In this document: positions 1-64,000 of the stretch, in pieces
How the letters are laid out: each line of letters opens with the position of its first letter
Numbering within the stretch: position 1 is the first letter of the stretch
Source: Candidatus Sumerlaeota bacterium
Lineage (GTDB): Bacteria > Sumerlaeota > Sumerlaeia > JAFGJS01
DNA length: 64,000 bases
Assembly: GCA_016928995.1 (NCBI GenBank)
Contig: JAFGJS010000037.1
Coordinates: 1-64,000 of the forward strand
Direction of reading: 5' to 3'
The notes under the pieces: model-generated
The model's input: only the letters and a program-made list of their open reading frames with translations
Database searches by the model: none
Told to the model about the DNA's origin: nothing
Translations under genes and position numbers: made by a program

Positions 1-92
1 GAGTCAAGCATAACACGCTTGTCAAGCGGGCTAAAATCGTGCCAATCTTTTTTTTGAGCGTGAAGAGGTTCTCCGACGCGCTCCTAGCATTT

Positions 93-260
93 TCTCGTCC
101 CTGTCGGGACGGGTGCATTGCCGATGCGTGTTTCCGGCCCTGCCGTGACGGTTGCGATGCCGCCAAGCCGCGAAGGCCGCAACAACATGCAAACTGAAAA
201 CCTCTTTGCGCTTCTTCGCGTCATCGCGCCTTTGCGTTCAATGTAGTTTGTTCTCTTGCT
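93..260. repeat. Intergenic dispersed-type repeat with small hairpin
   Basis: The first 413 bases hold no convincing gene. A short hairpin (CGTCCC, loop, GGGACG) lies near 97-112. Around 160-255 the sequence is built from words such as TTTGCGCTTCTTCGCG and CGCCTTTGCGTTCAATG. This resembles the 'cgcaaagacgcgaag' class of intergenic repeats seen in many environmental genomes, and it is related in style to the CGCAGAGACGCAGAG element at 40590-40640. A 69-codon minus-strand reading frame across it is best read as a phantom. Confidence 0.45.
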
Positions 261-413
261 TTCCATCAGGTTTATTCTCTTGACATAAAACATCCTTTTA
301 TGCTCTGGCTCAGCCCAATCTCGATCGACCTTGCGACATCAACTTGCAGAAGCGGCGAAAAACTCGACACCGCCGCTGATGTCATGAACAATAAGATCAT
401 GGAGGGTTTTGTT

Positions 414-1064
414 ATGAACGAGCTTCTTTCAGGGATTGGTGCAGCTTCGGGGGCGATTGCACTTTGGCTAGTCTATGTCTTACGAAAAAGCGCTCAGGAA
501 TACATTGACGAGAAAGCAAAGAACTTAGCCACTCGGGAGGATATTGGACGGATTACTGCTGAAGTCGAAGCTGTTAAAGCGAATTACCTTCGTCAAACTC
601 ACGCATGGAAATGGATTTTTGAGAAAGAATACGAAATATTACGGAATGTCTGGGATTCGACTTGGGAACTTCAAGCTACTGTGAGATCCTTAAAGCCCTT
701 GTGGGATCATCTTCCCGAGAATAAAGAAGAGAAGATGGAGGAGTTCAGAAAGCGATATAATGATTACATAAAAACGGTTCAAAAATTCCAAGATATGGTG
801 ATGAAGAATCGACCGTTTATTCCGCCCGTAATCTATGAAACCTGTCTTGAATTGAGCTCTATTGTGGGCGTACTGCAGAACGATTTTATGTCATCGTTTA
901 CCCCCCCTTACTATTCCGACTGTAAAAAAATTTTGGATTGCGGAAGGAAACTTGAAAAGAAACTTGACGAGCTGAATCAGGCAATTCGAAAGCACGTTCA
1001 TGGTGTTATTCAGGATGCTCAACAAGGTATTCAGCCAGACACCTATGTCACTGACCTGGAATAA
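414..1064 (+). CDS. Hypothetical single-pass membrane protein with coiled coil
   Basis: I do not recognise a named function. The start at 414 is chosen because a GGAGGG ribosome site sits 7 bases upstream; in-frame ATGs at 300 and 384 lack one. The 216-residue product has one N-terminal membrane helix (about residues 3-22, LLSGIGAASGAIALWLVYVL). A charged helical segment follows, containing KNLATREDIGRITAEVEAVK, which resembles a motif of short accessory-region membrane proteins. The rest is predicted helical, with few glycines and many Lys/Glu. Base composition is clearly more AT-rich than the downstream housekeeping genes, suggesting an accessory or transferred gene. It stands alone on its strand between repeat-rich spacers. 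The gene call is fairly sure; the function is unknown. Confidence 0.7.
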   Translation: MNELLSGIGAASGAIALWLVYVLRKSAQEYIDEKAKNLATREDIGRITAEVEAVKANYLRQTHAWKWIFEKEYEILRNVWDSTWELQATVRSLKPLWDHLPENKEEKMEEFRKRYNDYIKTVQKFQDMVMKNRPFIPPVIYETCLELSSIVGVLQNDFMSSFTPPYYSDCKKILDCGRKLEKKLDELNQAIRKHVHGVIQDAQQGIQPDTYVTDLE

Positions 1065-1135
1065 CAAAAAAACTTCAACAAGCAGAATCAGTGTTTTTTG
1101 TCTTTATATTAAGGGCTGCCAGTTCAAAACGTGTT

Positions 1136-1513
1136 TCAAACGTCTTATTTGCAGCTGAAAATGCCTCATTCGCAGTTTCAAATGCCTCGTTTGAAGCTGC
1201 ATTTGCCGTATTTGAAGCTTAAAATGCCTCATTCGAAGCTTAAAACGTCGCATTCGCGGCTTCAAATGCCTCATTTCAAGCTTCGTTTGCCTCGTTTGCA
1301 GCTGGATTTGCCTCATTTGAAGCTTCAAATGCCTTAAATGAAGCTTCATTTGCCTCGGATGAAGCGTGAGTTGCCTCAAATAACGCTTCATTTGCCATAG
1401 ATGAAGCGTGATCTGTCTCATATGAGAGATGATATGTCACAGATGAAGCGTGATCTGCCACGGATGATGCGTGATATGCCATGGATGAAGCTGCATTTGC
1501 CTCGGATGCGCCG
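1136..1513. repeat. 21-bp tandem array, 18 imperfect copies
   Basis: Read in steps of 21 bases from 1136, the sequence gives 18 consecutive variants of one unit with a core like TTTGCCTCATTTGAAGCT. Units begin at 1136, 1157, 1178 and so on to 1493. Unit junctions often form the perfect palindrome CATTTGAAGCTTCAAATG. Because 21 is a multiple of 3 and stops are rare, several reading frames on both strands stay open. They give heptad-like phantom peptides (for example MPHSKLK on plus, RHLKLQM on minus). No ribosome site, conserved start or non-repeat protein part supports real coding. There are no unique spacers, so this is not a CRISPR. Confidence 0.9.
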
Positions 1514-1532
1514 CCGTATTGCGGGCATCATT

Positions 1533-1789
1533 GTCCCGAAGGGACATAGGAGCGTAGCCGGGGATGACTGAGGCCCAAGGCCGAAGGAATCCCCGGTAAC
1601 GGCGAAGCGCCATCGAGTCCCGCAAGGGATGAAGGAAAACATCATGGCACACACGGGCACATGCGGCCTTCCGTGTGTGCATCGATCCCTCGTTCCTTCG
1701 GAACTCGAGCTTCACCGTTTTCGACCGGGGACTCGCTCAGCCTAAAGGCATCGCTCATCCCCGGCTACGATCCTTCGTCCCTTCGGGAC
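1533..1789. repeat. Large inverted-repeat element with nested hairpin
   Basis: Left arm 1533-1597 and right arm 1725-1789 are imperfect reverse complements. Shared blocks include GTCCCGAAGGGAC (1533-1545; reverse complement at 1777-1789) and CGTAGCCGGGGATGA (1553-1567; reverse complement at 1755-1769). Inside the loop is a second perfect hairpin, GCACACACGG (1647-1656) against CCGTGTGTGC (1671-1680). The element follows the 21-bp array after about 20 bases and ends about 175 bases before the aldo/keto reductase start. Open frames across it are repeat translations. Confidence 0.8.
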
Positions 1790-1963
1790 GATAACGACTG
1801 TAGGCAAGATGCCCGCAATATGAGAATCGGACGGTTTGCCGCAACAGAAGCGAGATGCGCGTCCGTTAGGCCGATTTACATTATTTTGTGGCGGGTTCCG
1901 CGCGATGTGCGCATAATGCCGCACTTCAGTCATTGGATGCAAAACACGAAAGGATACGGGCCA

Positions 1964-2950
1964 ATGGAATATCGTCAACTTGGACATAGCGAGGTGAAGG
2001 TTTCGGAGATCAGCCTGGGCTGCTGGACGATGGGCGGGCTGAATTGGGTCAATGGCACGCCGAATGGCTGGGCCAATGTGGATGAGGATGCGGTCACCGG
2101 GGCGATCAAGATCGCCGTGGACGCGGGCGTGAATCACTTCGACAACGCCGACGTGTACGGCAACGGCAAGGCGGAGCGCATGCTGGCGCGCGTGCTGAAG
2201 AAACTCGGGCTGAAGTCCGAGGATTTCATCATCGCCACCAAGGTCGGGCATCATCCGGGCACGGCGGAGCATGCCTACGAGCCGCGGCACATCCGGCATC
2301 AGTGCGAGCAGTCGCTGATCAATCTGCAGCGCGACTACATCGACGTGTATTATCTGCACCACGGGTGGTTCGGCGAGAACGACAAGTACCTGCAAGGGGC
2401 GGCGGATGTACTCGATCAACTCGTGCAGGAGGGCAAGATTCGCGTCAAGGGCCAGTCGGCGTATGGCGCGGGCGACTTCATCAAGGCCGTGCCCGTGGTC
2501 AAGCCGGCAGTACTGCAGAGCTGGGCGCACGCGATGGACACGCAGTTCATCCGTCCCGGCAGCGACGTGGCGCAGCTGATGGAGGAGCACAAGATGTCCT
2601 TCGTCGCTTTCAGTCCGTTGCGCCAGGGGATTCTGCTCGACAAGTTCGACCCGGACAATCCGCCACAGTTCGAGGAGGGTGATCATCGGAAGAATAATGG
2701 CAGTTTCCAACCGGAGTACTTGCGACAGGTGAAGCCAAAGATGGCGCAGTTGAAGGAGCGCTTCGGCGATTCGATCGAGGATCTGGCCTCCGTGGCGTTG
2801 CGCTATGTGCTGAACTACCCCAACGTGGCGTGCGTGATCCCGGGTTTCCGCAATGAGCGTCAGGTGGCGTGTAACCTTTCGGGCGCCGGGCGTCAGTTGA
2901 ATGAGGACGATATGAAATTCGTCCGGGAGCTGCTGGAAGCGGGCAAGTGA
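1964..2950 (+). CDS. Aldo/keto reductase family oxidoreductase
   Basis: A 328-residue NADPH-dependent aldo/keto reductase of the potassium-channel-beta/YghZ-like branch. It would reduce a carbonyl substrate that cannot be named from sequence. The start at 1964 gives the family N-terminus (MEYRQLGHSEVKVSEISLGC) and has GAAAGGA nine bases upstream. An upstream in-frame extension to 1661 reads through the inverted repeat and is rejected. The catalytic tetrad is visible as Asp60 and Tyr65 (HFDNADVYGNG), Lys93 (IIATKVGH) and His132/133 (DVYYLHH). The C-terminal barrel strand and cofactor region (YPNVACVIPGFRNERQV) are present. Length is normal. The gene appears monocistronic, flanked by repeat-filled spacers. 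Confidence 0.92.
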   Translation: MEYRQLGHSEVKVSEISLGCWTMGGLNWVNGTPNGWANVDEDAVTGAIKIAVDAGVNHFDNADVYGNGKAERMLARVLKKLGLKSEDFIIATKVGHHPGTAEHAYEPRHIRHQCEQSLINLQRDYIDVYYLHHGWFGENDKYLQGAADVLDQLVQEGKIRVKGQSAYGAGDFIKAVPVVKPAVLQSWAHAMDTQFIRPGSDVAQLMEEHKMSFVAFSPLRQGILLDKFDPDNPPQFEEGDHRKNNGSFQPEYLRQVKPKMAQLKERFGDSIEDLASVALRYVLNYPNVACVIPGFRNERQVACNLSGAGRQLNEDDMKFVRELLEAGK

Positions 2951-2951
2951 G

Positions 2952-3092
2952 GAAATACTAAATTCGAAATCAGAAATCCGAAACAAATTCGAGACCGAAA
3001 AATTCGAATGCTCCAAACATCATTGGGATTTCGTTTAGGTCATTTGGATTTTGAATTTGTTTCGGATTTAGTGCTTAGAATTTCGAATTTAA
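2952..3092. repeat. Inverted repeat of 7-bp GGATTTC-type words
   Basis: Left arm 2952-2995 contains AAATTCGAAATCAGAAATCC and related words. The right arm, 3049-3090, contains TTGTTTCGGATTTAG and AGAATTTCGAATTT, its approximate reverse complement. A second one-armed copy of the same vocabulary lies at 3904-3966. The element follows the stop codon of the aldo/keto reductase and could form a long AT-rich hairpin in the transcript. Confidence 0.7.
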
Positions 3093-3223
3093 CGACTACA
3101 AAACCCGACGGATCTGTTACATACTGCGCGCCTTTCTCCCTTTTCGCGGATAATTGTGCTTGACCGCTTTCCGGCGGAAGGATAACTGTTGGCCTGCAAA
3201 GGAATGGAGGCCGGGAGCGGATT

Positions 3224-3838
3224 ATGATCGCGGTGATCGACTACGGAATGGGAAACGTGCGCAGCGTGGTGAAGGCGTTCGCCAGCCTGGGCTATGAGGT
3301 CAGCATCACATGCTCGCCCAAGGTGATCGAGCGCGCGAGCCACGTCGTGCTGCCGGGCGTCGGGGCGTTTGGCGACGCCATGCAGGAACTGAACAATCGC
3401 AATCTGACCGGCGCGATTCGCGACACGGCGCGCGACGGCACGCCGTTTCTGGGCATTTGCATCGGACTGCAGGTGCTGTTCGACTCCAGCGAGGAGAATC
3501 CGGGCGTGCCCGGACTCGGTCTGATCCCCGGCACGGTCAAGCGCTTTCAGCCTGCCGATCCGGAGCTCAAGGTTCCGCATATGGGGTGGAACCGGCTGAC
3601 GTTCGTGCGGCGTCCTCCGCTCGCGGAAGGTCTGGCGGAGAATCCGTTCGTCTATTTCGTGCATTCGTTTTACACCGCTCCGGCCGACGAGGCCGTGACC
3701 GCCGCCACAACGGAATATGACGTAACGTTCACCTCGATGATCTGGCGCGACAACATGTTTGCGACGCAATTCCACCCGGAAAAGAGCCAGGCCACAGGGC
3801 TGCAAATGCTGAAGAATTTCGCGGAACTCAAGATTTGA
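3224..3838 (+). CDS. hisH: Imidazole glycerol phosphate synthase, glutamine amidotransferase subunit
   Basis: HisH hydrolyses glutamine and passes ammonia to HisF, which makes imidazole glycerol phosphate and AICAR in histidine biosynthesis. The 204-residue protein is a class I glutamine amidotransferase. The nucleophile is Cys79 in FLGICIGLQVLF; the rest of the triad is His184 and Glu186 in QFHPEKSQ. The HisH-specific oxyanion/channel region is seen in MGWNRL and YFVHSFY. The start has GGAG six bases upstream. No hisF, hisA or other histidine gene lies within the window on either side, so the subunit is encoded away from its partner here. It is separated from its neighbours by repeat elements. 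Confidence 0.95.
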   Translation: MIAVIDYGMGNVRSVVKAFASLGYEVSITCSPKVIERASHVVLPGVGAFGDAMQELNNRNLTGAIRDTARDGTPFLGICIGLQVLFDSSEENPGVPGLGLIPGTVKRFQPADPELKVPHMGWNRLTFVRRPPLAEGLAENPFVYFVHSFYTAPADEAVTAATTEYDVTFTSMIWRDNMFATQFHPEKSQATGLQMLKNFAELKI

Positions 3839-3840
3839 AC

Positions 3841-3966
3841 TTCCGGGTTCCGGGTTCCGGGTTTCGGGTTCCGTAACAAAATGCCGGTATTGTTGTCTTA
3901 AGTTTAGGATTTTGAATTTAGAATTTGTTTCGGATTTCGGATTTCGGATTTAGCATTTGGAATTTT
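3841..3966. repeat. Two short-period repeats (TTCCGGG, then GGATTTC words)
   Basis: Bases 3841-3873 are a 7-bp-period run of TTCCGGG variants. After a 30-base gap, 3904-3966 is a 7-bp-period run (GTTTCGGATTTCGGATTT) matching one arm of the 2952-3092 element. Together they fill the hisH to LolA-like spacer. The second ends about 25 bases before the next start codon. Confidence 0.75.
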
Positions 3967-3991
3967 TCATTCCGTTCTTGTTGGAGAAAAT

Positions 3992-4768
3992 ATGTTGCGC
4001 AATTTGACATACGCCGCCATGGCGCTCGTATTGACGCTTGCTCCTTGTGCCTTGGCGCAGGAGGCGACAACGTCCACGGCTCAGCTGGATGAAGCGCCCA
4101 CGACGCCGCCGATGATCGCGCGTTATGATCCCGATGCGCTGGACTGGCTGAAAAAGATCGAAGAGAAGCACCAGACGATTCAGCGCGTGGTCGCGGAATT
4201 CGACCAGGTCAAGATGAACTCCTTGTTCCTTGAGGAAATCCGCTCGATCGGGATCTTGCGCTACATCAAGCCCGACCGGCTGATGATCGTGTATAATCCG
4301 CCGGAAAAAATCAGCGAGTTGGACCGCGAGGATAATCCGGTGCTGTATAATTATTTGATCGGCGACGTCTTTTGGGTTTACAATCCGTCGATCAAGCAGG
4401 CGGACAAGTTTTATCTCAAGCATGAAGACGACGAGCAGCGGCGCATCAATGAAATGCTGATCGGCTTCGGCGCGTCCGTGGAGCAGCTCAAGGCGCACTT
4501 TCGCATCGCGATCTTGCCGGTCGCGCCGGATGGAGCGGCCGGGATCCGGTTCGTTCCGCTGCCGGAGAACGAAGACCGCCTGTTTAAAAGCATGGAACTC
4601 TACATCTCCAAAAAAGAGCTGCGGCCGTTGATGTTTCATTTTGTTGACAGTCAAAGCGACGATGAAACGACCGTGACGATCAAAAATGTGCTGTGGAACG
4701 TCGAAGTGGACGAGAAGCTGTTTGAGCTGGATTTTCCGCGCGACGTGGAGATAATAGAGCGCAATTAA
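3992..4768 (+). CDS. LolA-like outer-membrane lipoprotein carrier
   Basis: A probable periplasmic chaperone of the LolA fold, which ferries lipoproteins from the inner to the outer membrane. The 258-residue product begins with a signal peptide (hydrophobic to about residue 18, cleavage near CALA-QE). It then has a low-complexity linker and the LolA-like core. Hallmarks are the VAEFDQ strand followed by IGILRYIKPDRLMIVYNPPE, the G-x-L-x-x-x-x-P-x-R pattern of the family. GGAG lies 5 bases before the ATG at 3992. The next gene is an LptE-like lipoprotein, so the pair looks like an outer-membrane biogenesis module. No lolCDE is nearby. Similarity is judged by motif only; a DUF4292/LolA-superfamily relative is possible. 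Confidence 0.75.
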   Translation: MLRNLTYAAMALVLTLAPCALAQEATTSTAQLDEAPTTPPMIARYDPDALDWLKKIEEKHQTIQRVVAEFDQVKMNSLFLEEIRSIGILRYIKPDRLMIVYNPPEKISELDREDNPVLYNYLIGDVFWVYNPSIKQADKFYLKHEDDEQRRINEMLIGFGASVEQLKAHFRIAILPVAPDGAAGIRFVPLPENEDRLFKSMELYISKKELRPLMFHFVDSQSDDETTVTIKNVLWNVEVDEKLFELDFPRDVEIIERN

Positions 4769-4843
4769 CAATCAGAATTTCTGAATGGCAGTTTCACATC
4801 AGTTGCTCGCTTTTGCTTTTGATCCTGCCCGGCATTGAATTTT

Positions 4844-4880
4844 TGGATTGAGATTAAGAGTAAGATTAGGATTAAGAACG
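4844..4880 (+). repeat. GATTAAG/GATTAGG hexamer repeat before the LptE-like gene
   Basis: The stretch reads as GATTAA, GAGTAA, GATTAG and GATTAA in 6-base steps. It ends 15 bases before the start codon at 4896, just ahead of the AAAAGGA ribosome site. The same words occur in the same orientation relative to the gene at 33874-33902 and, on the minus strand, at 14866-14894. Confidence 0.75.
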
Positions 4881-4895
4881 ATAAAAGGACGCCCC

Positions 4896-5519
4896 ATGAA
4901 TAATCCTTCCCTCCGCCGATGCATGCCCCTGGCCTGCGGGTTGACGCTGCTGATCGCCACGACGCTGCAAACCGGATGCGTGCGGATTCCATATTCACGC
5001 CAACTGCCCGACGCGATCCGTTCGGTGTATGTCCCCATGGCGCAAAACGAGACCGCTGAGCCGGGATTGGAAGAGCAGCTGACCACGCAGATGCAGGAGG
5101 AGCTCCTGCGCGACGGCCGGCTGCAGGTGCGCAATCGCGGCGGCGCGGACATGACGCTGCACGTTGTCGTCAAAAATTGGGATACGCGCAGCGAGGCCTT
5201 CCACAACGATGAATTCGCGGTCAGCACGCGCGTGGAGATCAAGGGCGCGGCTTACCTGTATAATCCCGAGGACCGGCTGCGGGAAAACCCGGTGATGTCA
5301 TGGTCGGAGATCGCGTACGACACGACATATCCCAGCGATGCGCGTTTTTCACAAGCGACGCTCGATGTGGACGGCAAACGCCGCGTGCTGGAGGGCTTCG
5401 CCCGGGAGGTTGTGCTTGCCGTGTTGAGTCAAGCCACGGATGAAGCCATCGAGCGCGAAAAGCAAAAGGCGGAAGGCGCGCTCGAAGCGCAAGTCAGTCC
5501 GAATCCGCCGCAACTTTAA
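4896..5519 (+). CDS. LptE-like LPS-assembly lipoprotein
   Basis: A 207-residue probable outer-membrane lipoprotein of the LptE superfamily. LptE plugs the LptD barrel that inserts lipopolysaccharide into the outer leaflet. The start at 4896 follows AAAAGGA; the in-frame extension to 4848 merely translates an upstream repeat. The signal peptide ends at a lipobox-like LQTGC with Cys28 as the expected lipidated residue. The core matches the family pattern: a strand (IRSVYVPMAQN), then EPGLEEQLTTQMQEELLRDG, then RLQVRNRGGADMTLHVVV. The C-terminal helix is Lys/Glu-rich and ends in a short tail. LptD is not in the window. The placement next to a LolA-like gene and the heptosyltransferase at 33.9 kb fit an LPS-bearing outer membrane. 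Confidence 0.75.
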   Translation: MNNPSLRRCMPLACGLTLLIATTLQTGCVRIPYSRQLPDAIRSVYVPMAQNETAEPGLEEQLTTQMQEELLRDGRLQVRNRGGADMTLHVVVKNWDTRSEAFHNDEFAVSTRVEIKGAAYLYNPEDRLRENPVMSWSEIAYDTTYPSDARFSQATLDVDGKRRVLEGFAREVVLAVLSQATDEAIEREKQKAEGALEAQVSPNPPQL

Positions 5520-5612
5520 ACTGCCGCCGCCGGAGCTTTTGCCCGGCCGATGATCGCATCCCCATGCTCCCGCGCGGATCCGCCGGCGGACGTCATCCCA
5601 AGGAACGCCCGC

Positions 5613-7679
5613 ATGCTCCGCTGGCTCAAGCACAATCACCTTCTGCTCATCACCACGCTGATGTTTCTCGGCAGCACGGCGTTGATCCTGTATTGGCTGG
5701 ACATCTCCATTTATCAGCCGAAGAAAAAAAGCATCATCATCGACCAGAACCTGTACTCGAACCTCAACTCCAACGACACCACAACGATCACCAAAATGGC
5801 CGGCAGCCTGATCTATTACACGCCTCGCGATCCTGAGAATGAGAATCAGGTGAAAAAGTACAATGAGGTCAAGGCGCAGGTGGCTCAGACTTACCATGCA
5901 ATCATCGCCAGCGACGACAACCTTTTTTACAACATCATCGTGCAGAACGAGAAATTGGAGATCATCTACAAGTTTGGCGAGCAAGAACTGCAGGAGATGA
6001 AGAAGACCGCAGGCGAAGAATACCTGCTGAAAACTCAACGCTTTAATACATATAAAAACTGTCTTTTCCTGCGAGGCTTCGAAGGCGTTTCAGGCGGCTA
6101 CATCGAGGACGGCAACGGCAATAAGCTGGGCCGTACGAGAATTTACTACACCACGCCGCCGAGCGAGGAATCGATCGAACTGCTCACGGAAAAATTCCGT
6201 TGGATCAGTTTGGGGATCGTGACGGGAATCGGATTGATTTATTTCTATCTGGTTTGGTTTCTCTTTCTGCCCGTGAAGCGCGTCGCCTCGCGCGTCGACG
6301 AAGTGCAGCAGCGCAATCCGCGCATCCTGCCCCGGCCCAAGTCGCTGCTGGAACGGCAATACAACACGCTCGCGCGCGATTCGCTGATGACGGCGATCAG
6401 CACTAGCCATGCGCAGTTGCTGTCGCAGAGTCGTCTGCCGGATCTGCAGGAGATGTTCAGTCAAATCGACCGGCTTATCATGCGCCATCTGCTGTTGGAA
6501 TCCATCGCTTTTTTCTCGGTGGAGCTCTCCGCCAGGAAAGCGCCGGTCAACTTCCAGCAAGTCACTCCGCCGGAAAGCGAACTCGACTTTATTGTGCAGT
6601 ATAAAATCGACCGCAAGCGTCGCGAGCAGATCGTGGAGGAATGCCTGAAGAGCGCGTCGTCCGGCGACAACAAATCCTTCCGCGCCTTTTTCGTTCCCGG
6701 ACGCTCCAACATTATCGCCGGATTGATCCGCATGCATCGCGGCCAGCGTTATTTCGAACTGGCGTTGTGCTGTTTGCCCCGGCGCATCAGCGGCGAAATG
6801 CGGAACTGGCTGCTCGAATCGCTGGCGCAGATCTGCCAGAACATTCATGGCGGCTTGCGTGTGCTGGAGGCGCAGAAGAATTTAATCTTTACGGAAAAAC
6901 GTCAGGCCAACATCAACCTTTCCCGGCAACTGGGGCATGACCTGACCAACGTGATCGCCACCAGCAAACTGGACCTGACCACGACGCGCATGTTTCTCAA
7001 GACTCCGGAAATGCAGAGCCTGGAATCGCCGCGCTTTATGATGTTCAAAAAGTCGATCGAGCATTTGGAAAACAACACGCGGTTTTTGCAGGAAATCGTC
7101 AATATTTACCGCGCCTTCTCTTACATCAAGCATCCGCGCTATGAAGAGGTGCAGCTGAATGAACTGCTGGAGAACATCTGCCAGATTTTCCGGCTGTCCA
7201 CCTCGCAGCGCTTCACCATCAACACCCGCTTCGATTCCGGCATGCCGCGCTGCAACCTGGAGGTGCGGCTGATCAAACTGGCGGTTTTCAACATCCTGAA
7301 CAATGCCGTGGAGGCGCTGAAACGAAAGGAGGATCAACAGTCCGAGGAGGCGATCACCGTGGAGACGCGGCATAAAACCGAAACCAAGGAAGCGGCCGTG
7401 CTGATCAGCGACACCGGTCCCGGCATTCGAGACGCCGCGGGAAACTTGTTGCAACCGGACGATTTGGAAAATATATTTGAACTAGGCGTTACAACCAAAG
7501 CGGAAGATACGCCGGGCGAAGGTCTCGGATTGAATTGGGTGAAGACCATCGTAATGGATTTTCACAAGGGTTCCATCCAGGCTCATAATCTGGACCGCGG
7601 CGGCGCGATGCTGCAAATCACGCTTTCCACGCAGCTGCCCGCGGGAGACTATCCCCAGCGCGAAGCCGCGACGAAATGA
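5613..7679 (+). CDS. Membrane sensor histidine kinase
   Basis: A 688-residue two-component sensor. The start at 5613 follows AAGGA by 8 bases; an earlier in-frame ATG at 5550 lacks a site. Layout: membrane helix at about residues 9-29, an extracytoplasmic domain of about 165 residues, a second helix at about 197-221 (WISLGIVTGIGLIYFYLVWF), a cytoplasmic region, then the kinase core. The phospho-acceptor is His442 in RQLGHDLTN. The N box reads NILNNAVEAL, G1 is DTGPGI and G2 is GEGLGLNW. The extracytoplasmic part is not a sensor domain I recognise. The response-regulator gene follows after 18 bases, so the two form an operon. The G boxes are intact, so the kinase should be active. Confidence 0.9.
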   Translation: MLRWLKHNHLLLITTLMFLGSTALILYWLDISIYQPKKKSIIIDQNLYSNLNSNDTTTITKMAGSLIYYTPRDPENENQVKKYNEVKAQVAQTYHAIIASDDNLFYNIIVQNEKLEIIYKFGEQELQEMKKTAGEEYLLKTQRFNTYKNCLFLRGFEGVSGGYIEDGNGNKLGRTRIYYTTPPSEESIELLTEKFRWISLGIVTGIGLIYFYLVWFLFLPVKRVASRVDEVQQRNPRILPRPKSLLERQYNTLARDSLMTAISTSHAQLLSQSRLPDLQEMFSQIDRLIMRHLLLESIAFFSVELSARKAPVNFQQVTPPESELDFIVQYKIDRKRREQIVEECLKSASSGDNKSFRAFFVPGRSNIIAGLIRMHRGQRYFELALCCLPRRISGEMRNWLLESLAQICQNIHGGLRVLEAQKNLIFTEKRQANINLSRQLGHDLTNVIATSKLDLTTTRMFLKTPEMQSLESPRFMMFKKSIEHLENNTRFLQEIVNIYRAFSYIKHPRYEEVQLNELLENICQIFRLSTSQRFTINTRFDSGMPRCNLEVRLIKLAVFNILNNAVEALKRKEDQQSEEAITVETRHKTETKEAAVLISDTGPGIRDAAGNLLQPDDLENIFELGVTTKAEDTPGEGLGLNWVKTIVMDFHKGSIQAHNLDRGGAMLQITLSTQLPAGDYPQREAATK

Positions 7680-7697
7680 CAACCGGAGCGCAATTCC

Positions 7698-8987
7698 ATG
7701 TCCAACAACGACATTCCCGTGCTCATCGTGGATGACAATCAAAGCTACCGTGAAGCCTTCACGCGCAACCTGGCGATGATGGAATTCGACGTCAAGGAGG
7801 CCGATAACAGCGAGGAGGCGCTGCGTATTCTGGATGACCAGGGTCCGATGGTCGTGGTCACCGACCTGCAGATGCGCACGGAGACCGAAGGGCTGGATTT
7901 GATCAAGACCGCGCGCGATCGTTTCCCGCTGCTGCCGATGATCATGATTTCCGCCGTCGGCACGTTCGAGGAAGGCGCGCTCGCTCAGAAGCTCGGCGCG
8001 GATCACGTGATCCACAAGAGCACCATCGAAGACGAGATCGAAACGCTTTATGAGCGCATCAAGCAATCATACCAGGCTTTTGTGAAAAACGACCGTCTGC
8101 TGGCGCGAATTAATGAACTGCGCGGCAAGGAGGCGCTGACTCCGGAGGACGACGCGGAGCTGGTGGAGATCATGCTGCGCCCGGATATCGACTCGCTGGT
8201 CAAAGGCGAGGCTTACGATCTGCGCACGTCGCAGCAAAGCACGCAACTGCTTTCCAGCACCGAGAAAGACGTGCGGCAGGCGATGGGGGAGGGGGAGAGC
8301 GTCGTCACTTCGCTGGCTGAAATCGACAAGTTGTTGCTGGAGGAACTTCCGCATTACGAAAGTTTGGAGCAGGAATCGAAAAATCAGATTCAATCGGCGG
8401 AGTTTCTCTACCAGCAGCAAGTGCGCGGCAAGGGGGCCTATGACTTCAGCCGCAGCATCGGCTTTTCCTTCTGCTTCGCCGTGGAGAACGAGGTGAAATC
8501 GACGCTGAAGCGGAAAATCCACCGTTTCCTGAGCCATGACGACACGTATCAGCTGATCGAAAAACTGCTCGACGACAAGCGCAAGAACCTGGACATCTTT
8601 TTCCATCAGTACCTGCTGCAAACGGCGCTGAACAACAATGAGATGGAAATCACCACGGAGAACGTGAAGCAGACCTTGCAGCGGATCCTGCAGCACCAGG
8701 TGCGCTACAAACCCGACGGCCTGAAGGCCGTGGGCATCATGCTGATCTGCTTCGGGCAGGAATATAACCTGCGCGTGATGCGCGGCGCGGTCAAGGTGGA
8801 GAATCCGCTCGGAATGAAATTCGCCGACGGCAGCGACAGCACCGTGGAGGCGCTCGCCGAGAAGCTCATTGCGCTGCAGCACTTCCGCAATCCGTACATC
8901 CACCCGGAAATCTCCGACATGCAGAACATCTCCAAAGTGCGCGATTGCGCCTTCGACTGCCTGAAGGTGATTAAAGACATCATCTGA
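7698..8987 (+). CDS. Response regulator with HEPN-like helical output region
   Basis: A 429-residue protein with an N-terminal receiver domain (residues 1-120). It has acidic pocket Asp12/Asp13, phospho-acceptor Asp56 (VVVTDLQM), Ser85 and Lys107 (VIHKS). No DNA-binding, GGDEF, EAL or HD-GYP domain follows. Residues 120-240 are helical and charged. Residues 240-429 form an all-helical region (IQSAEFLYQQ, DFSRSIGFSFCFAVENEVKS) ending in FRNPYIHPE. That end has the R-x4-H spacing (Arg397, His402) typical of HEPN-fold proteins. HEPN domains are often RNases or binding modules; the assignment here is inference from one motif and the helical character. It lies directly downstream of its probable kinase. 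Confidence 0.85.
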   Translation: MSNNDIPVLIVDDNQSYREAFTRNLAMMEFDVKEADNSEEALRILDDQGPMVVVTDLQMRTETEGLDLIKTARDRFPLLPMIMISAVGTFEEGALAQKLGADHVIHKSTIEDEIETLYERIKQSYQAFVKNDRLLARINELRGKEALTPEDDAELVEIMLRPDIDSLVKGEAYDLRTSQQSTQLLSSTEKDVRQAMGEGESVVTSLAEIDKLLLEELPHYESLEQESKNQIQSAEFLYQQQVRGKGAYDFSRSIGFSFCFAVENEVKSTLKRKIHRFLSHDDTYQLIEKLLDDKRKNLDIFFHQYLLQTALNNNEMEITTENVKQTLQRILQHQVRYKPDGLKAVGIMLICFGQEYNLRVMRGAVKVENPLGMKFADGSDSTVEALAEKLIALQHFRNPYIHPEISDMQNISKVRDCAFDCLKVIKDII

Positions 8988-9077
8988 TCCCGCAATCATG
9001 GAGCGATGAGAATGAAGAAAGAATCGCTATCATCAAATATCATGGCCGAATCCAAATAAAAACGGTGGCAACACGAC

Positions 9078-9596
9078 ATGAAGCAAATTGTCAAAACAGA
9101 AGACATTGCACCGATGATCCACTGGATTCGTCAGGAGAAGGTCATGCTTGATCGTGATCTTGCTGACTTATATGGGGTTGAAACACGGACGTTAAAGCAG
9201 GCTGTTCGCCGTAATTTGGATCGGTTCCCCGAAGATTTCATGTTCAAACTCGAGGATTCCGAAGTTGAAGCTCTGGTGTCACAAAATGTGATACCTTCCA
9301 AAGGCATCTTCGGCGGCGCCGTGCCGATGGCATTCACTGAACAGGGCGTTGCCATGCTTTCCAGCGTGCTACGCAGCAAGCGCGCCACGGAAGTCAACAT
9401 TGCCATCATGCGAACATTCGTTCAACTCCGGCGCCTGATGGACAGCAATCGGGAATTGGCGAAAAAAATCAATCAATTAGAGAAAAAATACGATGAACAA
9501 TTTTCGTTAGTCTTCCAGGCGATCAAACAACTTTTAGCCGAAGACGAAGCGCGAAAACAGAAACCAAAGCGACGAATCGGTTTCAACCAGGAATGA
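9078..9596 (+). CDS. ORF6N-domain DNA-binding protein
   Basis: A 172-residue protein with an N-terminal ORF6N domain. This is seen in the opening helix-strand pattern (IRQEKVMLDRDLADLYGVET), then TLKQAVRRNLDRFPEDFMF, then AFTEQGVAMLSSVL. ORF6N/KilA-N proteins are usually phage or mobile-element regulators that bind DNA. The C-terminal third is a coiled coil (ELAKKINQLEKKYDEQ) with a basic tail. No phage gene or repressor lies next to it, so it may be a relic of a lost element or a domesticated regulator. Base composition is lower in GC than its neighbours. The ribosome site is weak. Confidence 0.85.
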   Translation: MKQIVKTEDIAPMIHWIRQEKVMLDRDLADLYGVETRTLKQAVRRNLDRFPEDFMFKLEDSEVEALVSQNVIPSKGIFGGAVPMAFTEQGVAMLSSVLRSKRATEVNIAIMRTFVQLRRLMDSNRELAKKINQLEKKYDEQFSLVFQAIKQLLAEDEARKQKPKRRIGFNQE

Positions 9597-9718
9597 TCCA
9601 CACGACCATACGATAGTGTCTTGGATAATAGGACGAATTCGAACAAGAAAACCACCGTCGTTAAACCGCAGAATTTCAAACATTAGAAGTACGAAGAGCT
9701 GAAGGAAAGACTGAATTG

Positions 9719-10018
9719 TCAATCGGTTGATTGGGCGTCGCCGGTCTTGGCGTCTTCTTCGCGCAAGGCGGCTTGGAGCTGGGCGCGGAGTTGCTCTTTG
9801 AATTCCGGCGAGAGGCGCTGTTCTGAGGGGGGATCGAACGATTGGACCGCCTCCATGTAACGCGCCACGAGCATTGCGAGCTGATTCGTCTGGTTCTCGT
9901 ATCGCCGGCATAGCAAGCATTGGCGCGAGTGAAACCACAATGCGATGCGCTGGAACAGCGACAGTTTACGATCTAAAGCCTGCGAAACGAGTTCCGCGGC
10001 CTGTTTGCAATTCATCAT
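9719..10018 (-). CDS. Zinc-finger anti-sigma factor
   Basis: A 99-residue soluble protein with the ZAS signature H-x3-C-x2-C (HSRQCLLC) after an N-terminal MNCKQAAELVSQALD helix. This is the zinc-binding anti-sigma fold that sequesters ECF sigma factors and often responds to thiol stress. There is no transmembrane helix, so it would act in the cytoplasm. The ATG overlaps the stop of the sigma-factor gene (10015-10018), implying translational coupling and balanced synthesis. The C-terminal third is a Gln/Glu-rich helix. Confidence 0.85.
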   Translation of the reverse strand: MMNCKQAAELVSQALDRKLSLFQRIALWFHSRQCLLCRRYENQTNQLAMLVARYMEAVQSFDPPSEQRLSPEFKEQLRAQLQAALREEDAKTGDAQSTD

Positions 10019-10617
10019 TGCCCTTCGTCCCCTTCATGACCAAACCAGTTCTGCTCCAGGCACCCCCGCAGGCGCGCGCGGGACCGGTGCAGCATCACCC
10101 ATAAATTGGTAGGAGTCACATCCAGAACCTTACAAATCTCTTCTGTTTTCATGCCGTCGATCATTCGCAGGCTGAAGGCCTGGCTCAGGCGCTCCGGCAG
10201 CTTGCCAAGGCAGCGGTCCAGCTGCTCCCAGAACTGCTTGCGCTCCATCAGCTCCGCTGGATTCGCGTTCCACTCCGCTGGGGCGAATTCGTCTTTCCAG
10301 TGGCCCCTCTGGTCGAAGAGGAAATCCACATCCTGCTCATCGCTTTCAAACTCGCTGGCCGGACGTTCGCGTTGTGCTTTGCGGATGTAATCCACGATTT
10401 TATGCTTCATGATGCCCGTGAGCCAGGTGCGCTCGGTGGATTTGCCGGAGAAATTGTCGCGGGCGCGGATGGCCGCGAGCAGCGTCTCCTGCACGATGTC
10501 CTGCGCCGTTTCCTCGTTGCGCAGGCGCGACATCGCAAAGCGGAAAAGATAATCGCCGTGCTGATCGATCCAGGTTTCCGGATCGGATATATTTGATTTT
10601 GTTGTTGGCCCCGTCAT
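10015..10617 (-). CDS. ECF-type RNA polymerase sigma factor
   Basis: A 200-residue sigma-70 family factor with only regions 2 and 4. Region 2 spans about residues 18-90: YLFRFAMSRLRNEETAQDIV, then the -10 recognition helix TERTWLTGIMKHKIVDYIRK. Region 4 spans about 135-185: LGKLPERLSQAFSLRMIDG, then the helix-turn-helix TEEICKVLDVTPTNLWVMLH. It resembles the family in which the sigma gene is followed by a small zf-HC2 protein, and that arrangement is seen here with a 4-base overlap. It would direct transcription of a stress regulon. Its own target promoter is not identifiable in the window. Confidence 0.92.
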   Translation of the reverse strand: MTGPTTKSNISDPETWIDQHGDYLFRFAMSRLRNEETAQDIVQETLLAAIRARDNFSGKSTERTWLTGIMKHKIVDYIRKAQRERPASEFESDEQDVDFLFDQRGHWKDEFAPAEWNANPAELMERKQFWEQLDRCLGKLPERLSQAFSLRMIDGMKTEEICKVLDVTPTNLWVMLHRSRARLRGCLEQNWFGHEGDEGQ

Positions 10618-10767
10618 TGCTTAATACCGCCTATATTCAATGGCGCCGTGTGTTGTGCATATGCAAGGGTGTGTTTTTCTTTCACTCCGCCCTTATCTCG
10701 CATAATCTCTAAAATTAAATAAACGTTTTATGGCAACGCGCTTTGGGCTGCAAGCAAAATCGGCACA

Positions 10768-12198
10768 TCAAAACGCGCCGTGGCCGAAAAGCACGGCTGG
10801 AACCGTGCGCAGAATGATCATGATGTCCAGCAGGATCGAATGGTTTTTGATGTAATAAAGGTCGTATTCCATATTGAGTTCGAGCGGCAGGTTCTTGCGG
10901 CCGATGATTTGCCAGAGACCTGTCACTCCGGGCTTTACGCTGAGCCGGTAGCGCTGCCATTGGTCGTATTTTTCCACGATAAACGGCATCTCCGGCCGCG
11001 GCCCTACGAGGCTCATTTCTCCGCGCACCACGTTCCAGAGCTGCGGGAATTCATCCAGGCTGTATTTGCGCAGGAAGCGGCCGATTTTCGTGATGCGCGC
11101 ATCCTCGGGATTCGTCGGCGCCTCTTCATATTGCGGCGCATGCAGGTGCATCGTGCGGAATTTGTACATCGTGAAGCGCCGGCCGCGATGCCCCACGCGT
11201 TCCTGTTTGAAGATCGCCGGGCCTTTTGAAGTCCATTTGATCAGCAGCGCCACGGGGATCATCCAGAGCAGCGAGGCCAGCAGCAGCGGAATGGAAATCG
11301 CCAGGTCCATTGCGCGTTTGATGAACGCCTGGGAGCCGGGCATGCCGCCGGCCGGGAGGCTGTGCACGGGCACCTCGGCCATCACATCGAGCCGCGATTG
11401 GTTCGTGATCACTTCGAACGCGTGGCTGACCACGTAAAAATGCACCTGTTGCTGATCGCATTCCACGATCAGATTCAGCATCCGGGATTGCGGCATGCTG
11501 GGGATGGCGATGAACACGACTTCGATGCCATGCGCCTCCACCAACCGGCGCAGTTCCTGGGTCGCTCCAAGCACAGGCACGTCGTTGATGCGCTCGGTTT
11601 GCAGGCCGGGATCGTCATCGACGAAGCCAATGATCCGGTAGCCGACTTCGGAATGCTGGCGGATGCGGTTCAGCACATCGCGTCCGGTCTGGCCCGCGCC
11701 CACGACAAGCGTTTTGAGCATTCCCTCGCCGTGTTGAAACGCCACGGCCTTGCGCCAGCGCAGGATAGAGCGCGAGGAATAGAGGTAGATGAAATTCATC
11801 ACGGCGTAGATCAGCACGATCGAGCGCCCCAGGTCGTATTCCTTGAGCAGGAAAGCCAGCGCGAAGGTGCAGACCGCCACGTTGAACGAGGCTTTGAAGA
11901 CGCGAGTCAACTCGTTCAGGCCCGAGAGCCGCTCCCGGTGCGCGTAATGGCCGTAATAGGCGTAAATCGCCAGCCAGCAGATGAGCAGAACCGGCATGGA
12001 GCGGATATAACTGGCGAGAAGATTAATGTGCTGCGTGATGATCGGCAACGAGCCGTCATCCGGCGCGGGATTGAGCAGATAACGGATCCACCATGACAGC
12101 ATCCACAGCGCGGTGAGGGAAACCGCGTCGAGGATCACGAGAACCAGAGTCAGCCTGGGGCTGCGAAAAAAAGATTTCATGGCGCTGTCAGCCGTCAT
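10768..12198 (-). CDS. Polyisoprenyl-phosphate hexose-1-phosphate transferase (WcaJ/WbaP type)
   Basis: A 476-residue inner-membrane enzyme that starts exopolysaccharide or O-antigen synthesis by moving a sugar phosphate onto undecaprenyl phosphate. Four or five N-terminal membrane helices (about 15-135) precede a Rossmann-like domain (TLVVGAGQTGRDVLNRIR). The catalytic bacterial sugar-transferase domain covers about 280-476. Its re-entrant helix is followed by FKQERVGHRGRRFTMYKFRT, then RFLRKYSLDEFPQLWNV, SLVGPRPEMP and KPGVTGLWQI, all family hallmarks. An internal ATG at 12180 is an alternative start; neither has a clear ribosome site. No other polysaccharide genes adjoin it. Glycosyltransferases occur later in the window. 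Confidence 0.93.
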   Translation of the reverse strand: MTADSAMKSFFRSPRLTLVLVILDAVSLTALWMLSWWIRYLLNPAPDDGSLPIITQHINLLASYIRSMPVLLICWLAIYAYYGHYAHRERLSGLNELTRVFKASFNVAVCTFALAFLLKEYDLGRSIVLIYAVMNFIYLYSSRSILRWRKAVAFQHGEGMLKTLVVGAGQTGRDVLNRIRQHSEVGYRIIGFVDDDPGLQTERINDVPVLGATQELRRLVEAHGIEVVFIAIPSMPQSRMLNLIVECDQQQVHFYVVSHAFEVITNQSRLDVMAEVPVHSLPAGGMPGSQAFIKRAMDLAISIPLLLASLLWMIPVALLIKWTSKGPAIFKQERVGHRGRRFTMYKFRTMHLHAPQYEEAPTNPEDARITKIGRFLRKYSLDEFPQLWNVVRGEMSLVGPRPEMPFIVEKYDQWQRYRLSVKPGVTGLWQIIGRKNLPLELNMEYDLYYIKNHSILLDIMIILRTVPAVLFGHGAF

Positions 12199-12320
12199 TC
12201 AACACATGCATTGGGATAGTCGCTTATGTCCAACGAATCTAATGGGGTGGATTCAGACGGTCAAACCAAAACATTGCGTGCGCTCCGAATTGCGCGGCGC
12301 GGGAGCATGTCCGGTTTTTT

Positions 12321-12569
12321 TTATCCGAACGGATTTTCCGAGTGGCTGCCGCCCAGGCTGTTGCGCAATCCGCGAACGCCGCGCCGCATCTCGTAGCGCA
12401 GGTTGTGCAGCGAGCGCACCATCGACATCTTCCAGCATGGTTCGAATTGCGGACAGTGAAAGCATTTCTCCCGGTCTTCATGTTCGGACGTGCCGAAGTC
12501 GTCGAACCAGCCGAAACTGATGCCGAAGCACTCCGGCATCTCCTGATCCGCTCGCGCTTGCTTTTCCAT
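12321..12569 (-). CDS. Small Cys-rich protein of unknown function
   Basis: I do not recognise a named family. The chosen start at 12569 gives 82 residues and has GGAAGGGGG upstream; earlier in-frame starts to 12647 are less likely. The core has four cysteines: PECFG, then KCFHCPQFEPCWKM, giving a C-x2-C-x5-C cluster suited to zinc or iron-sulfur binding. It is followed by a basic helix (MVRSLHNLRYEMRRGVRG). It lies downstream of fusA on the same strand, beyond a strong terminator, in the place where tuf often sits. Gene reality is supported by the ribosome site and the ordered Cys spacing. Confidence 0.6.
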   Translation of the reverse strand: MEKQARADQEMPECFGISFGWFDDFGTSEHEDREKCFHCPQFEPCWKMSMVRSLHNLRYEMRRGVRGLRNSLGGSHSENPFG

Positions 12570-12668
12570 GTGCATCCCCCTTCCGCTTTGAATTGCACTG
12601 GCGTCATTGGAAGGCGCCATCATAACGAAAGAGTCCGGCGCCGTCAACCGCAGCGCGGATCATGGCAT

Positions 12669-12718
12669 GAAAAAACGGCGCGCGGATCGATGATACTCCG
12701 CGCGCCGTTCGCATTTTT
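12669..12718 (-). terminator. Rho-independent terminator of the rpsL-rpsG-fusA operon
   Basis: A perfect 13-bp stem (AACGGCGCGCGGA at 12674-12686; its complement at 12697-12709) has a 10-base loop. In the minus direction it is followed by a run of T (A-tract at 12670-12675 on plus). T residues also flank the other side (12714-12718), so it may work both ways. It lies 24 bases beyond the fusA stop. Confidence 0.85.
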
Positions 12719-12732
12719 ATATCACGCTGTTG

Positions 12733-14832
<2,100 letters not shown>

Positions 14833-14865
14833 TGAATTGTCTCTCCAAATTTATAATGATTCTTT

Positions 14866-14936
14866 ATCTTAATTCTAATCTTAATCGTAATCCCGAAAAG
14901 CGTCTAAGGGTCTGGGGGCTAGGGTCTGGGGTTTAG
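14866..14936. repeat. GATTAAG hexamer repeat and GGGTCTG heptamer repeat upstream of fusA
   Basis: On the minus strand 14894-14866 reads GATTACGATTAAGATTAG and continues, the same 6-base words found before the LptE-like gene and the heptosyltransferase. Next to it, 14905-14936 is a 7-base-period run on plus (AGGGTCT, GGGGGCT, AGGGTCT, GGGGTTT). Both lie within the rpsG-fusA spacer of the str operon. Confidence 0.75.
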
Positions 14937-15029
14937 TGATAGATCAGCTGGCGTCGTGATTTCAAAATGATCATTGAATGCAAAGTCAGAAATCCGGCCC
15001 AATGGCCGGTTGTTGTTGCGTCAGACAAT

Positions 15030-15062
15030 AACAAGGCGCGCCATGTTTTGGCGCGCCTTGTT
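15030..15062. other. Perfect 14-bp hairpin between rpsG and fusA
   Basis: AACAAGGCGCGCCA (15030-15043) pairs with its complement at 15049-15062 around a 5-base loop. It begins 38 bases after the rpsG stop on the minus strand. No T-tract follows in that direction, so it is more likely an RNA processing or stability stem, or an inefficient attenuator, than a classical terminator. Confidence 0.7.
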
Positions 15063-15099
15063 GATATATTTACGGCGGCGTTCCGTTTTCTCTCGCGGC

Positions 15100-15597
<498 letters not shown>

Positions 15598-15635
15598 TTA
15601 TACTCGTTTGTATGTTCAATCAAAAATAAACGCTG

Positions 15636-16007
<372 letters not shown>

Positions 16008-16171
16008 TCAGTCCACCTAAATCGCTTAAAATCAGCCGGTAGTTGTTGATTTTCCGGCGCAAATAGAAGGGCGATGCTAAGTCCGGCCCCGGAGCCTGTC
16101 AAGCCCTAAATACAGAAAAGATGAGGCTGGCTGGGAGCTTTCTCAAGCTTATTAAATGTCAATTAATGTCA

Positions 16172-16252
16172 ATCGATATCGAAATCGGGATCGCAATCGA
16201 AATCGATCCTAAATATCACGGCTGCATTTCGATCCCGATCCCGATTTCGATA
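16172..16252. repeat. Inverted repeat of 6-bp ATCGAA/ATCGGG words
   Basis: Left arm 16172-16206 reads as ATCGAT, ATCGAA, ATCGGG, ATCGCA, ATCGAA and ATCGAT in 6-base steps, and right arm 16226-16252 is close to its reverse complement (CATTTCGATCCCGATCCCGA). About 20 bases separate the arms. It sits in the divergent spacer between rpsL and prs. Confidence 0.8.
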
Positions 16253-16311
16253 GGGATGGGCCGAGACTTTGGAAAACTCCTGTTTAATTTCTCCTTCGGC
16301 ATAATCGGCGG

Positions 16312-16340
16312 TTGACAAATCCCGGCGCGAGGGGAATGTT
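16312..16340 (+). promoter_or_regulatory. Candidate prs promoter (-35 clear, -10 weak)
   Basis: TTGACA at 16312-16317 is a perfect -35 box. The expected -10 position (16335-16340) reads AATGTT, a poor match. It lies about 85 bases upstream of the prs start in an otherwise repeat-filled spacer. The call rests mainly on the -35 box. Confidence 0.3.
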
Positions 16341-16423
16341 AGAACACCGTGAGCCTGTGTGATGCGCGAGGCATCCCGGACTTGTTTCGTTTCAACCATC
16401 CGCTTTCGGGGAGGCGGCCTAAC

Positions 16424-17383
16424 GTGATTGGAGATCGAAAGCTTGTGCTGCTGAGCGGGCGCGCCAGCGCTTCGCTCAGTCAGGAAATCGCGGAGTACCT
16501 CAGCACGCCCCTCGGCGCCGTGCACACCAGCCAGTTCAGCGACGGCGAGATTTTCATCAAAATCGAAGAGAACGTGCGCGGGGCGGACGTCTATATCATT
16601 CAATCCACGCATCACCCCAGCAGCGATCATATTATTGAACTTTGCCTGATGATCGACGCCTGCCGGCGGGCCTCGGCCGAACGGATCAACGCGGTGATCC
16701 CTTATTTTGGATACGCCCGGCAGGACCGGAAGACTCAGGGGCGCGTGCCGCTGTCGGCCAAGGTGATCGCCAATATGATCTCCGGCGCCGGGGCGGACCG
16801 GGTCATCACCTGCGATTTGCACACCGGCCAAATCCAGGGCTTTTTCGACATCCCGGTCGATCATCTGTACGCCGGCAAGAGCATCTGCAATTTCGTCAAG
16901 GAGTTCTATCCGCTGGAGAACGCCGTCGTGGTCTCGCCGGACGTGGGCAACGTCAAACGCTCCCGTTCGTATGCCATGCGGCTCAATCTGCCTCTGGCGA
17001 TCATCGACAAACGCCGACAGCGCGCCAATCAGTCCGAAGTGATGCACGTCGTTGGCGACGTGGCGGGCAAGACCTGCTACATTTTCGATGATATGATCGA
17101 CACGGGCGGCACGATCTGCAACGCGGTCTATGCGTTGGTGGAGAAAGGCGCGAAGGACATTTACGTGGGTTGTACCCACGCGGTTTTTTCCGGTTCGGCG
17201 CGCGAAAATCTGGGCAAGGCGCCGGTCAAGATGGTTTTTTGCTCGAATACCATCCCGCAGCAGCCATGCAATAAACTCAAGAATTTACAGGTCATCAGCG
17301 TGGCGCCGTTGCTGGGCGAAACCCTGCGCCGCGTGCATCTCAATCAATCCGTCAGCGAGCTGTTCGGCGGTATGGAACTATAA
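16424..17383 (+). CDS. prs: Ribose-phosphate pyrophosphokinase
   Basis: PRPP synthetase transfers pyrophosphate from ATP to ribose 5-phosphate, feeding purine, pyrimidine, histidine and NAD synthesis. The start is taken at GTG 16424, with GGGGAGG upstream. It gives 319 residues and the family N-terminus (IGDRKLVLLSGRASASLSQE); the longer frame from GTG 16349 adds 25 atypical residues. Motifs seen are FSDGEIFIKIEENVRG, IPYFGYARQDRK, the catalytic loop region after TCDLHTGQIQGFF, and the PRPP-binding loop IFDDMIDTGGTI. It is transcribed divergently from rpsL. Confidence 0.96.
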   Translation: MIGDRKLVLLSGRASASLSQEIAEYLSTPLGAVHTSQFSDGEIFIKIEENVRGADVYIIQSTHHPSSDHIIELCLMIDACRRASAERINAVIPYFGYARQDRKTQGRVPLSAKVIANMISGAGADRVITCDLHTGQIQGFFDIPVDHLYAGKSICNFVKEFYPLENAVVVSPDVGNVKRSRSYAMRLNLPLAIIDKRRQRANQSEVMHVVGDVAGKTCYIFDDMIDTGGTICNAVYALVEKGAKDIYVGCTHAVFSGSARENLGKAPVKMVFCSNTIPQQPCNKLKNLQVISVAPLLGETLRRVHLNQSVSELFGGMEL

Positions 17384-17493
17384 GCAAATTTATCGTGGCC
17401 TTTTGATTGACACCGGCAGCGTAACGAGCGAAAAATTCCGATCCTCGAATCCAATTTTGGTATGAACGGTCGCAGATAATCGGTCGTGCCATT

Positions 17494-18435
17494 ATGCTCA
17501 TGAACTTCCTGCTTCTATTCACGGGATTCGTCCTGCTCTATTTTGGAGCCGAAGGACTCGTTCGCGGCAGTTCATCGCTCGCCTCCCGGCTTGGCATGAG
17601 CGCTCTTGTCATTGGACTCACGATCGTTGCGTATGGAACCAGTATGCCTGAGATGGTTGTCAGCGTGAAAACCTCTCTCAACGGCCAAGGCAGCATCGCC
17701 ATTGGCAATGTCGTCGGCTCCAACATCTTCAACATCGCTGTGATTCTCGGTATCACAGCCCTGATCCATCCTCTTAAAGTCAAACTCCAAATCATCAAAT
17801 ACGACACCCCGATTATGATCGGGACTACAATCATCTTCCTTTTTTTCTTCGCCGACTCCTTCATTTCGCGGCTCGAGGGCGCGATATTCTTCACTGGAAT
17901 TGTTATCTATACAGCAGTCAACCTGATTATGGCAAAAAAAGATCCGTCACAAATCGGCGAGACCGACACTGGCAATGCTAAACTGAACTCGCTTGCCGCA
18001 GAAATCTCTTTTATTGCTGGCGGAATGCTGCTTCTTGTCCTTGGATCCAAATGGCTTGTCGATGGCGCCATCGGCGTCGCTCAACACTTTGGAATCAGCG
18101 AAGCCATCATCGGCCTCACCATTATCGCCGCAGGCACCAGCCTCCCCGAACTCGCCACTTCCGTCATCGCCGCAATACGCAAAGAGCCCGACATCGCCAT
18201 CGCTAACATCATTGGCTCCAATATTTTCAACATTCTCAGTATCGTCGGAACTTCCGCACTTATCTCGCCAATCGATGGAACCGGCATTAGCGTCATCGAC
18301 TCTCTGGTTATGCTAGCGGTTTCACTCATGCTCCTCCCGCTCCTACGCTCTGGATACAACCTTGGCCGCATCGAAGGATTCTGCTTGCTTGCAGGATATA
18401 TTGCCTATCTGGCTTATCTCATCCTTTATATTTGA
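17494..18435 (+). CDS. CaCA-family Ca2+/Na+ (or H+) antiporter, YrbG-like
   Basis: A 313-residue inner-membrane exchanger with about ten helices and the two inverted alpha repeats of the family. They are GLTIVAYGTSMPEMVVSV with AIGNVVGSNIFNIAV, and GLTIIAAGTSLPELATSV with ANIIGSNIFNILS. The Glu residues in the TSMPE and TSLPE motifs are the conserved ion-binding acids. Codon choice looks somewhat different from neighbouring genes, so recent transfer is possible. It follows prs by 110 bases without clear functional linkage. The transported ion cannot be fixed from sequence. Confidence 0.93.
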   Translation: MLMNFLLLFTGFVLLYFGAEGLVRGSSSLASRLGMSALVIGLTIVAYGTSMPEMVVSVKTSLNGQGSIAIGNVVGSNIFNIAVILGITALIHPLKVKLQIIKYDTPIMIGTTIIFLFFFADSFISRLEGAIFFTGIVIYTAVNLIMAKKDPSQIGETDTGNAKLNSLAAEISFIAGGMLLLVLGSKWLVDGAIGVAQHFGISEAIIGLTIIAAGTSLPELATSVIAAIRKEPDIAIANIIGSNIFNILSIVGTSALISPIDGTGISVIDSLVMLAVSLMLLPLLRSGYNLGRIEGFCLLAGYIAYLAYLILYI

Positions 18436-18647
18436 TTTTCACCACACCCGGATTTTGGATCATAACGACACGGATTGATGCGGCAACGGGTAATCGTGGC
18501 ACACATCACGAATCTTCTTGCTTCATTCAATCTAAAAACAGACATCAATTCATCTGAATTCAAGTAATTCTGTGAAAAACAATTTCTTGCAGAATTGGTC
18601 CGTAATTTGCATGTTTTTTGTCCGACAGATTGGCTGGAGGAATTCAA

Positions 18648-19517
18648 ATGATTACAACTGGCAATTACATAAAAACGACGTTGCTGATGGTGGGCTTGAT
18701 GGCGCTGTTTGGCCTGTTCGGCTATTTGCTGGGCGGACAGAGCGGGCTGATCGTCGCGCTGATCTTCGCGACCGTGACGAATTTTTTCAGCTATTGGTTC
18801 TCGGATTCCATCTTGCTGAAGATGTATCGCGCGCAGCCGGTGAACGAGCGGCAGGAACCGCGATTGCATGCCATCGTCCGGCGGCTATGCGGCAACGCCG
18901 GTCTGCCCATGCCGAAGCTTTACATCTTGCCGGAGGAGGCGCCGAACGCCTTCGCCACGGGGCGCAATCCACGGCACTCGGCCGTGGCCGTGACGCAGGG
19001 ACTGTTGCGGATGATGAACGACCGCGAAATTGAGGGCGTGGTGGCGCATGAGTTGGCGCACATCAAGAATCGCGATATCCTGATCGGCACGATCGCCGCC
19101 ACCTTTGCCGGAGCGATCATGATGCTGGCGAATATCGCGCAGTGGTCGATGTTCTTCGGCGGTTTTGGCGGAGACCGGCGCGACAACAATCCGCTGGCGC
19201 TGATTGGTTTGATCCTTTCGATCATCCTGATGCCATTTGCCGCAATACTGGTGCAGGCGGCGATCTCGCGCAGCCGCGAGTATGGCGCGGACGCCACGGG
19301 CGCGCGTTTCGCCGGAAGTCCGGATGGATTGGCCAGCGCCCTGCGGAAACTCGGCGCGTATTCCGGCCGCATCCCGTTGGAGGCCAACGCGGCCACGGCG
19401 CACATGTTCATCGTCAAGCCGCTTTCCCGTCGCCACGCGCGCCAGGCCATGCTGAGCATGAGCACCCATCCGCCGCTTGAAGATCGCATCCGCCGTTTGC
19501 GCGAGATGCGTTTCTAA
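18648..19517 (+). CDS. htpX: Membrane zinc metalloprotease HtpX
   Basis: HtpX degrades misfolded inner-membrane proteins together with FtsH. The 289-residue product starts at ATG 18648 with GGAGG seven bases upstream; a TTG at 18618 is rejected. Two N-terminal membrane helices (about 8-50) precede the catalytic HELAH motif (His134, Glu135, His138). The third zinc ligand lies in SREYGADATGARFAGSP. Two further helices lie between these motifs (TFAGAIMMLANIAQ and LIGLILSIILMPFAAILVQA). The C-terminus carries HPPLEDRIRRLREM, as in other members. dprA follows after 20 bases. Confidence 0.95.
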   Translation: MITTGNYIKTTLLMVGLMALFGLFGYLLGGQSGLIVALIFATVTNFFSYWFSDSILLKMYRAQPVNERQEPRLHAIVRRLCGNAGLPMPKLYILPEEAPNAFATGRNPRHSAVAVTQGLLRMMNDREIEGVVAHELAHIKNRDILIGTIAATFAGAIMMLANIAQWSMFFGGFGGDRRDNNPLALIGLILSIILMPFAAILVQAAISRSREYGADATGARFAGSPDGLASALRKLGAYSGRIPLEANAATAHMFIVKPLSRRHARQAMLSMSTHPPLEDRIRRLREMRF

Positions 19518-19537
19518 TCAAATAAGCTGACGAGGCC

Positions 19538-20542
19538 ATGGCCACAAACGAGCAACGGCGGGATTGGATCCGGATTTCCCTCTGCGACGGAGTGCGTCCG
19601 GAAACCTGGCTGTATGCGCTGGAAACCGCCAAGGCCGCGGATGTGGATCCGCACGAATTCCTGACGTTGAGCCATTTGCAACGCGAACGGACCTTCCACA
19701 CGCCCGAGGGCTTGGAGCGTGCGCTGCAGCAGCATCCCGGCGACACCAAACGCATCGATCAGCTGCTCGATGCGCTCGACCGGCATGATATATGGATGAT
19801 TCCGGCGTGGGATGAGCATTACCCGGACGTTGTGCGGCAGTGCATGGGCGCGCAGGCGCCGCCGGTGCTTTACTGCTGGGGCGACCGGCGTATTCTGTCG
19901 CGCGCCGCGCTGGCGATGGTCGGCGCAAGCGAGGCTTCCGCCTCCGGCCTTACGGCCGCGCAGGCCTATGCCGAGGCGGTTGCGGCGCGGAAGATCGCCG
20001 TGGTCAGCGGACTGGCGCGCGGCATTGACACCGCCTCGCATCAAGGCGCCCTGGCGGCGGACGAAGGCGCCACGATCGCCGTGTTGCCGCATGGCATCCT
20101 GCGGCTGGCCTGGCCGGATGAACTGGCGGGCGATGCGGATCCGAGCCGTGTGCTGGCGGTCTCCTCCTGGCCGCCGGACCATGGATGGGAAAGCCGCTAC
20201 GCCGTTGAGCGGAACAAGCTGATCGTGGCGCTCAGCGACGGCGTATTCGCCGTGGAAACCGGATTGACCGGCGGAACGACGTATTCCGTCCGCGAGGCCA
20301 GGCGCACGCACAAACCGCTGATGACCTTGGAATACGCTAAGGGTGAAACGCCGCCGTCCGCCGTTGGCAATCACAGCCTGCGCGCCTTGGGCGCGCGAAT
20401 GCTGCCAGTGATACAGCATGCTGCGGAGGCGCCGCTGCAAGGCCTGCTGGAAGACGTGGACCGGCAATATAAATGCCGCAAATCCGGCGTGCCATGGGGC
20501 GACAGCGGCAGAGCAGATGACGCTCAAGGCGAACTTTTCTGA
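19538..20542 (+). CDS. dprA: DNA-processing protein DprA/Smf
   Basis: DprA loads RecA on incoming single-stranded DNA during natural transformation. The 334-residue protein has an N-terminal helical domain (about 1-80) and a Rossmann-like core. Core motifs include YPDVVRQCMGAQAPPVLYCWG, VVSGLARGIDTASHQGAL, IAVLPHG and the ERNKLIVALSDGVFAVE segment followed by TGLTGGTTYSVREA. Two features differ from the usual text: TGLTGGT replaces the more common SG-rich run, and the region between the HG turn and ERN is reworked. There is no obvious C-terminal winged-helix domain. It lies 20 bases after htpX and may be co-transcribed. Confidence 0.85.
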   Translation: MATNEQRRDWIRISLCDGVRPETWLYALETAKAADVDPHEFLTLSHLQRERTFHTPEGLERALQQHPGDTKRIDQLLDALDRHDIWMIPAWDEHYPDVVRQCMGAQAPPVLYCWGDRRILSRAALAMVGASEASASGLTAAQAYAEAVAARKIAVVSGLARGIDTASHQGALAADEGATIAVLPHGILRLAWPDELAGDADPSRVLAVSSWPPDHGWESRYAVERNKLIVALSDGVFAVETGLTGGTTYSVREARRTHKPLMTLEYAKGETPPSAVGNHSLRALGARMLPVIQHAAEAPLQGLLEDVDRQYKCRKSGVPWGDSGRADDAQGELF

Positions 20543-20744
20543 TCCTCTCACGCATGATAAACGCCGGAATCTGTCCTCGAAGGCCGTAAATTTACCCTCA
20601 AAACGCAAAAAGCGCCGATTTTTGCGAATTTATACTTGAAGATTGGAAAATTCTCGCGTTTATTTCGCGGACTCGTTATGTGGCGATTCCCGCGAGTGTT
20701 TATTTTGATTAAACTACGAGTCTGCTTTTCGAGGTTAATGCTAA

Positions 20745-22886
20745 ATGCTCTCCTTAATGCGAAATCCCAAGTTTGTCCGGCGCGTCATGATCTGGGTTTT
20801 GTTGCTGGTGATTCCATCCTTCGTCGCTTTTTACGGCATCAGTTCATTGGCCGGTGGACCAGGCGGCGGCGTCGCTCCGTACATCGCCAAGGTCAAACTC
20901 AACCGCGGCGATCTTTTCTCCGAGGAAATTCCATTGCGTAATTATGAGATTGCGCGCGGCGAGGTTGAGAATTGGCTTGGAAATTCCCTGGGTTCAAGGC
21001 GGATGAGCGAGAGCGAACTGAAAAAATACGCGCGCTATATCGGTCCGCAAACCCATGCGCGTCAGGCGATCAATGACTTTTACGTGCGTAAGCAATATGC
21101 AGAGCAAGGCATCACCGGCACGGTAGAGCAGCTTCGCGTCTACAATCAGGAGATGTTCAACGCCATTCAACAACAGCAGCGCGACATGTATGAACGCCAG
21201 CAGGCGATGATTGCAATGGGACAACCGATACCGCAAAACCAATTGTTGCGCTCGCCGGAATTCACGAAGGATGATTTTCGCAACGTCATATCCCGGCAAT
21301 ATCAACGGCAAGGCGGATGGCGGGGATATGAATACGACATGATTTACAACGTGCTGCCGCGCAAACTTTATGATCAGCTGGCCGAAAGCAATGTGCGGGC
21401 GTCGCGGACGGATTTCTGGCGGCAATACGTCAAGAGCACGCAAGGACTCAAATTGGAATATGTGAATTTTATTGGCGACGACTTCGCCGATCAGGTCCAG
21501 GTTACCACGGATTCGCTCAAGCAATATTATGAAGAGCACCAGGAAGACTATCGCGTCGGCGAGCAAGCGCGCTATGAATACGTCTGCGTGACGCAGGACG
21601 CTCTGAAAAGCAGCATCGAAATTTCGGATGACGAAATTCAGAAAGTCTATGACCAGGGCAAGCAGCCTGGAGGGAAATATTGGCAAAACGGCGAGGTGTC
21701 CGCCAGCCACATCATGCTGACATTGCCCGAGGATGATACGGATACGGCCTCCATGGAGCAGGTGAAGGCGAGGATCGATGAGATTTACGAGAAAGTGACC
21801 TCCAGCACGTTCGCTCAACTGGCCAATGAATATAGCGAAGATCCGATGAACAGTCTCGATGAAAAGAAGATGGACGGCGTCATCTTCCGTCCGATTTCCG
21901 CCAAGAGCCAGCCTTTCGGCGATGCGTTCAACAAGGCTGCGATGGCGCTGAAAACCGGCGAATGGTCCAAGCCGGTCCAATCGAAAAAAGGATGGCACAT
22001 CATTCTGTCGCGGAGAACAACTCCGGATGGCCCCAAACCGCTGGATAACGGCATGAGGGAAGACATCCGCTTCACGCTGAAAGAGGAGCGCGTCGGAACC
22101 ATATTCAAAGATAAACAGTATGAGCTGGCGCATAATTGGGATTTGGTCAGCAACCTGGAGGCCTTGGCCAAGGAGATGAATCTGAAGGTGATCACGACGG
22201 ATTGGGGCATGCTCGCGCCGCGCCATCTTTCTGATGCGGCAGAGCCGATGGACTTCAATCCGATGACTTCGATTAATCTCACGAATGAGCACCGCAAAGA
22301 ACTGGCCGAGCTCAACGCCGGCGTCACGACAAGCAAACCGCTGATCGGCGATAAGTTCGCTGCGATCGTGCGCTTGAAAGAGTTGCGCGAGCCCTTCATT
22401 CCGCCCTTTGCTGACATCCAGGAAGATGTCGAGCAGGAATACCGGACTCAGCTCGCGGCCGAACTTGCCAGCAAGGCTGCGGAGGAGTTTTTAGCCGCGG
22501 TGACGCAAGACTCCGACCAGTTCAGCAGCAAGGCGGCGGAAATGGAATATGAGGTCGAGCAAATCACCGATGAACTGCCGCGCGATGAACTCGCCTCCGC
22601 GATCTACGGCATTGAGGGATTCGCCGATGACTCTTATGACGCGACGACCGGCACGGTCGGCCTGAATCCGATTACGCGAATGGACGATCCCGCCGGCGCT
22701 TGCGTGTGGCGAGTCAGCGGCGTCGGCTCTGTGGATCGGGATCTGTTCGAGAACCAGTTTTCATTAATGGCGCTGAATTACGCGTTCAACCTTTCGCCTG
22801 TTTTGAACCGCGAGCATCTTGCGGACGAGCGCGCGAAAATGAAGATCGAACTCAACGAGGAATACCTGGGGCTGCGGGAAGAGTAA
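20745..22886 (+). CDS. PpiD-like membrane-anchored peptidyl-prolyl isomerase
   Basis: A 713-residue periplasmic folding factor tethered by one N-terminal helix (about residues 14-32, VMIWVLLLVIPSFVAFYGIS). A SurA_N-like helical chaperone part spans about 50-310. A parvulin domain lies at about 318-425, with ASHIML, FAQLANEYSEDP and ALKTGEWSKPVQSKKGWHII. A further helical region (430-713) completes the PpiD layout. The start has GAGG upstream. Such proteins help outer-membrane and secreted proteins leave the Sec translocon. It ends at a strong terminator and converges with the dxr operon. Whether the isomerase site is active is not certain. Confidence 0.85.
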   Translation: MLSLMRNPKFVRRVMIWVLLLVIPSFVAFYGISSLAGGPGGGVAPYIAKVKLNRGDLFSEEIPLRNYEIARGEVENWLGNSLGSRRMSESELKKYARYIGPQTHARQAINDFYVRKQYAEQGITGTVEQLRVYNQEMFNAIQQQQRDMYERQQAMIAMGQPIPQNQLLRSPEFTKDDFRNVISRQYQRQGGWRGYEYDMIYNVLPRKLYDQLAESNVRASRTDFWRQYVKSTQGLKLEYVNFIGDDFADQVQVTTDSLKQYYEEHQEDYRVGEQARYEYVCVTQDALKSSIEISDDEIQKVYDQGKQPGGKYWQNGEVSASHIMLTLPEDDTDTASMEQVKARIDEIYEKVTSSTFAQLANEYSEDPMNSLDEKKMDGVIFRPISAKSQPFGDAFNKAAMALKTGEWSKPVQSKKGWHIILSRRTTPDGPKPLDNGMREDIRFTLKEERVGTIFKDKQYELAHNWDLVSNLEALAKEMNLKVITTDWGMLAPRHLSDAAEPMDFNPMTSINLTNEHRKELAELNAGVTTSKPLIGDKFAAIVRLKELREPFIPPFADIQEDVEQEYRTQLAAELASKAAEEFLAAVTQDSDQFSSKAAEMEYEVEQITDELPRDELASAIYGIEGFADDSYDATTGTVGLNPITRMDDPAGACVWRVSGVGSVDRDLFENQFSLMALNYAFNLSPVLNREHLADERAKMKIELNEEYLGLREE

Positions 22887-22927
22887 ACCGGCTGCAAGAC
22901 CGGTTTCATCGAAATAATTCCATATTC

Positions 22928-22966
22928 ATCCGCGCCGGACAAACGCTCCGGCGCGGATTTTGTTTT
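22928..22966 (+). terminator. Rho-independent terminator after the PpiD-like gene
   Basis: A perfect 12-bp stem, ATCCGCGCCGGA (22928-22939) with its complement at 22947-22958, has a 7-base loop and is followed directly by TTTGTTTT. It lies 41 bases past the stop codon and 12 bases before the convergent end of dxr. Confidence 0.9.
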
Positions 22967-22978
22967 GCGGCGTTTGGG

Positions 22979-24136
22979 TTAAATGCTTGCGCACGCGCCG
23001 CGAACGGCGGCGTCGGCGGCGATGATGTCCTGCAGCGTGGGATTGGCGATGGGCTGGTGGGCGTCCATGGCGCGTTCGATGCCGGCGGCGATGTCGAGGA
23101 AGCCGATTTTCCCCTCCAGGAATTTCTGCACGGCGATTTCTCCGGCGGCGTTGAGCACGGCCGGGAGCGTGCCGCCTGTGCGCACGGCGCGATAGGCCAG
23201 CGCCAGGCAGCGGAAGGTTTCCGTGTCCGGCGCGGCGAATTCCAGCTGGGAGAGCTGCGTCCAATCCAGACTGGGCACATGCGTCGCGCAGCGTTCAGGC
23301 CAGGTGAGGCAGTACTGGATTGGCAGCCGCATGTCCGCCGGGCCGATTTGCGCCAGGATCGAGCCGTCGATGAATTCGACCATCGAGTGGCACAGGCTCT
23401 GCGGATGCACCAGCACGTCGATGCGGTCCGGATCGATGCCATAAAGATGATGCGCTTCGATCACCTCAAGCCCCTTGTTCAACAGCGTGGCGGAGTCGAT
23501 GGTGACTTTCGGCCCCATGTCCCAGGTCGGATGCTTCAGCGCTTGTTCGACGCTGACCTCGGCCAGCTGCTCGCGGGTCCAGCCGCGAAACGGTCCGCCG
23601 GACGCCGTGAGGATCAAGCGTTTCACGCGATCCGGTTTTGCGTCGCCGAGACATTGGAACAGGGCGTTGTGTTCGCTGTCGACGGGCAGGATCGGCACGC
23701 CGCGCGTCCGGGCGGCGGGCATCACGATTTCGCCCGCGGCCACGAGCACTTCCTTGTTGGCCAGCGCGATGGTCATGCCGCGCTCAATGGCCGCCAGGGT
23801 CGGCTCGACGCCCGCGAATCCGACGGTGGCCACGACAACAAGGTCGGCGTCGATGCGTTCGATCAAGCGCGTGAGGGCGCCTGCGCCGAACTCCGGCTCC
23901 GCGCCCAGCGCGCGGAATTTAGCGGCGTAGGCCTCTTCATGCGAAGCATCGGATAGCGCCACGGCCTTGGGGCGATGCTGCGCGCATTGCCGGAGCAGCG
24001 CCTCGGCGTTGCCGCAGGCCGCCAGGGCGGCGGTTTCGAAGCGTTCGGGCATCTGCGCGATCACGTCGAGCGTTTGCACGCCGATCGAACCGGTGGAACC
24101 AAGCACGGCGATGCGTTTTCGGGCCGCGGGAGTCAC
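22979..24136 (-). CDS. dxr: 1-deoxy-D-xylulose 5-phosphate reductoisomerase
   Basis: Dxr makes 2-C-methyl-D-erythritol 4-phosphate with NADPH, the committed step of the MEP isoprenoid pathway. The 385-residue protein has the nucleotide-binding GSTGSIGVQTLDVI and LANKEVLVAAGE. Metal-site and substrate motifs are PVDSEHNALFQCL, LTASGGPFR, HPTWDMGPKVTIDSATLLNK, GLEVIEAHHLYG and VHPQSLCHSMVEF. Its ATG overlaps the cdsA stop by 4 bases (24133-24136), so it is translationally coupled. Together with uppS upstream it supplies and builds undecaprenyl carrier. It ends the seven-gene minus-strand block. Confidence 0.97.
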   Translation of the reverse strand: MTPAARKRIAVLGSTGSIGVQTLDVIAQMPERFETAALAACGNAEALLRQCAQHRPKAVALSDASHEEAYAAKFRALGAEPEFGAGALTRLIERIDADLVVVATVGFAGVEPTLAAIERGMTIALANKEVLVAAGEIVMPAARTRGVPILPVDSEHNALFQCLGDAKPDRVKRLILTASGGPFRGWTREQLAEVSVEQALKHPTWDMGPKVTIDSATLLNKGLEVIEAHHLYGIDPDRIDVLVHPQSLCHSMVEFIDGSILAQIGPADMRLPIQYCLTWPERCATHVPSLDWTQLSQLEFAAPDTETFRCLALAYRAVRTGGTLPAVLNAAGEIAVQKFLEGKIGFLDIAAGIERAMDAHQPIANPTLQDIIAADAAVRGACASI

Positions 24137-24960
24137 CAGACCAGGTCCTTCCAGGTGAGGATCAGGTAAATGAAGAGAATCGGAGCGCAGACCAGCAGGC
24201 TATCAATGACGTCGAGCATGCCGCCCATGCCGGGAATGATGATCCCGCTGTCCTTGATTCCGGCGTCGCGTTTGAGCGCGGATTCCACCAGGTCGCCGGC
24301 TTGGCCCACGACGCTGAACAGCAGTCCGAGCAGCAACGCGTGCGACAGGGGAAAGACGACGTTCATGCCGGGTGCGAACAATGAAAGCAGCGCCGCCGCG
24401 AGCAACGAGAGCGACACGCCGCCCAGCGCGCCTTCAATGGTCTTGCCCGGGCTGAGCCGTGGCGAGAGCTTATGCTTGCCGCAAATGCGGCCGATGGCGT
24501 AGGCGCCGGTGTCGGAGGACCAGCTGACGATCAGCATGAACACCACGCTGCGCAGTGCGATTTCAGCTTGCGCCAGAATTACGAGCACGAAGGCCATGGG
24601 CAGGCTGACATAGACATAACCGAAGACGGCCGCGCCGATTTCAGCCGTGAAGTTCTCGTGTCCCGCGCGGTTCATTTGCAGCAAGGCCGTCAGGATCACG
24701 GCGATGGAGAGCAGCACGGGGAAGAGCTCGAAGAGATTCTCGCCGGCCACAAGCAACACGGCCATGCTGAAGATCAGCCCGAAGACCCGCGGCGGATGCA
24801 GCCCGCGTGAACGGCACATGGTGAAGTATTCCCAGGAGCCGGTGAGCGTGGCGAAGACGATGAAGACGGGAAAAAGGACGCGTCCGAATTCGGGAATCAG
24901 CATTCCGAGGATGAACAGCGCGAAAAATACAGCGGTGGTGAGCAGTCTGAGCGCCAGCAT
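24133..24960 (-). CDS. cdsA: Phosphatidate cytidylyltransferase
   Basis: CdsA converts phosphatidic acid plus CTP to CDP-diacylglycerol, precursor of all membrane phospholipids. The 275-residue integral membrane protein has about seven helices. The family signature sits near the C-terminus: SWSSDTGAYAIGRICGKHKL, then SPRLSPGKTIEGALGG, then LKRDAGIKDSGIIIPGMGGM with LDVIDSLL. It lies between uppS (6-base gap) and dxr (4-base overlap) in the order common to many bacteria. Confidence 0.96.
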   Translation of the reverse strand: MLALRLLTTAVFFALFILGMLIPEFGRVLFPVFIVFATLTGSWEYFTMCRSRGLHPPRVFGLIFSMAVLLVAGENLFELFPVLLSIAVILTALLQMNRAGHENFTAEIGAAVFGYVYVSLPMAFVLVILAQAEIALRSVVFMLIVSWSSDTGAYAIGRICGKHKLSPRLSPGKTIEGALGGVSLSLLAAALLSLFAPGMNVVFPLSHALLLGLLFSVVGQAGDLVESALKRDAGIKDSGIIIPGMGGMLDVIDSLLVCAPILFIYLILTWKDLVW

Positions 24961-24966
24961 TCGCGG

Positions 24967-25746
24967 TTACACGCCCCCAAATCTACGATCGCGCCGCTGG
25001 TAGTCAAGCAGCGCGGCCAGCAGGTGGATTTTGCGGAATTCGGGCCAGAGCACCGGCGTGATGTGGAATTCGCTGTAAGCCGACTGCCAGATCATGAAGT
25101 TGCTCACGCGAAATTCGTCGCTGGTGCGGATGATCAGGTCCGGATCGCCCAGTTCGGGCCGGTACATGTTGCGGCTCAGGGTGTCTTCGTCGATTTCGTC
25201 CGGCTTGAGCGCGCCCACGGCGATCTCGCGGGCGATTTTGCGCACGGCCTCGACGATCTCATAGCGGCCGCCGTAGCTTAGCGCAAGGTTGAGGATCATG
25301 CCCGTATTGCCCGCCGTGGCCTGCATGGTGTGCGCCAGGGCCTTCTGGCAGCCGGCTGGCAGATCCTGAATGGCGCCGCAGGCCGTCAGCCGCACGTTGT
25401 TGCTGTTGAGTTCGTCGACCTCATTATACAGGAAGCGCTCCAGCAACGCCATCAACGCGTCGATCTCGCGCTGCGGCCGGCTCCAGTTTTCCTTGGAGAA
25501 GGCGTAGAGCGAAAGCGCCTGCAAGCCGAGCTCGCCGCAGGCGCGAGTGATTTCGCGCACGGAGTCGATGCCCGCTTCGTGGCCGCGGATGCGCTCCATG
25601 AAGCCCTGACGGCGCGCCCAGCGTCCATTGCCGTCCATGATGATGCCGACGTGCCGGGGCATGCGCGACGGATCCAACTGGGCCTCAATTTCCTCGGCCG
25701 ACATGCCATTCCATGCCGGCGTCGATGTGGCGGGTTTAATGCTCAT
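24967..25746 (-). CDS. uppS: Undecaprenyl diphosphate synthase
   Basis: UppS condenses isopentenyl diphosphate onto farnesyl diphosphate in cis to make the C55 carrier for peptidoglycan and O-antigen. The 259-residue protein has the substrate loop HVGIIMDGNGRWARRQG, with the catalytic Asp in MDGNGRW. It also has RGHEAGIDSVRE, LYAFSKENWSRP, YGGRYEIVEA and DLIIRTSDEFRVSNFMIWQS ahead of YSEF. In RTSDEFR, DEF replaces the commoner GEQ/GEL; this is unlikely to affect catalysis. The first 30 residues are an unconserved extension, so an internal Met may be the true start. An inverted repeat separates it from frr. Confidence 0.96.
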   Translation of the reverse strand: MSIKPATSTPAWNGMSAEEIEAQLDPSRMPRHVGIIMDGNGRWARRQGFMERIRGHEAGIDSVREITRACGELGLQALSLYAFSKENWSRPQREIDALMALLERFLYNEVDELNSNNVRLTACGAIQDLPAGCQKALAHTMQATAGNTGMILNLALSYGGRYEIVEAVRKIAREIAVGALKPDEIDEDTLSRNMYRPELGDPDLIIRTSDEFRVSNFMIWQSAYSEFHITPVLWPEFRKIHLLAALLDYQRRDRRFGGV

Positions 25747-25787
25747 TGCGATACCTAAATTGTCCCAACTTCCAGCAATCGTTTTCT

Positions 25788-25872
25788 ATCGTCCTCGTTC
25801 TCGTTCTCGTTCTCGAAAAACAGGATGGTATGAGTAAATAATTCGAGAACGAGAACGAGGACGAGAACGACT
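25788..25872. repeat. Inverted repeat of 6-bp CTCGTT words
   Basis: Left arm 25790-25815 is a 6-base-period run of TCGTTC/TCCTCG words; right arm 25841-25870 is the near-perfect reverse complement (CGAGAACGAGAACGAGGACG). The spacer is about 25 bases. It fills the frr-uppS gap inside an otherwise tight operon. A one-armed copy of the same sequence lies inside the gene at 37221-40493. Confidence 0.85.
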
Positions 25873-25878
25873 TCGAAC

Positions 25879-25896
25879 GGCGGACTAAGGTCCGCC
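25879..25896. repeat. Short hairpin GGCGGAC-TAAG-GTCCGCC
   Basis: A perfect 7-bp stem with a four-base TAAG loop sits 9 bases past the frr stop. A similar hairpin with GCGGGC arms and a CTAA loop lies at 27223-27238 between pyrH and tsf. They look like a small dispersed palindrome family in the intergenic gaps of this operon. Confidence 0.6.
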
Positions 25897-25905
25897 CCGG
25901 CGTAA

Positions 25906-26463
25906 TCAGACCTTCAGCAGCTCCGCTTCCTTGTCGGCTAGTTTCGCGTCCACTTTCTTGATGTGGTTGTCGGTCATTTCCTGGATCTTATCCAGGGCCA
26001 CGGACATTTCGTCGTCCGAAATGTTTTTGTCTTTGTTCAGTTTCTTGACGTGGTCATTGGAATGCCGCCGCACGTTGCGCACGGCCACGCGCTGCTCTTC
26101 GGCCATGTGGTGCGCCTGTTTCACGAGTTCCTTGCGGGTTTCCTCGGTGAGCGGCGGGATGTTCAGCCGGATGACCTTGCCGTCATTGTTCGGCGTCAAG
26201 CCGATGTTCGCCGCCAGGATCGCGCGTTCGATGGCGCCCAGCACGTTTTTGTCCCACGGCTGAACGAGGATCGTATGGGCGTCCGGCGTGGTGATGGTGG
26301 CGATGGCTTTGACCGGCTGCTCCGTTCCGTACGCCTCCACATGCACGGTGTCGAGCACGGTGGTCGTGGCGCGGCCCGTGCGCAGACTGTTGAAGTCGCG
26401 GTCGAGCGTGGTCATTGCGCCGTCCATTTTCTCTTTGGTTTCCTTGTACAGTGCTTCCAGCAT
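25906..26463 (-). CDS. frr: Ribosome recycling factor
   Basis: With EF-G, RRF splits the post-termination ribosome. The start at 26463 follows GGAGG and gives 185 residues, the family length; a longer frame to 26499 is rejected. Motifs include FNSLRTGRATTTVLDTVHVE, YGTEQPVKAIATITTPDAH, VQPWDKNVLGAIERAI, GKVIRLNIPPLTEETRKELV and the C-terminal helices VRNVRRHSNDHVKKL. pyrH ends 4 bases upstream, so the two are tightly coupled. Confidence 0.98.
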   Translation of the reverse strand: MLEALYKETKEKMDGAMTTLDRDFNSLRTGRATTTVLDTVHVEAYGTEQPVKAIATITTPDAHTILVQPWDKNVLGAIERAILAANIGLTPNNDGKVIRLNIPPLTEETRKELVKQAHHMAEEQRVAVRNVRRHSNDHVKKLNKDKNISDDEMSVALDKIQEMTDNHIKKVDAKLADKEAELLKV

Positions 26464-26467
26464 GGTT

Positions 26468-27199
26468 TTATCCTCCGACGTAGGTGCCGATCGCTTCACC
26501 GGCGATAGCGCGTTCGATGCCGCCGGCTTGCGTCAGGTTGAAGACAATTATGGGGATTTTGTTGCTTTGGCACAACTCAAAAGCGGTCATGTCCATCACG
26601 CCAAGGCGTTTATTCAGACATTGGGCGTAGCTGAGCCGCTCGAAGCGTTTGGCCTTGGGATTCTTGCTCGGATCTTCGGAATAGACGCCGTCCACGTTGG
26701 TGGCCTTGAGCAGCAGGTCCGCGCCGATTTCCGCGGCGCGCAGGGCGGCGGCGGTATCCGTGGTGAAGTGCGGATTGCCCGTGCCGCCGGCGAAAATCAA
26801 CGTGGCGCCTTGAGCGAAGAGTTCCTCAGCGCGCCGTACAGAGAAACGGTCCATGATCTTGGGCATTTCGATGGCGCTGAGCGCTTCGGCCTTGAGTCCG
26901 GCGTGGCGCAGGAAATCGCGAAAGGCGAGGGCGTTCATCGCGGTGGCCAGCATGCCGATATCGTCGCCGGTGGTTCGGGCGATGGGAGCGAGCTCATTGC
27001 GCGCGCCGCGAAAGAAATTGCCGCCGCCGATGACAATGCCGAGCTGCGCGTCGAGCGCGGCGGCGCGGGCGATCTCCTTGGCCACGCGTCGCAGCACCGC
27101 GCCGTCCAGCCCTGAAGCGCGACGCCCGCCAAACACCTCGCCGCTGAGTTTTAAAACGATGCGGCGGTAAGCAGGTTGTTTGGCGGGCTGATTGGTCAT
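26468..27199 (-). CDS. pyrH: Uridylate kinase
   Basis: PyrH phosphorylates UMP to UDP and is a hexameric amino-acid-kinase-fold enzyme. The 243-residue protein shows RIVLKLSGEVFGG, then LGIVIGGGNFFRGA, ARTTGDDIGMLATAMNALAF, TLIFAGGTGNPHFTTDTAA, LLLKATNVDGVYSEDPSKNP and IIVFNLTQAGGIERAIAGE. All substrate-binding segments are present. It sits between tsf and frr in the classic order; the 100-base gap to tsf carries two small hairpins. Confidence 0.97.
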   Translation of the reverse strand: MTNQPAKQPAYRRIVLKLSGEVFGGRRASGLDGAVLRRVAKEIARAAALDAQLGIVIGGGNFFRGARNELAPIARTTGDDIGMLATAMNALAFRDFLRHAGLKAEALSAIEMPKIMDRFSVRRAEELFAQGATLIFAGGTGNPHFTTDTAAALRAAEIGADLLLKATNVDGVYSEDPSKNPKAKRFERLSYAQCLNKRLGVMDMTAFELCQSNKIPIIVFNLTQAGGIERAIAGEAIGTYVGG

Positions 27200-27222
27200 C
27201 CGTTAGACTCGCTTCCTATCAG

Positions 27223-27238
27223 GCGGGCCTAAGCCCGC
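27223..27238. repeat. Short hairpin GCGGGC-CTAA-GCCCGC
   Basis: A perfect 6-bp stem with a CTAA loop lies in the tsf-pyrH gap. It resembles the 25879-25896 hairpin in loop and GC-rich arms. A second small palindrome (GCGAGC, loop TGCG, GCTCGC) follows within the same gap. Confidence 0.55.
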
Positions 27239-27299
27239 AATGTTGTTTGAGATCCGGATGATCGCGGCGAGCTGCGGCTCGCTTCACGAGTTTGGCGGT

Positions 27300-27893
27300 T
27301 TATTCGCCCACGCTCCAACGCGCGAAGCGTTTGATCGTGATGTTCTCGCCGAATTTGGCCACGCATTCCGTGACCAGCTGCTGGATCGTTTTGTCCGGAT
27401 CTTTGACGAATGCTTGTTCCAGCAGACAGACTTCTTGATAGAATTTTTTAACGCGCCCCTCAATGATTTTTTCAACGATTTTTTCCGGCTTGCCTTCGCT
27501 GAGCGCCTGAGTGCGGAAGATTTCCTTTTCGCTTACCAATTTGGCGGGGTCCACGTCTTCGCTGCTGACGTACTGCGGGGCGGCGGCGGCGATGTGCATC
27601 GCCACGTCGTGGCAGAGCTGTTTGAAATCTTCATGCTTGGCCACGAAGTCGCTCTCGCTGGAAATCTGCACCATCACGCCGATCTTGCCTGGAGGGTGGA
27701 TGTAGGCGTGGATCAGGCCCTCGTCGGACGAACGGGACGATTTTTTATCCGCGATCTGCTGGCCGCGTTCGCGCAGCCATTTGATCGACGCTTCCATGTC
27801 GCCGTTGGCTTGTTCCAGGGCTTTTTTGCAATCGCCGATGCCCGCGCCGGTCTTGGCGCGCAGCTCCTTCACTTGTTCGATGCCAATTGCCAT
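27300..27893 (-). CDS. tsf: Translation elongation factor Ts (short form)
   Basis: EF-Ts is the nucleotide-exchange factor for EF-Tu. The 197-residue protein is the short type with a single core subdomain. The N-terminal UBA-like module and signature are IEQVKELRAKTGAGIGDCKK and ALEQANGDMEASIKWLRERG. The exchange segment is GVMVQISSESDFVAKHEDFK. The C-terminal helix ends KFGENITIKRFARWSVGE. AAGGAG precedes the start at 27893. It follows rpsB in the usual pair, 185 bases apart. Confidence 0.97.
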   Translation of the reverse strand: MAIGIEQVKELRAKTGAGIGDCKKALEQANGDMEASIKWLRERGQQIADKKSSRSSDEGLIHAYIHPPGKIGVMVQISSESDFVAKHEDFKQLCHDVAMHIAAAAPQYVSSEDVDPAKLVSEKEIFRTQALSEGKPEKIVEKIIEGRVKKFYQEVCLLEQAFVKDPDKTIQQLVTECVAKFGENITIKRFARWSVGE

Positions 27894-28078
27894 GATTATT
27901 CTTCGCTCCTTGAGTATTTGAATCTCGATAGTTCGATTCGGATTGAATGAACGCTTCGCCCATCCGCGGGCTATACGTAACTTCGCGCCGCTGCCCGGAA
28001 GTCAGGCGCGGCGCGAAAAGCCGGGAATTGCTGACACCGGCGGACTCCCTCTGCTGAAAAGAACCGGCAAGAATGGAA

Positions 28079-29035
28079 TTATTCGCTCTCGCCCGCTTCG
28101 TCGTTCTGCTCCAGAGGCTCGGCCGCGGGGATTTCGCTGGCGGCGTCTTCCTCTTCCGGCATCGGCTTGGAGTATTGGTCGGGATTGTAATCCGCGTATT
28201 TCTCGTCGATTTCCGCGGCGGACAGCGCATGCGTCTCCGGCGTCGCGCTCATGGCGGCCGGAAGCGCGCCTTCCGCGCGTTGAGCCATGCCTTCAATCGT
28301 GGCGTCGGCGATCAGATGGGCGATCAGTTTGATCGCGCGGATCGCGTCGTCGTTGCCCGGAATAATCACGTCGATCGGATCGGGATCGCAGTTCGTGTCC
28401 ACCACGGCCACGATCGGGATGCCCAGGCGTTTGCATTCGCGCACGGTGATCGCTTCTTTGTGCGGATCGATGATGAAGACCAGATCGGGCAGGCGCTCCA
28501 TGTGCTTCACGCCGGCCAGGTATTTGTCCAGGTGGTTGCGCTCGCGCAGCAGCATCGCCTGTTCTTTTTTCTTGAACTGCTCGATTTCGCCGTCGGCGAT
28601 CATTTTTTCCAGTACGATCAGCCGCTTGATGCTGTTGCGCACGGTCTGGAAGTTGGTCAGCATGCCGCCCAGCCAGCGATTGATCACGTAGTACATGTTG
28701 CAGCTGACCGCCGCTTCCTGGATCGATTCCTTGGCTTGCTTTTTCGTGCCCACAAAGAGGACGGTCTTGCCTTCCGCCGCGCAATCGCGCACAAAGGCGT
28801 AAGCCTCGCGGAGCATCTTCAGCGTTTTCTTCAGGTCGATGATGTAAATGCCGTTGCGCTCGGTGTAGATGTATTTCTTCATCTTGGGGTTCCAGCGGCG
28901 GCTTTGATGGCCGAAGTGGACGCCCGCTTCGAGCAATTGCTTCATGGACACGCCGCCTTGCGCGACTTCCGACTGGCGCGGGGCGGGTCTTCCGTGGGGA
29001 ATTGGGTTGACTTCTGTTGCGATGTTTTCTGGCAT
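28079..29035 (-). CDS. rpsB: Small ribosomal subunit protein uS2, extended
   Basis: Protein S2 joins the 30S subunit late. The 318-residue product is longer than the usual 230-270. About 30 extra N-terminal residues precede the canonical [20 protein letters not shown], and an acidic tail of about 55 residues ([20 protein letters not shown]) closes it. Core motifs are complete: [28 protein letters not shown]-type [42 protein letters not shown] and [16 protein letters not shown] lies 10 bases before ATG 29035, favouring the longer form; an internal ATG (residue 31) is the alternative. It heads the rpsB-tsf-pyrH-frr-uppS-cdsA-dxr block. Confidence 0.96.
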
Positions 29036-29122
29036 TTTGGTTCATCCTCCGTCTCTTTCTTCGATCACCGGACCCTGTCGTGTTTTGACGGGGCACCTCG
29101 GCGTCATCCAGAGACGTGTGTG

Positions 29123-29128
29123 ATTATA
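29123..29128 (-). promoter_or_regulatory. Candidate -10 box of the rpsB operon
   Basis: A perfect TATAAT on the minus strand lies 88 bases upstream of the rpsB start. It leaves a leader of about 80 bases in which S2 or other autoregulation could act. No good TTGACA is found 16-18 bases further upstream (CCGGTT there), so the call rests on the -10 box and position. Confidence 0.45.
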
Positions 29129-29429
29129 TTCAGTTTTTACATAAAAACCGGCCTAAAGCCGAAAAAAGGATGCATACCTAATCATGCGCTTCGGCGGCTT
29201 GCAAGCAAAAAAAGAGTGGAAAATGCATGTTTTGCGGATATTTCGACCGGGTTTGCAGGGGTGTTAATTTATACAACTGTTTGTTGACACAACTAACCTG
29301 ATTGCCGCAAAATAAGTCTATTAAAAACATGGCGCCTCTTGTGCGATGGTTTGTGTTTTGCAGAAGTCTCCTCCGCAACGAGTCGTTGAAGGGTTTTACA
29401 ATTATTATTTGATAAGGAACGATGCTGCA

Positions 29430-30185
29430 ATGCAAAGACTGAAACACGCAATTCTAGCGCTGGGAATCGCCATCTTGCCGCTCTCTGGAGCGCAATCCGT
29501 TTATGCACAACTGCCATCTGGCGCGGATTTTGAATCTCCAGAGTATGCTCTGGGGGCTTTGAATCATGCGGATTGGACGTTGCATGGCGACGGCAGCGCC
29601 TTGGTTCAAAGCTCGGAGGTGTATGAAGGCAGCGCGGCGTTGGAACTCACCAGCGGCACCACGGTGAGTTACGATGTGGATTCCACCGAGGACGTGGTTT
29701 GGGTCAATGGCTGGCAGAAAGCCAGTTCCACTGGCGAATTGCCTGATCTGACTCAGTTCACCAGCGGCTCTGCGCTGATGGTTTTCCGCGATGACGCGAT
29801 CATGTGCCTGGATGGCGACGGCGCGGGCAGCGGCACGTGGACTTCGGTGATGAGCTCGCCGTCCAACGATTGGATTCAGGTTTCACTGCGGTTGGATTAC
29901 ACGGCTCTCACCTATGAATGCTATCTTAACGGGGCGTTGGTTGGCAGCGACCTCGGTTTTCTGTATAATTCGACGTCCATGTTGAACGGTTTCACCGCGC
30001 ATGCCGGAAACGCCAGTTCCTTTCTGGACGATATTGAATTCAGCACGGTCGTGGCCACGCTGACAAAATCCGACATCATCAATCATTTGATGGGCGTTGT
30101 GTTTTTATCCGGGGCGGAATACCGTTCCGCGGACATCAACCAAGACGACGCGCGCGACGTGGCGGATGTGCTGCTCGCGCCATAG
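29430..30185 (+). CDS. Secreted protein with LamG-like region and dockerin-like end
   Basis: A 251-residue exported protein. ATG 29430 is chosen because a signal peptide follows (LKHAILALGIAILPLSGAQS, cleavage near VYA-QL) and AAGGA lies upstream. The body is rich in Ser, Gly, Asp and aromatic residues, with alternating strands such as SSEVYEGSAALELTSG and WIQVSLRLDYTALTYECYLN, and suggests a concanavalin/LamG-like jelly roll. The final residues, RSADINQDDARDVADVL, match a single calcium-binding dockerin-type repeat (D-x-N-x-D-x3-D-V-x-D). It stops three residues later, so only one repeat is present. It may attach to a surface or a scaffold; the ligand is unknown. A terminator follows. Confidence 0.75.
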   Translation: MQRLKHAILALGIAILPLSGAQSVYAQLPSGADFESPEYALGALNHADWTLHGDGSALVQSSEVYEGSAALELTSGTTVSYDVDSTEDVVWVNGWQKASSTGELPDLTQFTSGSALMVFRDDAIMCLDGDGAGSGTWTSVMSSPSNDWIQVSLRLDYTALTYECYLNGALVGSDLGFLYNSTSMLNGFTAHAGNASSFLDDIEFSTVVATLTKSDIINHLMGVVFLSGAEYRSADINQDDARDVADVLLAP

Positions 30186-30227
30186 CGCCGCATAACCAGC
30201 CATGATCGATATTTTAGAACACTCACT

Positions 30228-30258
30228 CCGGCGAGCAGCGACGCTCGCCGGGGTTTTG
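30228..30258 (+). terminator. Terminator after the dockerin-like gene
   Basis: Stem CCGGCGAGC (30228-30236) pairs with GCTCGCCGG (30243-30251) around a 6-base loop, followed by GGTTTTGATTTG. It lies about 43 bases past the stop codon. Confidence 0.75.
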
Positions 30259-30424
30259 ATTTGATCGCAGTTTGATCTCTGGTTTTCGCGGGCGCGAGAT
30301 CTTTCCCTTGACGAAAAGCACCGAGTTGTTGGATCATGCTTGCTTGGACCTTGTAGACGCCTGAGTGCAGCGCAGTCAACAAGGTCCATCAACAGAATCC
30401 ATATAGGACTTGGAGGACTTTCGC

Positions 30425-31051
30425 ATGGCACATCAACTCCCTGCTTTACCATACGCATATGACGCGCTGGAGCCGCATATCGACGCGCGCACCGTGGAAA
30501 TCCATCACGATAAGCATCACAATGCTTACGTGACGAACTTGAATGCTGCGCTGGAAGGCCATCCTGAGTTGCAGGATAAACCCCTTACCGAACTGCTGTC
30601 GGATTTGTCAGCCGTGCCGGAGTCGATCCGCATGGCGGTGCGCAACAATGGCGGCGGCGTATGGAATCACAATCTGTATTGGCAATGCATGTCTGGCGAC
30701 GGCGGCGGCGAGCCGACCGGCGAGCTGGCCGGGGCGATTAAGCGCGACCTGGGCGGTTTCGCGGCGTTCAAGGAGCAATTCACCAAGGCGGGGGCTACGC
30801 GCTTCGGCTCGGGCTGGGCCTGGCTGTGCGTCGGCGGCGCCGGTAAACTGTGCGTCTGCTCCACGCCGAACCAGGATATTCCGATCATGAAGGGCGTGGC
30901 GGATTGCCCCGGAACTCCGATCCTGACGATGGACGTCTGGGAGCACTCCTACTACCTCAAATATCAGAACCGCCGGCCGGATTACATCGCGGCGTTTTTC
31001 AATGTGATTAACTGGAGCCAGGTGGCGGATCATTACGCAGCTGCGAAGTAA
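30425..31051 (+). CDS. sodA: Superoxide dismutase (Mn/Fe family)
   Basis: This enzyme dismutates superoxide to peroxide and oxygen. The 208-residue protein starts at ATG 30425 after GGAGG. Metal ligands are His27 ([12 protein letters not shown]), the His in WNHNLYW, and Asp and His in [20 protein letters not shown] glycine in the [10 protein letters not shown] segment and Gln in TPNQD suggest the manganese type, but metal use cannot be proved by sequence. No signal peptide is seen, so it is cytoplasmic. A strong hairpin terminator follows, so it is likely a single-gene unit. Confidence 0.96.
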
Positions 31052-31084
31052 GCGCTGTTGATTTTCTGCTTTCATGCAACTCAA

Positions 31085-31134
31085 GCGGCCGGATGGCGTC
31101 GAAAGAAAAGACGCCGCCGGTCGCTTTTCTTTTT
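31085..31134 (+). terminator. Rho-independent terminator after sodA
   Basis: GCGGCCGGATGGCGTC (31085-31100) pairs imperfectly with GACGCCGCCGGTCGC (31110-31124) across an A-rich loop, followed by TTTTCTTTTT. It begins 34 bases after the sodA stop. Confidence 0.85.
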
Positions 31135-31192
31135 GACCCTTCGGCCGGATGCGGCGTATGAGATGGTAATCCGGAAAGATCGGAGCTTCCCC

Positions 31193-31756
31193 ATGAATCA
31201 TGAAGAGCATCACGGCAGTCCGGCCGATTCAGCCCGGCCGCAGTTAAGCGCGGAGGACGGAGAGCGTGTGCAACTGGGCATCCGTTGCGCGCAGCAGATC
31301 AAAACCTATGGCAACTGGCTGAATTGGCTCGCGGGATTGATTGTGCTGTATGTCTTGTTCCTCAAAACGGCAGGATTTTATTTCCCGGTGGGGCGCACAT
31401 ACATTCCCAATTACCTGCATCAAGTTTTGATGCAGAGCAATCCTGGCGTGAGCGATGACTCGCTGGCGTTGATCTTGATTCTGGGATTGGCGGCGGTTTT
31501 TTTCATGCTGGGCCAGCTCGCCGTGCGCACGCTGAAACTCGCCTGGCTTTGCCTTGCGCTGGGTTTTCTGATTTACGGCGCCGATCTTGCGGCGCTGTAC
31601 TGGCTTCATTTCATGAAGAACAATCACTATTTAGATCTGGTGATCGGCATCGAAGCGGCGTTTCATTTGTTTGTGCTGGCGATGTTCGCGCTGGGAGTTA
31701 TCGCGGGTTTGCGTTACAACGCCGTGGCGCGCAAAGAGATGTTTGCTCAGTATTGA
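31193..31756 (+). CDS. Hypothetical four-helix membrane protein
   Basis: I do not recognise a named family. ATG 31193, with CGGAG seven bases upstream, gives 187 residues; the frame upstream is terminator sequence. A hydrophilic His/Glu-rich N-terminus (MNHEEHHGSPADSARPQ) is followed by four predicted membrane helices near residues 45-65, 85-108, 115-136 and 150-172. The C-terminus is short and basic (RYNAVARKEMFAQY). rodA begins 42 bases downstream on the same strand, so the two may be co-transcribed. A role in cell shape would be a guess. Confidence 0.7.
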   Translation: MNHEEHHGSPADSARPQLSAEDGERVQLGIRCAQQIKTYGNWLNWLAGLIVLYVLFLKTAGFYFPVGRTYIPNYLHQVLMQSNPGVSDDSLALILILGLAAVFFMLGQLAVRTLKLAWLCLALGFLIYGADLAALYWLHFMKNNHYLDLVIGIEAAFHLFVLAMFALGVIAGLRYNAVARKEMFAQY

Positions 31757-31798
31757 ATTGGTTTTGGATTTCGAATATCACTGCTAGAATTTAATCCT

Positions 31799-32950
31799 AT
31801 GCTGGAATCGCTAAAATTTTCCCGGCGGCAATTGGGCGAACTCGACTGGCTGATGCTGCTTTGCGTGCTGGGGCTGACGTGGATTGGCTTGTTCACGATT
31901 GACGGTTCGCTGTTTCCGGTTGAGGCGGACCGGGCGGAGGCGGCCGGCGCGGAGATCCCGCTCGTGGCGTCGCTGGCGGCGAAGCAGTTCGTATTTTGGA
32001 TTCTCAGCCTGGGCGCGTTGATCGCCGCTGTTGTGATTGATTATCGCGTGCTGAAGAAAATCGCCTGGCTGCTGTACATCGTCGGCATCGCGGCGCTCGT
32101 TTTTCTGCTGATCCGGCAGGAGACGATCAAAGGCGCTTCATCGTGGTTTAAACTCGGGCCGCTGCGCTTGCAGCCGTCTGAGTTCGTAAAGATTTCGACG
32201 GTGGCCGCGCTGGCGCTGTGGCTGTCCAAGCGTCCGGGGGAGACCAAGGGCTGGGCGCAATTGATCGTTCCCATGTTGATCGCCGGCGTGCCATTCGTCT
32301 TGATCTACGAGCAACCGGACATCGGCACGGCGGCGATATTCCTTCCCGTGACGTTTGCAATGGTCTGGGCCGCCGGTCTGCGCAAGCGCTATGTGCTGGC
32401 GGCTGCGGTGGCTTTCATGCTGGCCGCGATTGTGATCTATCCTCGCCTCAAGGAATACCAGAAGCAGCGCATCGAGGTGTTCCTGAATCCCGAGGCGGAT
32501 CCGCAGCATGCGGGCTACAATATCATTCAGGCGCAGATCACGATTGGATCGGGGCAGCTCTTCGGCAAGGGCTGGCGCGAGGGGACGCAATCGCGCTGGG
32601 AGTATCTGCCGGAGAACCATACGGACTTTATTTTTTGCAGCCTCGTGGAGCAGTTCGGCTTTGTGGGCGCTGCGGTTGTCTTGGGATTGTACTTGGCGAT
32701 CCTGCTGCGCGCATTGGCCATCGCGCAGACATCAGCGGAGTGGTTCGGCTCGTATCTGACGATCGGTTTGGTTGCGATCATCCTCACGCATATCCTGCTG
32801 AACGTGGGGATGGTGCTGCGTATTTTTCCCGTGACGGGGCTGCCGTTGCCATTCTTGAGCTACGGCGGTTCGTTTTTATTGGCGAATTATATCGTATTTG
32901 GCTTGATTCTGAATGTCGGCATCCGAAAAGAGTACTATGATTATACATAA
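31799..32950 (+). CDS. rodA: Rod-shape peptidoglycan glycosyltransferase RodA
   Basis: A SEDS-family lipid II polymerase that works with PBP2 in side-wall growth. The 383-residue protein has about ten membrane helices. Family signatures are GPLRLQPSEFVKIS, YEQPDIGTAAIFLPV, the catalytic-loop region with RIEVFLNPEADPQHAGYNII, IGSGQLFGKGWREGTQS, LPENHTDFIF and TGLPLPFLSYGGS. An insertion of acidic/Ala-rich residues follows the first helix. Gene neighbours usually found with rodA (mreBCD, pbp2) are absent from the window. The cell is probably rod-shaped. Confidence 0.95.
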   Translation: MLESLKFSRRQLGELDWLMLLCVLGLTWIGLFTIDGSLFPVEADRAEAAGAEIPLVASLAAKQFVFWILSLGALIAAVVIDYRVLKKIAWLLYIVGIAALVFLLIRQETIKGASSWFKLGPLRLQPSEFVKISTVAALALWLSKRPGETKGWAQLIVPMLIAGVPFVLIYEQPDIGTAAIFLPVTFAMVWAAGLRKRYVLAAAVAFMLAAIVIYPRLKEYQKQRIEVFLNPEADPQHAGYNIIQAQITIGSGQLFGKGWREGTQSRWEYLPENHTDFIFCSLVEQFGFVGAAVVLGLYLAILLRALAIAQTSAEWFGSYLTIGLVAIILTHILLNVGMVLRIFPVTGLPLPFLSYGGSFLLANYIVFGLILNVGIRKEYYDYT

Positions 32951-33132
32951 GTCGCATCAGCTGATGATGGATTCCGGGCGGATGCAATGATATGCTTTTT
33001 TTATGCTTGGTTCGTTTTAGTATTTTAGATCCATTCAGGATTGACTTTTGCTTGTCCGGATCACACAATGAATGATCTATCGCTTTAGGGATGAATCGCA
33101 CGACTTAATCAAATAAAGGAACGGAGAGTCAC

Positions 33133-33687
33133 ATGATGAACATCACTCGCAAACTCACCTGCGGCCTGCTTCTGATGATTTTTGCCGCCGTTTTCATGAC
33201 GGCATGCAACGACAAAGGCCAAACCCAACGTCAGCAAAAAGAGCAGATCATCACGGAGATGGACGCCAAACTCGATGCCATTATCAAGTCTTACAGTGCG
33301 ATCGAGGCCGAACTGAGCGCTACGAATGCGCAGATCAACAGCCTGCAAAGCAAGGTCAACAACATGAAGGTCTTGATGACGGAGTATCAGGATCTGAAGC
33401 AGCAATTGACCGGCGAGACCGTGGATCTGGGCGCTGCGGCTCCGGCGGAAGCGGCTCCCAGCGCGCGCGGCTCCGTGCCGGTTAAAGCCGTGCTCGGGAT
33501 TGTGCTCGCCATTTTCATCATTGTCGTGCTGCTGCTGTTCTACGTGCAGGCCAAGACGGAGCGGATGCGCGAGTGGGATGAGGAAGACGACGACGACAGC
33601 GAAATTTACAATGCGGACGACGAAGAGGAGAAGACCGAGGAGAAGACGAAGGAATCGAAGCCGAAGGATGAAAAGAAGGACGAATAA
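33133..33687 (+). CDS. Putative lipoprotein with coiled coil, C-terminal membrane helix and acidic tail
   Basis: A 184-residue protein of unknown function. The N-terminus looks like a lipoprotein signal (LLLMIFAAVFMTACND, expected Cys at about residue 25). A coiled coil follows (about 35-95, with AELSATNAQINSLQSKVNNM). Next come a short Ala/Pro linker and a strong membrane helix (about 119-140, VLGIVLAIFIIVVLLLFYVQ). The cytoplasmic tail is very charged, with runs of Asp/Glu then Lys/Glu. A lipidated outer end combined with a C-terminal inner-membrane helix is unusual; it would tie the protein to the inner membrane twice. GGAACGGAGAG lies upstream. A hairpin follows. Confidence 0.75.
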   Translation: MMNITRKLTCGLLLMIFAAVFMTACNDKGQTQRQQKEQIITEMDAKLDAIIKSYSAIEAELSATNAQINSLQSKVNNMKVLMTEYQDLKQQLTGETVDLGAAAPAEAAPSARGSVPVKAVLGIVLAIFIIVVLLLFYVQAKTERMREWDEEDDDDSEIYNADDEEEKTEEKTKESKPKDEKKDE

Positions 33688-33715
33688 CCGGCGCGTCTGT
33701 ATCATTCTGGAATCA

Positions 33716-33754
33716 AAACCGCCGCTGGATCGTTGCGTTTCCAGCGGCGGTTTC
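33716..33754 (+). terminator. Hairpin after the lipoprotein gene
   Basis: AAACCGCCGCTGGA (33716-33729) pairs with TCCAGCGGCGGTTT (33740-33753) around a 10-base loop. The T-run is short (TTTC), so termination may be weak. It lies about 30 bases past the stop codon. Confidence 0.6.
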
Positions 33755-33873
33755 AATGTTGGGATGGGATTGGGATCAATGCATCTCTTAAAATTACATC
33801 CGCATCCTTTAAATGCGGCACAGCCGCCCTCGGCTGTGTTCTTTTTCCATTCGGACATAACTTAAGAGACGCG

Positions 33874-33902
33874 ATAAGATTAGGATTAGGATTAAGATTT
33901 AT
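33874..33902 (+). repeat. GATTAGG hexamer repeat before the heptosyltransferase
   Basis: GATAAGATTAGGATTAGG continues as GATTAAGATTTA in 6-base steps and ends 5 bases before the ATG at 33907, occupying the place of a ribosome site. The same words precede the LptE-like gene and fusA in sense orientation. Confidence 0.75.
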
Positions 33903-33906
33903 TGAT

Positions 33907-34944
33907 ATGGGCTCCAGTATTTTCATTAAAAGCGTGAATTGGATCGGCGATGCGATCATGACGACGCCGGCGATCCGGCGGTTGCGGCGGGAGTATCCGG
34001 CGGCGCGAATCGTCGTCGCCGCGCGGCCGTGGGTTGCGCCGGTGCTCGATGACAATCCGGACATCAATGAAGTCTGGATCGAGCAGCCGGAAAATGGACG
34101 GGGCGCGCGCAAGACGCTGCTAAGCCGGCTGCGCGAAGAGCCGTTCGAACTGGGCATCGCCTTCCCGAATTCCTTCGGTTCGGCGTGGCTGCTCAAGCAG
34201 GGCGGCGTACGGCAGCGCATCGGCTATGCGCGCGACCTGCGCGCATGGCTGCTCACGGACGCGGTGAAATGCACAAAGGCGATCCGTCGCGTGCACGAGG
34301 TGCATTATTATCGCAACCTGCTGCGCGTGCTGATGGAGATCGACGACGAGGGCGACAAACCTCAACTTGTGCTGCCCGTGAATCTTGATGCGGCGCGCAA
34401 GGTGGACCAGGCGTTGCGCGATGAGGGCATGGAAGGGGATGAGCCGCTGATCGGCGTGAATCCCGGCGCGTTTTTTGGTTCGGCGAAGCGCTGGCTGCCG
34501 GAGCGGTTCGCCGCAGCGGCGGATGCGCTGGCCGGAAGGCTGGACGGGCGGATCGTGATCACCGGCGCGCCGAACGAGCGGGAGACAGGCGAGGCGATCC
34601 GGGCGCTGTGCACAAGGCCAGCGATTAATTTAGCCGGGCGGTTGAACCTGAAAGGCGCCGTGGCGTTGATCGGACGCCTGCGCGTGATGTTGACCAATGA
34701 TTCGGGCGCGATGCACATCGGCGCGGCGCTAGGCGTGCCGATGGTCGCCATTTTCGGCTCCACGGATTGGCGCACGACGTATCCCTACAGCGATGCGGCG
34801 CGGATTGTGCGCAGGGACACGCCCTGCGCGCCGTGCATGCTGCGCGAATGCCCCATCGACCATCGCTGCATGAAGGACGTATCCGTGGACGATGTGTTGA
34901 CTGCGGCCGAGGAATTATTAGCAGCTGTTTCTATGGGGCGATGA
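33907..34944 (+). CDS. Lipopolysaccharide heptosyltransferase (WaaF-like)
   Basis: A 345-residue GT9-family glycosyltransferase adding heptose to the LPS inner core at the inner face of the cytoplasmic membrane. The N-terminus is diagnostic: FIKSVNWIGDAIMTTPAIRR. The donor domain has GVNPGAFFGSAKRWLPERFA, ITGAPNERE, then NLAGRLNLKGAVALIGR and the nucleotide-sugar signature LTNDSGAMHIGAALGVPMVA with IFGSTD. A C-terminal Cys pattern (CAPCMLRECPIDHRCM) matches heptosyltransferase II proteins. No ribosome site is visible because a GATTAGG repeat fills the leader. Its stop overlaps the convergent downstream gene by 14 bases. Confidence 0.9.
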   Translation: MGSSIFIKSVNWIGDAIMTTPAIRRLRREYPAARIVVAARPWVAPVLDDNPDINEVWIEQPENGRGARKTLLSRLREEPFELGIAFPNSFGSAWLLKQGGVRQRIGYARDLRAWLLTDAVKCTKAIRRVHEVHYYRNLLRVLMEIDDEGDKPQLVLPVNLDAARKVDQALRDEGMEGDEPLIGVNPGAFFGSAKRWLPERFAAAADALAGRLDGRIVITGAPNERETGEAIRALCTRPAINLAGRLNLKGAVALIGRLRVMLTNDSGAMHIGAALGVPMVAIFGSTDWRTTYPYSDAARIVRRDTPCAPCMLRECPIDHRCMKDVSVDDVLTAAEELLAAVSMGR

Positions 34945-35404
34945 GGCTTTCCCCTTCCGATCTTTTCTCCACTAAATTCTCCGGCGTGTAGGGCTTGACT
35001 GTGAATTTCAATTTCGACAGGTCGATCTGGGCGCAGTCCAGGTTGATCGTCAGGTCCGTCCGCAGCGTCCTGCTGTTTTGCGAAATGCTGAAACTGACTT
35101 TGGCATCCTCAATATGCGCAAAGCACACATTGACATCCAGGCGCGCCTCGTCTGTGAGAGTTTCGATCGCCTTGCCGATGGCCTTTACGGATCCACAATA
35201 TTGCTGAGTGGAGAATTCATTGACAAAGATCCCTTTCTTAAAGGCCGCTTCTTTGGAGTTCAGGAATTCAACCGTGGCCCTGATGCCTTCTTCTGTCGCA
35301 CCCGGTCCGGGCGCGATGCTTGGCTCCATCGATCCGCTCGCCGGCCAGACATGTATCGTCCCGCATACGGCAAGCGCAGTAAACAATGCCAGGCTGCGTT
35401 TCAT
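34931..35404 (-). CDS. Hypothetical exported protein
   Basis: I do not recognise a family. The 157-residue product has a signal peptide (RSLALFTALAVCGTIHVWPA, cleavage near ASG). The mature part has two cysteines that could form a disulfide (QQYCGSVKA and VNVCFAHI) and alternating strand-like segments (KVSFSISQNSRTLRTDLTIN). No transmembrane helix follows. The HtrA-like protease gene ends upstream on the same strand only 14 bases away, so the pair may be one transcript. Its 3' end overlaps the heptosyltransferase gene by 14 bases. Confidence 0.7.
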   Translation of the reverse strand: MKRSLALFTALAVCGTIHVWPASGSMEPSIAPGPGATEEGIRATVEFLNSKEAAFKKGIFVNEFSTQQYCGSVKAIGKAIETLTDEARLDVNVCFAHIEDAKVSFSISQNSRTLRTDLTINLDCAQIDLSKLKFTVKPYTPENLVEKRSEGESLIAP

Positions 35405-35418
35405 GATTCATCCTCCGA

Positions 35419-36852
35419 TTATGGATTTTGCTGGAGTGTGATAATGATCCAGCCGTTGCTCGAACGAAGTTTAAGCAGCAAAGGCTTGCCTGCTTCCGCG
35501 GCGGCTACGGCTTGCTGAAAGTCATCCACGCTTTCAACCGGCTGGCGATTGACTTCCTGCAGCAGCATGTTCAGCCGCACGCCAGCGCGCCAGGCCGCGC
35601 CGTCCCGGTCGATTTCCACCACGCGCAAGCCGTTCATCCCGCCATAGCCGAGTTTGCTGGCGGCGCGGATGGTCAGCGGACGCGCCGTGATGCCGAAACC
35701 CAAATCCGCATCGTCCACCTCGCCGCTGTCGTAGATTTTAATTTCCGGCGGAAGCTCGCTGTCTTTTTTGCCATCGTCGGTTTTTTCCGGCCGCTGGCCC
35801 AGTTTGAATCTGGCGGTCGAGCGTTCGCCGTCGCGCCAGAACTCGAAGACCGTCTCCACGCCGGCGCCCGCCAGCGCGGCGGCTGAGCGGACTTCCTCCT
35901 TATCCGTCGCGGGTTGTCCGTTGAACTCGGTGATGATGTCGTAGGGCTGCAAATGCCCGTCGGCCGGAGAGCCGGGCGCGACGAAGTTGACGATCACGCC
36001 CTGTTCCGTCTTGACTCCGAGCCAATCGGCGACGCCTTTGCGCAAGTCGCTGATGGAAATGCCCATGTAGCCGCGCATCACCTTGCCGCTTTCGCGCAGC
36101 TGCTCCGCGATGCGCATCGCGTCGTTGATCGGGATGGCGAAATTCAAACCCTGGCTGCCGCCGGACGAGCTGAGGATGAAAGTATTGACGCCGATCGCCT
36201 CGCCGCGCGAGTTGATCAGCGGGCCGCCGCTGTTGCCCTGATTGATCGACGTGTCGGTCTGCAGGAACTTGCCGTATTCCGTCACCTGCATGCCCTTGCG
36301 GTTCACGGCGCTGATGATGCCCAGCGTCACGGTTTGATCCAAGCCCTGTGGGCTGCCGATGGCGATGGCGAAGTGGCCGGGCTTGACGGCGGACGAATCG
36401 CCGATGGGCAGCACGGCGAAGGGAGTGCGCGATTCGATTTTCAGCACGGCGACCTCAGTGGCCGGATCGGAGCCGAGGAGTTCCGCTTCGTATTCCGCGC
36501 CGTTCTTGAAGACGATGTCGATTTCATCCATGCCCGCGATCACGTGGCTGTTGGTGACGATGACGCCGTTGGGATCGACCACGAAGCCGCTGCCGATGGC
36601 GGATTTCGGCTGATCGGAGCCGGGGCCGGGCATCGGCCGCAGCCGGCTGCGCTCGCTGTCGCCGCTCTTGCCGCGCGCCTTGATCTGCACCACAGCCGTT
36701 TGAGCCTGCTCCACGATCTGGGCGACTTCAGTCTCAAGTTGTTGCATCAGGCTGGCCGCGGCTGGCGCCTCCTGCGCTTCCATCTGTTGCGAAGGATAAG
36801 CGATGATGAGTGTGATGAAGATGGTGATGGCGAGGATTGACTTGTCAGCCAT
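35419..36852 (-). CDS. HtrA/DegP-like periplasmic serine protease with two PDZ domains
   Basis: A 477-residue S1C protease for periplasmic quality control. An N-terminal hydrophobic segment (about 5-20) exports or anchors it. The trypsin-like domain (about 85-260) carries His103 (VTNSHVIAG) and Ser208 (NQGNSGGPL). The aspartate expected in the 'SDIALIQI' strand of DegP is Glu133 here (DPATEVAVLKI), a conservative but unusual change. Two PDZ domains follow: about 265-350 with GYMGISISDLRKG, and about 375-475 with GFGITARPLTIRAA. An acidic linker joins them. Activity is probable but the Glu substitution should be noted. Confidence 0.92.
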   Translation of the reverse strand: MADKSILAITIFITLIIAYPSQQMEAQEAPAAASLMQQLETEVAQIVEQAQTAVVQIKARGKSGDSERSRLRPMPGPGSDQPKSAIGSGFVVDPNGVIVTNSHVIAGMDEIDIVFKNGAEYEAELLGSDPATEVAVLKIESRTPFAVLPIGDSSAVKPGHFAIAIGSPQGLDQTVTLGIISAVNRKGMQVTEYGKFLQTDTSINQGNSGGPLINSRGEAIGVNTFILSSSGGSQGLNFAIPINDAMRIAEQLRESGKVMRGYMGISISDLRKGVADWLGVKTEQGVIVNFVAPGSPADGHLQPYDIITEFNGQPATDKEEVRSAAALAGAGVETVFEFWRDGERSTARFKLGQRPEKTDDGKKDSELPPEIKIYDSGEVDDADLGFGITARPLTIRAASKLGYGGMNGLRVVEIDRDGAAWRAGVRLNMLLQEVNRQPVESVDDFQQAVAAAEAGKPLLLKLRSSNGWIIITLQQNP

Positions 36853-37220
36853 TGTGATTCTCCCGAACTCTGGCGAATTATTTCCGGTCTATATGCGAAT
36901 CTAAAGCATAGCGGAACAATGCAGAAAAAGGCAAGGGCAAGAACGCGTTATTCGGATCCGGTTAATGTTCAGACGCGATCCACGCAAGAATCTTATGGAT
37001 TATATACAATGTATGCGTTAGCGTGGTAATTAACGTTTTTTGCGTGGGGCTATGCAGGAAATGTGAACCTTGCCTCTCATCATTGCTTTATGCGCATCCA
37101 TTGTCGAGATTAAGTCGTTATTTTTCAGATAAATAGGACAGGATTGAGTTCCACGGAGACGGCGCCGTTTTTGCATCGGTTTATGGCATCTCTATCAAAT
37201 GATGCGGATTGGAGCGGATC
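36853..37220. other. Intergenic region with no recognised gene
   Basis: This divergent spacer of 368 bases separates the HtrA-like gene from the DUF2339-like gene. It is AT-rich in the middle (around 36995-37040) and should hold promoters for both. I see no convincing paired -35/-10 boxes, RNA gene or repeat in it. Confidence 0.5.
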
Positions 37221-40200
37221 ATGGACGAGTCGATGGATGCCCGGAAGCTGGATGCGCTGTTGCGGCGGATCGATGGGCTGGATGACGAACTGCGGCGGAT
37301 GAAATTTCGCCTGGAGCGTATTGAACAACAGCGGGAACCGGCGCCGCGCGAGGAGGACGGCGTTGTCGCGCCATCGAAGCCCGGAGAAGCAGCGGTAGAC
37401 CTTGCCGTACAAAGTCCCGATGATTCTGATGAGAAATCCGGAACGCCAACCGCATCTCAGACTCCGCTGCCTCCGCCTTTGCCTGCCATATCGATTCCCC
37501 TCGTATTGGATTCAAGCGAGCGGTCCATGACGTTGGAGGAGGTGTTGCTCGAGCGCCAAGCGAAACGCGGGCCGATCGAGGCGGGCGAACCGGAAGTCGC
37601 GCCGCTGACACCGGAGAGTCAAGCGAGCAAGCCAATGACAGAGTATGAGCCGGCGATTGGCCTGGAGCATCCGCTGCATCAGTTTAGCGTGAAAGAGAAG
37701 CCGTTTGGCTCGCGGTTTTATGAATGGTGCGTCAAGCAATGTCCGCCGCTCAAGCCCCTGCTCGACTGGTTCGTGCCGGCTGAAGGCGAGCATTTCAGCA
37801 TCGATGAGATCCTGGTGCGTGTGTTCGCCGTGGTCGGCGTGATGGCGGCGGTGATCGCGGGCGGATACTTTTCCACGCTGGTGCACAACCGGATTCCGCC
37901 GATCGGCAAGGTGGGCCTGATGTACGCGGCTGCGGCGGGCATGTTCGTCACGGGTTGGCGCATGAGCGAGCAATTGCGCAAGCTGGCGCGGCCGATGATG
38001 GCGGGAGGCGTGGCGATCTTTTATTTCACCTCGTACGCCGCGCATTTCATCGAGGCGACCCACGCGTTCAATCTCCCCGTTTCGCTGACGCTGATGACGG
38101 TCGCGTTGGTTGGGATGATCGCGCTGGCGGAGCGCTTGCGCAGCGAGATGCTCGCGATTTTCACCGTTTTTCTGGGTTACCTGACGGCGTACGTGAGCGG
38201 CTCGTCGGAGTATGCGCTGATCGCCAACGGTTCTATCGCCATCGCCGCGATGGTCTTCCTGATGCGCAACGGTTGGGCGCGGCTGTCCGAGATTTCGGTG
38301 ATCGGCACGTATGTCTTCCACCTGGTCTGGATGTTCTTCTGGGATCATCCACCAACTACGCCGCAGCAGGCGTTTTTGCTGAACATGGGCACGCTGCTGG
38401 GCTACTTTGTGGTTCACCTGTTCGGCGCGATGACAGCGGATGCGGCGCGCGGCGGGATCGAGCCGTGGAAGACCCGGCGTTTGCTCTACCTGGCGTGGAA
38501 CGCGATGATCTTCTGGTCCGTGTCGCTGATCGTGTTCCAGGAGACGCGCATCTATCTTGACCATACGGAATGGCTGCATTTCGCGCTGGCGGCGGTGTTG
38601 TTGCTCAGCGCGGCATGGTACCGGCGGATCAGCGAAGATGCGTTTCAACTGCTGCTGGGGCTGAGCCTGACGCTGGCGACCATCGGCGTGATGACGGCGT
38701 GCTCGGGGAACGTGCTGTACCTGGCGCTGATGGCGGAAGGCGCCGCGCTGCTCTTCGTGGGCAAGCGCGCGAAGTTGAGCCAGGGGCGCTACGGCGGCGT
38801 GATCGTGTTGCTGATCGCGGCGGGATCGTTGCTGGCGCATCAATTCACGCACGTGGAACACACGCAAAGAGTCTTCATCAATTGGCGCGATCCGCATTGT
38901 TGGGCGGCGCTGTTCGGCTGCGTCACGCTGGCCGGTTTGGGCGGATGGTATCAATGGCTGTATGGGCTCCGCAAAACGCATCAGCCGGAAGAATCCATCG
39001 CACTGGACAGTGAGGATCAATCTTCCTCGTTCTCGTTCTCGTCCTCGTTCTCGAACCAAGAGCAACGTCCAGCGGTTGATGACGAAAGTTTGCCATTCAT
39101 TTCCACTTCCATGATTTCGCGCCTGCTGATCTATCTCTCCGTGCCCCTGTTCATGATTGTGTCGTTCATCTATGGAGAAGTTCACGTGATGACTTGGCTG
39201 CCGTTGATCGGACTGGCGTTTCTCCTCGCGGGAATCGCGCTGCGCCATCCGCCGTATCTGGTTTCCAGTTTGGGCGTGCTGGCGCTGCATGGATTGGCCG
39301 GCTTGATTCTGATCAACGCCGATCCAGGCGAGCTGTTGATAAAAGAGCAAATCGCCGGGATCGCGCTGGTGTTGGCTTGCGGCGCGCTGTGCGAGTGGCG
39401 GCTGCGCGATGTGACGCGGCTCTACCTGCTGCGGCTGGTGGACCGGCTGGCGTATCTGCCGATGTTCTCCTTCGCCGCGTTGAGCTGCGCGTTGATGCTG
39501 GAGCAGCTCGAGCCGCATTGGTGCGTGGGTTCGCTGGCGATCTTTCTGGCGGCGCTGCTGGGCGTTGGATGGGGCGCGCGATGCCGCTCGCTGACGGATG
39601 CGGCTATCGTGCCGTTCGCGGTGTTGTCGTTGCGGATTATGTACGAGATCTATCACTTCAGGACAGGTTCGATGGCGCTGGTTGGTTTTCAGGTCAGCCA
39701 CGGCGCGGCGCTACTGATGCTGTTCGCCGCGACGCACTTCACCGAGCAGCCGTTCGTGCGTGAGCGCCTGCGCGGCGCAATGATGGCCGCGCAATGGATC
39801 GCCGCGCTGCTGGTCTGCGCGCCGGCGGCCGTCGGGATTGTTTATTTCACGGAGAGCTTTGCAGCGGTGCAAGGCGTGATTCTCGCCGCCGCGTGCGGAG
39901 CGGTTCTGGCTTTGTTCATGGGCTGGCGGAGGTCGATTCCGCTTTCTCTGGCGGGCTGGCTCTGGCTGGCCTATGGGCATGCGCTGTATCAACTCCGGCT
40001 GAGCAACGACGCCTTTGCGCCCGAACCGGGCCAGCCGATTGTCATCTGTCTGGCCGCGCTGTTAGCGATCACCATCGCTGTCGAGCGCACGTCCGGTATG
40101 GGGCTGGCGAAATGGATCGAGCAGGCGCCGGAAGCGGAGACGCCCCAACAAATTCAACGCTTCCTGAATTGGGCCTTGGGCGGAGCGATTGCGATTGCGC

Positions 40201-40493
40201 TGCTGCACGGACTATACGCCCACCCAGCTCTGCATCCGGCGTTTGTCACGGTCAGCTGGACGCTCTCCGGACTGGCGCTTTGTCTGCTTGGGGCGTTATT
40301 GCGCGTGCGGCTATATCCGCGAGCCGGATTCGCCCTGCTGCTCTGCGCGATCTTCCGCGCTTTCATCGTAGACGTGACGCAGCTCGAGCAGACGCTCCAT
40401 CGTATGATCGCCTTTCTCGTGCTCGGCGTGATTCTGATGGGCGTGAGTTACGGCTACATGAAACTCAAATCCCGCATCGACGCCTGGCGCTGA
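37221..40493 (+). CDS. Giant polytopic membrane protein, DUF2339-like
   Basis: A 1090-residue protein beginning with a short coiled coil (ALLRRIDGLDDELRRMKFRL) and a Pro/Ser-rich linker. It then has some 25 or more membrane helices from about residue 205 to the end. The architecture matches the DUF2339 'predicted membrane protein' class, whose function is unknown. ATG 37221 follows GGAG; a TTG at 37209 is less likely. At about residues 602-612 a Ser/Phe run (SSFSFSSSFSNQ) is encoded by CTCGTT-type repeat DNA nearly identical to an arm of the intergenic element at 25788-25872. It falls in a hydrophilic loop, so the frame and helices are preserved. Confidence 0.8.
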   Translation: MDESMDARKLDALLRRIDGLDDELRRMKFRLERIEQQREPAPREEDGVVAPSKPGEAAVDLAVQSPDDSDEKSGTPTASQTPLPPPLPAISIPLVLDSSERSMTLEEVLLERQAKRGPIEAGEPEVAPLTPESQASKPMTEYEPAIGLEHPLHQFSVKEKPFGSRFYEWCVKQCPPLKPLLDWFVPAEGEHFSIDEILVRVFAVVGVMAAVIAGGYFSTLVHNRIPPIGKVGLMYAAAAGMFVTGWRMSEQLRKLARPMMAGGVAIFYFTSYAAHFIEATHAFNLPVSLTLMTVALVGMIALAERLRSEMLAIFTVFLGYLTAYVSGSSEYALIANGSIAIAAMVFLMRNGWARLSEISVIGTYVFHLVWMFFWDHPPTTPQQAFLLNMGTLLGYFVVHLFGAMTADAARGGIEPWKTRRLLYLAWNAMIFWSVSLIVFQETRIYLDHTEWLHFALAAVLLLSAAWYRRISEDAFQLLLGLSLTLATIGVMTACSGNVLYLALMAEGAALLFVGKRAKLSQGRYGGVIVLLIAAGSLLAHQFTHVEHTQRVFINWRDPHCWAALFGCVTLAGLGGWYQWLYGLRKTHQPEESIALDSEDQSSSFSFSSSFSNQEQRPAVDDESLPFISTSMISRLLIYLSVPLFMIVSFIYGEVHVMTWLPLIGLAFLLAGIALRHPPYLVSSLGVLALHGLAGLILINADPGELLIKEQIAGIALVLACGALCEWRLRDVTRLYLLRLVDRLAYLPMFSFAALSCALMLEQLEPHWCVGSLAIFLAALLGVGWGARCRSLTDAAIVPFAVLSLRIMYEIYHFRTGSMALVGFQVSHGAALLMLFAATHFTEQPFVRERLRGAMMAAQWIAALLVCAPAAVGIVYFTESFAAVQGVILAAACGAVLALFMGWRRSIPLSLAGWLWLAYGHALYQLRLSNDAFAPEPGQPIVICLAALLAITIAVERTSGMGLAKWIEQAPEAETPQQIQRFLNWALGGAIAIALLHGLYAHPALHPAFVTVSWTLSGLALCLLGALLRVRLYPRAGFALLLCAIFRAFIVDVTQLEQTLHRMIAFLVLGVILMGVSYGYMKLKSRIDAWR
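39022..39057 (+). repeat. CTCGTT-word repeat inside a coding sequence
   Basis: The stretch is a 6-base-period run of CTCGTT/CTCGTC words matching one arm of the inverted repeat at 25788-25872. Here it is in frame and codes for Ser/Phe residues in a loop of the DUF2339-like protein. Confidence 0.85.
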
Positions 40494-40589
40494 GCGGTGA
40501 TCGAATGCCTTGACATGGATGGATCATTATGATTTGTTATGTGAAAAAAGGGGACTTCCGAGGCAATGCCAGCTTATACGTTATTGATC

Positions 40590-40640
40590 GCGCAGAGACG
40601 CAGAGGATTACAATAACATCAAATCTCTGCGTCTCCGCGT
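40590..40640. repeat. Inverted repeat CGCAGAGACGCAGAG
   Basis: CGCGCAGAGACGCAGAGG (40590-40607) pairs with AATCTCTGCGTCTCCGCGTG (40622-40641) around a 14-base AT-rich spacer. It lies in the spacer after the DUF2339-like gene and resembles in vocabulary the stretch at 160-255. Confidence 0.8.
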
Positions 40641-40731
40641 GAAAGAAATATTCTATCGGGAAAACGAGTGTGGAGGAACTGCGGAGTATTAAGCGTTTTT
40701 CAATAGTAATTTGAAAGGCAAAGGAAATGAC

Positions 40732-41505
40732 ATGAGAAAAAAAACGATTATACTTATCCTCATTCTGATGGGATCGTTATCCGCATACGCGGAAGACATG
40801 CAGAAGTATTTGAGAGATACACAGGTTTTGGCTCGGCAAGGGAAGCACCAGGAAGCTCTTGAACGGTATATCTGGTTTCATAACCATGCCCTTGAGCATG
40901 AACCGGCCGCCATGTATGGAGTGCGCCTGTCGTTTGCCCTGGAATACTGGAGGCAACTTGGCGAGGTCTATCCTCCTGCGTTAGCCGCGCTGAAGAAGAC
41001 GAGAGACGACAAAACAGAGCTAATGGAAAAAGGGAAGGGCAATCGTGAGTTATTTCATGACGTCCTGGCCCTTAACCGAACGCTGAATAATAGCCGCAAG
41101 ACAGTCGATCTGTTTCAAAAACTCGATCAGGAACAGGAAGAGTTGGCGAAGCAATGCTGGGATATCGCCGAAGAAACAGTAATTGATGCGAAAGAGTATG
41201 AACTTGCAGGAAAGTATATCGGAGATCCAATACGCGCATTTGACAAAGTAAAAGAGACATATGACGAAATGAAAGCGATGGATGATGAAGAAAGCATGGG
41301 GGTGGAATTTAAAACATTCTATCAGAATAGCTTTGTCGAGGACGCGTTGCGATTGATCAAAGTGTCGCTGGCGCTGGATAACGCAGAGGCCGCCAGAAAA
41401 GTACAAGCGAAGGCATTGGCCGTTCTTGACGACAAGCGCCTCCATGACTGCGTGCCTAAACAGACAAAGGAAGAGGCGCAGCAGAAGGATTCATCGGACA
41501 AGTAA
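40732..41505 (+). CDS. Hypothetical exported TPR-like protein
   Basis: A 257-residue protein of unknown function. ATG 40732 follows AAGGA by 6 bases and opens a short signal peptide (KTIILILILMGSLSAYA, cleavage near AYA-ED). The mature part is helical with a TPR-like beginning (QVLARQGKHQEALERYIWFH), then many Lys/Glu/Asp-rich helices and a hydrophilic tail. Base composition is distinctly AT-rich compared with the DUF2339-like gene upstream, suggesting separate origin. An O-methyltransferase gene follows after 17 bases and is probably co-transcribed. Confidence 0.7.
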   Translation: MRKKTIILILILMGSLSAYAEDMQKYLRDTQVLARQGKHQEALERYIWFHNHALEHEPAAMYGVRLSFALEYWRQLGEVYPPALAALKKTRDDKTELMEKGKGNRELFHDVLALNRTLNNSRKTVDLFQKLDQEQEELAKQCWDIAEETVIDAKEYELAGKYIGDPIRAFDKVKETYDEMKAMDDEESMGVEFKTFYQNSFVEDALRLIKVSLALDNAEAARKVQAKALAVLDDKRLHDCVPKQTKEEAQQKDSSDK

Positions 41506-41522
41506 AAAAATCAGAAAGGAAC

Positions 41523-42194
41523 ATGATGAAACCTGCAATCACATCGGAAGCCGTCGTTCAAACATTGGAGAAACTATACGCCGATGCAGCGACAAAGCAT
41601 CATTTTCCTAGAACTAAGAAGGAAAATTCCCCCATCGACCATACGGATGAAAAAGCGTTCTACAAATCCATGAGCCACGCTTACATGGCGGTGAACCGCG
41701 AATTCGGCAACCTGCTTTATGCTCTCGCTCGCGCGTCCAGGGCGACAACGGTTGTCGAGTTTGGTACATCATTCGGCATATCGACCATTTATCTGGCCGC
41801 CGCCGTTAAAGACAATGGCGGCGGGAAAGTGGTCAGCACCGAATTCATCCCGGAAAAGGCGGAACAGGCGAAGCGGAATCTCGCGGAGGCCGGATTGGCG
41901 GAATTCGTGGAAATCCGCGTGGGTGATGCGCTGGAAACGCTGAAAAACAATCCCGTGCAAAGTATCGATTTTGTCATGCTCGACGGCGCCAAGAGCCTTT
42001 ACTTTGATGTGTTCAAAATTCTTGAGCCTGCGATGAAATCGGGGGCCATCATCGCCAGCGATAACACCGACAGCCCGGACCTGCAAAACTTTCTGGATTA
42101 TGTGCGCTTTCCTGAAAACGGCTACATCACTTCCCCCATTTCCACGCACGGAGGACCGGGAGGAAGAGGACATGAAATCACGGTTAAAATCTAG
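41523..42194 (+). CDS. Class I SAM-dependent O-methyltransferase
   Basis: A 223-residue methyltransferase of the small-molecule O-methyltransferase (COG4122-like) family. The SAM-binding motif I is VVEFGTSFGISTIYLAAA. The acidic residue of strand 2 is in VVSTEFIPEKAEQA, and the catalytic-metal region is VMLDGAKSLYFDVFKILEP, then ASDNTDSPDL. AAGGA precedes the ATG at 41523; ATG 41526 is also possible. The acceptor is unknown. It sits directly downstream of an exported TPR-like protein, which gives no clear clue to the substrate. Confidence 0.88.
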   Translation: MMKPAITSEAVVQTLEKLYADAATKHHFPRTKKENSPIDHTDEKAFYKSMSHAYMAVNREFGNLLYALARASRATTVVEFGTSFGISTIYLAAAVKDNGGGKVVSTEFIPEKAEQAKRNLAEAGLAEFVEIRVGDALETLKNNPVQSIDFVMLDGAKSLYFDVFKILEPAMKSGAIIASDNTDSPDLQNFLDYVRFPENGYITSPISTHGGPGGRGHEITVKI

Positions 42195-42220
42195 TGTCAT
42201 GTCACGCTTGAAAAGTCGTT

Positions 42221-42294
42221 ATGTAGGGTGGGCCTTGGCCCACCATGTTGTTTGAATTGCCGCACATCTTGGTGGGCCAAGGCCCCCCCTACAT
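42221..42294. repeat. Inverted repeat GTAGGGTGGGCCTTGGCCCACC
   Basis: Arms 42221-42247 and 42269-42294 are reverse complements with about one mismatch, around a 21-base AT-rich loop. Each arm also contains the self-complementary GGGCCTTGGCCC. It begins 27 bases after the O-methyltransferase stop and would form a very stable stem in the transcript. Confidence 0.85.
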
Positions 42295-42428
42295 CTTTGT
42301 GCATCCCTTTTCATCTGCGAACTTCCGTCACCGGCTGTCATGATTTTTGCGGGGCAAAAATCCCGCCAGCCTTGGGTTGTTTTGTGCGTTCACCCAGGCC
42401 GGCGCTCACGGCCGCTTTGCGGCCTACG

Positions 42429-42672
42429 CTCTGGCCTGGGCTGTGATGCATAGCGCTTTCAGCGCTGATATGGAGCCATGATTAAAGAGATTTGAAATCG
42501 TGATTACATCCAGAGCGTAACGTTCGGTCGTTTTGTGGCGTTTTGCGTTCGTTGCAGTGAACCAAACCGACAACCGCGTTGCGAAACGCGCCGCTGGCGC
42601 CTTTCGCTGCTCTGGTCTGGGCTGAATTACGCAGCGCTTTCAGAGCTGATAAGAAGCCATGAGTAAAGAGAT
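42429..42672 (+). repeat. Two direct copies of a ~65-bp element
   Basis: Copy one (42429-42493) and copy two (42610-42672) share GCTCTGG, CTGGGCTG, AGCGCTTTCAG, GCTGATA, GAAGCCATGA/GGAGCCATGA and AAAGAGAT in the same order, with scattered differences. Each copy contains a small palindrome around CGCTTTCAGCG. The rest of the 42295-42822 spacer holds no recognisable gene; small open frames across it are repeat translations. Confidence 0.8.
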
Positions 42673-42822
42673 GACCACCGTGGATGAAATGAAATGCGCC
42701 CGTTTTTGTGCAAAATCTGAACGCTGGACTTGACCGCGCGGCGCTTCTTGATATATCCTTTTTCTTAGTCTGCAACCACATCGTGGTCTGCGGTTTTTCA
42801 ACTTCAGGGCAGGGGTTCCTTT

Positions 42823-44076
42823 GTGCAGGTTGTTGAAGACACGCAAAGCCTGTGGCTGGGAGTGGCCACGCACCTGATGGTCTTTGAGCCGGGTCCGCGC
42901 GGCGAGGTGGCTTATCGTCTGGGCACGCGGCCGGTTGAGCGCGCGTGGCTCGGCGAGGAGTATCACGGGCGGCAGATCCCCGCAATTGTCCAGCCTTCCT
43001 ACGCCGCTTTTTTCGATCCGAACGACGATCAGCTGATCGGGCTGTTTTTCGAGCGCGGCGTGGACGATATGTTTGTTTTTTGCGGCCGGCGCTGGGGCGA
43101 CGTGGCCGTCGATACGGGCGAGGAGTTTGAGACGGATCGTGCAGCGGACCTGATCCACTCCATGAACACGTCCGTGCTGGTGCATGACGCGCCGCCGACG
43201 GTGAGTATGCGTTTTCTGATGAATATGCATAACATCCGGCACTTCGCGCCGGAGGTCATACGCGCCATTCGCCATTCGAGCCAGCTGAACTACCTGGAGT
43301 TTCGTTGCGAGGCGGCGACGGGGCTGTTCCAGCGTTGCCAGTTGGAGGTGCTGCATAAACACACGCAACATCTGCTCGACACGGCGGAGTTCGACGTTTT
43401 CCCCGTCATCTGGCCGGTGCGACCGCAGACCGGCGAGGAAATCCGCCGCGCCGCAGCCGCTCGCCGCGCGCCCAAACCGCAGCCCGCCAAACCAGTCAAA
43501 CCGCTGACGCCGACGTTGCATCTCGATCCGCTGGAGATGACGCGCGCGATTCACGATGAGCCGGAGCTCAGCCGGCGCTGGCAGATGATCGTGCAGAACC
43601 TGGAGCAGGCCGACGCCGGACGCACCTACCACTTGCTGTCGGATTTCACCCCGTTGATCGCCGGGCATATCAAGGCCTGGCCCGCGCGGCGGTTGATTAA
43701 AATCTTTGGCCAGCAGGCGGGTTTCACGCTAGTCGGCGTGTGTAAGGATCTGACGAATGAAAAAGTGCTGCAATTGGCTGATATCGTGGCGGGACGCGAG
43801 AGCCTGATCGACTGGCTCGATGAACGCGAGACGGACCGCTTGATGCGGACTGATTTTGACGCGCTGCAACAGCTGACGCCGGATAGCGCGCGCGAATGGC
43901 TGAATGTCTCGCCGGGCTGTTCTTCCGAGTGGATTCGCAAAGTCTGGCGCCGGCTGCTGGCGTTCATCAACGCCGACTTCGGCCGCGGCGGCAGCGAAAA
44001 GGCGATCCATCAGAAGAAGGATAAAATTGCTAAGCGCCTGCTGGCCGCGCGCGACTGCCTGATCCAGGCCGATTGA
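42823..44076 (+). CDS. Unknown protein with degenerate J-like C-terminal domain
   Basis: A 417-residue soluble protein starting at GTG 42823 (AGGGG upstream). The first 200 residues are mixed strand and helix, unlike any family I know. A basic/Pro linker (RAPKPQPAKPVKPLTP) leads to a helical part. Residues 358-417 read like a J-domain: EWLNVSPGCSSEWIRKVWRR, then LLAFINADFGRGGSEKAIHQ, then an Ala/Lys helix. At the place of the invariant HPD loop is Asn-Ala-Asp (383-385), so it cannot stimulate DnaK in the usual way. It stands alone between repeats and a convergent MATE gene. Confidence 0.7.
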   Translation: MQVVEDTQSLWLGVATHLMVFEPGPRGEVAYRLGTRPVERAWLGEEYHGRQIPAIVQPSYAAFFDPNDDQLIGLFFERGVDDMFVFCGRRWGDVAVDTGEEFETDRAADLIHSMNTSVLVHDAPPTVSMRFLMNMHNIRHFAPEVIRAIRHSSQLNYLEFRCEAATGLFQRCQLEVLHKHTQHLLDTAEFDVFPVIWPVRPQTGEEIRRAAAARRAPKPQPAKPVKPLTPTLHLDPLEMTRAIHDEPELSRRWQMIVQNLEQADAGRTYHLLSDFTPLIAGHIKAWPARRLIKIFGQQAGFTLVGVCKDLTNEKVLQLADIVAGRESLIDWLDERETDRLMRTDFDALQQLTPDSAREWLNVSPGCSSEWIRKVWRRLLAFINADFGRGGSEKAIHQKKDKIAKRLLAARDCLIQAD

Positions 44077-44088
44077 AAAAAGTAGATT

Positions 44089-45525
44089 TCAGTTTTCTTG
44101 TTCAATCACGCGCATACCGCGCCAGGGGCCGCGGATGAAGCGCAGGAAGAAGCAAAAACCGAGCGTCACGACGTTCAGCGCAAGAAACAGCCACACCATA
44201 TAAAGCCCGCCAATTTCGAAGTGGATCACGCAGTACGTCGGCGTGACGAGCAACAACCAGCCGCAAACCAGCGACGTGTTCATCACAAAGCGCGTATCGC
44301 CCGCGCCCTTCAGCGCCGAAGAAAAAATGATATTCAGCGTGTCGAACAGCGAATAGACCGCCACGTAGCGCAGCAGGATGATCGCGAGCGGTTTGATTTG
44401 CTCGAAATGCAAGATCTCCTCCGGGTCCGCCGGACGGAAGGGAAGGATGAACAGCAGCGGAACCAAAACATACGCCACGGAGATCGCCGCCATGTATGAG
44501 AAAGTCATATGCAGCGCCGACCATGTGGCTTTGTCCGCCAGATCCGGCCGATTCGCGCCGAGTCCGCGTCCGACCAAGGTCGAGGTGGCGATGCCGAAGC
44601 CGACCATCGGCAAAAACGCCAGCATGTTGATTTGCATCGCCATGTTGGTCGAGGCCAGTTCCAGCCGTCCCAGCCTGCCGATCAGCGCGATGAACAGCGC
44701 AAAGGAGGAGATATCGAGCGTGAATTGCACCCCGCTGGGCAAGCCGAAACGCAGCAGTCGAATCAACAAGGCTGTATCCAGTCGCCATGTGCGCAGCGTG
44801 CTGTACTTTTCGCGATAGTGCCGCGTCGCCGTCAGCGCGGCGTAAAGGCATGTCTGGAAAATGACAGAGGAGACCGTGGCCCAGGCGGCGCCCTTCAAGC
44901 CGAGTTCCGGCGCGCCGAATTTACCGAAAACAAAAATCCAGGTCAGCAGGACGTTCGCCGCGGTCGAGGCCACGTTGCAATATAGCGGGATCATCGGCTT
45001 GTTCACGCCGGTGAAGAATCCCGAGAGCGCGCCGTTCGCCACGACGAAACCGCCGCCAAGCAGGGCGATGCGAAAATATTCCGTCTCCAGTTTCACCAAC
45101 TGCGCGTCATGTCCGATCCGTTCGAATAAAATGCCGGCGAAGGGGATGAACGCCAGCATGGCCAGGCCGGAGAAAATGGAAAAATATATCGATTGCCAAA
45201 GCGATACTCCGATCCGGTCGTAGCGCTTTGCGCCGAAATACTGCGAGACGAACGTGTTGACGTAGCCGCCCGTGCCAAGGAAGAAACTGATCACGGAGAA
45301 GGAGAGAATGCCGGCTGGAAATGCGGCGGTGAATTCATCCGTGGAATGCCAGTTCAGGAACATGCGGTCGACGAAATGCTGCACGGAAATCGAGCCTGTG
45401 CTGATCACCAGCGGCCAGGCCAGCGTAAGCACTTCGCGATAGCCCGACGCCGCGTTCCAGCGTTCGCGCAGGGCTTGCCGCGCGCCAGAGGCTCCGCGAC
45501 GTTTGATGTTGTCCGCCGGTTCCAT
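44089..45525 (-). CDS. MATE-family efflux transporter
   Basis: A 478-residue multidrug/toxin or metabolite antiporter with twelve membrane helices in two six-helix halves. Family motifs are LAWPLVISTGSISVQHFVDR near the start, GTGGYVNTFVSQYFGAKRYD, then ALSGFFTGVNKPMIP and, in the second half, FGLPSGVQFTLDISSFALFI, MVGFGIATSTLVGRGLGANR and SALKGAGDTRFVM. Substrate and coupling ion are not predictable. It is transcribed convergently with the J-like gene and has no obvious operon partner. Confidence 0.94.
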   Translation of the reverse strand: MEPADNIKRRGASGARQALRERWNAASGYREVLTLAWPLVISTGSISVQHFVDRMFLNWHSTDEFTAAFPAGILSFSVISFFLGTGGYVNTFVSQYFGAKRYDRIGVSLWQSIYFSIFSGLAMLAFIPFAGILFERIGHDAQLVKLETEYFRIALLGGGFVVANGALSGFFTGVNKPMIPLYCNVASTAANVLLTWIFVFGKFGAPELGLKGAAWATVSSVIFQTCLYAALTATRHYREKYSTLRTWRLDTALLIRLLRFGLPSGVQFTLDISSFALFIALIGRLGRLELASTNMAMQINMLAFLPMVGFGIATSTLVGRGLGANRPDLADKATWSALHMTFSYMAAISVAYVLVPLLFILPFRPADPEEILHFEQIKPLAIILLRYVAVYSLFDTLNIIFSSALKGAGDTRFVMNTSLVCGWLLLVTPTYCVIHFEIGGLYMVWLFLALNVVTLGFCFFLRFIRGPWRGMRVIEQEN

Positions 45526-45628
45526 CGTTCGTCCTTCGAAAAAAGAAGCGCAACCTTAATCCCGCGATTGGCCATGCGCAATTGAAAGATGCGATCGCGA
45601 TTCATTTACTGGAATATGGAGTCAAAGC

Positions 45629-45673
45629 CGTCAGACAAGTCCGACCGGTCGGACCAGTCGGACCGATTGGATG
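45629..45673. repeat. GTCCGACC/GGTCGGACC repeat
   Basis: A 9-base-period run (GTCCGACCGGTCGGACC, then AGTCGGACCGATTGG) that is itself palindromic at GTCCGACCGGTCGGAC. It fills the MATE to glycosyltransferase spacer. Confidence 0.75.
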
Positions 45674-45717
45674 GCACGCTTTGTGTGTTTTTAGTGTAAT
45701 GCCGGGATTTACGAAAC

Positions 45718-47130
45718 TCATTCCGGTTTGCGGGCGACGACGATGACGCTGAGGCCGAAGGGCGGTCCGGTGATCGCATCCACCAGACGCGAAATCGGCA
45801 TGAGGATTTTTTGCATGCTGACATGGTGACCGGCGATTTCTCCAGCGCGGAAGAGCTTGCCGCTGACCCACCAGCCGATGGCGCCGACGGCGTTGAAATA
45901 TTTCACACGCTCGATCTCGAAGCCGGCGGAGCGCAGTTTGCCGGTCAGGTCGGCCTTGCCATAGCGGCGGAAGTGCTCCAGGTTCTTGTCCAGATCCGAA
46001 TATAGCGCCATATGCGCCGGGACGAGGATCACGGCGCGTCCGCCGGGTTTGAGGATCTTGAAAAAGTTATGCAACGCCTGCTCGTCGTTTTCGATATGCT
46101 CAAGCACGTTGGAGGTGACGATCGTGTCGATGCCCAGTTTTTCAAACTCCGGATCGTGGTTCATCAGGTCGTACTTTCGCACGTGGATGTTTGAGTCGCG
46201 CTTGTACGCGGCGCTGAGCACGTCGAGATAATAGTCGGAGACGTCGGTCAGCGTGATGCTTTTGAATTTGCGCATCAGCGGCGCGAGGCTGCCAATGCCC
46301 GAGCCGGCCTCCATGATGTTCCGCCCCAGGTGCGGCTCGACGTGCTTGAAGATTTCGCGGTTGTAGTCGTCGAAGCCGATGAGTTTATGCAATGTCTGCG
46401 CGCCCACATCCTTATAGCGCCCCTGGCCGTATTTCCAGATCGCCCAAAGCGCGCGCAGGCCGTCGCGCCAGGTGGTCTTTTTGCCCTCTTCGTAGGAACG
46501 GCCGTAGTATTTGACGCCGACCTCGTAGAAGATCAGTTTCCTGGCGGCGAGCTTGCCCACGAGTTCCGCTTCCATGGCGAATCCGCACTCTTCGATTTCG
46601 ATGTTTTCCAGTGTGGAGCGGCGGATCATTTTATAGCCGGTCATCATGTCGGTCAGGTTCAGGTCCGTGCGCCAGTTGGACAGCGTAGTGAGCAGCCGGT
46701 TGCCCAGGCTGTGACGATAATAAAGGACGCGGTGGGGCTGTCCGCTCCAGAAGCGCGAGCCAAACACGACGTCGGCGCGGTTTTCAGCCAATGGCTCCAG
46801 CAGTTTATAATATTCCTGCGGCTCGTATTCCAAATCGGCGTCCTGGAAGATGACGAACTCGCCGGTGGCGTGGCGCAATCCTTCCTTCACGCAAACGCCC
46901 TTCCCGCCGTTCGTTTCGCGCAGGACCAGCTGGTCGTAGAGCTCGGGATGATCTTGCAGCAGCTGGCGCGAACCATCCGTGGAGCAGTCGTCCACGACGA
47001 TGACTTGCTTGTCGATCTGGATGTCGCGAACTTTTTCCAGCAGCACCAGCACGGTGACCACTTCATTATACACCGGCACAATGACGGATAATTGAGGCTC
47101 GGAGGCCGGTTTCATCGTTTTTTTGGACAT
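45718..47130 (-). CDS. Fused GT2 glycosyltransferase and SAM methyltransferase
   Basis: A 470-residue two-domain protein. Residues 1-240 are a GT-A family 2 glycosyltransferase of the dolichol-phosphate-mannose-synthase class: LSVIVPVYNEVVTVLVLLEK, VIVVDDCSTDGS and DADLEYEP, a DxD-like metal site. Residues 250-470 are a class I methyltransferase: IMEAGSGIGSLAPLMRK, then VTSNVLEHIENDEQALHNFF and KPGGRAVILVPAH. It probably makes a polyprenyl-linked or direct sugar and methylates a sugar or lipid. The two activities in one chain suggest a sequential pathway. No partner polysaccharide genes adjoin. Confidence 0.9.
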   Translation of the reverse strand: MSKKTMKPASEPQLSVIVPVYNEVVTVLVLLEKVRDIQIDKQVIVVDDCSTDGSRQLLQDHPELYDQLVLRETNGGKGVCVKEGLRHATGEFVIFQDADLEYEPQEYYKLLEPLAENRADVVFGSRFWSGQPHRVLYYRHSLGNRLLTTLSNWRTDLNLTDMMTGYKMIRRSTLENIEIEECGFAMEAELVGKLAARKLIFYEVGVKYYGRSYEEGKKTTWRDGLRALWAIWKYGQGRYKDVGAQTLHKLIGFDDYNREIFKHVEPHLGRNIMEAGSGIGSLAPLMRKFKSITLTDVSDYYLDVLSAAYKRDSNIHVRKYDLMNHDPEFEKLGIDTIVTSNVLEHIENDEQALHNFFKILKPGGRAVILVPAHMALYSDLDKNLEHFRRYGKADLTGKLRSAGFEIERVKYFNAVGAIGWWVSGKLFRAGEIAGHHVSMQKILMPISRLVDAITGPPFGLSVIVVARKPE

Positions 47131-47546
47131 CGGTCAAGTTTCCGCAAAGTTTCAGTTCGGGCATGATGCCTGTGGGCATTTGAGAAAATCAACCTTGAAT
47201 TGCACAAAACTGGTTGACCGTTCAGGTGAATTCACTTTAAACTGCTGATTATAGCCGCCGTCGTTGACGGCGTCCGCGCCGCTTAGGACTCATCGGTCCG
47301 CTGATTCGGAACGGTGCGTTCGTGTTAAGGCGGAGTGAATTGGGGGTTGACAAATCAGGGCTTGAGCCGCAAATCTTCATAGACATGACATGGCGGCAGC
47401 CGCCCCTGATTTTACGTCCGCGCAAGACGAAAGATAAATTGACAAATTCTGCGCTCGCGTAAATCCGGAAGGTTGATGCCGCGATGCGCAATTGTATTCA
47501 TCCGGGCAAGGACGCTCGAATAGCCGGTTTCAGGAGTCAATGAATC
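47131..47546. other. Intergenic region with small hairpin and TTGACA box
   Basis: This 416-base divergent spacer contains CGCCGTC-GTT-GACGGCG (47256-47272), a perfect 7-bp hairpin. It also has TTGACAAAT at 47347-47355, identical to the -35 context upstream of prs, but without a convincing -10 box. No gene is recognisable. Confidence 0.4.
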
Positions 47547-48479
47547 TTGGGCCATTTCACTGTATATTCCGTCGGAAAAACTGATGTAGGACAGCGCCGG
47601 TCCGGCAATGAAGATTCGATCTACACCAACCCGGAGCTGGGTCTTCATTTCGTAGCCGACGGCATGGGCGGGCACGCCGCGGGCGAGATCGCCAGCGGCA
47701 CAGCCGTCGAAAAAATCGCCGAATTTGTCGAACTTTTCCGGGGCGACACCGACCTCACCTGGCCTTTCGGCTTCAACCCGAATTGGAGCCGCTGCGAGAA
47801 CATGATCGTCTCCAGCGTGAAGATGGCCAATCAGGCGATTTGCGACATGGCGCGCGAGCATCCCGAGATGCGCGGCATGGGGACCACTGTGGCGTCGGTC
47901 TATGTGGACGGCGATCAACTGGTGATCGCGCACGTGGGCGATTCGCGCGTATACCGTTTTCGCGGCGACTCGCTGGTGCTGATGACCGAAGACCACACCT
48001 GGGTCAACGAACAGCTGCAACGCGAGATCATCACCGAAGAAGAAGCGAAGAATCATCGCTGGAAAAATGTGATCACGCGCGCCTTGGGCAATCGTTCCGA
48101 AGTGGAGGTGGATGTCCAGTCGGCGGCGATTGAGAACGACGATTTATATCTGCTTTGCAGCGACGGTCTGACGACCATGCTGGATGATGAGGATCTGCGC
48201 CAGATGATCATACATTCCAACTTCAAGTTGGAGGAGCTGGTGGATGATTTGATCCACGAAGCGAATTCGCGAGGCGGGTTCGACAATATCTCCGTCATCC
48301 TGTTGCATTGCTTGAAACCCGAAAACACTCCAACGCTTGTCGTCACCGATGAAGAGGATGAAGATGAACAGCAAGCGGAGCTTGTGGAAGAAGCGATTGA
48401 ACCGACGCTGGTTGTGAAAGCCAATCCCGACGAACTTGAAGCAGTGGAATCCGCCGAGGAGCAGGGCGAGGAGCAGTAA
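47547..48479 (+). CDS. PP2C-type serine/threonine protein phosphatase
   Basis: A 310-residue PPM phosphatase that would remove phosphate from Ser/Thr. The start is TTG 47547, with AGGAG ten bases upstream. Metal-binding motifs are complete: GQRRSGNEDSIY, VADGMGGHAAGE, GTTVASVYVDGDQLVIAHVG, DSRVYRFRG, LGNRSEVEVDVQ and LLCSDGLTTML. The last 50 residues are an acidic, disordered tail (TDEEDEDEQQAELVEEAIEP). No Ser/Thr kinase gene is in the window, so its counterpart is elsewhere. It precedes the rpmH cluster but is separated from it by 206 bases. Confidence 0.93.
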   Translation: MGHFTVYSVGKTDVGQRRSGNEDSIYTNPELGLHFVADGMGGHAAGEIASGTAVEKIAEFVELFRGDTDLTWPFGFNPNWSRCENMIVSSVKMANQAICDMAREHPEMRGMGTTVASVYVDGDQLVIAHVGDSRVYRFRGDSLVLMTEDHTWVNEQLQREIITEEEAKNHRWKNVITRALGNRSEVEVDVQSAAIENDDLYLLCSDGLTTMLDDEDLRQMIIHSNFKLEELVDDLIHEANSRGGFDNISVILLHCLKPENTPTLVVTDEEDEDEQQAELVEEAIEPTLVVKANPDELEAVESAEEQGEEQ

Positions 48480-48549
48480 CACAAGATAAATCCGTCTTCG
48501 GCTTTCCGGCGCGGAGGGCTTTTTTTCCAGAACACAGCGAAAATCCATC

Positions 48550-48578
48550 TTGACATTCCCCTTGGCGGCTTTAAGAAT
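48550..48578 (+). promoter_or_regulatory. Candidate rpmH promoter
   Basis: TTGACA (48550-48555) is followed after 17 bases by AAGAAT (48573-48578), a 4-of-6 match to a -10 box. It lies about 110 bases upstream of the rpmH start. A second TTGACA at 48650 lacks a partner. Confidence 0.35.
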
Positions 48579-48685
48579 CGCCGTTCTTTCGTCTGTTCCG
48601 GCGGAAACAGTGAATGATTTTTACGCTTCTAAACGATTCGAAATCAACGATTGACAATAAAGTCAGAATGACAGGATGAGCTTTC

Positions 48686-48859
48686 ATGAAACGGACATTC
48701 CAGCCAAGTTTGCGCAAACGCCGCAATACACATGGTTTTCGGGCGCGGATGAAGACGGCCGGCGGCCGCGATGTATTGGCTCGACGCCGCAGAAAAGGGC
48801 GCAAACGCCTGACGTGCTCGATCGTGGTGAATAAATGCAACCGGATTGCATCGCGCTAA
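48686..48859 (+). CDS. rpmH: Large ribosomal subunit protein bL34
   Basis: A 57-residue basic ribosomal protein. Translation gives [20 protein letters not shown], then [20 protein letters not shown], then [17 protein letters not shown]. The first 43 residues are canonical L34; the last 11 or so form an extension beyond the usual end. AGGA lies about 10 bases before the ATG. It heads the rpmH-rnpA-yidD-yidC-jag cluster conserved in most bacteria. dnaA, which often lies upstream, is absent. Confidence 0.96.
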
Positions 48860-49002
48860 CTCTATTGATGACAAAGACAATCTCGCGCCAGTCAGCCTCA
48901 AATCGCCGGAGGCGCGCGCCTTGGGGCGTCCCGTGTGCGGCCATTTGAGGCTTCTTGGCGCGATCAGATGGCATCAGCGACGCCGGAGACCCACCAGGCG
49001 GC

Positions 49003-49413
49003 ATGGATCAGCGATTTCCGAAAGAGTGTCGAGTGCTGAAGCGCGGCGATTTCACGCGCGCGGTCCAGCAGGGGCGCCGTCGGCGCAACCCGCTTTTTTC
49101 CATTGCGGTGTATGATCGTCATGACGCCCTTCCGGCAAGGTTGGGGCTTTCGGCGCCGAAGAGACTGGGGAAGGCTGCGGTTCGCAATCGAGCCAAACGC
49201 CGGACGCGAGAGTTTTTCCGCAAAACGCGCGGGCGCATCCGCGCCGGCGTGGATATCGTGGCGCTGTTCCACCCTCCCTGCGCGGACGCCTCGTATGCGG
49301 AACTGAGCGCGGCCTTCGAGGCCTTGCTGGAGCAAGCATGTGCGCTGAATCCGCCGAATCAAACGCCTTCCGTAAACCGCGATTTCCCGGGGCGCGGCCC
49401 TGGCGAGGATTAA
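49003..49413 (+). CDS. rnpA: Ribonuclease P protein component
   Basis: The protein cofactor of RNase P, which matures tRNA 5' ends. ATG 49003 gives 136 residues beginning MDQRFPKECRVLKRGDFTRA, the family start; the frame can be read further upstream from a TTG at 48955, but this is unlikely. The RNA-binding RNR motif is KAAVRNRAKRRTREFFRK. The C-terminus runs past the usual end and overlaps yidD by 76 bases in another frame. The tail (QTPSVNRDFPGRGPGED) is likely disordered. Confidence 0.93.
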   Translation: MDQRFPKECRVLKRGDFTRAVQQGRRRRNPLFSIAVYDRHDALPARLGLSAPKRLGKAAVRNRAKRRTREFFRKTRGRIRAGVDIVALFHPPCADASYAELSAAFEALLEQACALNPPNQTPSVNRDFPGRGPGED

Positions 49414-49673
49414 GCGCGGTCTGTTACGCCCTGGTGCGTCTGTATCAATGGACTTTGTCGCCGCTGCTGGGCGGACAGTGCCGTTTTATTCCGACATGCT
49501 CCGAGTACGCCCTGCAAGTTTTGACGCGGAAGCCGATCTACACGGCTTTGCCGCTGATCGTATGGCGCGTCTTGCGCTGCAATCCCTTCTGCAAGGGGGG
49601 ATACGATCCGCCGCCCGAAAGCGAAGTGGCGTTGCGCGAAGACGAAGCGGAATGCAGTGACGAGACGGAATGA
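49338..49673 (+). CDS. yidD: Membrane protein insertion efficiency factor YidD
   Basis: A 111-residue peripheral membrane protein that assists YidC-dependent insertion. The family core is complete: LVRLYQWTLSPLLGGQCRFI, then PTCSEYALQVL and WRVLRCNPFCKGGYDPPPES. The ATG at 49338 lies within rnpA and has GGAG upstream. Overlap of these two genes is common in bacteria. The C-terminal 20 residues are acidic and variable. yidC begins 29 bases after the stop. Confidence 0.93.
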   Translation: MCAESAESNAFRKPRFPGARPWRGLSAVCYALVRLYQWTLSPLLGGQCRFIPTCSEYALQVLTRKPIYTALPLIVWRVLRCNPFCKGGYDPPPESEVALREDEAECSDETE

Positions 49674-49701
49674 GGAAGCATCCGAAGGAGCCGGTCAGGC
49701 C

Positions 49702-51630
49702 ATGGATCAAATGAGCGAAAAGCAACGCTGGATTCTCTTCTTTGCCATCGCGATGGCGGTGATCTACTTTTATTCCGTCCAGACTCAGAAACGCCAACTC
49801 GCGCAGGAACAAGAGCGGCAAAAAGAAGCGTTGGCTCAGCAGCATGAGAATTGGGCGGCGCAGGGGGACGGGCTTTCCAGCGGCGTCCTGACGATCAGCG
49901 ACACCGGCACTACGGTTTCGGCGCCGCAACCGGCGCAACGGCCGGCGGCAAAATTTTCCGCGCAAACCTTTCGCAACTATCCCGGCGTTTCATCCGAGGA
50001 AACGATCCACGTTCACACGAAGCGGCTGGATGTGACCTTGACCAATCGCGGCGGTCGTCCGCTTTCCTGGCGTTTGCTGCTCAACGGCGATTCCAGCGTG
50101 GATTTGCATAATGTGGAGCTGATTCCGCAACGCACGGATCCGGATGTGATTGAGCGTCCGCTGGAAGTCATGTTTAAGAAGTTTGATGATAATTATGGTC
50201 CGCTCAACCAGCTGCTGATGCTGAGTGAAACGACCGAGTCGGAAGACGGCGAGACGACCACGGTGCGCTTCCTTTCGGCGATTGTCGAAGGAGTGCAGCT
50301 CGAAAAGATATACCGTTTCCACCAGAACAGCTGGCTCACAGAGCTGGATTTGCGAATTACCAACCACAGTCCTTTGCGTTTGGCGATTGGATCGGACGGC
50401 GGCCGCGGAGTGGGCTTGAGCTGGGGGCCGGGGCTGATTGATTACACGGAAGAGATCACCTCCAGCGACAAGCGTTATTTCAACGTATTGTCGATGACCG
50501 GGGACAAGCTGTATTACAAAACGCCCAAGCCGGAGAAGGATCCGCTGGAGATCAAACGTCCCGTGAGTTGGGGCGGATTGGAATCCCGGTTCTTCGGCGT
50601 ATTCATCATCCCTCGGGAGAATCCGGCGGAGGGCGGATCGGTCGCGCTGGTGCGTTCGCGCAACATGCCGGACGAGGAGGATCGAAAGAACTTCATCGGG
50701 CTGCCGGTGTCATACGAACTTTACAGCGGGGCGTTGGCGCTCCAACCGGCCCCGCATGAAGCGAGCGCGGCGACGCTGGCATACCAGCTGTTCACTGGCC
50801 CCAAGGATCTGCATTCCCTGGGGGATGTCAATGAAACGCTGGATGATTTTGCCGGAAAGCCTGGCGTCATCGATCTGAAGCGTTCTCTCTTCGCCAGCAG
50901 CTGGAACTGGATGCGTTTCCTTTGCCTCACTCTTTACCGCGCGCTGAACAAGGTCAACGAATGGACCGGCAGTTGGGGCTTGGCGATCATCCTGCTGACG
51001 GTGCTCGTTCGTCTGATCACGCATCCGTTGTCGCACAAGGCCATGAAGGAACAGGCCAAGGCGATGGAGAGCATGAAACTGCTGAAGCCGCAGATCGACG
51101 CAATCAACGAGAAATATAAAAACGATCCCGGCAAGAAGCAGACGGCGCTGATGGAGATGTATAAAAAGAACGGCGTGAATCCCTTCGCCCAGCTGAAGGG
51201 CTGCCTGCCGATGTTCATTCAGTTTCCGATTTTCATCGCGCTGTACTACATGTTGAATCAGTCGATCAAACTGCGCGGCGCGGAGTTCATGTTCATCCGT
51301 GATCTCTCGCAGCCGGATCATTTAATCGCTTTCGCCACGATGACGGGCGGCGCGATCAAGAAATTGCCGTGGCTGGGGGAATACTTCAATATTCTGCCGA
51401 TCCTCTGGGGCTTGACGCAGTTCAGCATCACCAAGTTCACCTCGCAATCGTCGCTGAACCAGGATCCGAATCAGAAAATCATGATGTATATGTTCCCGAT
51501 TGTTTTTCCGGTCCTGTTATACACGATGCCTTCGGGGCTGATGTTATACTGGCTGGTGTCGAATATTTGGCAATTCGGCCATCAGATCTACGCCAAGCGC
51601 GCCATTCATCAGGACGCGGCGGAGGCGTGA
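49702..51630 (+). CDS. yidC: Membrane protein insertase YidC (long form)
   Basis: A 642-residue insertase with the N-terminal helix and large periplasmic domain of Gram-negative YidC. ATG 49702 follows GAAGGAG; GTG 49657 is an in-frame alternative. The first helix is at about 9-25 (ILFFAIAMAVIYFYSV). The periplasmic beta-sandwich lies at about 80-390. The core five-helix domain is at about 425-640: WGLAIILLTVLVRLITHPLS, then KPQIDAINEKYKNDPGKKQ, GVNPFAQLKGCLPMFIQFPI, and the hydrophobic C-terminal helices. It is placed between yidD and jag as usual. Confidence 0.97.
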   Translation: MDQMSEKQRWILFFAIAMAVIYFYSVQTQKRQLAQEQERQKEALAQQHENWAAQGDGLSSGVLTISDTGTTVSAPQPAQRPAAKFSAQTFRNYPGVSSEETIHVHTKRLDVTLTNRGGRPLSWRLLLNGDSSVDLHNVELIPQRTDPDVIERPLEVMFKKFDDNYGPLNQLLMLSETTESEDGETTTVRFLSAIVEGVQLEKIYRFHQNSWLTELDLRITNHSPLRLAIGSDGGRGVGLSWGPGLIDYTEEITSSDKRYFNVLSMTGDKLYYKTPKPEKDPLEIKRPVSWGGLESRFFGVFIIPRENPAEGGSVALVRSRNMPDEEDRKNFIGLPVSYELYSGALALQPAPHEASAATLAYQLFTGPKDLHSLGDVNETLDDFAGKPGVIDLKRSLFASSWNWMRFLCLTLYRALNKVNEWTGSWGLAIILLTVLVRLITHPLSHKAMKEQAKAMESMKLLKPQIDAINEKYKNDPGKKQTALMEMYKKNGVNPFAQLKGCLPMFIQFPIFIALYYMLNQSIKLRGAEFMFIRDLSQPDHLIAFATMTGGAIKKLPWLGEYFNILPILWGLTQFSITKFTSQSSLNQDPNQKIMMYMFPIVFPVLLYTMPSGLMLYWLVSNIWQFGHQIYAKRAIHQDAAEA

Positions 51631-51708
51631 GCCCCGGCGCTGTGCGACGGCAGCGCGATAGATTATTCGCTGTCGCGTTGCGCGATGACAGGAACGCAGG
51701 CTAAATGC

Positions 51709-51748
51709 GCGGAGCTTCGGCTCCGCAGCGAAATTCACGGTTTTTTTT
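51709..51748 (+). terminator. UUCG-capped hairpin after yidC with downstream T-run
   Basis: GCGGAGC (51709-51715) pairs with GCTCCGC (51720-51726) around a TTCG tetraloop. Eight T residues occur at 51741-51748, 14 bases further on. The distance is too long for a standard terminator, so this may instead be a transcript-stabilising end or a repeat unit. Confidence 0.35.
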
Positions 51749-51861
51749 ACACACCTGACGGCGCGCGATGGCGCCGGTTAATTCAGGGCGCATGATTCCG
51801 CAAGCCGATAAGACTGGCTCAGCAGTTTGTGACGGCGCTTGCGGACGGGAGGCAAGAAACA

Positions 51862-52896
51862 ATGATGAACCATGTGATGATTGAAGCGGCCAATCTGGAC
51901 GAGGCGTTGCGCGAGGCTTCGGAGCGCTTCGCCGTGCCGGTCGAGGCGTTGGAATATGAACGCTTGAATCTGCTGGATGAGGATGACTTGCTCACGAGCA
52001 ACATCTTCGAGGAAGACATCCAAAAAGACAGCGAATCGGTGAGCGTGCGCGTGTGGGTGAAGCACGACGCGCTGGCCGAGCGTGGGCGCGATGTTCTGCA
52101 GCGGCTGCTGGATAAAATGCAGGTCTCCGCTCAAGTGACGGTGGATGGCGTGGTCGGCATGCTGCAACTGGGCGTCAGCGCCAGCGCGGACAACAATTTG
52201 CTGATCGGACGGCAGGGCGAAACGCTGGAGGCGCTGGAATATTTCGTCAATCGCGTCTTGAGCCGCGGCGGACTGGTGCCGCCGCCTGTGATCGTCGATA
52301 TCGAGGAATACCGTCAGCGCCGCATCAAATACCTCGAAGACCTGGCGCGGAAAAAAGCGACGCGCGCCGTGAAAACGGGCAAGGAAATCAAACTGCTGCC
52401 GATGAAGCCGCATGAACGCAAGATCATGCACGCGATTCTGGCCGACTTCAAAGGAATCAAGACCTTCAGCATGGGGCTGGACGCTGAACGGCATATCGTC
52501 ATCTCGCCGTCGGGCGAGTCCGCCGATCCTTCGCAATTCGTGGAAGAAGAGCGCGGCGGCCGGCGCACGGGCGGCCGTTCCGGTCAGGGCGGGCAGAATT
52601 GCGGAAGACAAAATCGTTCCTCTGGTATGCGCCGGGATCGCGACGGGGCTTCGAACGGCGGTCGCGGGAATGCAAATGGCGGACGTGGGAATAATGCGAA
52701 CGGCGGACGCGGGAATGCAAACGGCGGCGCGGGAAATGGCGCCAATCGCCGCAAACGTGGCGGCGTGCATCAAAATAATAGACGGACGCGGCGAACGGAC
52801 GACCGGTTTTTTGAATCCGGCCGCCCTGTGATCAATATGGAGAATATTCCCGATGACATTGGCAATCGCATCGATGATGAAGACCGCAACGTCTGA
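51862..52896 (+). CDS. jag: Jag/KhpB RNA-binding protein with RGG-like tail
   Basis: A 344-residue RNA-binding protein of the Jag (KhpB/EloR) family, linked to envelope growth. ATG 51862 follows GGAGG. The Jag_N domain is at about 1-50 (MIEAANLDEALREASERFAV). A KH domain at about 80-155 carries the GxxG loop in LLIGRQGETLEALEYFVNRV. The R3H domain is at about 160-225, with MKPHERKIMHAIL and LDAERHIVISP. The C-terminal 110 residues are Gly/Asn/Arg-rich, including four NGGRGNA-type repeats that resemble RNA-binding RGG tails. It ends the rpmH-yidC cluster; a terminator follows. Confidence 0.92.
   Translation: MMNHVMIEAANLDEALREASERFAVPVEALEYERLNLLDEDDLLTSNIFEEDIQKDSESVSVRVWVKHDALAERGRDVLQRLLDKMQVSAQVTVDGVVGMLQLGVSASADNNLLIGRQGETLEALEYFVNRVLSRGGLVPPPVIVDIEEYRQRRIKYLEDLARKKATRAVKTGKEIKLLPMKPHERKIMHAILADFKGIKTFSMGLDAERHIVISPSGESADPSQFVEEERGGRRTGGRSGQGGQNCGRQNRSSGMRRDRDGASNGGRGNANGGRGNNANGGRGNANGGAGNGANRRKRGGVHQNNRRTRRTDDRFFESGRPVINMENIPDDIGNRIDDEDRNV
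52654..52740 (+). repeat. In-frame ~21-bp tandem repeat in jag
   Basis: Four units, starting at 52654, 52675 (24 bases), 52699 and 52720, encode NGGRGNA, NGGRGNNA, NGGRGNA and NGGAGNG. The DNA units differ at only a few bases. Confidence 0.85.
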
Positions 52897-52923
52897 TACG
52901 TTGCGCAAAGCGATGGTGAAATA

Positions 52924-52962
52924 AATCAGGGGCGCTCGCTAACGAACGCCCCTGATTGTTTT
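52924..52962. terminator. Bidirectional terminator between jag and trmB
   Basis: AATCAGGGGCG (52924-52934) pairs with CGCCCCTGATT (52947-52957) around a 12-base loop, followed by GTTTTA on plus. On minus it is followed by TATTTC, so it can also serve the convergent trmB gene. Confidence 0.8.
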
Positions 52963-53004
52963 ATGGCGAAATTTCACGAAATGCGACATAGCGGTTGTTG
53001 AGAT

Positions 53005-53658
53005 TTACGCTTTCTTCAGCGCCTCCAGATAGAAAACCTTGGCGCCTTGGGCGCAGAGCTTGACCTCGAAGTTGGTGCGGAAGGCGGGTTCGAAACGCAC
53101 AGGATCGATCTCGCCGCTTTCGAGGATCTGCAGTGTTGTGTGTTCGTGCAGCAGGGCGTCGATCTCCCAGAAATACGATTCGTAATCCATCTTGACGATC
53201 AGTTTGCATCCGGGCTTGAGTTTGCGTTCGAAAATCGGAACCGTATGCTCTTGAAACACGCGCCGCTTGCGATGGCGCTTTTTGGGCCATGGGTCCGAAT
53301 AGAAAATATAGAGCGCGTCGAGCGAGGCGTCGGGGCAAAATTTTTCCAGGAACTCCACGCCGTCGTGCATGTATGTGCGCAGATTGGTCAGGTTGTCGCG
53401 GCAGGCGCGATAGAGGATCACGCGGCAGTATTTCAGCGCGCGTTCGATGGCGAAGTAATTCCGCTCAGGATCGCGCCGGGCGTGTTCGAGGATGAAACGC
53501 CCCTTGCCGGCGCCGAGCTCGAGCTCCACTGGATTGACATTGCCAAAGAGCTCGCTCCAGTTGATCGGCCCTTCCCAGCCTTCCGGCTCGACGTTGATCG
53601 TCTCAGGATCAAGCGCGAGTTTTTTCTCCAGCGATTTTGCGGTGATGCGTGTGGCCAT
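53005..53658 (-). CDS. trmB: tRNA (guanine-N7-)-methyltransferase
   Basis: TrmB methylates G46 of the tRNA variable loop. The 217-residue form from ATG 53658 (MATRITAKSLEKK) is chosen because a longer frame to 53784 adds a non-family, basic N-terminus; neither start has a clear ribosome site. SAM-binding and family motifs are PVELELGAGKGRFILEHARR, NYFAIERALKYCRVI, then the catalytic segment LDALYIFYSDPWPKKRHRKR with RVFQ. The Asp-Pro-Trp-Pro-Lys-Lys-Arg-His motif is typical of the family. Confidence 0.94.
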   Translation of the reverse strand: MATRITAKSLEKKLALDPETINVEPEGWEGPINWSELFGNVNPVELELGAGKGRFILEHARRDPERNYFAIERALKYCRVILYRACRDNLTNLRTYMHDGVEFLEKFCPDASLDALYIFYSDPWPKKRHRKRRVFQEHTVPIFERKLKPGCKLIVKMDYESYFWEIDALLHEHTTLQILESGEIDPVRFEPAFRTNFEVKLCAQGAKVFYLEALKKA

Positions 53659-53816
53659 GATTCGGTTCGTGACTTGGAATTTTAATGTCCGGGGCGCATT
53701 AAAACGCCTGATGTTCAAAATAACAGCCGCCATGTTTTGCGTTGCAAGGCGTGGCGCGATGCGATTAAGCTCATTTTTATTCATTTTACGCGTTGAATGA
53801 AAGCACTACCTTAATC

Positions 53817-55154
53817 ATGACGACGGAAGCATCAACAGAAAATATCGGCGCGGCGCCGTTGGCGGAGGATGCGGAGCGGCCGGCGCTGCGTGTGCGCGGC
53901 TTGACCAAGCATCACAACATGGTCTTCCGTTCGGGGAGCCGCCTAGGGGCCTTCTTGTACGGCAACCTGCAGGATCGCCGCAACGTGCGGCGATTTCTGG
54001 CGCTGGATGACGTGTCGTTCGATCTGCGACCGGGGCGGATGATGGTGCTCGTGGGGGACAACGGCGCGGGCAAAAGCACCCTGTTGCAGACCGTGGCGGG
54101 GATCACGAATCCCGACGCGGGCGCGGTGGAGGTCAACGGCCGCCTGAGCGCCTTGCTGGAGTTGGGATTCGGTTTTCATCCGGACCTGAACGGCTACGAG
54201 AATTGTTACCTGCAAGGTGCGATCCTGGGCATGCCGCGTTCGGAGATCGAACAGCGGCTGCCGGAGATCATGCGTTTCGCCGGCATCGGCGAGGCGATGG
54301 ACCGCCCGGTGCGGCATTACTCCAACGGCATGTTCGCCCGGTTGGCCTTCAGCCTTTCCGCGCATGTCGATCCGGATCTGCTGCTGATTGACGAGATCCT
54401 GGCCGTCGGCGATCCGGGATTTCAGGAGCGATGCATTCAGCACATTCAGCGCATGCGCGAAAACGGCGTGGCCGTGCTGCTGGTGACGCACAGCCTGGCG
54501 ATGGTCAGCATTATGGCCGACGACGCGCTGTGGCTGGAAAAAGGCCGCGTGGTGCGGCAAGGTCCGGCGCGCGAGGTGATCCGCGAATATAAGCGCACGG
54601 TCAACGAACGGCGCTTTGATCGCGGCGAGGAGCACGAGAGTGAATTCAATGCGACGCATCTGCATAGCAATCCACTCAAAACGCGCCGGCGCGAATTGGT
54701 GAATCGCGTGCGGAGCTCCTTTGAGGGCGAGATCAAGGCCGTGCGGCTGCTGGACGGCGAGGGACGGCCTTACGATAAGCGCGCGCCGTTCGGCGATCTG
54801 ACTGTCGAGGCGAATTACGATGTGCCGCAACCGGTGGAGGGGATGTTCCTCAAATGCCAGCTCATCAATCAGGACGGGTGGGTTGTGTCGCAGAGTTGCT
54901 CGCCGCCGGTCGAGGAGATTGATGGCTGGCCGCGCACGGGCCAGGTCCGGCTGCGCTTTGAGAAACTGGCCTTGTCGGACGGCCCGTATGCCATTGTCGT
55001 GGGATTTTTCCATCCGGGCGATGAATCGAAGGACATTCGTCTGTGCGAAGCGCAGGCCGCATTGGAGATCGTGCCGGGTTACGTGCCCCAGGATGGAATT
55101 TTTTGTTTCCTGCGCAGCAAAACCGCGCAGCGGAGCGTGATTGATGAAAAATGA
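53817..55154 (+). CDS. Polysaccharide ABC transporter ATP-binding protein (Wzt-like)
   Basis: A 445-residue ATPase that would energise export of a lipid-linked polysaccharide. An N-terminal extension precedes the nucleotide-binding domain. Walker A is GDNGAGKSTLL (about residue 80), the ABC signature YSNGMFARLAFS (about 168), Walker B LLLIDEILAVGD (about 190) and the H-loop LLVTHSLAMV. Residues 300-445 form a beta-rich C-terminal domain of the Wzt carbohydrate-binding type. The start codon is uncertain (TTG 53793 or ATG 53817). No permease gene (Wzm) is nearby. Downstream lie a small helical protein and a glycosyltransferase, giving a probable polysaccharide export cluster. Confidence 0.9.
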   Translation: MTTEASTENIGAAPLAEDAERPALRVRGLTKHHNMVFRSGSRLGAFLYGNLQDRRNVRRFLALDDVSFDLRPGRMMVLVGDNGAGKSTLLQTVAGITNPDAGAVEVNGRLSALLELGFGFHPDLNGYENCYLQGAILGMPRSEIEQRLPEIMRFAGIGEAMDRPVRHYSNGMFARLAFSLSAHVDPDLLLIDEILAVGDPGFQERCIQHIQRMRENGVAVLLVTHSLAMVSIMADDALWLEKGRVVRQGPAREVIREYKRTVNERRFDRGEEHESEFNATHLHSNPLKTRRRELVNRVRSSFEGEIKAVRLLDGEGRPYDKRAPFGDLTVEANYDVPQPVEGMFLKCQLINQDGWVVSQSCSPPVEEIDGWPRTGQVRLRFEKLALSDGPYAIVVGFFHPGDESKDIRLCEAQAALEIVPGYVPQDGIFCFLRSKTAQRSVIDEK

Positions 55155-55219
55155 AACGTGTTTCCTTGAATGAATTGTGAGAGCGAAAGACTACAATTAA
55201 TATGTAAAGGCGTCGATCA

Positions 55220-55765
55220 TTGAATCCAAACGAGCACACACCGGAAGCCGATGCAGAGGAGATTCGCGGATTGCAACGGCTTTGCGAGGAGCGGATCGCG
55301 GAGCGGCGTGAACTCGCGGCGAAGCAATTCCGCCGTGCGGAGGAGTTCCTTTGGTCGCTGCACACGCCGGAGCAGATCAACCGGCTGGTGGGCGACATGC
55401 AGCGGCAGGGATACGCGGAGGGCGCGCGGCGTTCGTCCTGCGCCACGCGATGGCTGCCGCAACGGCTGTATTGCTGGCTGGCGCGCAAGGTCGCCGGGCC
55501 GTTCGCCGCGCCGTACGTGCAGGGGGCGCTGCTGAATTACAATTACGTATTGCGCGAAACAGCGCTGGATTTATACGCCGTGCTGGACCTGCGATACGGA
55601 CGGCCGGAAGAATTACTGAAGGCCGATGAGGGCAAGTCGCCCGCGAAGGATGATGAATTGCGCGCGCTCCGGCGCCTGCTCGATGCTTGCCAGGCGCGGC
55701 TCGATCAGCTTGATTCCAGCGGCAAGTTAAACAGCGACGACGGCGAGGGCGGCGTTCAATCATGA
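55220..55765 (+). CDS. Small helical protein in a glycan cluster
   Basis: An 181-residue protein that I do not recognise. It starts at TTG 55220 and its stop overlaps the next gene's ATG by 4 bases (55762-55765), so it is translated in coupling with the glycosyltransferase. The N-terminus is an amphipathic coiled coil (EIRGLQRLCEERIAERRELA). A more hydrophobic middle (RLYCWLARKVAGPFAAPYVQ) may touch the membrane, and the end is a second coiled coil. Placement between a Wzt-like ATPase and a glycosyltransferase suggests a structural role there. Confidence 0.7.
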   Translation: MNPNEHTPEADAEEIRGLQRLCEERIAERRELAAKQFRRAEEFLWSLHTPEQINRLVGDMQRQGYAEGARRSSCATRWLPQRLYCWLARKVAGPFAAPYVQGALLNYNYVLRETALDLYAVLDLRYGRPEELLKADEGKSPAKDDELRALRRLLDACQARLDQLDSSGKLNSDDGEGGVQS

Positions 55766-57621
55766 TCGCTGGGGTGGATTTGCAATATTTGCTGGGACCG
55801 GGGCGCCGCGAGGAGTTCGGCCGGCGTCTGCTGAAGTTCTTCGCCCAATGGGCGCGCGATTTTCCCGACGACCCGTTGATCGGTTTCCATGTTAAGCCTA
55901 TCGAGGATGGCGGCGCTTTACCGTTTCGGGAAATCCGGCGATGGCCGTTGCGGCGTCCGCTCAAGGCGTTGCTCGACGCCGGACCGATGACAGCGCAAGC
56001 CTGGGAGGATCAGGCGGGATGCGCGGAGCTGGACTGGCTGTTGATCCCTGGTCCGCTGGATGAATCCACGCTGTTGCCGGGCGGCGCTCCCTGCCGCATC
56101 GCCGCCATCGTGAGCGACGCGGACTTGCGCCGTTTCACGCGCACGCCGCGTCTGCCCGATGCGAGCATCGCCGGCCGCAACACGCTGAGCAACCGGCTGC
56201 AAGTTTTGCAGAATTACGAACGGGTCTTTTTTTTCACGGACATCGAAACGCCGCCTCAACGTCTGTCCGGTCTGGCCGACAAGATCGAGTTCAGCGAAAA
56301 AAGCGGCAATGAATATAATCATCGCGGCTATGATCCGGCTGTTTTTCGCGGCCAATTGCAGGAGCGCATCCAGAATTTTCCCGCGATTCAATCCGCGGCC
56401 CCGGCCGCCGGAAAAGCCAAACGCAAGCTGGCCGTGTTCACGCCGCTGCGGCCGGTGCGCTCGGGAATTTCCGACTACAGCGAGCATCTGCTTGCGCAGC
56501 TGGCCGATGATTTTGAGATCACTGTTTTTCTCGACGGCTATCACCCGGCACGGCAGGAGCTCTTTCCGCCGTTACGCTGGCATCACGCGGCGGACTTCGA
56601 GCGCTGGCTGCGCGCCGGGAATGAGGACGCCGCTCTGGTGTATGTGATGGGCAACAACGAATGCCATCGCAACATTTATCACTGGTCGCGGCGCGCGCCG
56701 GGGATCATGGAATTCCATGACGACGTTCCTCTGGCGTATGGCATGCATGACCGCAACTTCTGGATGAACCGGCTCGATTGGCTGGAATTGGTTGAACAGG
56801 AGCACGGCCGCACATTGGAGGAACTGCACCGCAATCCGCCCGACGATGAGACGTTATGCGACCTGCTGCCCATGACGCGCGCCTTCGCCGACGGCCAGCG
56901 CGGCTGCATCGTGCACAACGAATGGCTTGGCGAGCAGGTGCGCGGCAACTGTCCGCAACTGCCGGTCTGCAACACCGGACTGGGTGTGGATTGGCCGGAA
57001 CCGCCGCATGAAAACGGCGCGCGGCGCGCGGCCCTGCGAGCCAAATTCGGCGTGCGGGAGAGCCATGCGCTTTTCATCGTCATTGGCGAGATCAATCCAT
57101 TCAAGCGCTTTGAGCAGATTTTCCGCGGCTTCAGCATCGCGCGCATGGCCTGCCCGGATATCATTCTGATTGTGGCCGGCGGCGCGCAGGATGAAGCGCT
57201 TAACCGCTATATCGCGGACGGCATGGAGCGCTATGGTCTGGACGACGGCGCGGCGATACGATTGGGATATCTGGAGCGTGAGGATTTCCTCGGTTTGATC
57301 GATGCGGCGGACGCCGGCATCAACCTGCGCTGGCCCACGCTCGGCGAGACCAGCGCCACGCTGACTCAATTGATGGGCGCGGGCAAGCCCGTGCTTGTCA
57401 CTAACCGCTGTCAATTCAAGGAATACCCGGACGAAGCCTGCTGGAAAATCGAGCCCGGCGAACGCGAGGCAGAGCGCATCGCGCAGGCCATCGTCGCCCT
57501 GGCGCGCCATCCGCGTCATCGCCGCGCCATCGGCGCCTTTGCGCAAGATTACATCGCGCGTTTTTCCTGGGACCAGGTCGCCGCGCGCTTTCGTGATTTC
57601 ATCGAGCAGGTTTATGGCTGA
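55762..57621 (+). CDS. Two-domain glycosyltransferase (GT4/GT-B)
   Basis: A 619-residue enzyme. The C-terminal 400 residues are a GT-B family 4 transferase. The acceptor-side start is KLAVFTPLRPVRSGISDYSE, and the donor domain has IVIGEINPFKRFEQIFRGFS, then ILIVAGGAQDEAL and the nucleotide-sugar segment LRWPTLGETSATLTQLMGAG. The first 200 residues are a separate region (VDLQYLLGPGRREEFG) with a GT-like flavour but no clear active site. Sugar and acceptor are unknown. It is translationally coupled to the gene upstream and probably makes the glycan exported by the Wzt-like transporter. Confidence 0.88.
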   Translation: MIAGVDLQYLLGPGRREEFGRRLLKFFAQWARDFPDDPLIGFHVKPIEDGGALPFREIRRWPLRRPLKALLDAGPMTAQAWEDQAGCAELDWLLIPGPLDESTLLPGGAPCRIAAIVSDADLRRFTRTPRLPDASIAGRNTLSNRLQVLQNYERVFFFTDIETPPQRLSGLADKIEFSEKSGNEYNHRGYDPAVFRGQLQERIQNFPAIQSAAPAAGKAKRKLAVFTPLRPVRSGISDYSEHLLAQLADDFEITVFLDGYHPARQELFPPLRWHHAADFERWLRAGNEDAALVYVMGNNECHRNIYHWSRRAPGIMEFHDDVPLAYGMHDRNFWMNRLDWLELVEQEHGRTLEELHRNPPDDETLCDLLPMTRAFADGQRGCIVHNEWLGEQVRGNCPQLPVCNTGLGVDWPEPPHENGARRAALRAKFGVRESHALFIVIGEINPFKRFEQIFRGFSIARMACPDIILIVAGGAQDEALNRYIADGMERYGLDDGAAIRLGYLEREDFLGLIDAADAGINLRWPTLGETSATLTQLMGAGKPVLVTNRCQFKEYPDEACWKIEPGEREAERIAQAIVALARHPRHRRAIGAFAQDYIARFSWDQVAARFRDFIEQVYG

Positions 57622-57721
57622 GCGCCGCGCGCGACATGTGATTTTTTTACTTTTTGACAATCCCGTCTTTTCCGGCTGAAATGCCGCCCAATTACGCCGC
57701 GAACATTCGGAGATAAAAAAT

Positions 57722-58300
57722 ATGCCGCTTTACCTGGCCGTAGTGCATTATCCTTGCAGCAATAAACAGGGCGAGGTCGTCACGACTTCGATCACCAATT
57801 TCGACATTCACGATATCGGGCGTTCCGGTCGCACCTACGAGTGCGAGGCGGTCTATCTGGTCAATCCCGTGCCGAGTCAGCTTTGGTTCGCCAATCGCGT
57901 GCTGGAGCACTGGACCGAGGGCGCCGGGGCGGAGTACAACTGGACGCGCAAGGAGTCGATGAGCCGTGTGCAGACCATCGAGGATCTGGTGACACTGACA
58001 GAACAACTGGAGGCGAAGCACGGCCGCCCGCCGGTGTATATCGCCACGTCAGCCCGCAAGACGCATGAGACCTGGGGCTATGTGGCCATGCGTGAAAAGA
58101 TGGAGGCCGATCCCGACACGCCGTGGGTGCTGCTGTTCGGCACGGGCTGGGGGCTGCATAAGGACCTGATGGACGAAGTGGATTACATCCTCGATCCGAT
58201 CTACGGCGCCGGCGACTACAATCACCTCAGCGTGCGCGCCGCCGTGGCGATCATCCTCGACCGCCTGCGCGGCGAAAAGTGGCACGAAAGCAAGCTATAA
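57722..58300 (+). CDS. Stand-alone SPOUT-family RNA methyltransferase
   Basis: A 192-residue protein of the PF09936-like family, a trefoil-knot domain often found fused to TrmD in other bacteria. The N-terminus is PLYLAVVHYPCSNKQGEVVT, then SITNFDIHDIGRSGRTYECE. The knot is PWVLLFGTGWGLHKDLMDEV followed by DYILDPIYGAGDYNHLSVRA. The SAM-binding loop lies in LLFGTGWGL. A separate TrmD is not in the window. GGAG lies upstream. Its stop abuts the convergent stop of avtA directly. Confidence 0.85.
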   Translation: MPLYLAVVHYPCSNKQGEVVTTSITNFDIHDIGRSGRTYECEAVYLVNPVPSQLWFANRVLEHWTEGAGAEYNWTRKESMSRVQTIEDLVTLTEQLEAKHGRPPVYIATSARKTHETWGYVAMREKMEADPDTPWVLLFGTGWGLHKDLMDEVDYILDPIYGAGDYNHLSVRAAVAIILDRLRGEKWHESKL

Positions 58301-59560
58301 TCATCTTTCATATTGCGAGTATATTTTTCGCGCTTCGTCGGCGATGATGCTGAGGCCGCGTTGGACGGTCGCTTCGTTTTGGGCGTAGCTGATGCGGAGG
58401 CATTCGTCGCGCTGTTTCCATTCGCCTTCGAGGCCAGGAAAGAAGTGGCGGCCGGGCACAACCAGCACGCCGCGGGCTTTGAGGCGTTCGTAAAATTCCT
58501 GCGAGCTGATGGGCAGATCGCGAAACCATAGCCAAAGGAAGAACGCGCCTTCGGGTTTATGCACGCGGCAGTCGATGCCGCGCAGCTCGCGGCGCAATTG
58601 CTCGACGGCGCGGTCGGCGCGCGACTGGTAGTAGGGCCGGATCACGTCGCGGCCAAGGCTGAGCAGTTTGTCTTCGCGGATGAGTTCATTGGCCAAGGTT
58701 GCGCCGATGCGGTTCGGCGCGAGGCACATGATCGCGCTGGCGGCGGAGATGGCGGCGATGATTTCCTCGCTGGCCACGACGATGCCGGTGCGCAGGGCGG
58801 GCAGGCCGAATTTGCTCAGGCTCATGCAGAGTATCGTGCGCGGACTCCATTGCGGCGCGGCGTCGCTGAAGACGATGCCGGGAAACGGCAGTCCGTAAGC
58901 GCCGTCGATGATCAGCGGCACGTCGCGCTCCTCGGCGAGGCGCATCAGGCGCTGCGTCTCCTCGTCGCTCATCATGTTCCCCGTGGGATTCGTCGGGCGC
59001 GAAAAGCAGATCGCGCCGGCGTCGTCAACGGCCTCCAGGCGCTGGAAATCGACGTGGTACTTGAACAGCAGATCGTCGATGTATTCGATCTCCGGCTGGA
59101 CGGCGCGGAAGATGCCAGGCTCCAACCCCACGTCGGAATAGCCGATGTATTCCGGCGCGAGCGGCAGCAGAATTTTTTTGAACGAGCCGTCGCCATAGCG
59201 TCCGGCGAACATATTGAACAGGATGAAGAACGCTCCTTGGCTGCCCGTGGTCAGCGCGATGTTGCGCGGTCCGACGTCCCAGCCGCATTCCCGGTGCAGC
59301 AGCGCGGCGAGCGATTCGATGAAAGCCGGGTTGCCCTGCGGCGAATCGTAATCGCCGATGGCGCGCTCGAATGCGCCGTCGCGCTCCAGGATGCGCTGCA
59401 TGGCGCCGCGGATGCATTGCTGCACCTCGGGGATATGGGCCGGATTGCCGCCGCCGAGCATCAGCATGCCCTTTTCGGAGAGCGCACGGCCCAAGTCGTC
59501 CATCAACAGATTGATGCCGGAGTTGCTCGTAATCTTTTGGCCGAATGTTGAAAGTTTCAT
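58301..59560 (-). CDS. avtA: Valine-pyruvate aminotransferase
   Basis: AvtA transfers an amino group between alanine and 2-ketoisovalerate using pyridoxal phosphate. ATG 59560 gives 419 residues and the family N-terminus KLSTFGQKITSNSGINLLMD; a longer TTG start at 59611 overlaps the regulator gene. Hallmarks are LMLGGGNPAHIPEVQ, GDYDSPQGNPAFIESLA, IALTTGSQGAFFILFNMFAG, LLPLAPEYIGYSDVG and PTNPTGNMMSD. The PLP lysine lies in CMSLSKFGLPALRTGIV. It follows the NtrC-type regulator gene on the same strand. Family-level transaminase is certain; the exact substrate is by similarity. Confidence 0.93.
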   Translation of the reverse strand: MKLSTFGQKITSNSGINLLMDDLGRALSEKGMLMLGGGNPAHIPEVQQCIRGAMQRILERDGAFERAIGDYDSPQGNPAFIESLAALLHRECGWDVGPRNIALTTGSQGAFFILFNMFAGRYGDGSFKKILLPLAPEYIGYSDVGLEPGIFRAVQPEIEYIDDLLFKYHVDFQRLEAVDDAGAICFSRPTNPTGNMMSDEETQRLMRLAEERDVPLIIDGAYGLPFPGIVFSDAAPQWSPRTILCMSLSKFGLPALRTGIVVASEEIIAAISAASAIMCLAPNRIGATLANELIREDKLLSLGRDVIRPYYQSRADRAVEQLRRELRGIDCRVHKPEGAFFLWLWFRDLPISSQEFYERLKARGVLVVPGRHFFPGLEGEWKQRDECLRISYAQNEATVQRGLSIIADEARKIYSQYER

Positions 59561-59597
59561 TCTGTTTTTTTCAGGCTTTCTTGCGCCAGTTGTTCGG

Positions 59598-60998
59598 TCA
59601 TTCTTCGTCAAACAATTCGTACTTCAGCATTTTATTATGCAGACTTTTGCGGCTGATACCGAGCAGGTCGGCGGCCTCTTGACGCCGGCCTTCCACCTTG
59701 CGCAAGGCAGCGAGGATCATCTTGATCTCCAGTTTGGCGGTCTGCTCTTCGATCACGTCGCTCATGGATTGCGAGAAATCGAAGCCGCTCATCGATAGAT
59801 CGCCGGATTCATCCGTCTGCGGTTCAAGGCTGGCCGGCAGTGACGGGAGATGTTGCGGTTGCACCACGCCCTCACCGGTCAGCACCACGCCGCGTTGCAC
59901 GGCGTTTTGCAGCTGGCGGATGTTCCCTGGCCAATTATACGAAACAAGGATGTCCATCGCTTCCGGATCGATGGAACGCACATCCTTGTTGAAGGCTTTT
60001 GAATAGTGGTCCAGGAAGTGATGCACCAGCAGCGGCAAGTCCTCCATGCGTTCGCGCAACGGCGGCGCCTCGATGGAGATCACATTGAGCCGGTAGAATA
60101 AATCCTCGCGAAACTTGCCCTGGTTCACTTCGGCTTGCAGGTTCCGGTTGGTCGCGGCGATCACGCGCAGGTCCACATGGATCGTCTGCACGCTGCCCAC
60201 GCGCGAGATTTCCCGCTCCTGCAGCGTGCGGAGGAGCTTCGGCTGGAGGCTCAGCGGAATCTCGCCGATCTCATCAAGGAAAATCGAGCCGCCGCTCGCC
60301 GTTTCGAACAGCCCCTGCTTGCGCTGAAAGGCGCCGGTGAACGCGCCCTTTTCATGGCCGAAAAGCTCGCTTTCCAACAGCGTGTCCGGGATCGCCGCGC
60401 AGTTCACCTTGGTCAAATCCTGGTCGCGGCGCTGGCTGAGCGCATGGATCGCCTCGGCGATGAGCTCCTTGCCCGTGCCGCTCTCGCCGGTGATCAGCAC
60501 CGTCGCGTCGGAGTCGGCCACGCGCTGGATCATTTCGAACACGCGCTTCATCGCCGCGCTTTCGCCGATGATGTTCTGATACGCCGAGTGGCTGCGCAGC
60601 TGCGTTTGCAACTCCGCCACGCGGCGGGCCAGCGCGGCGCGCTCCACGGCCCGGCCGACGACCGTGCGCAGCTCCTGAATGTCGAAGGGCTTGTGAAACA
60701 GATCATACGCGCCGAGCTCATAAGCCTCGCGCGCGACCTTGGGCGAGCCGTAGGCCGTGACGATCAGGCAGACGGAAGACGGGCGCTTGTCGCGGATTTG
60801 CTTCATCGCCTCGATGCCGCCGAGGCGCGGCATCTTGATGTCGAGGATGATCACGTCGAAAACGGATTCCTGCGCTTTATCCACGGCCTGCTGTCCGTCC
60901 ACGGCCTCGTCGATCTCATATCCCTCGCGGCGCAGCATTTCGCGCAGTGTCAAACGCACATTCAATTCATCATCGGCAATGAGGATTTTCGGCGACAA
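59598..60998 (-). CDS. NtrC-family sigma-54-dependent response regulator
   Basis: A 466-residue regulator starting at TTG 60998 (AAAGGA upstream). The receiver has Asp9/Asp10, phospho-acceptor Asp53 (IILDIKMP), Thr81 and Lys103. The AAA+ domain carries Walker A GESGTGKE (171-178) and the sigma-54 contact loop [13 protein letters not shown]. It also has Walker [12 protein letters not shown] and the R-finger region in [13 protein letters not shown] Fis-type helix-turn-helix ([20 protein letters not shown]) closes it. No histidine kinase adjoins, so its partner is elsewhere; the kinase at 5.6 kb already has its own regulator. The regulon is unknown. Confidence 0.96.
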
Positions 60999-61129
60999 TT
61001 TTCATCCTTTCGATGTCTGCTGTTCATTATCGCCGGTTTGCGCCCAGAGTCAACAGCGATCCCATGCATGCTTTTCACTTGACAAGACGCCCTGTGACGG
61101 CAAGATTGCCCCTCCATTCGCTGAGATTG

Positions 61130-61204
61130 GCGCGTGTAGCACAATGGCTAGTGCATCGGCCTTCCAAGCCGAGGATACGGGTTCGATTCCCGTCACGCGC
61201 TCCA
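61130..61204 (+). tRNA. tRNA-Gly (anticodon TCC)
   Basis: The 75-base gene folds into a full cloverleaf. The acceptor stem GCGCGTG pairs with CACGCGC. The anticodon stem TCGGC/GCCGA encloses CTTCCAA, with TCC at 61163-61165. The T arm is ACGGG-TTCGATT-CCCGT. The discriminator T is followed by an encoded CCA. It reads GGA and, by wobble, GGG codons. Confidence 0.97.
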
Positions 61205-61391
61205 CCGAAATTGGGCGAATTACGAAGATTTACTTTTCTTCTTCCGCCGATTTTTCCGAGTGTTTTTCCAATAAAGTTTTGGTGTTGTCACAGGCGGCTT
61301 TCACCGAGGCATGATTGTTCATGCAACGGCGTCTATCGTCAGCGGTTGTCCGTTTCCACAGGTAGGATCGGGCTAAGCGTTTTCTTATCAG

Positions 61392-62933
61392 TTATCGTTC
61401 GTATTGCAATTCGTCATTGGATTCTGTTTCGGCTGCGCCCGGTTTCCATGATGAGGCTGGACCTGAAGTTTGTTTTCCATAAGAAATGATAGCTTCGCTT
61501 AACTGGCTTCCCGTAACCGGAATGGGCGCTTTGATGAGTTCGGGAATATTATAGGCCCAGGCCAGCGAATCATAGTACGCCGGATTCTGCTGAGGCAGCA
61601 GAAACGGCTTGTGCGCCACGCCATTCGCATCGACATAACTGAAGAACGGCCGGGAAAAACGGCCATCAAGGCGTTTGCTGTTGAAAGCAATCCAGCGGCC
61701 ATTGCTCGACCAGCTGTGCCAGGTGTCGGGCCGTTTGCTGCTGATGGATAGTTTGCGGTGTTCGCCGCTCTCCATATCCATCAGGTATAAGTCGCACTGG
61801 GCCTGGTGAATGGGAAAGTCGCTGTATGGCGAAACGTTGAACAAGAGGAACCGGTCATCGGGCGAGAATCGCGGCTGGTTGATGCTGCCGTCCACTGCTT
61901 TCGCGGATAGAACCGTCTCCAGCTCGCCCCATTCGCCGCTTTCCGCATCATAGCGGATTCGCATTAAGTCGCAGCGCACTTCACGATAGCGTTCCTTCGG
62001 GAGCTGCGGCGCGCTGCAGAAATACAAGTATCGGCCGTCGCGGGACCATTCTGGAAATGTCTCCATGCGATCGATCTTGCTGATCTTGTTTTCTCGGATG
62101 ACTTCTCGCGTATCCAGGCGGTACAGGTCCAAATCGCAGGCGAGGTCGAACACGTCGCGCACTTCCTGGACCTTCGTATGGATCAGCATCTGGAATTTGT
62201 TGTCGGTGATGGCCAGAAGCTTGCCATTGGGATGCCAGGCGGAAAAACCGGTCTTCCCGGACGTCAGTTCGGTTTTCGTGCTGATGGGTTCGACTTGATT
62301 ATTTTCAACCAGCAACATGGGGGTGCCGTATGTTGAGGATCTTGCCTGAAGCGCCATATGATGGGGATCATTATTGAGATAAGAATGGCAGTGCATGCAC
62401 CCATAGCTGAACAACCGGTTATGCAATACGACGGATTCTTCGTAGTTTTCCAGATTCCTTTGATAGAAGCCCATGTCGTTCCAGATCACCGAAATCATGA
62501 TTTTCCGGTATGTTAAGAAAGGGTCGATGCCAGCGTCCGCAACGGTGTTTTCAATCGTCTCGAAGCGGCTCCAGTTGTTCTCGCTGTCTTTCACGTATAC
62601 ATCAAAATAAAGTTTCCGCCCATGGTTGGCGTCCAGCAGTTTTTTCCAACGATCCACCGGGATTTCAATGTCTGGCTTTCGACTGTGAATTTCGATGGGA
62701 TCGCCGTCTTTGGAGTAAATTTTCACATAATGACCGGCGCCGTTTTCTTCGATCAGAAAATTCAGGGGAGCGATATTCGGAGGGATGACGACGCCGCAAT
62801 AGTCCGGACGGATTTTAGCGGGACGGTCGATTGAGCGGGATGCATCGATGACCGCCGTCTTATCGCATTGGGTGAAAACCAACGCGCAAGCCAACAATGC
62901 TAACGTCAATGTCGATGATGCCGTAGTTCTCAT
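61392..62933 (-). CDS. Exported TolB-like beta-propeller protein with CxxCH motif
   Basis: A 513-residue exported protein. The N-terminus is a signal peptide ending in a possible but poor lipobox (VFTQC, Cys23). Residues 45-175 contain a conserved region (DIEIPVDRWKKLLDANHGRK, then NDMGFYQRNLENYEESVVLH). At 179-183 is Cys-Met-His-Cys-His, the heme c attachment pattern. After it come at least three PD40/TolB-type propeller strands (GFSAWHPNGKLLAITDNK, FPEWSRDGRYLYFCSA, QPRFSPDDRFLLFNVSP). From memory this family is common in Bacteroidetes beside TPR/DUF6057 membrane proteins, and such a gene follows here. Its function is unknown. Confidence 0.85.
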   Translation of the reverse strand: MRTTASSTLTLALLACALVFTQCDKTAVIDASRSIDRPAKIRPDYCGVVIPPNIAPLNFLIEENGAGHYVKIYSKDGDPIEIHSRKPDIEIPVDRWKKLLDANHGRKLYFDVYVKDSENNWSRFETIENTVADAGIDPFLTYRKIMISVIWNDMGFYQRNLENYEESVVLHNRLFSYGCMHCHSYLNNDPHHMALQARSSTYGTPMLLVENNQVEPISTKTELTSGKTGFSAWHPNGKLLAITDNKFQMLIHTKVQEVRDVFDLACDLDLYRLDTREVIRENKISKIDRMETFPEWSRDGRYLYFCSAPQLPKERYREVRCDLMRIRYDAESGEWGELETVLSAKAVDGSINQPRFSPDDRFLLFNVSPYSDFPIHQAQCDLYLMDMESGEHRKLSISSKRPDTWHSWSSNGRWIAFNSKRLDGRFSRPFFSYVDANGVAHKPFLLPQQNPAYYDSLAWAYNIPELIKAPIPVTGSQLSEAIISYGKQTSGPASSWKPGAAETESNDELQYER

Positions 62934-63058
62934 GCCCTTGCCCGTTATCGATCCCTTGATCTATTTTATCCAGCTGGATCGGCCGTGAAACGCTGCACCG
63001 GCCTCCTTGACCGATGACTCTTTTTAACGGATTAAAAGGTCCGTGATGCGCTTTCAAC

Positions 63059-64000
63059 TTACCGTATCAATTGACTCCCTGAAAATCCATAGACGTTGTA
63101 GAAATAATAAGTGTCGCCGAATTTATCCGCCAATTCGGTCAAGGCCGCCTGTTTATCGTTATGCTTATTCAATATATTGATGAGCTCCTGAAGCCGTGTG
63201 ATCGATTCCGGACTGATTTCATAGCCATATAAATCCGGTCTTTGACCCGTGGTCTGCATATAGATGACCAATGCTTCCTCAAACGCTCGCGGGAGCGTGG
63301 CATACTGAAAATCGCGCAGACGTTCGATATTATTAACAATCTCCAACACCTCTCTGCGCTGAAAATAACTGGCCATTAAGTATTCAAAGGCCATTCGGTT
63401 ATGCTTGTTTTGGGCGAGCAACTCGGTCAGCGAGCCTTCGTTGATACTGTCATCATCCGGTATCAGGGAACGAATCCGTTGGATTTCCTCGTCCGAGGAA
63501 AAATCAGGATCCTCTTCGAGCCGGTCCAACAGCTCCTGCGCCTGGTCCCTGTAGAGGAAATCCTCGCGCAGGATGCGCAACAACGCGCGGGCGGTCTCTG
63601 GTTGCCGCTTGACGATGTTGATCAGGGCCAGCCGCTTCAATGCCTGCGGATGGTATTTCAATCCCGCCAAAGCGTCCCAGGCGAAGTTCTCGGCTTCATT
63701 GACGCGGCCCAGCTCATAATAAGTCTCGCTGAGATCTAAAAATCGGGCCCTTCTTTCCATGGCGCTTAACGATCTTGATGCCGCTTCGACGTGATAAAGA
63801 CACCAGTCGATTGGCTGGGGATAGGCGAACATCTCATCAAGCAACCGGCCGCTATGGTAGAGCGCTCGATTGACATCATGGCAATAACAGACGTTGAAGT
63901 ATTTCGTGCCAAGGTTGCGGGCTTCGTACAGAACTTCATTCCACATCCGCTGCTGGGAGTAAAAGCGGATGCGAAGATAATGTCTTTCTTGATGATTCGT
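63059..64000 (-). CDS. TPR-like protein, DUF6057-like C-terminal part (truncated by window)
   Basis: The reading frame stays open to the window edge, so 313 C-terminal residues are seen and the 5' part lies outside. The methionine at 63946 is internal: upstream codons read RHYLRIRFYSQQR without a stop. The visible part is helical with TPR-like units (LSETYYELGRVNEAENFAWD, then ALKRLALINIVKRQPETARA) and MFAYPQPIDWCLYH near its start. This resembles the soluble end of DUF6057 membrane proteins that neighbour TolB-like lipoproteins in Bacteroidetes; the match is from memory and not proved. It is co-directional with the CxxCH propeller gene 125 bases downstream. Confidence 0.7.
   Translation of the reverse strand, partial: TNHQERHYLRIRFYSQQRMWNEVLYEARNLGTKYFNVCYCHDVNRALYHSGRLLDEMFAYPQPIDWCLYHVEAASRSLSAMERRARFLDLSETYYELGRVNEAENFAWDALAGLKYHPQALKRLALINIVKRQPETARALLRILREDFLYRDQAQELLDRLEEDPDFSSDEEIQRIRSLIPDDDSINEGSLTELLAQNKHNRMAFEYLMASYFQRREVLEIVNNIERLRDFQYATLPRAFEEALVIYMQTTGQRPDLYGYEISPESITRLQELINILNKHNDKQAALTELADKFGDTYYFYNVYGFSGSQLIR

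Follow-up and report, generated by a model that had tools for sequence, protein, structure and literature searches.

A two-component regulator with a HEPN-like output domain in Sumerlaeota and two further bacterial phyla

Introduction

Most response regulators of bacterial two-component systems are transcription factors, enzymes that handle second messengers, or switches that bind proteins. Among those with enzymatic or protein-binding outputs (PorX, RssB, CheB, and the GGDEF/EAL regulators), we know of none whose output is a HEPN domain, and the RNA-directed outputs known to us, those of the ANTAR class, are all RNA-binding. HEPN domains, whose fold is familiar chiefly from RNA-cleaving enzymes, are mostly seen in defense and toxin systems. 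The main text of a survey of HEPN proteins (Anantharaman et al. 2013, PMC3710099) describes their hallmark as R-x4-6-H with a polar residue (N, D, or H) after the arginine, accompanied by a second signature, E-x3-[KR], and, in canonical domains, by an insertion that separates helix 2 from helix 3; that main text mentions no fusion of a HEPN domain to a receiver. In Csm6 (PMC10702470), the HEPN dimer interface is where switching takes place, a Rossmann-like sensor acting on it by way of a helical linker. Our search of the open-access literature found no published receiver-HEPN response regulator.

Here, we analyze a gene pair within a 64,000-nucleotide stretch of a Candidatus Sumerlaeota genome (assembly GCA_016928995.1, contig JAFGJS010000037.1, positions 1 to 64,000 of the forward strand; hereafter, the window), in which an earlier note had proposed a response regulator with a HEPN-like output region.

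The kinase-regulator gene pair

The regulator gene (positions 7698 to 8987, + strand) encodes 429 amino acids arranged as a receiver, a helical linker, and a HEPN-like output domain, and it has orthologues in three phyla. The receiver (residues 8 to 116, positions 7719 to 8045; Pfam PF00072 Response_reg, E 3e-17) had been described as intact on the basis of Asp56 and Lys107. Both residues are where they were said to be (the D56 codon occupies positions 7863 to 7865), and D12, D13, and S85 complete the phosphorylation site, all five residues being identical in 48/48 full-length regulators from the three phyla. The linker (residues 117 to 224, positions 8046 to 8369) is weakly conserved and is modeled by AlphaFold2 as helices spanning residues 107 to 142, 149 to 160, 166 to 196, and 201 to 216. 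In the whole 429-residue protein, Pfam recognizes the receiver only, which agrees with the earlier statements that the output is no known effector and that there is no DNA-binding domain, the best Pfam candidate for the latter being a weak match to an Mga HTH model (E 0.07). Searches of the regulator and its family alignment against Pfam and NCBIfam likewise returned receiver matches and no significant match for the output domain; neither database gave a significant match to an ANTAR or HTH output domain, and RssB-type models match the receiver only. A PADLOC match to SduA was rejected, as it spans residues 6 to 61, inside the receiver.

The partner of the regulator is a membrane histidine kinase (positions 5550 to 7679, + strand; Pfam HATPase_c, E 6e-12), whose gene ends 18 bases before the regulator gene, the gap given for it earlier. 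Two transmembrane segments (about residues 29 to 50 and 218 to 245) enclose an extracytoplasmic sensor of ~170 residues, and an H-box, GHDLTN, carries H463 and is followed by the HATPase domain. H463, D464, T466, and N467 are identical in 34/34 relatives; D-x-x-N after the histidine is the usual phosphatase motif. Members of this kinase family occur in 35/40 Sumerlaeota genomes and in 7/7 tested regulator-bearing genomes of the other two phyla. The family was found in 0/116 genomes of other phyla, nor was it found in two genomes that possess only the HEAT-type protein considered below. In several genomes, the kinase and regulator genes are unlinked, yet both are retained. This matched distribution, with both genes kept even when apart, argues for a dedicated signaling pair.

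The HEPN-like output domain

The output domain (residues 225 to 429, positions 8370 to 8984; profile family A2/A4) contains the string FRNPYIHPE, in which R397 and H402 have the R-x4-H spacing that the earlier note had pointed out (R397-N398-P-Y-I-H402, positions 8886 to 8903, between the last two helices). Upstream of it, E263-x3-K267 (positions 8484 to 8498) corresponds to the second HEPN signature, and a family-specific block, D340-G-L-K-A344 (positions 8715 to 8729), lies inside the predicted insertion that follows HEPN helix 2. Thirteen positions of the output domain are identical in 48/48 full-length proteins from the three phyla: E263, K267, D340, G341, L342, A344, Q394, R397, N398, P399, H402, P403, and E404 (with R397, N398, P399, H402, P403, and E404 identical in all 35 of the Sumerlaeota proteins). 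All three of the survey's traits are present: a polar residue after the arginine (N398), E263-x3-K267, and a predicted insertion, here the stretch from residue 281 to 375. Judged from these alignments, the R-x4-H motif is one of the most strongly conserved elements in the regulator family, as it is in the pattern by which the main text of the survey defines HEPN domains (PMC3710099).

Profile A2 also reaches a remote, receiver-less branch in a fourth phylum (E 1e-8 to 1e-4), which consists of proteins of ~700 to 970 residues with HEAT-like repeats and 15 to 22% identity to the window regulator. No receiver domain was recognized in the five of these proteins that were scanned. Their C-terminal domain is that of the regulator, ending in FRNRAAHEG, RNPAAHR, or similar, and E-x3-R is present in part of the branch. 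A joint alignment of the receiver-fused and receiver-less branches has eight invariant columns, namely, D340, G341, L342, A344, Q394, R397, N398, and H402. R397 and H402, whose conservation in homologues the earlier note had made a touchstone of its reading, are therefore kept in 48/48 proteins and in the remote branch as well. Because R397, N398, P399, H402, P403, and E404 are kept in all full-length proteins from three phyla, and the R, N, and H even in a branch of such low identity, the motif goes beyond chance.

Links to described HEPN families are fainter. The remote branch has seven weak matches in Pfam, among which three different HEPN models appear (LA2681, DUF4145, and RiboL-PSP). When small alignments of DUF4145 and RiboL-PSP were compared by hhalign, the R/N/H motif was aligned at negligible probability; a PDB sequence search with the profiles found nothing, and sequence profiles give the output domain no significant link to any named HEPN family. 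The HEAT-repeat HEPN-like proteins (L097:5321-7768, L117-L130, and L142) form a family that is patchy in one phylum and falls in no Pfam HEPN family. In another relative, from genome G275, a PUA-like domain is fused to one that carries FRNPAAH: this 405-residue protein (L141:4896-6113, - strand; PF24405, E 2e-6) has a HEPN-like C terminus and is a possible bridge between the output family of the regulator and the classical HEPN families. A weak profile match in genome G226 looked by eye like a terminase-like protein and was dropped.

We consider it fairly probable that the pair as a whole is a two-component system with a HEPN-superfamily output, in which an RNase site forms on phosphorylation. 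The kinase would sense an extracytoplasmic, probably envelope-related, signal and phosphorylate Asp56 of the receiver; phosphorylation would alter receiver dimerization or the packing of the receiver on the linker helices, and two HEPN domains would thus be positioned such that R397, N398, and H402 make up a metal-independent RNase site at their dimer interface. So activated, the regulator would act posttranscriptionally, cutting a set of RNAs. RNase activity of the output domain is itself reasonably likely. The proposed receiver-pairing switch is modeled on Csm6 (PMC10702470); we put activation through phosphorylation-driven dimerization at roughly even chances. P399, P403, E404, and the D340-G-L-K-A344 block, all conserved, are unusual features that could point to a function different from cleavage. 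Neither an RNA substrate nor an antitoxin was identified for the regulator in these analyses.

The main rival to a cleaving output is a noncutting HEPN-fold module, one that would bind RNA or a protein partner, with the binding switched by receiver phosphorylation and with R397 and H402 serving to hold the fold or to touch the ligand. Two observations speak for such a module: some HEPN families are noncatalytic binding modules (main text of PMC3710099), and the D340 block and the prolines flanking H402 are as strictly conserved as the R and H themselves. However, HEPN families that lack catalysis usually lose R-x4-H, according to the same text, and the motif is never lost in the 48 proteins or the remote branch. 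On this account, we regard a noncutting module as the less likely reading, possible but rather doubtful.

Predicted structure

AlphaFold2 models were built on six orthologues. For the full-length regulator, the mean pLDDT is 80; for residues 203 to 429, the pLDDT is 82 and the pTM is 0.81. As we read the secondary structure of the model, helices 225 to 243, 251 to 278, 381 to 396, and 407 to 425 would be HEPN helices 1 to 4, and R397-H402 would occupy the turn that joins helices 3 and 4. The final 190 residues, described earlier as all-helical, are mostly but not entirely so: a beta hairpin is modeled at residues 356 to 367. The model shows no different known fold; a different fold was the outcome that the earlier note had named as telling against a HEPN reading.

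Foldseek gave no significant match for the output model alone in the PDB or among viral models and only receiver-driven matches for the full-length model, PorX and RssB structures being among the latter. Structural realignment of the output model (VIA-align, 624 chains) placed HEPN domains among the best matches. The best of the 624 chains is the sacsin HEPN domain (Z 7.7, rmsd 3.5, 111 residues), tied with unrelated bundles; the Sulfolobus protein 2q00, which we take to be a HEPN protein, aligns over 114 of 122 residues (Z 7.4, rmsd 3.5), and Csm6 aligns over 131 residues (Z 7.0, rmsd 4.0). Vinculin-tail bundles (Z 7.3 to 7.6) are tied with the HEPN domains, as are catenin and GIT1, and Z-scores of 7 to 8 are indecisive for helical bundles.

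These ties, and the lack of significant output matches in both Foldseek and Pfam, leave room for a different helical-bundle interaction domain that bears R-x4-H by chance and acts on a protein target, in the manner of PorX or RssB; vinculin-tail bundles do match the output model as well as HEPN domains. We think this improbable, given that three HEPN features coincide in the one domain (R-N-x3-H, E-x3-K, and the predicted insertion after helix 2) and that its remote homologues bear canonical HEPN motifs. Because the structural Z-scores are tied with those of unrelated bundles, the HEPN assignment rests mainly on the motif, the second signature, the predicted topology, and the homologues. From sequence and model together, we conclude that the output domain very probably has the HEPN fold, an assignment that is well supported, short of proof. 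What stands of the earlier proposal is thus a HEPN-type output on a phosphorylatable regulator, supported by the invariant R-N-x3-H and E-x3-K, the helix layout, the structural matches, and the remote homologues.

Distribution and gene neighborhood

Profile A2 of the output domain was run on 386 genomes, and the phyla with hits were then searched whole. Among the 386, full-length receiver-fused relatives outside Sumerlaeota came from only four genomes. The output domain is present at one copy per genome in 35/40 Sumerlaeota (BRC1) genomes; the five genomes without the regulator are 58 to 81% complete, and all 29 genomes at least 82% complete carry it. The regulator is present in 14/14 genomes of a second phylum (with the match split over two frames in G397 and over two contigs in G388) and in 2/2 genomes of a third. 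The HMM search that the earlier note had recommended thus finds receiver-fused homologues in Sumerlaeota and two further phyla. By this distribution, the regulator is a core gene in the three phyla rather than a sporadic fusion. No relatives of the regulator were found in viral contigs, and none in plasmids. A gene that is universal and single-copy is more in keeping with an RNase that is regulated or specific than with a general toxin.

Upstream of the pair in the window are genes for a LolA-like lipoprotein carrier (positions 3992 to 4768, + strand; Pfam PF03548, E 6e-7) and an LptE-like LPS-assembly lipoprotein (positions 4848 to 5519, + strand; Pfam PF04390, E 4e-7), the latter 30 bases 5′ of the kinase gene. 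Both are conserved neighbors, the order being LolA, LptE, kinase, regulator in the window and at 14 more Sumerlaeota loci. Elsewhere, the kinase and regulator genes form a pair by themselves or lie apart. Linkage of LolA and LptE with the pair is absent in the other phyla. These LPS- and lipoprotein-transport neighbors suggest, as a hint only, an envelope signal for the kinase.

On the other side, 90 bases 3′ of the regulator gene, is an ORF6N-domain gene (positions 9078 to 9596, + strand; PF10543, E 8e-32), which was not found beside regulator orthologues; the ORF6N domain occurs in phages and mobile elements. Convergent with it is a gene pair comprising a sigma-70-family-like factor gene (positions 10015 to 10617, - strand) and an overlapping small gene (positions 9719 to 10018, - strand), whose product resembles a zinc-type anti-sigma factor. 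In one third-phylum genome, a small gene that is HU/IHF-like by eye (L093:7902-8201) lies directly 3′ of the regulator. An MNT-HEPN toxin-antitoxin system (AMPylated at Rx4HxY) was considered and rejected: E404 occupies the tyrosine position in 48/48 proteins, and the regulator's neighbors are the kinase, LptE, LolA, and ORF6N genes, with no MNT gene among them.

Defense genes are normally patchy. Although most HEPN RNases of known role are defense or toxin-antitoxin effectors (main text of PMC3710099), it is highly doubtful that this one is a HEPN RNase for phage defense or growth arrest, with a kinase that detects infection or damage to the envelope. Near-complete genomes of the three phyla all carry the gene, in single copy; it sits beside LolA and LptE genes, and searches of viral contigs and plasmids did not find it.

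The fullest form of the reading that we favor, to which we give about the same credence as its opposite, is that a phosphorylation-switched HEPN endoribonuclease is the direct output of the system, in a core, nondefense regulator of three phyla that possibly couples envelope state to RNA turnover. If this is true, direct RNA cleavage joins the bacterial ways of turning a membrane signal into a response, and a HEPN domain is placed in housekeeping regulation.

Comparison with known systems

With the HEPN RNases covered in the main text of the survey (Csm6/Csx1, RNase LS, and RloC/PrrC; PMC3710099), the regulator shares R-x4-H with N after the R, E-x3-[KR], and, as predicted from its model, a helical bundle interrupted by an insertion after helix 2; with CARF-HEPN Csm6 in particular, it would share the layout of Rossmann-like sensor, helical linker, and HEPN domain. 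It differs from the HEPN RNases in that its sensor is a phospho-receiver with a histidine kinase of its own, and in that its insertion contains a strictly conserved D340-G-L-K-A344 and a beta hairpin. It is also, unlike the known HEPN RNases, a core gene that is not defense linked, and profile searches connect it significantly with none of the named HEPN families. The HEAT-repeat and PUA-like proteins (L097, L117-L130, L142, and L141) have a homologous output domain with R-N-x3-H, and D-G-L-[KR]-A is common to the HEAT proteins and the regulator; in contrast to the latter, both kinds have no recognized receiver and no cognate kinase and carry instead a long HEAT-repeat or a PUA-like N-terminal part.

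Among two-component systems, the ANTAR regulators (NasT and EutV) likewise direct their output at RNA instead of DNA, but ANTAR is of unrelated fold and binds RNA as an antiterminator, whereas cleavage is predicted for the regulator described here. PorX, RssB, CheB, and the GGDEF/EAL regulators likewise combine a receiver with an effector that does not bind DNA. Receiver and HEPN domain are thus both of known kinds, and it is their combination that would be new and surprising.
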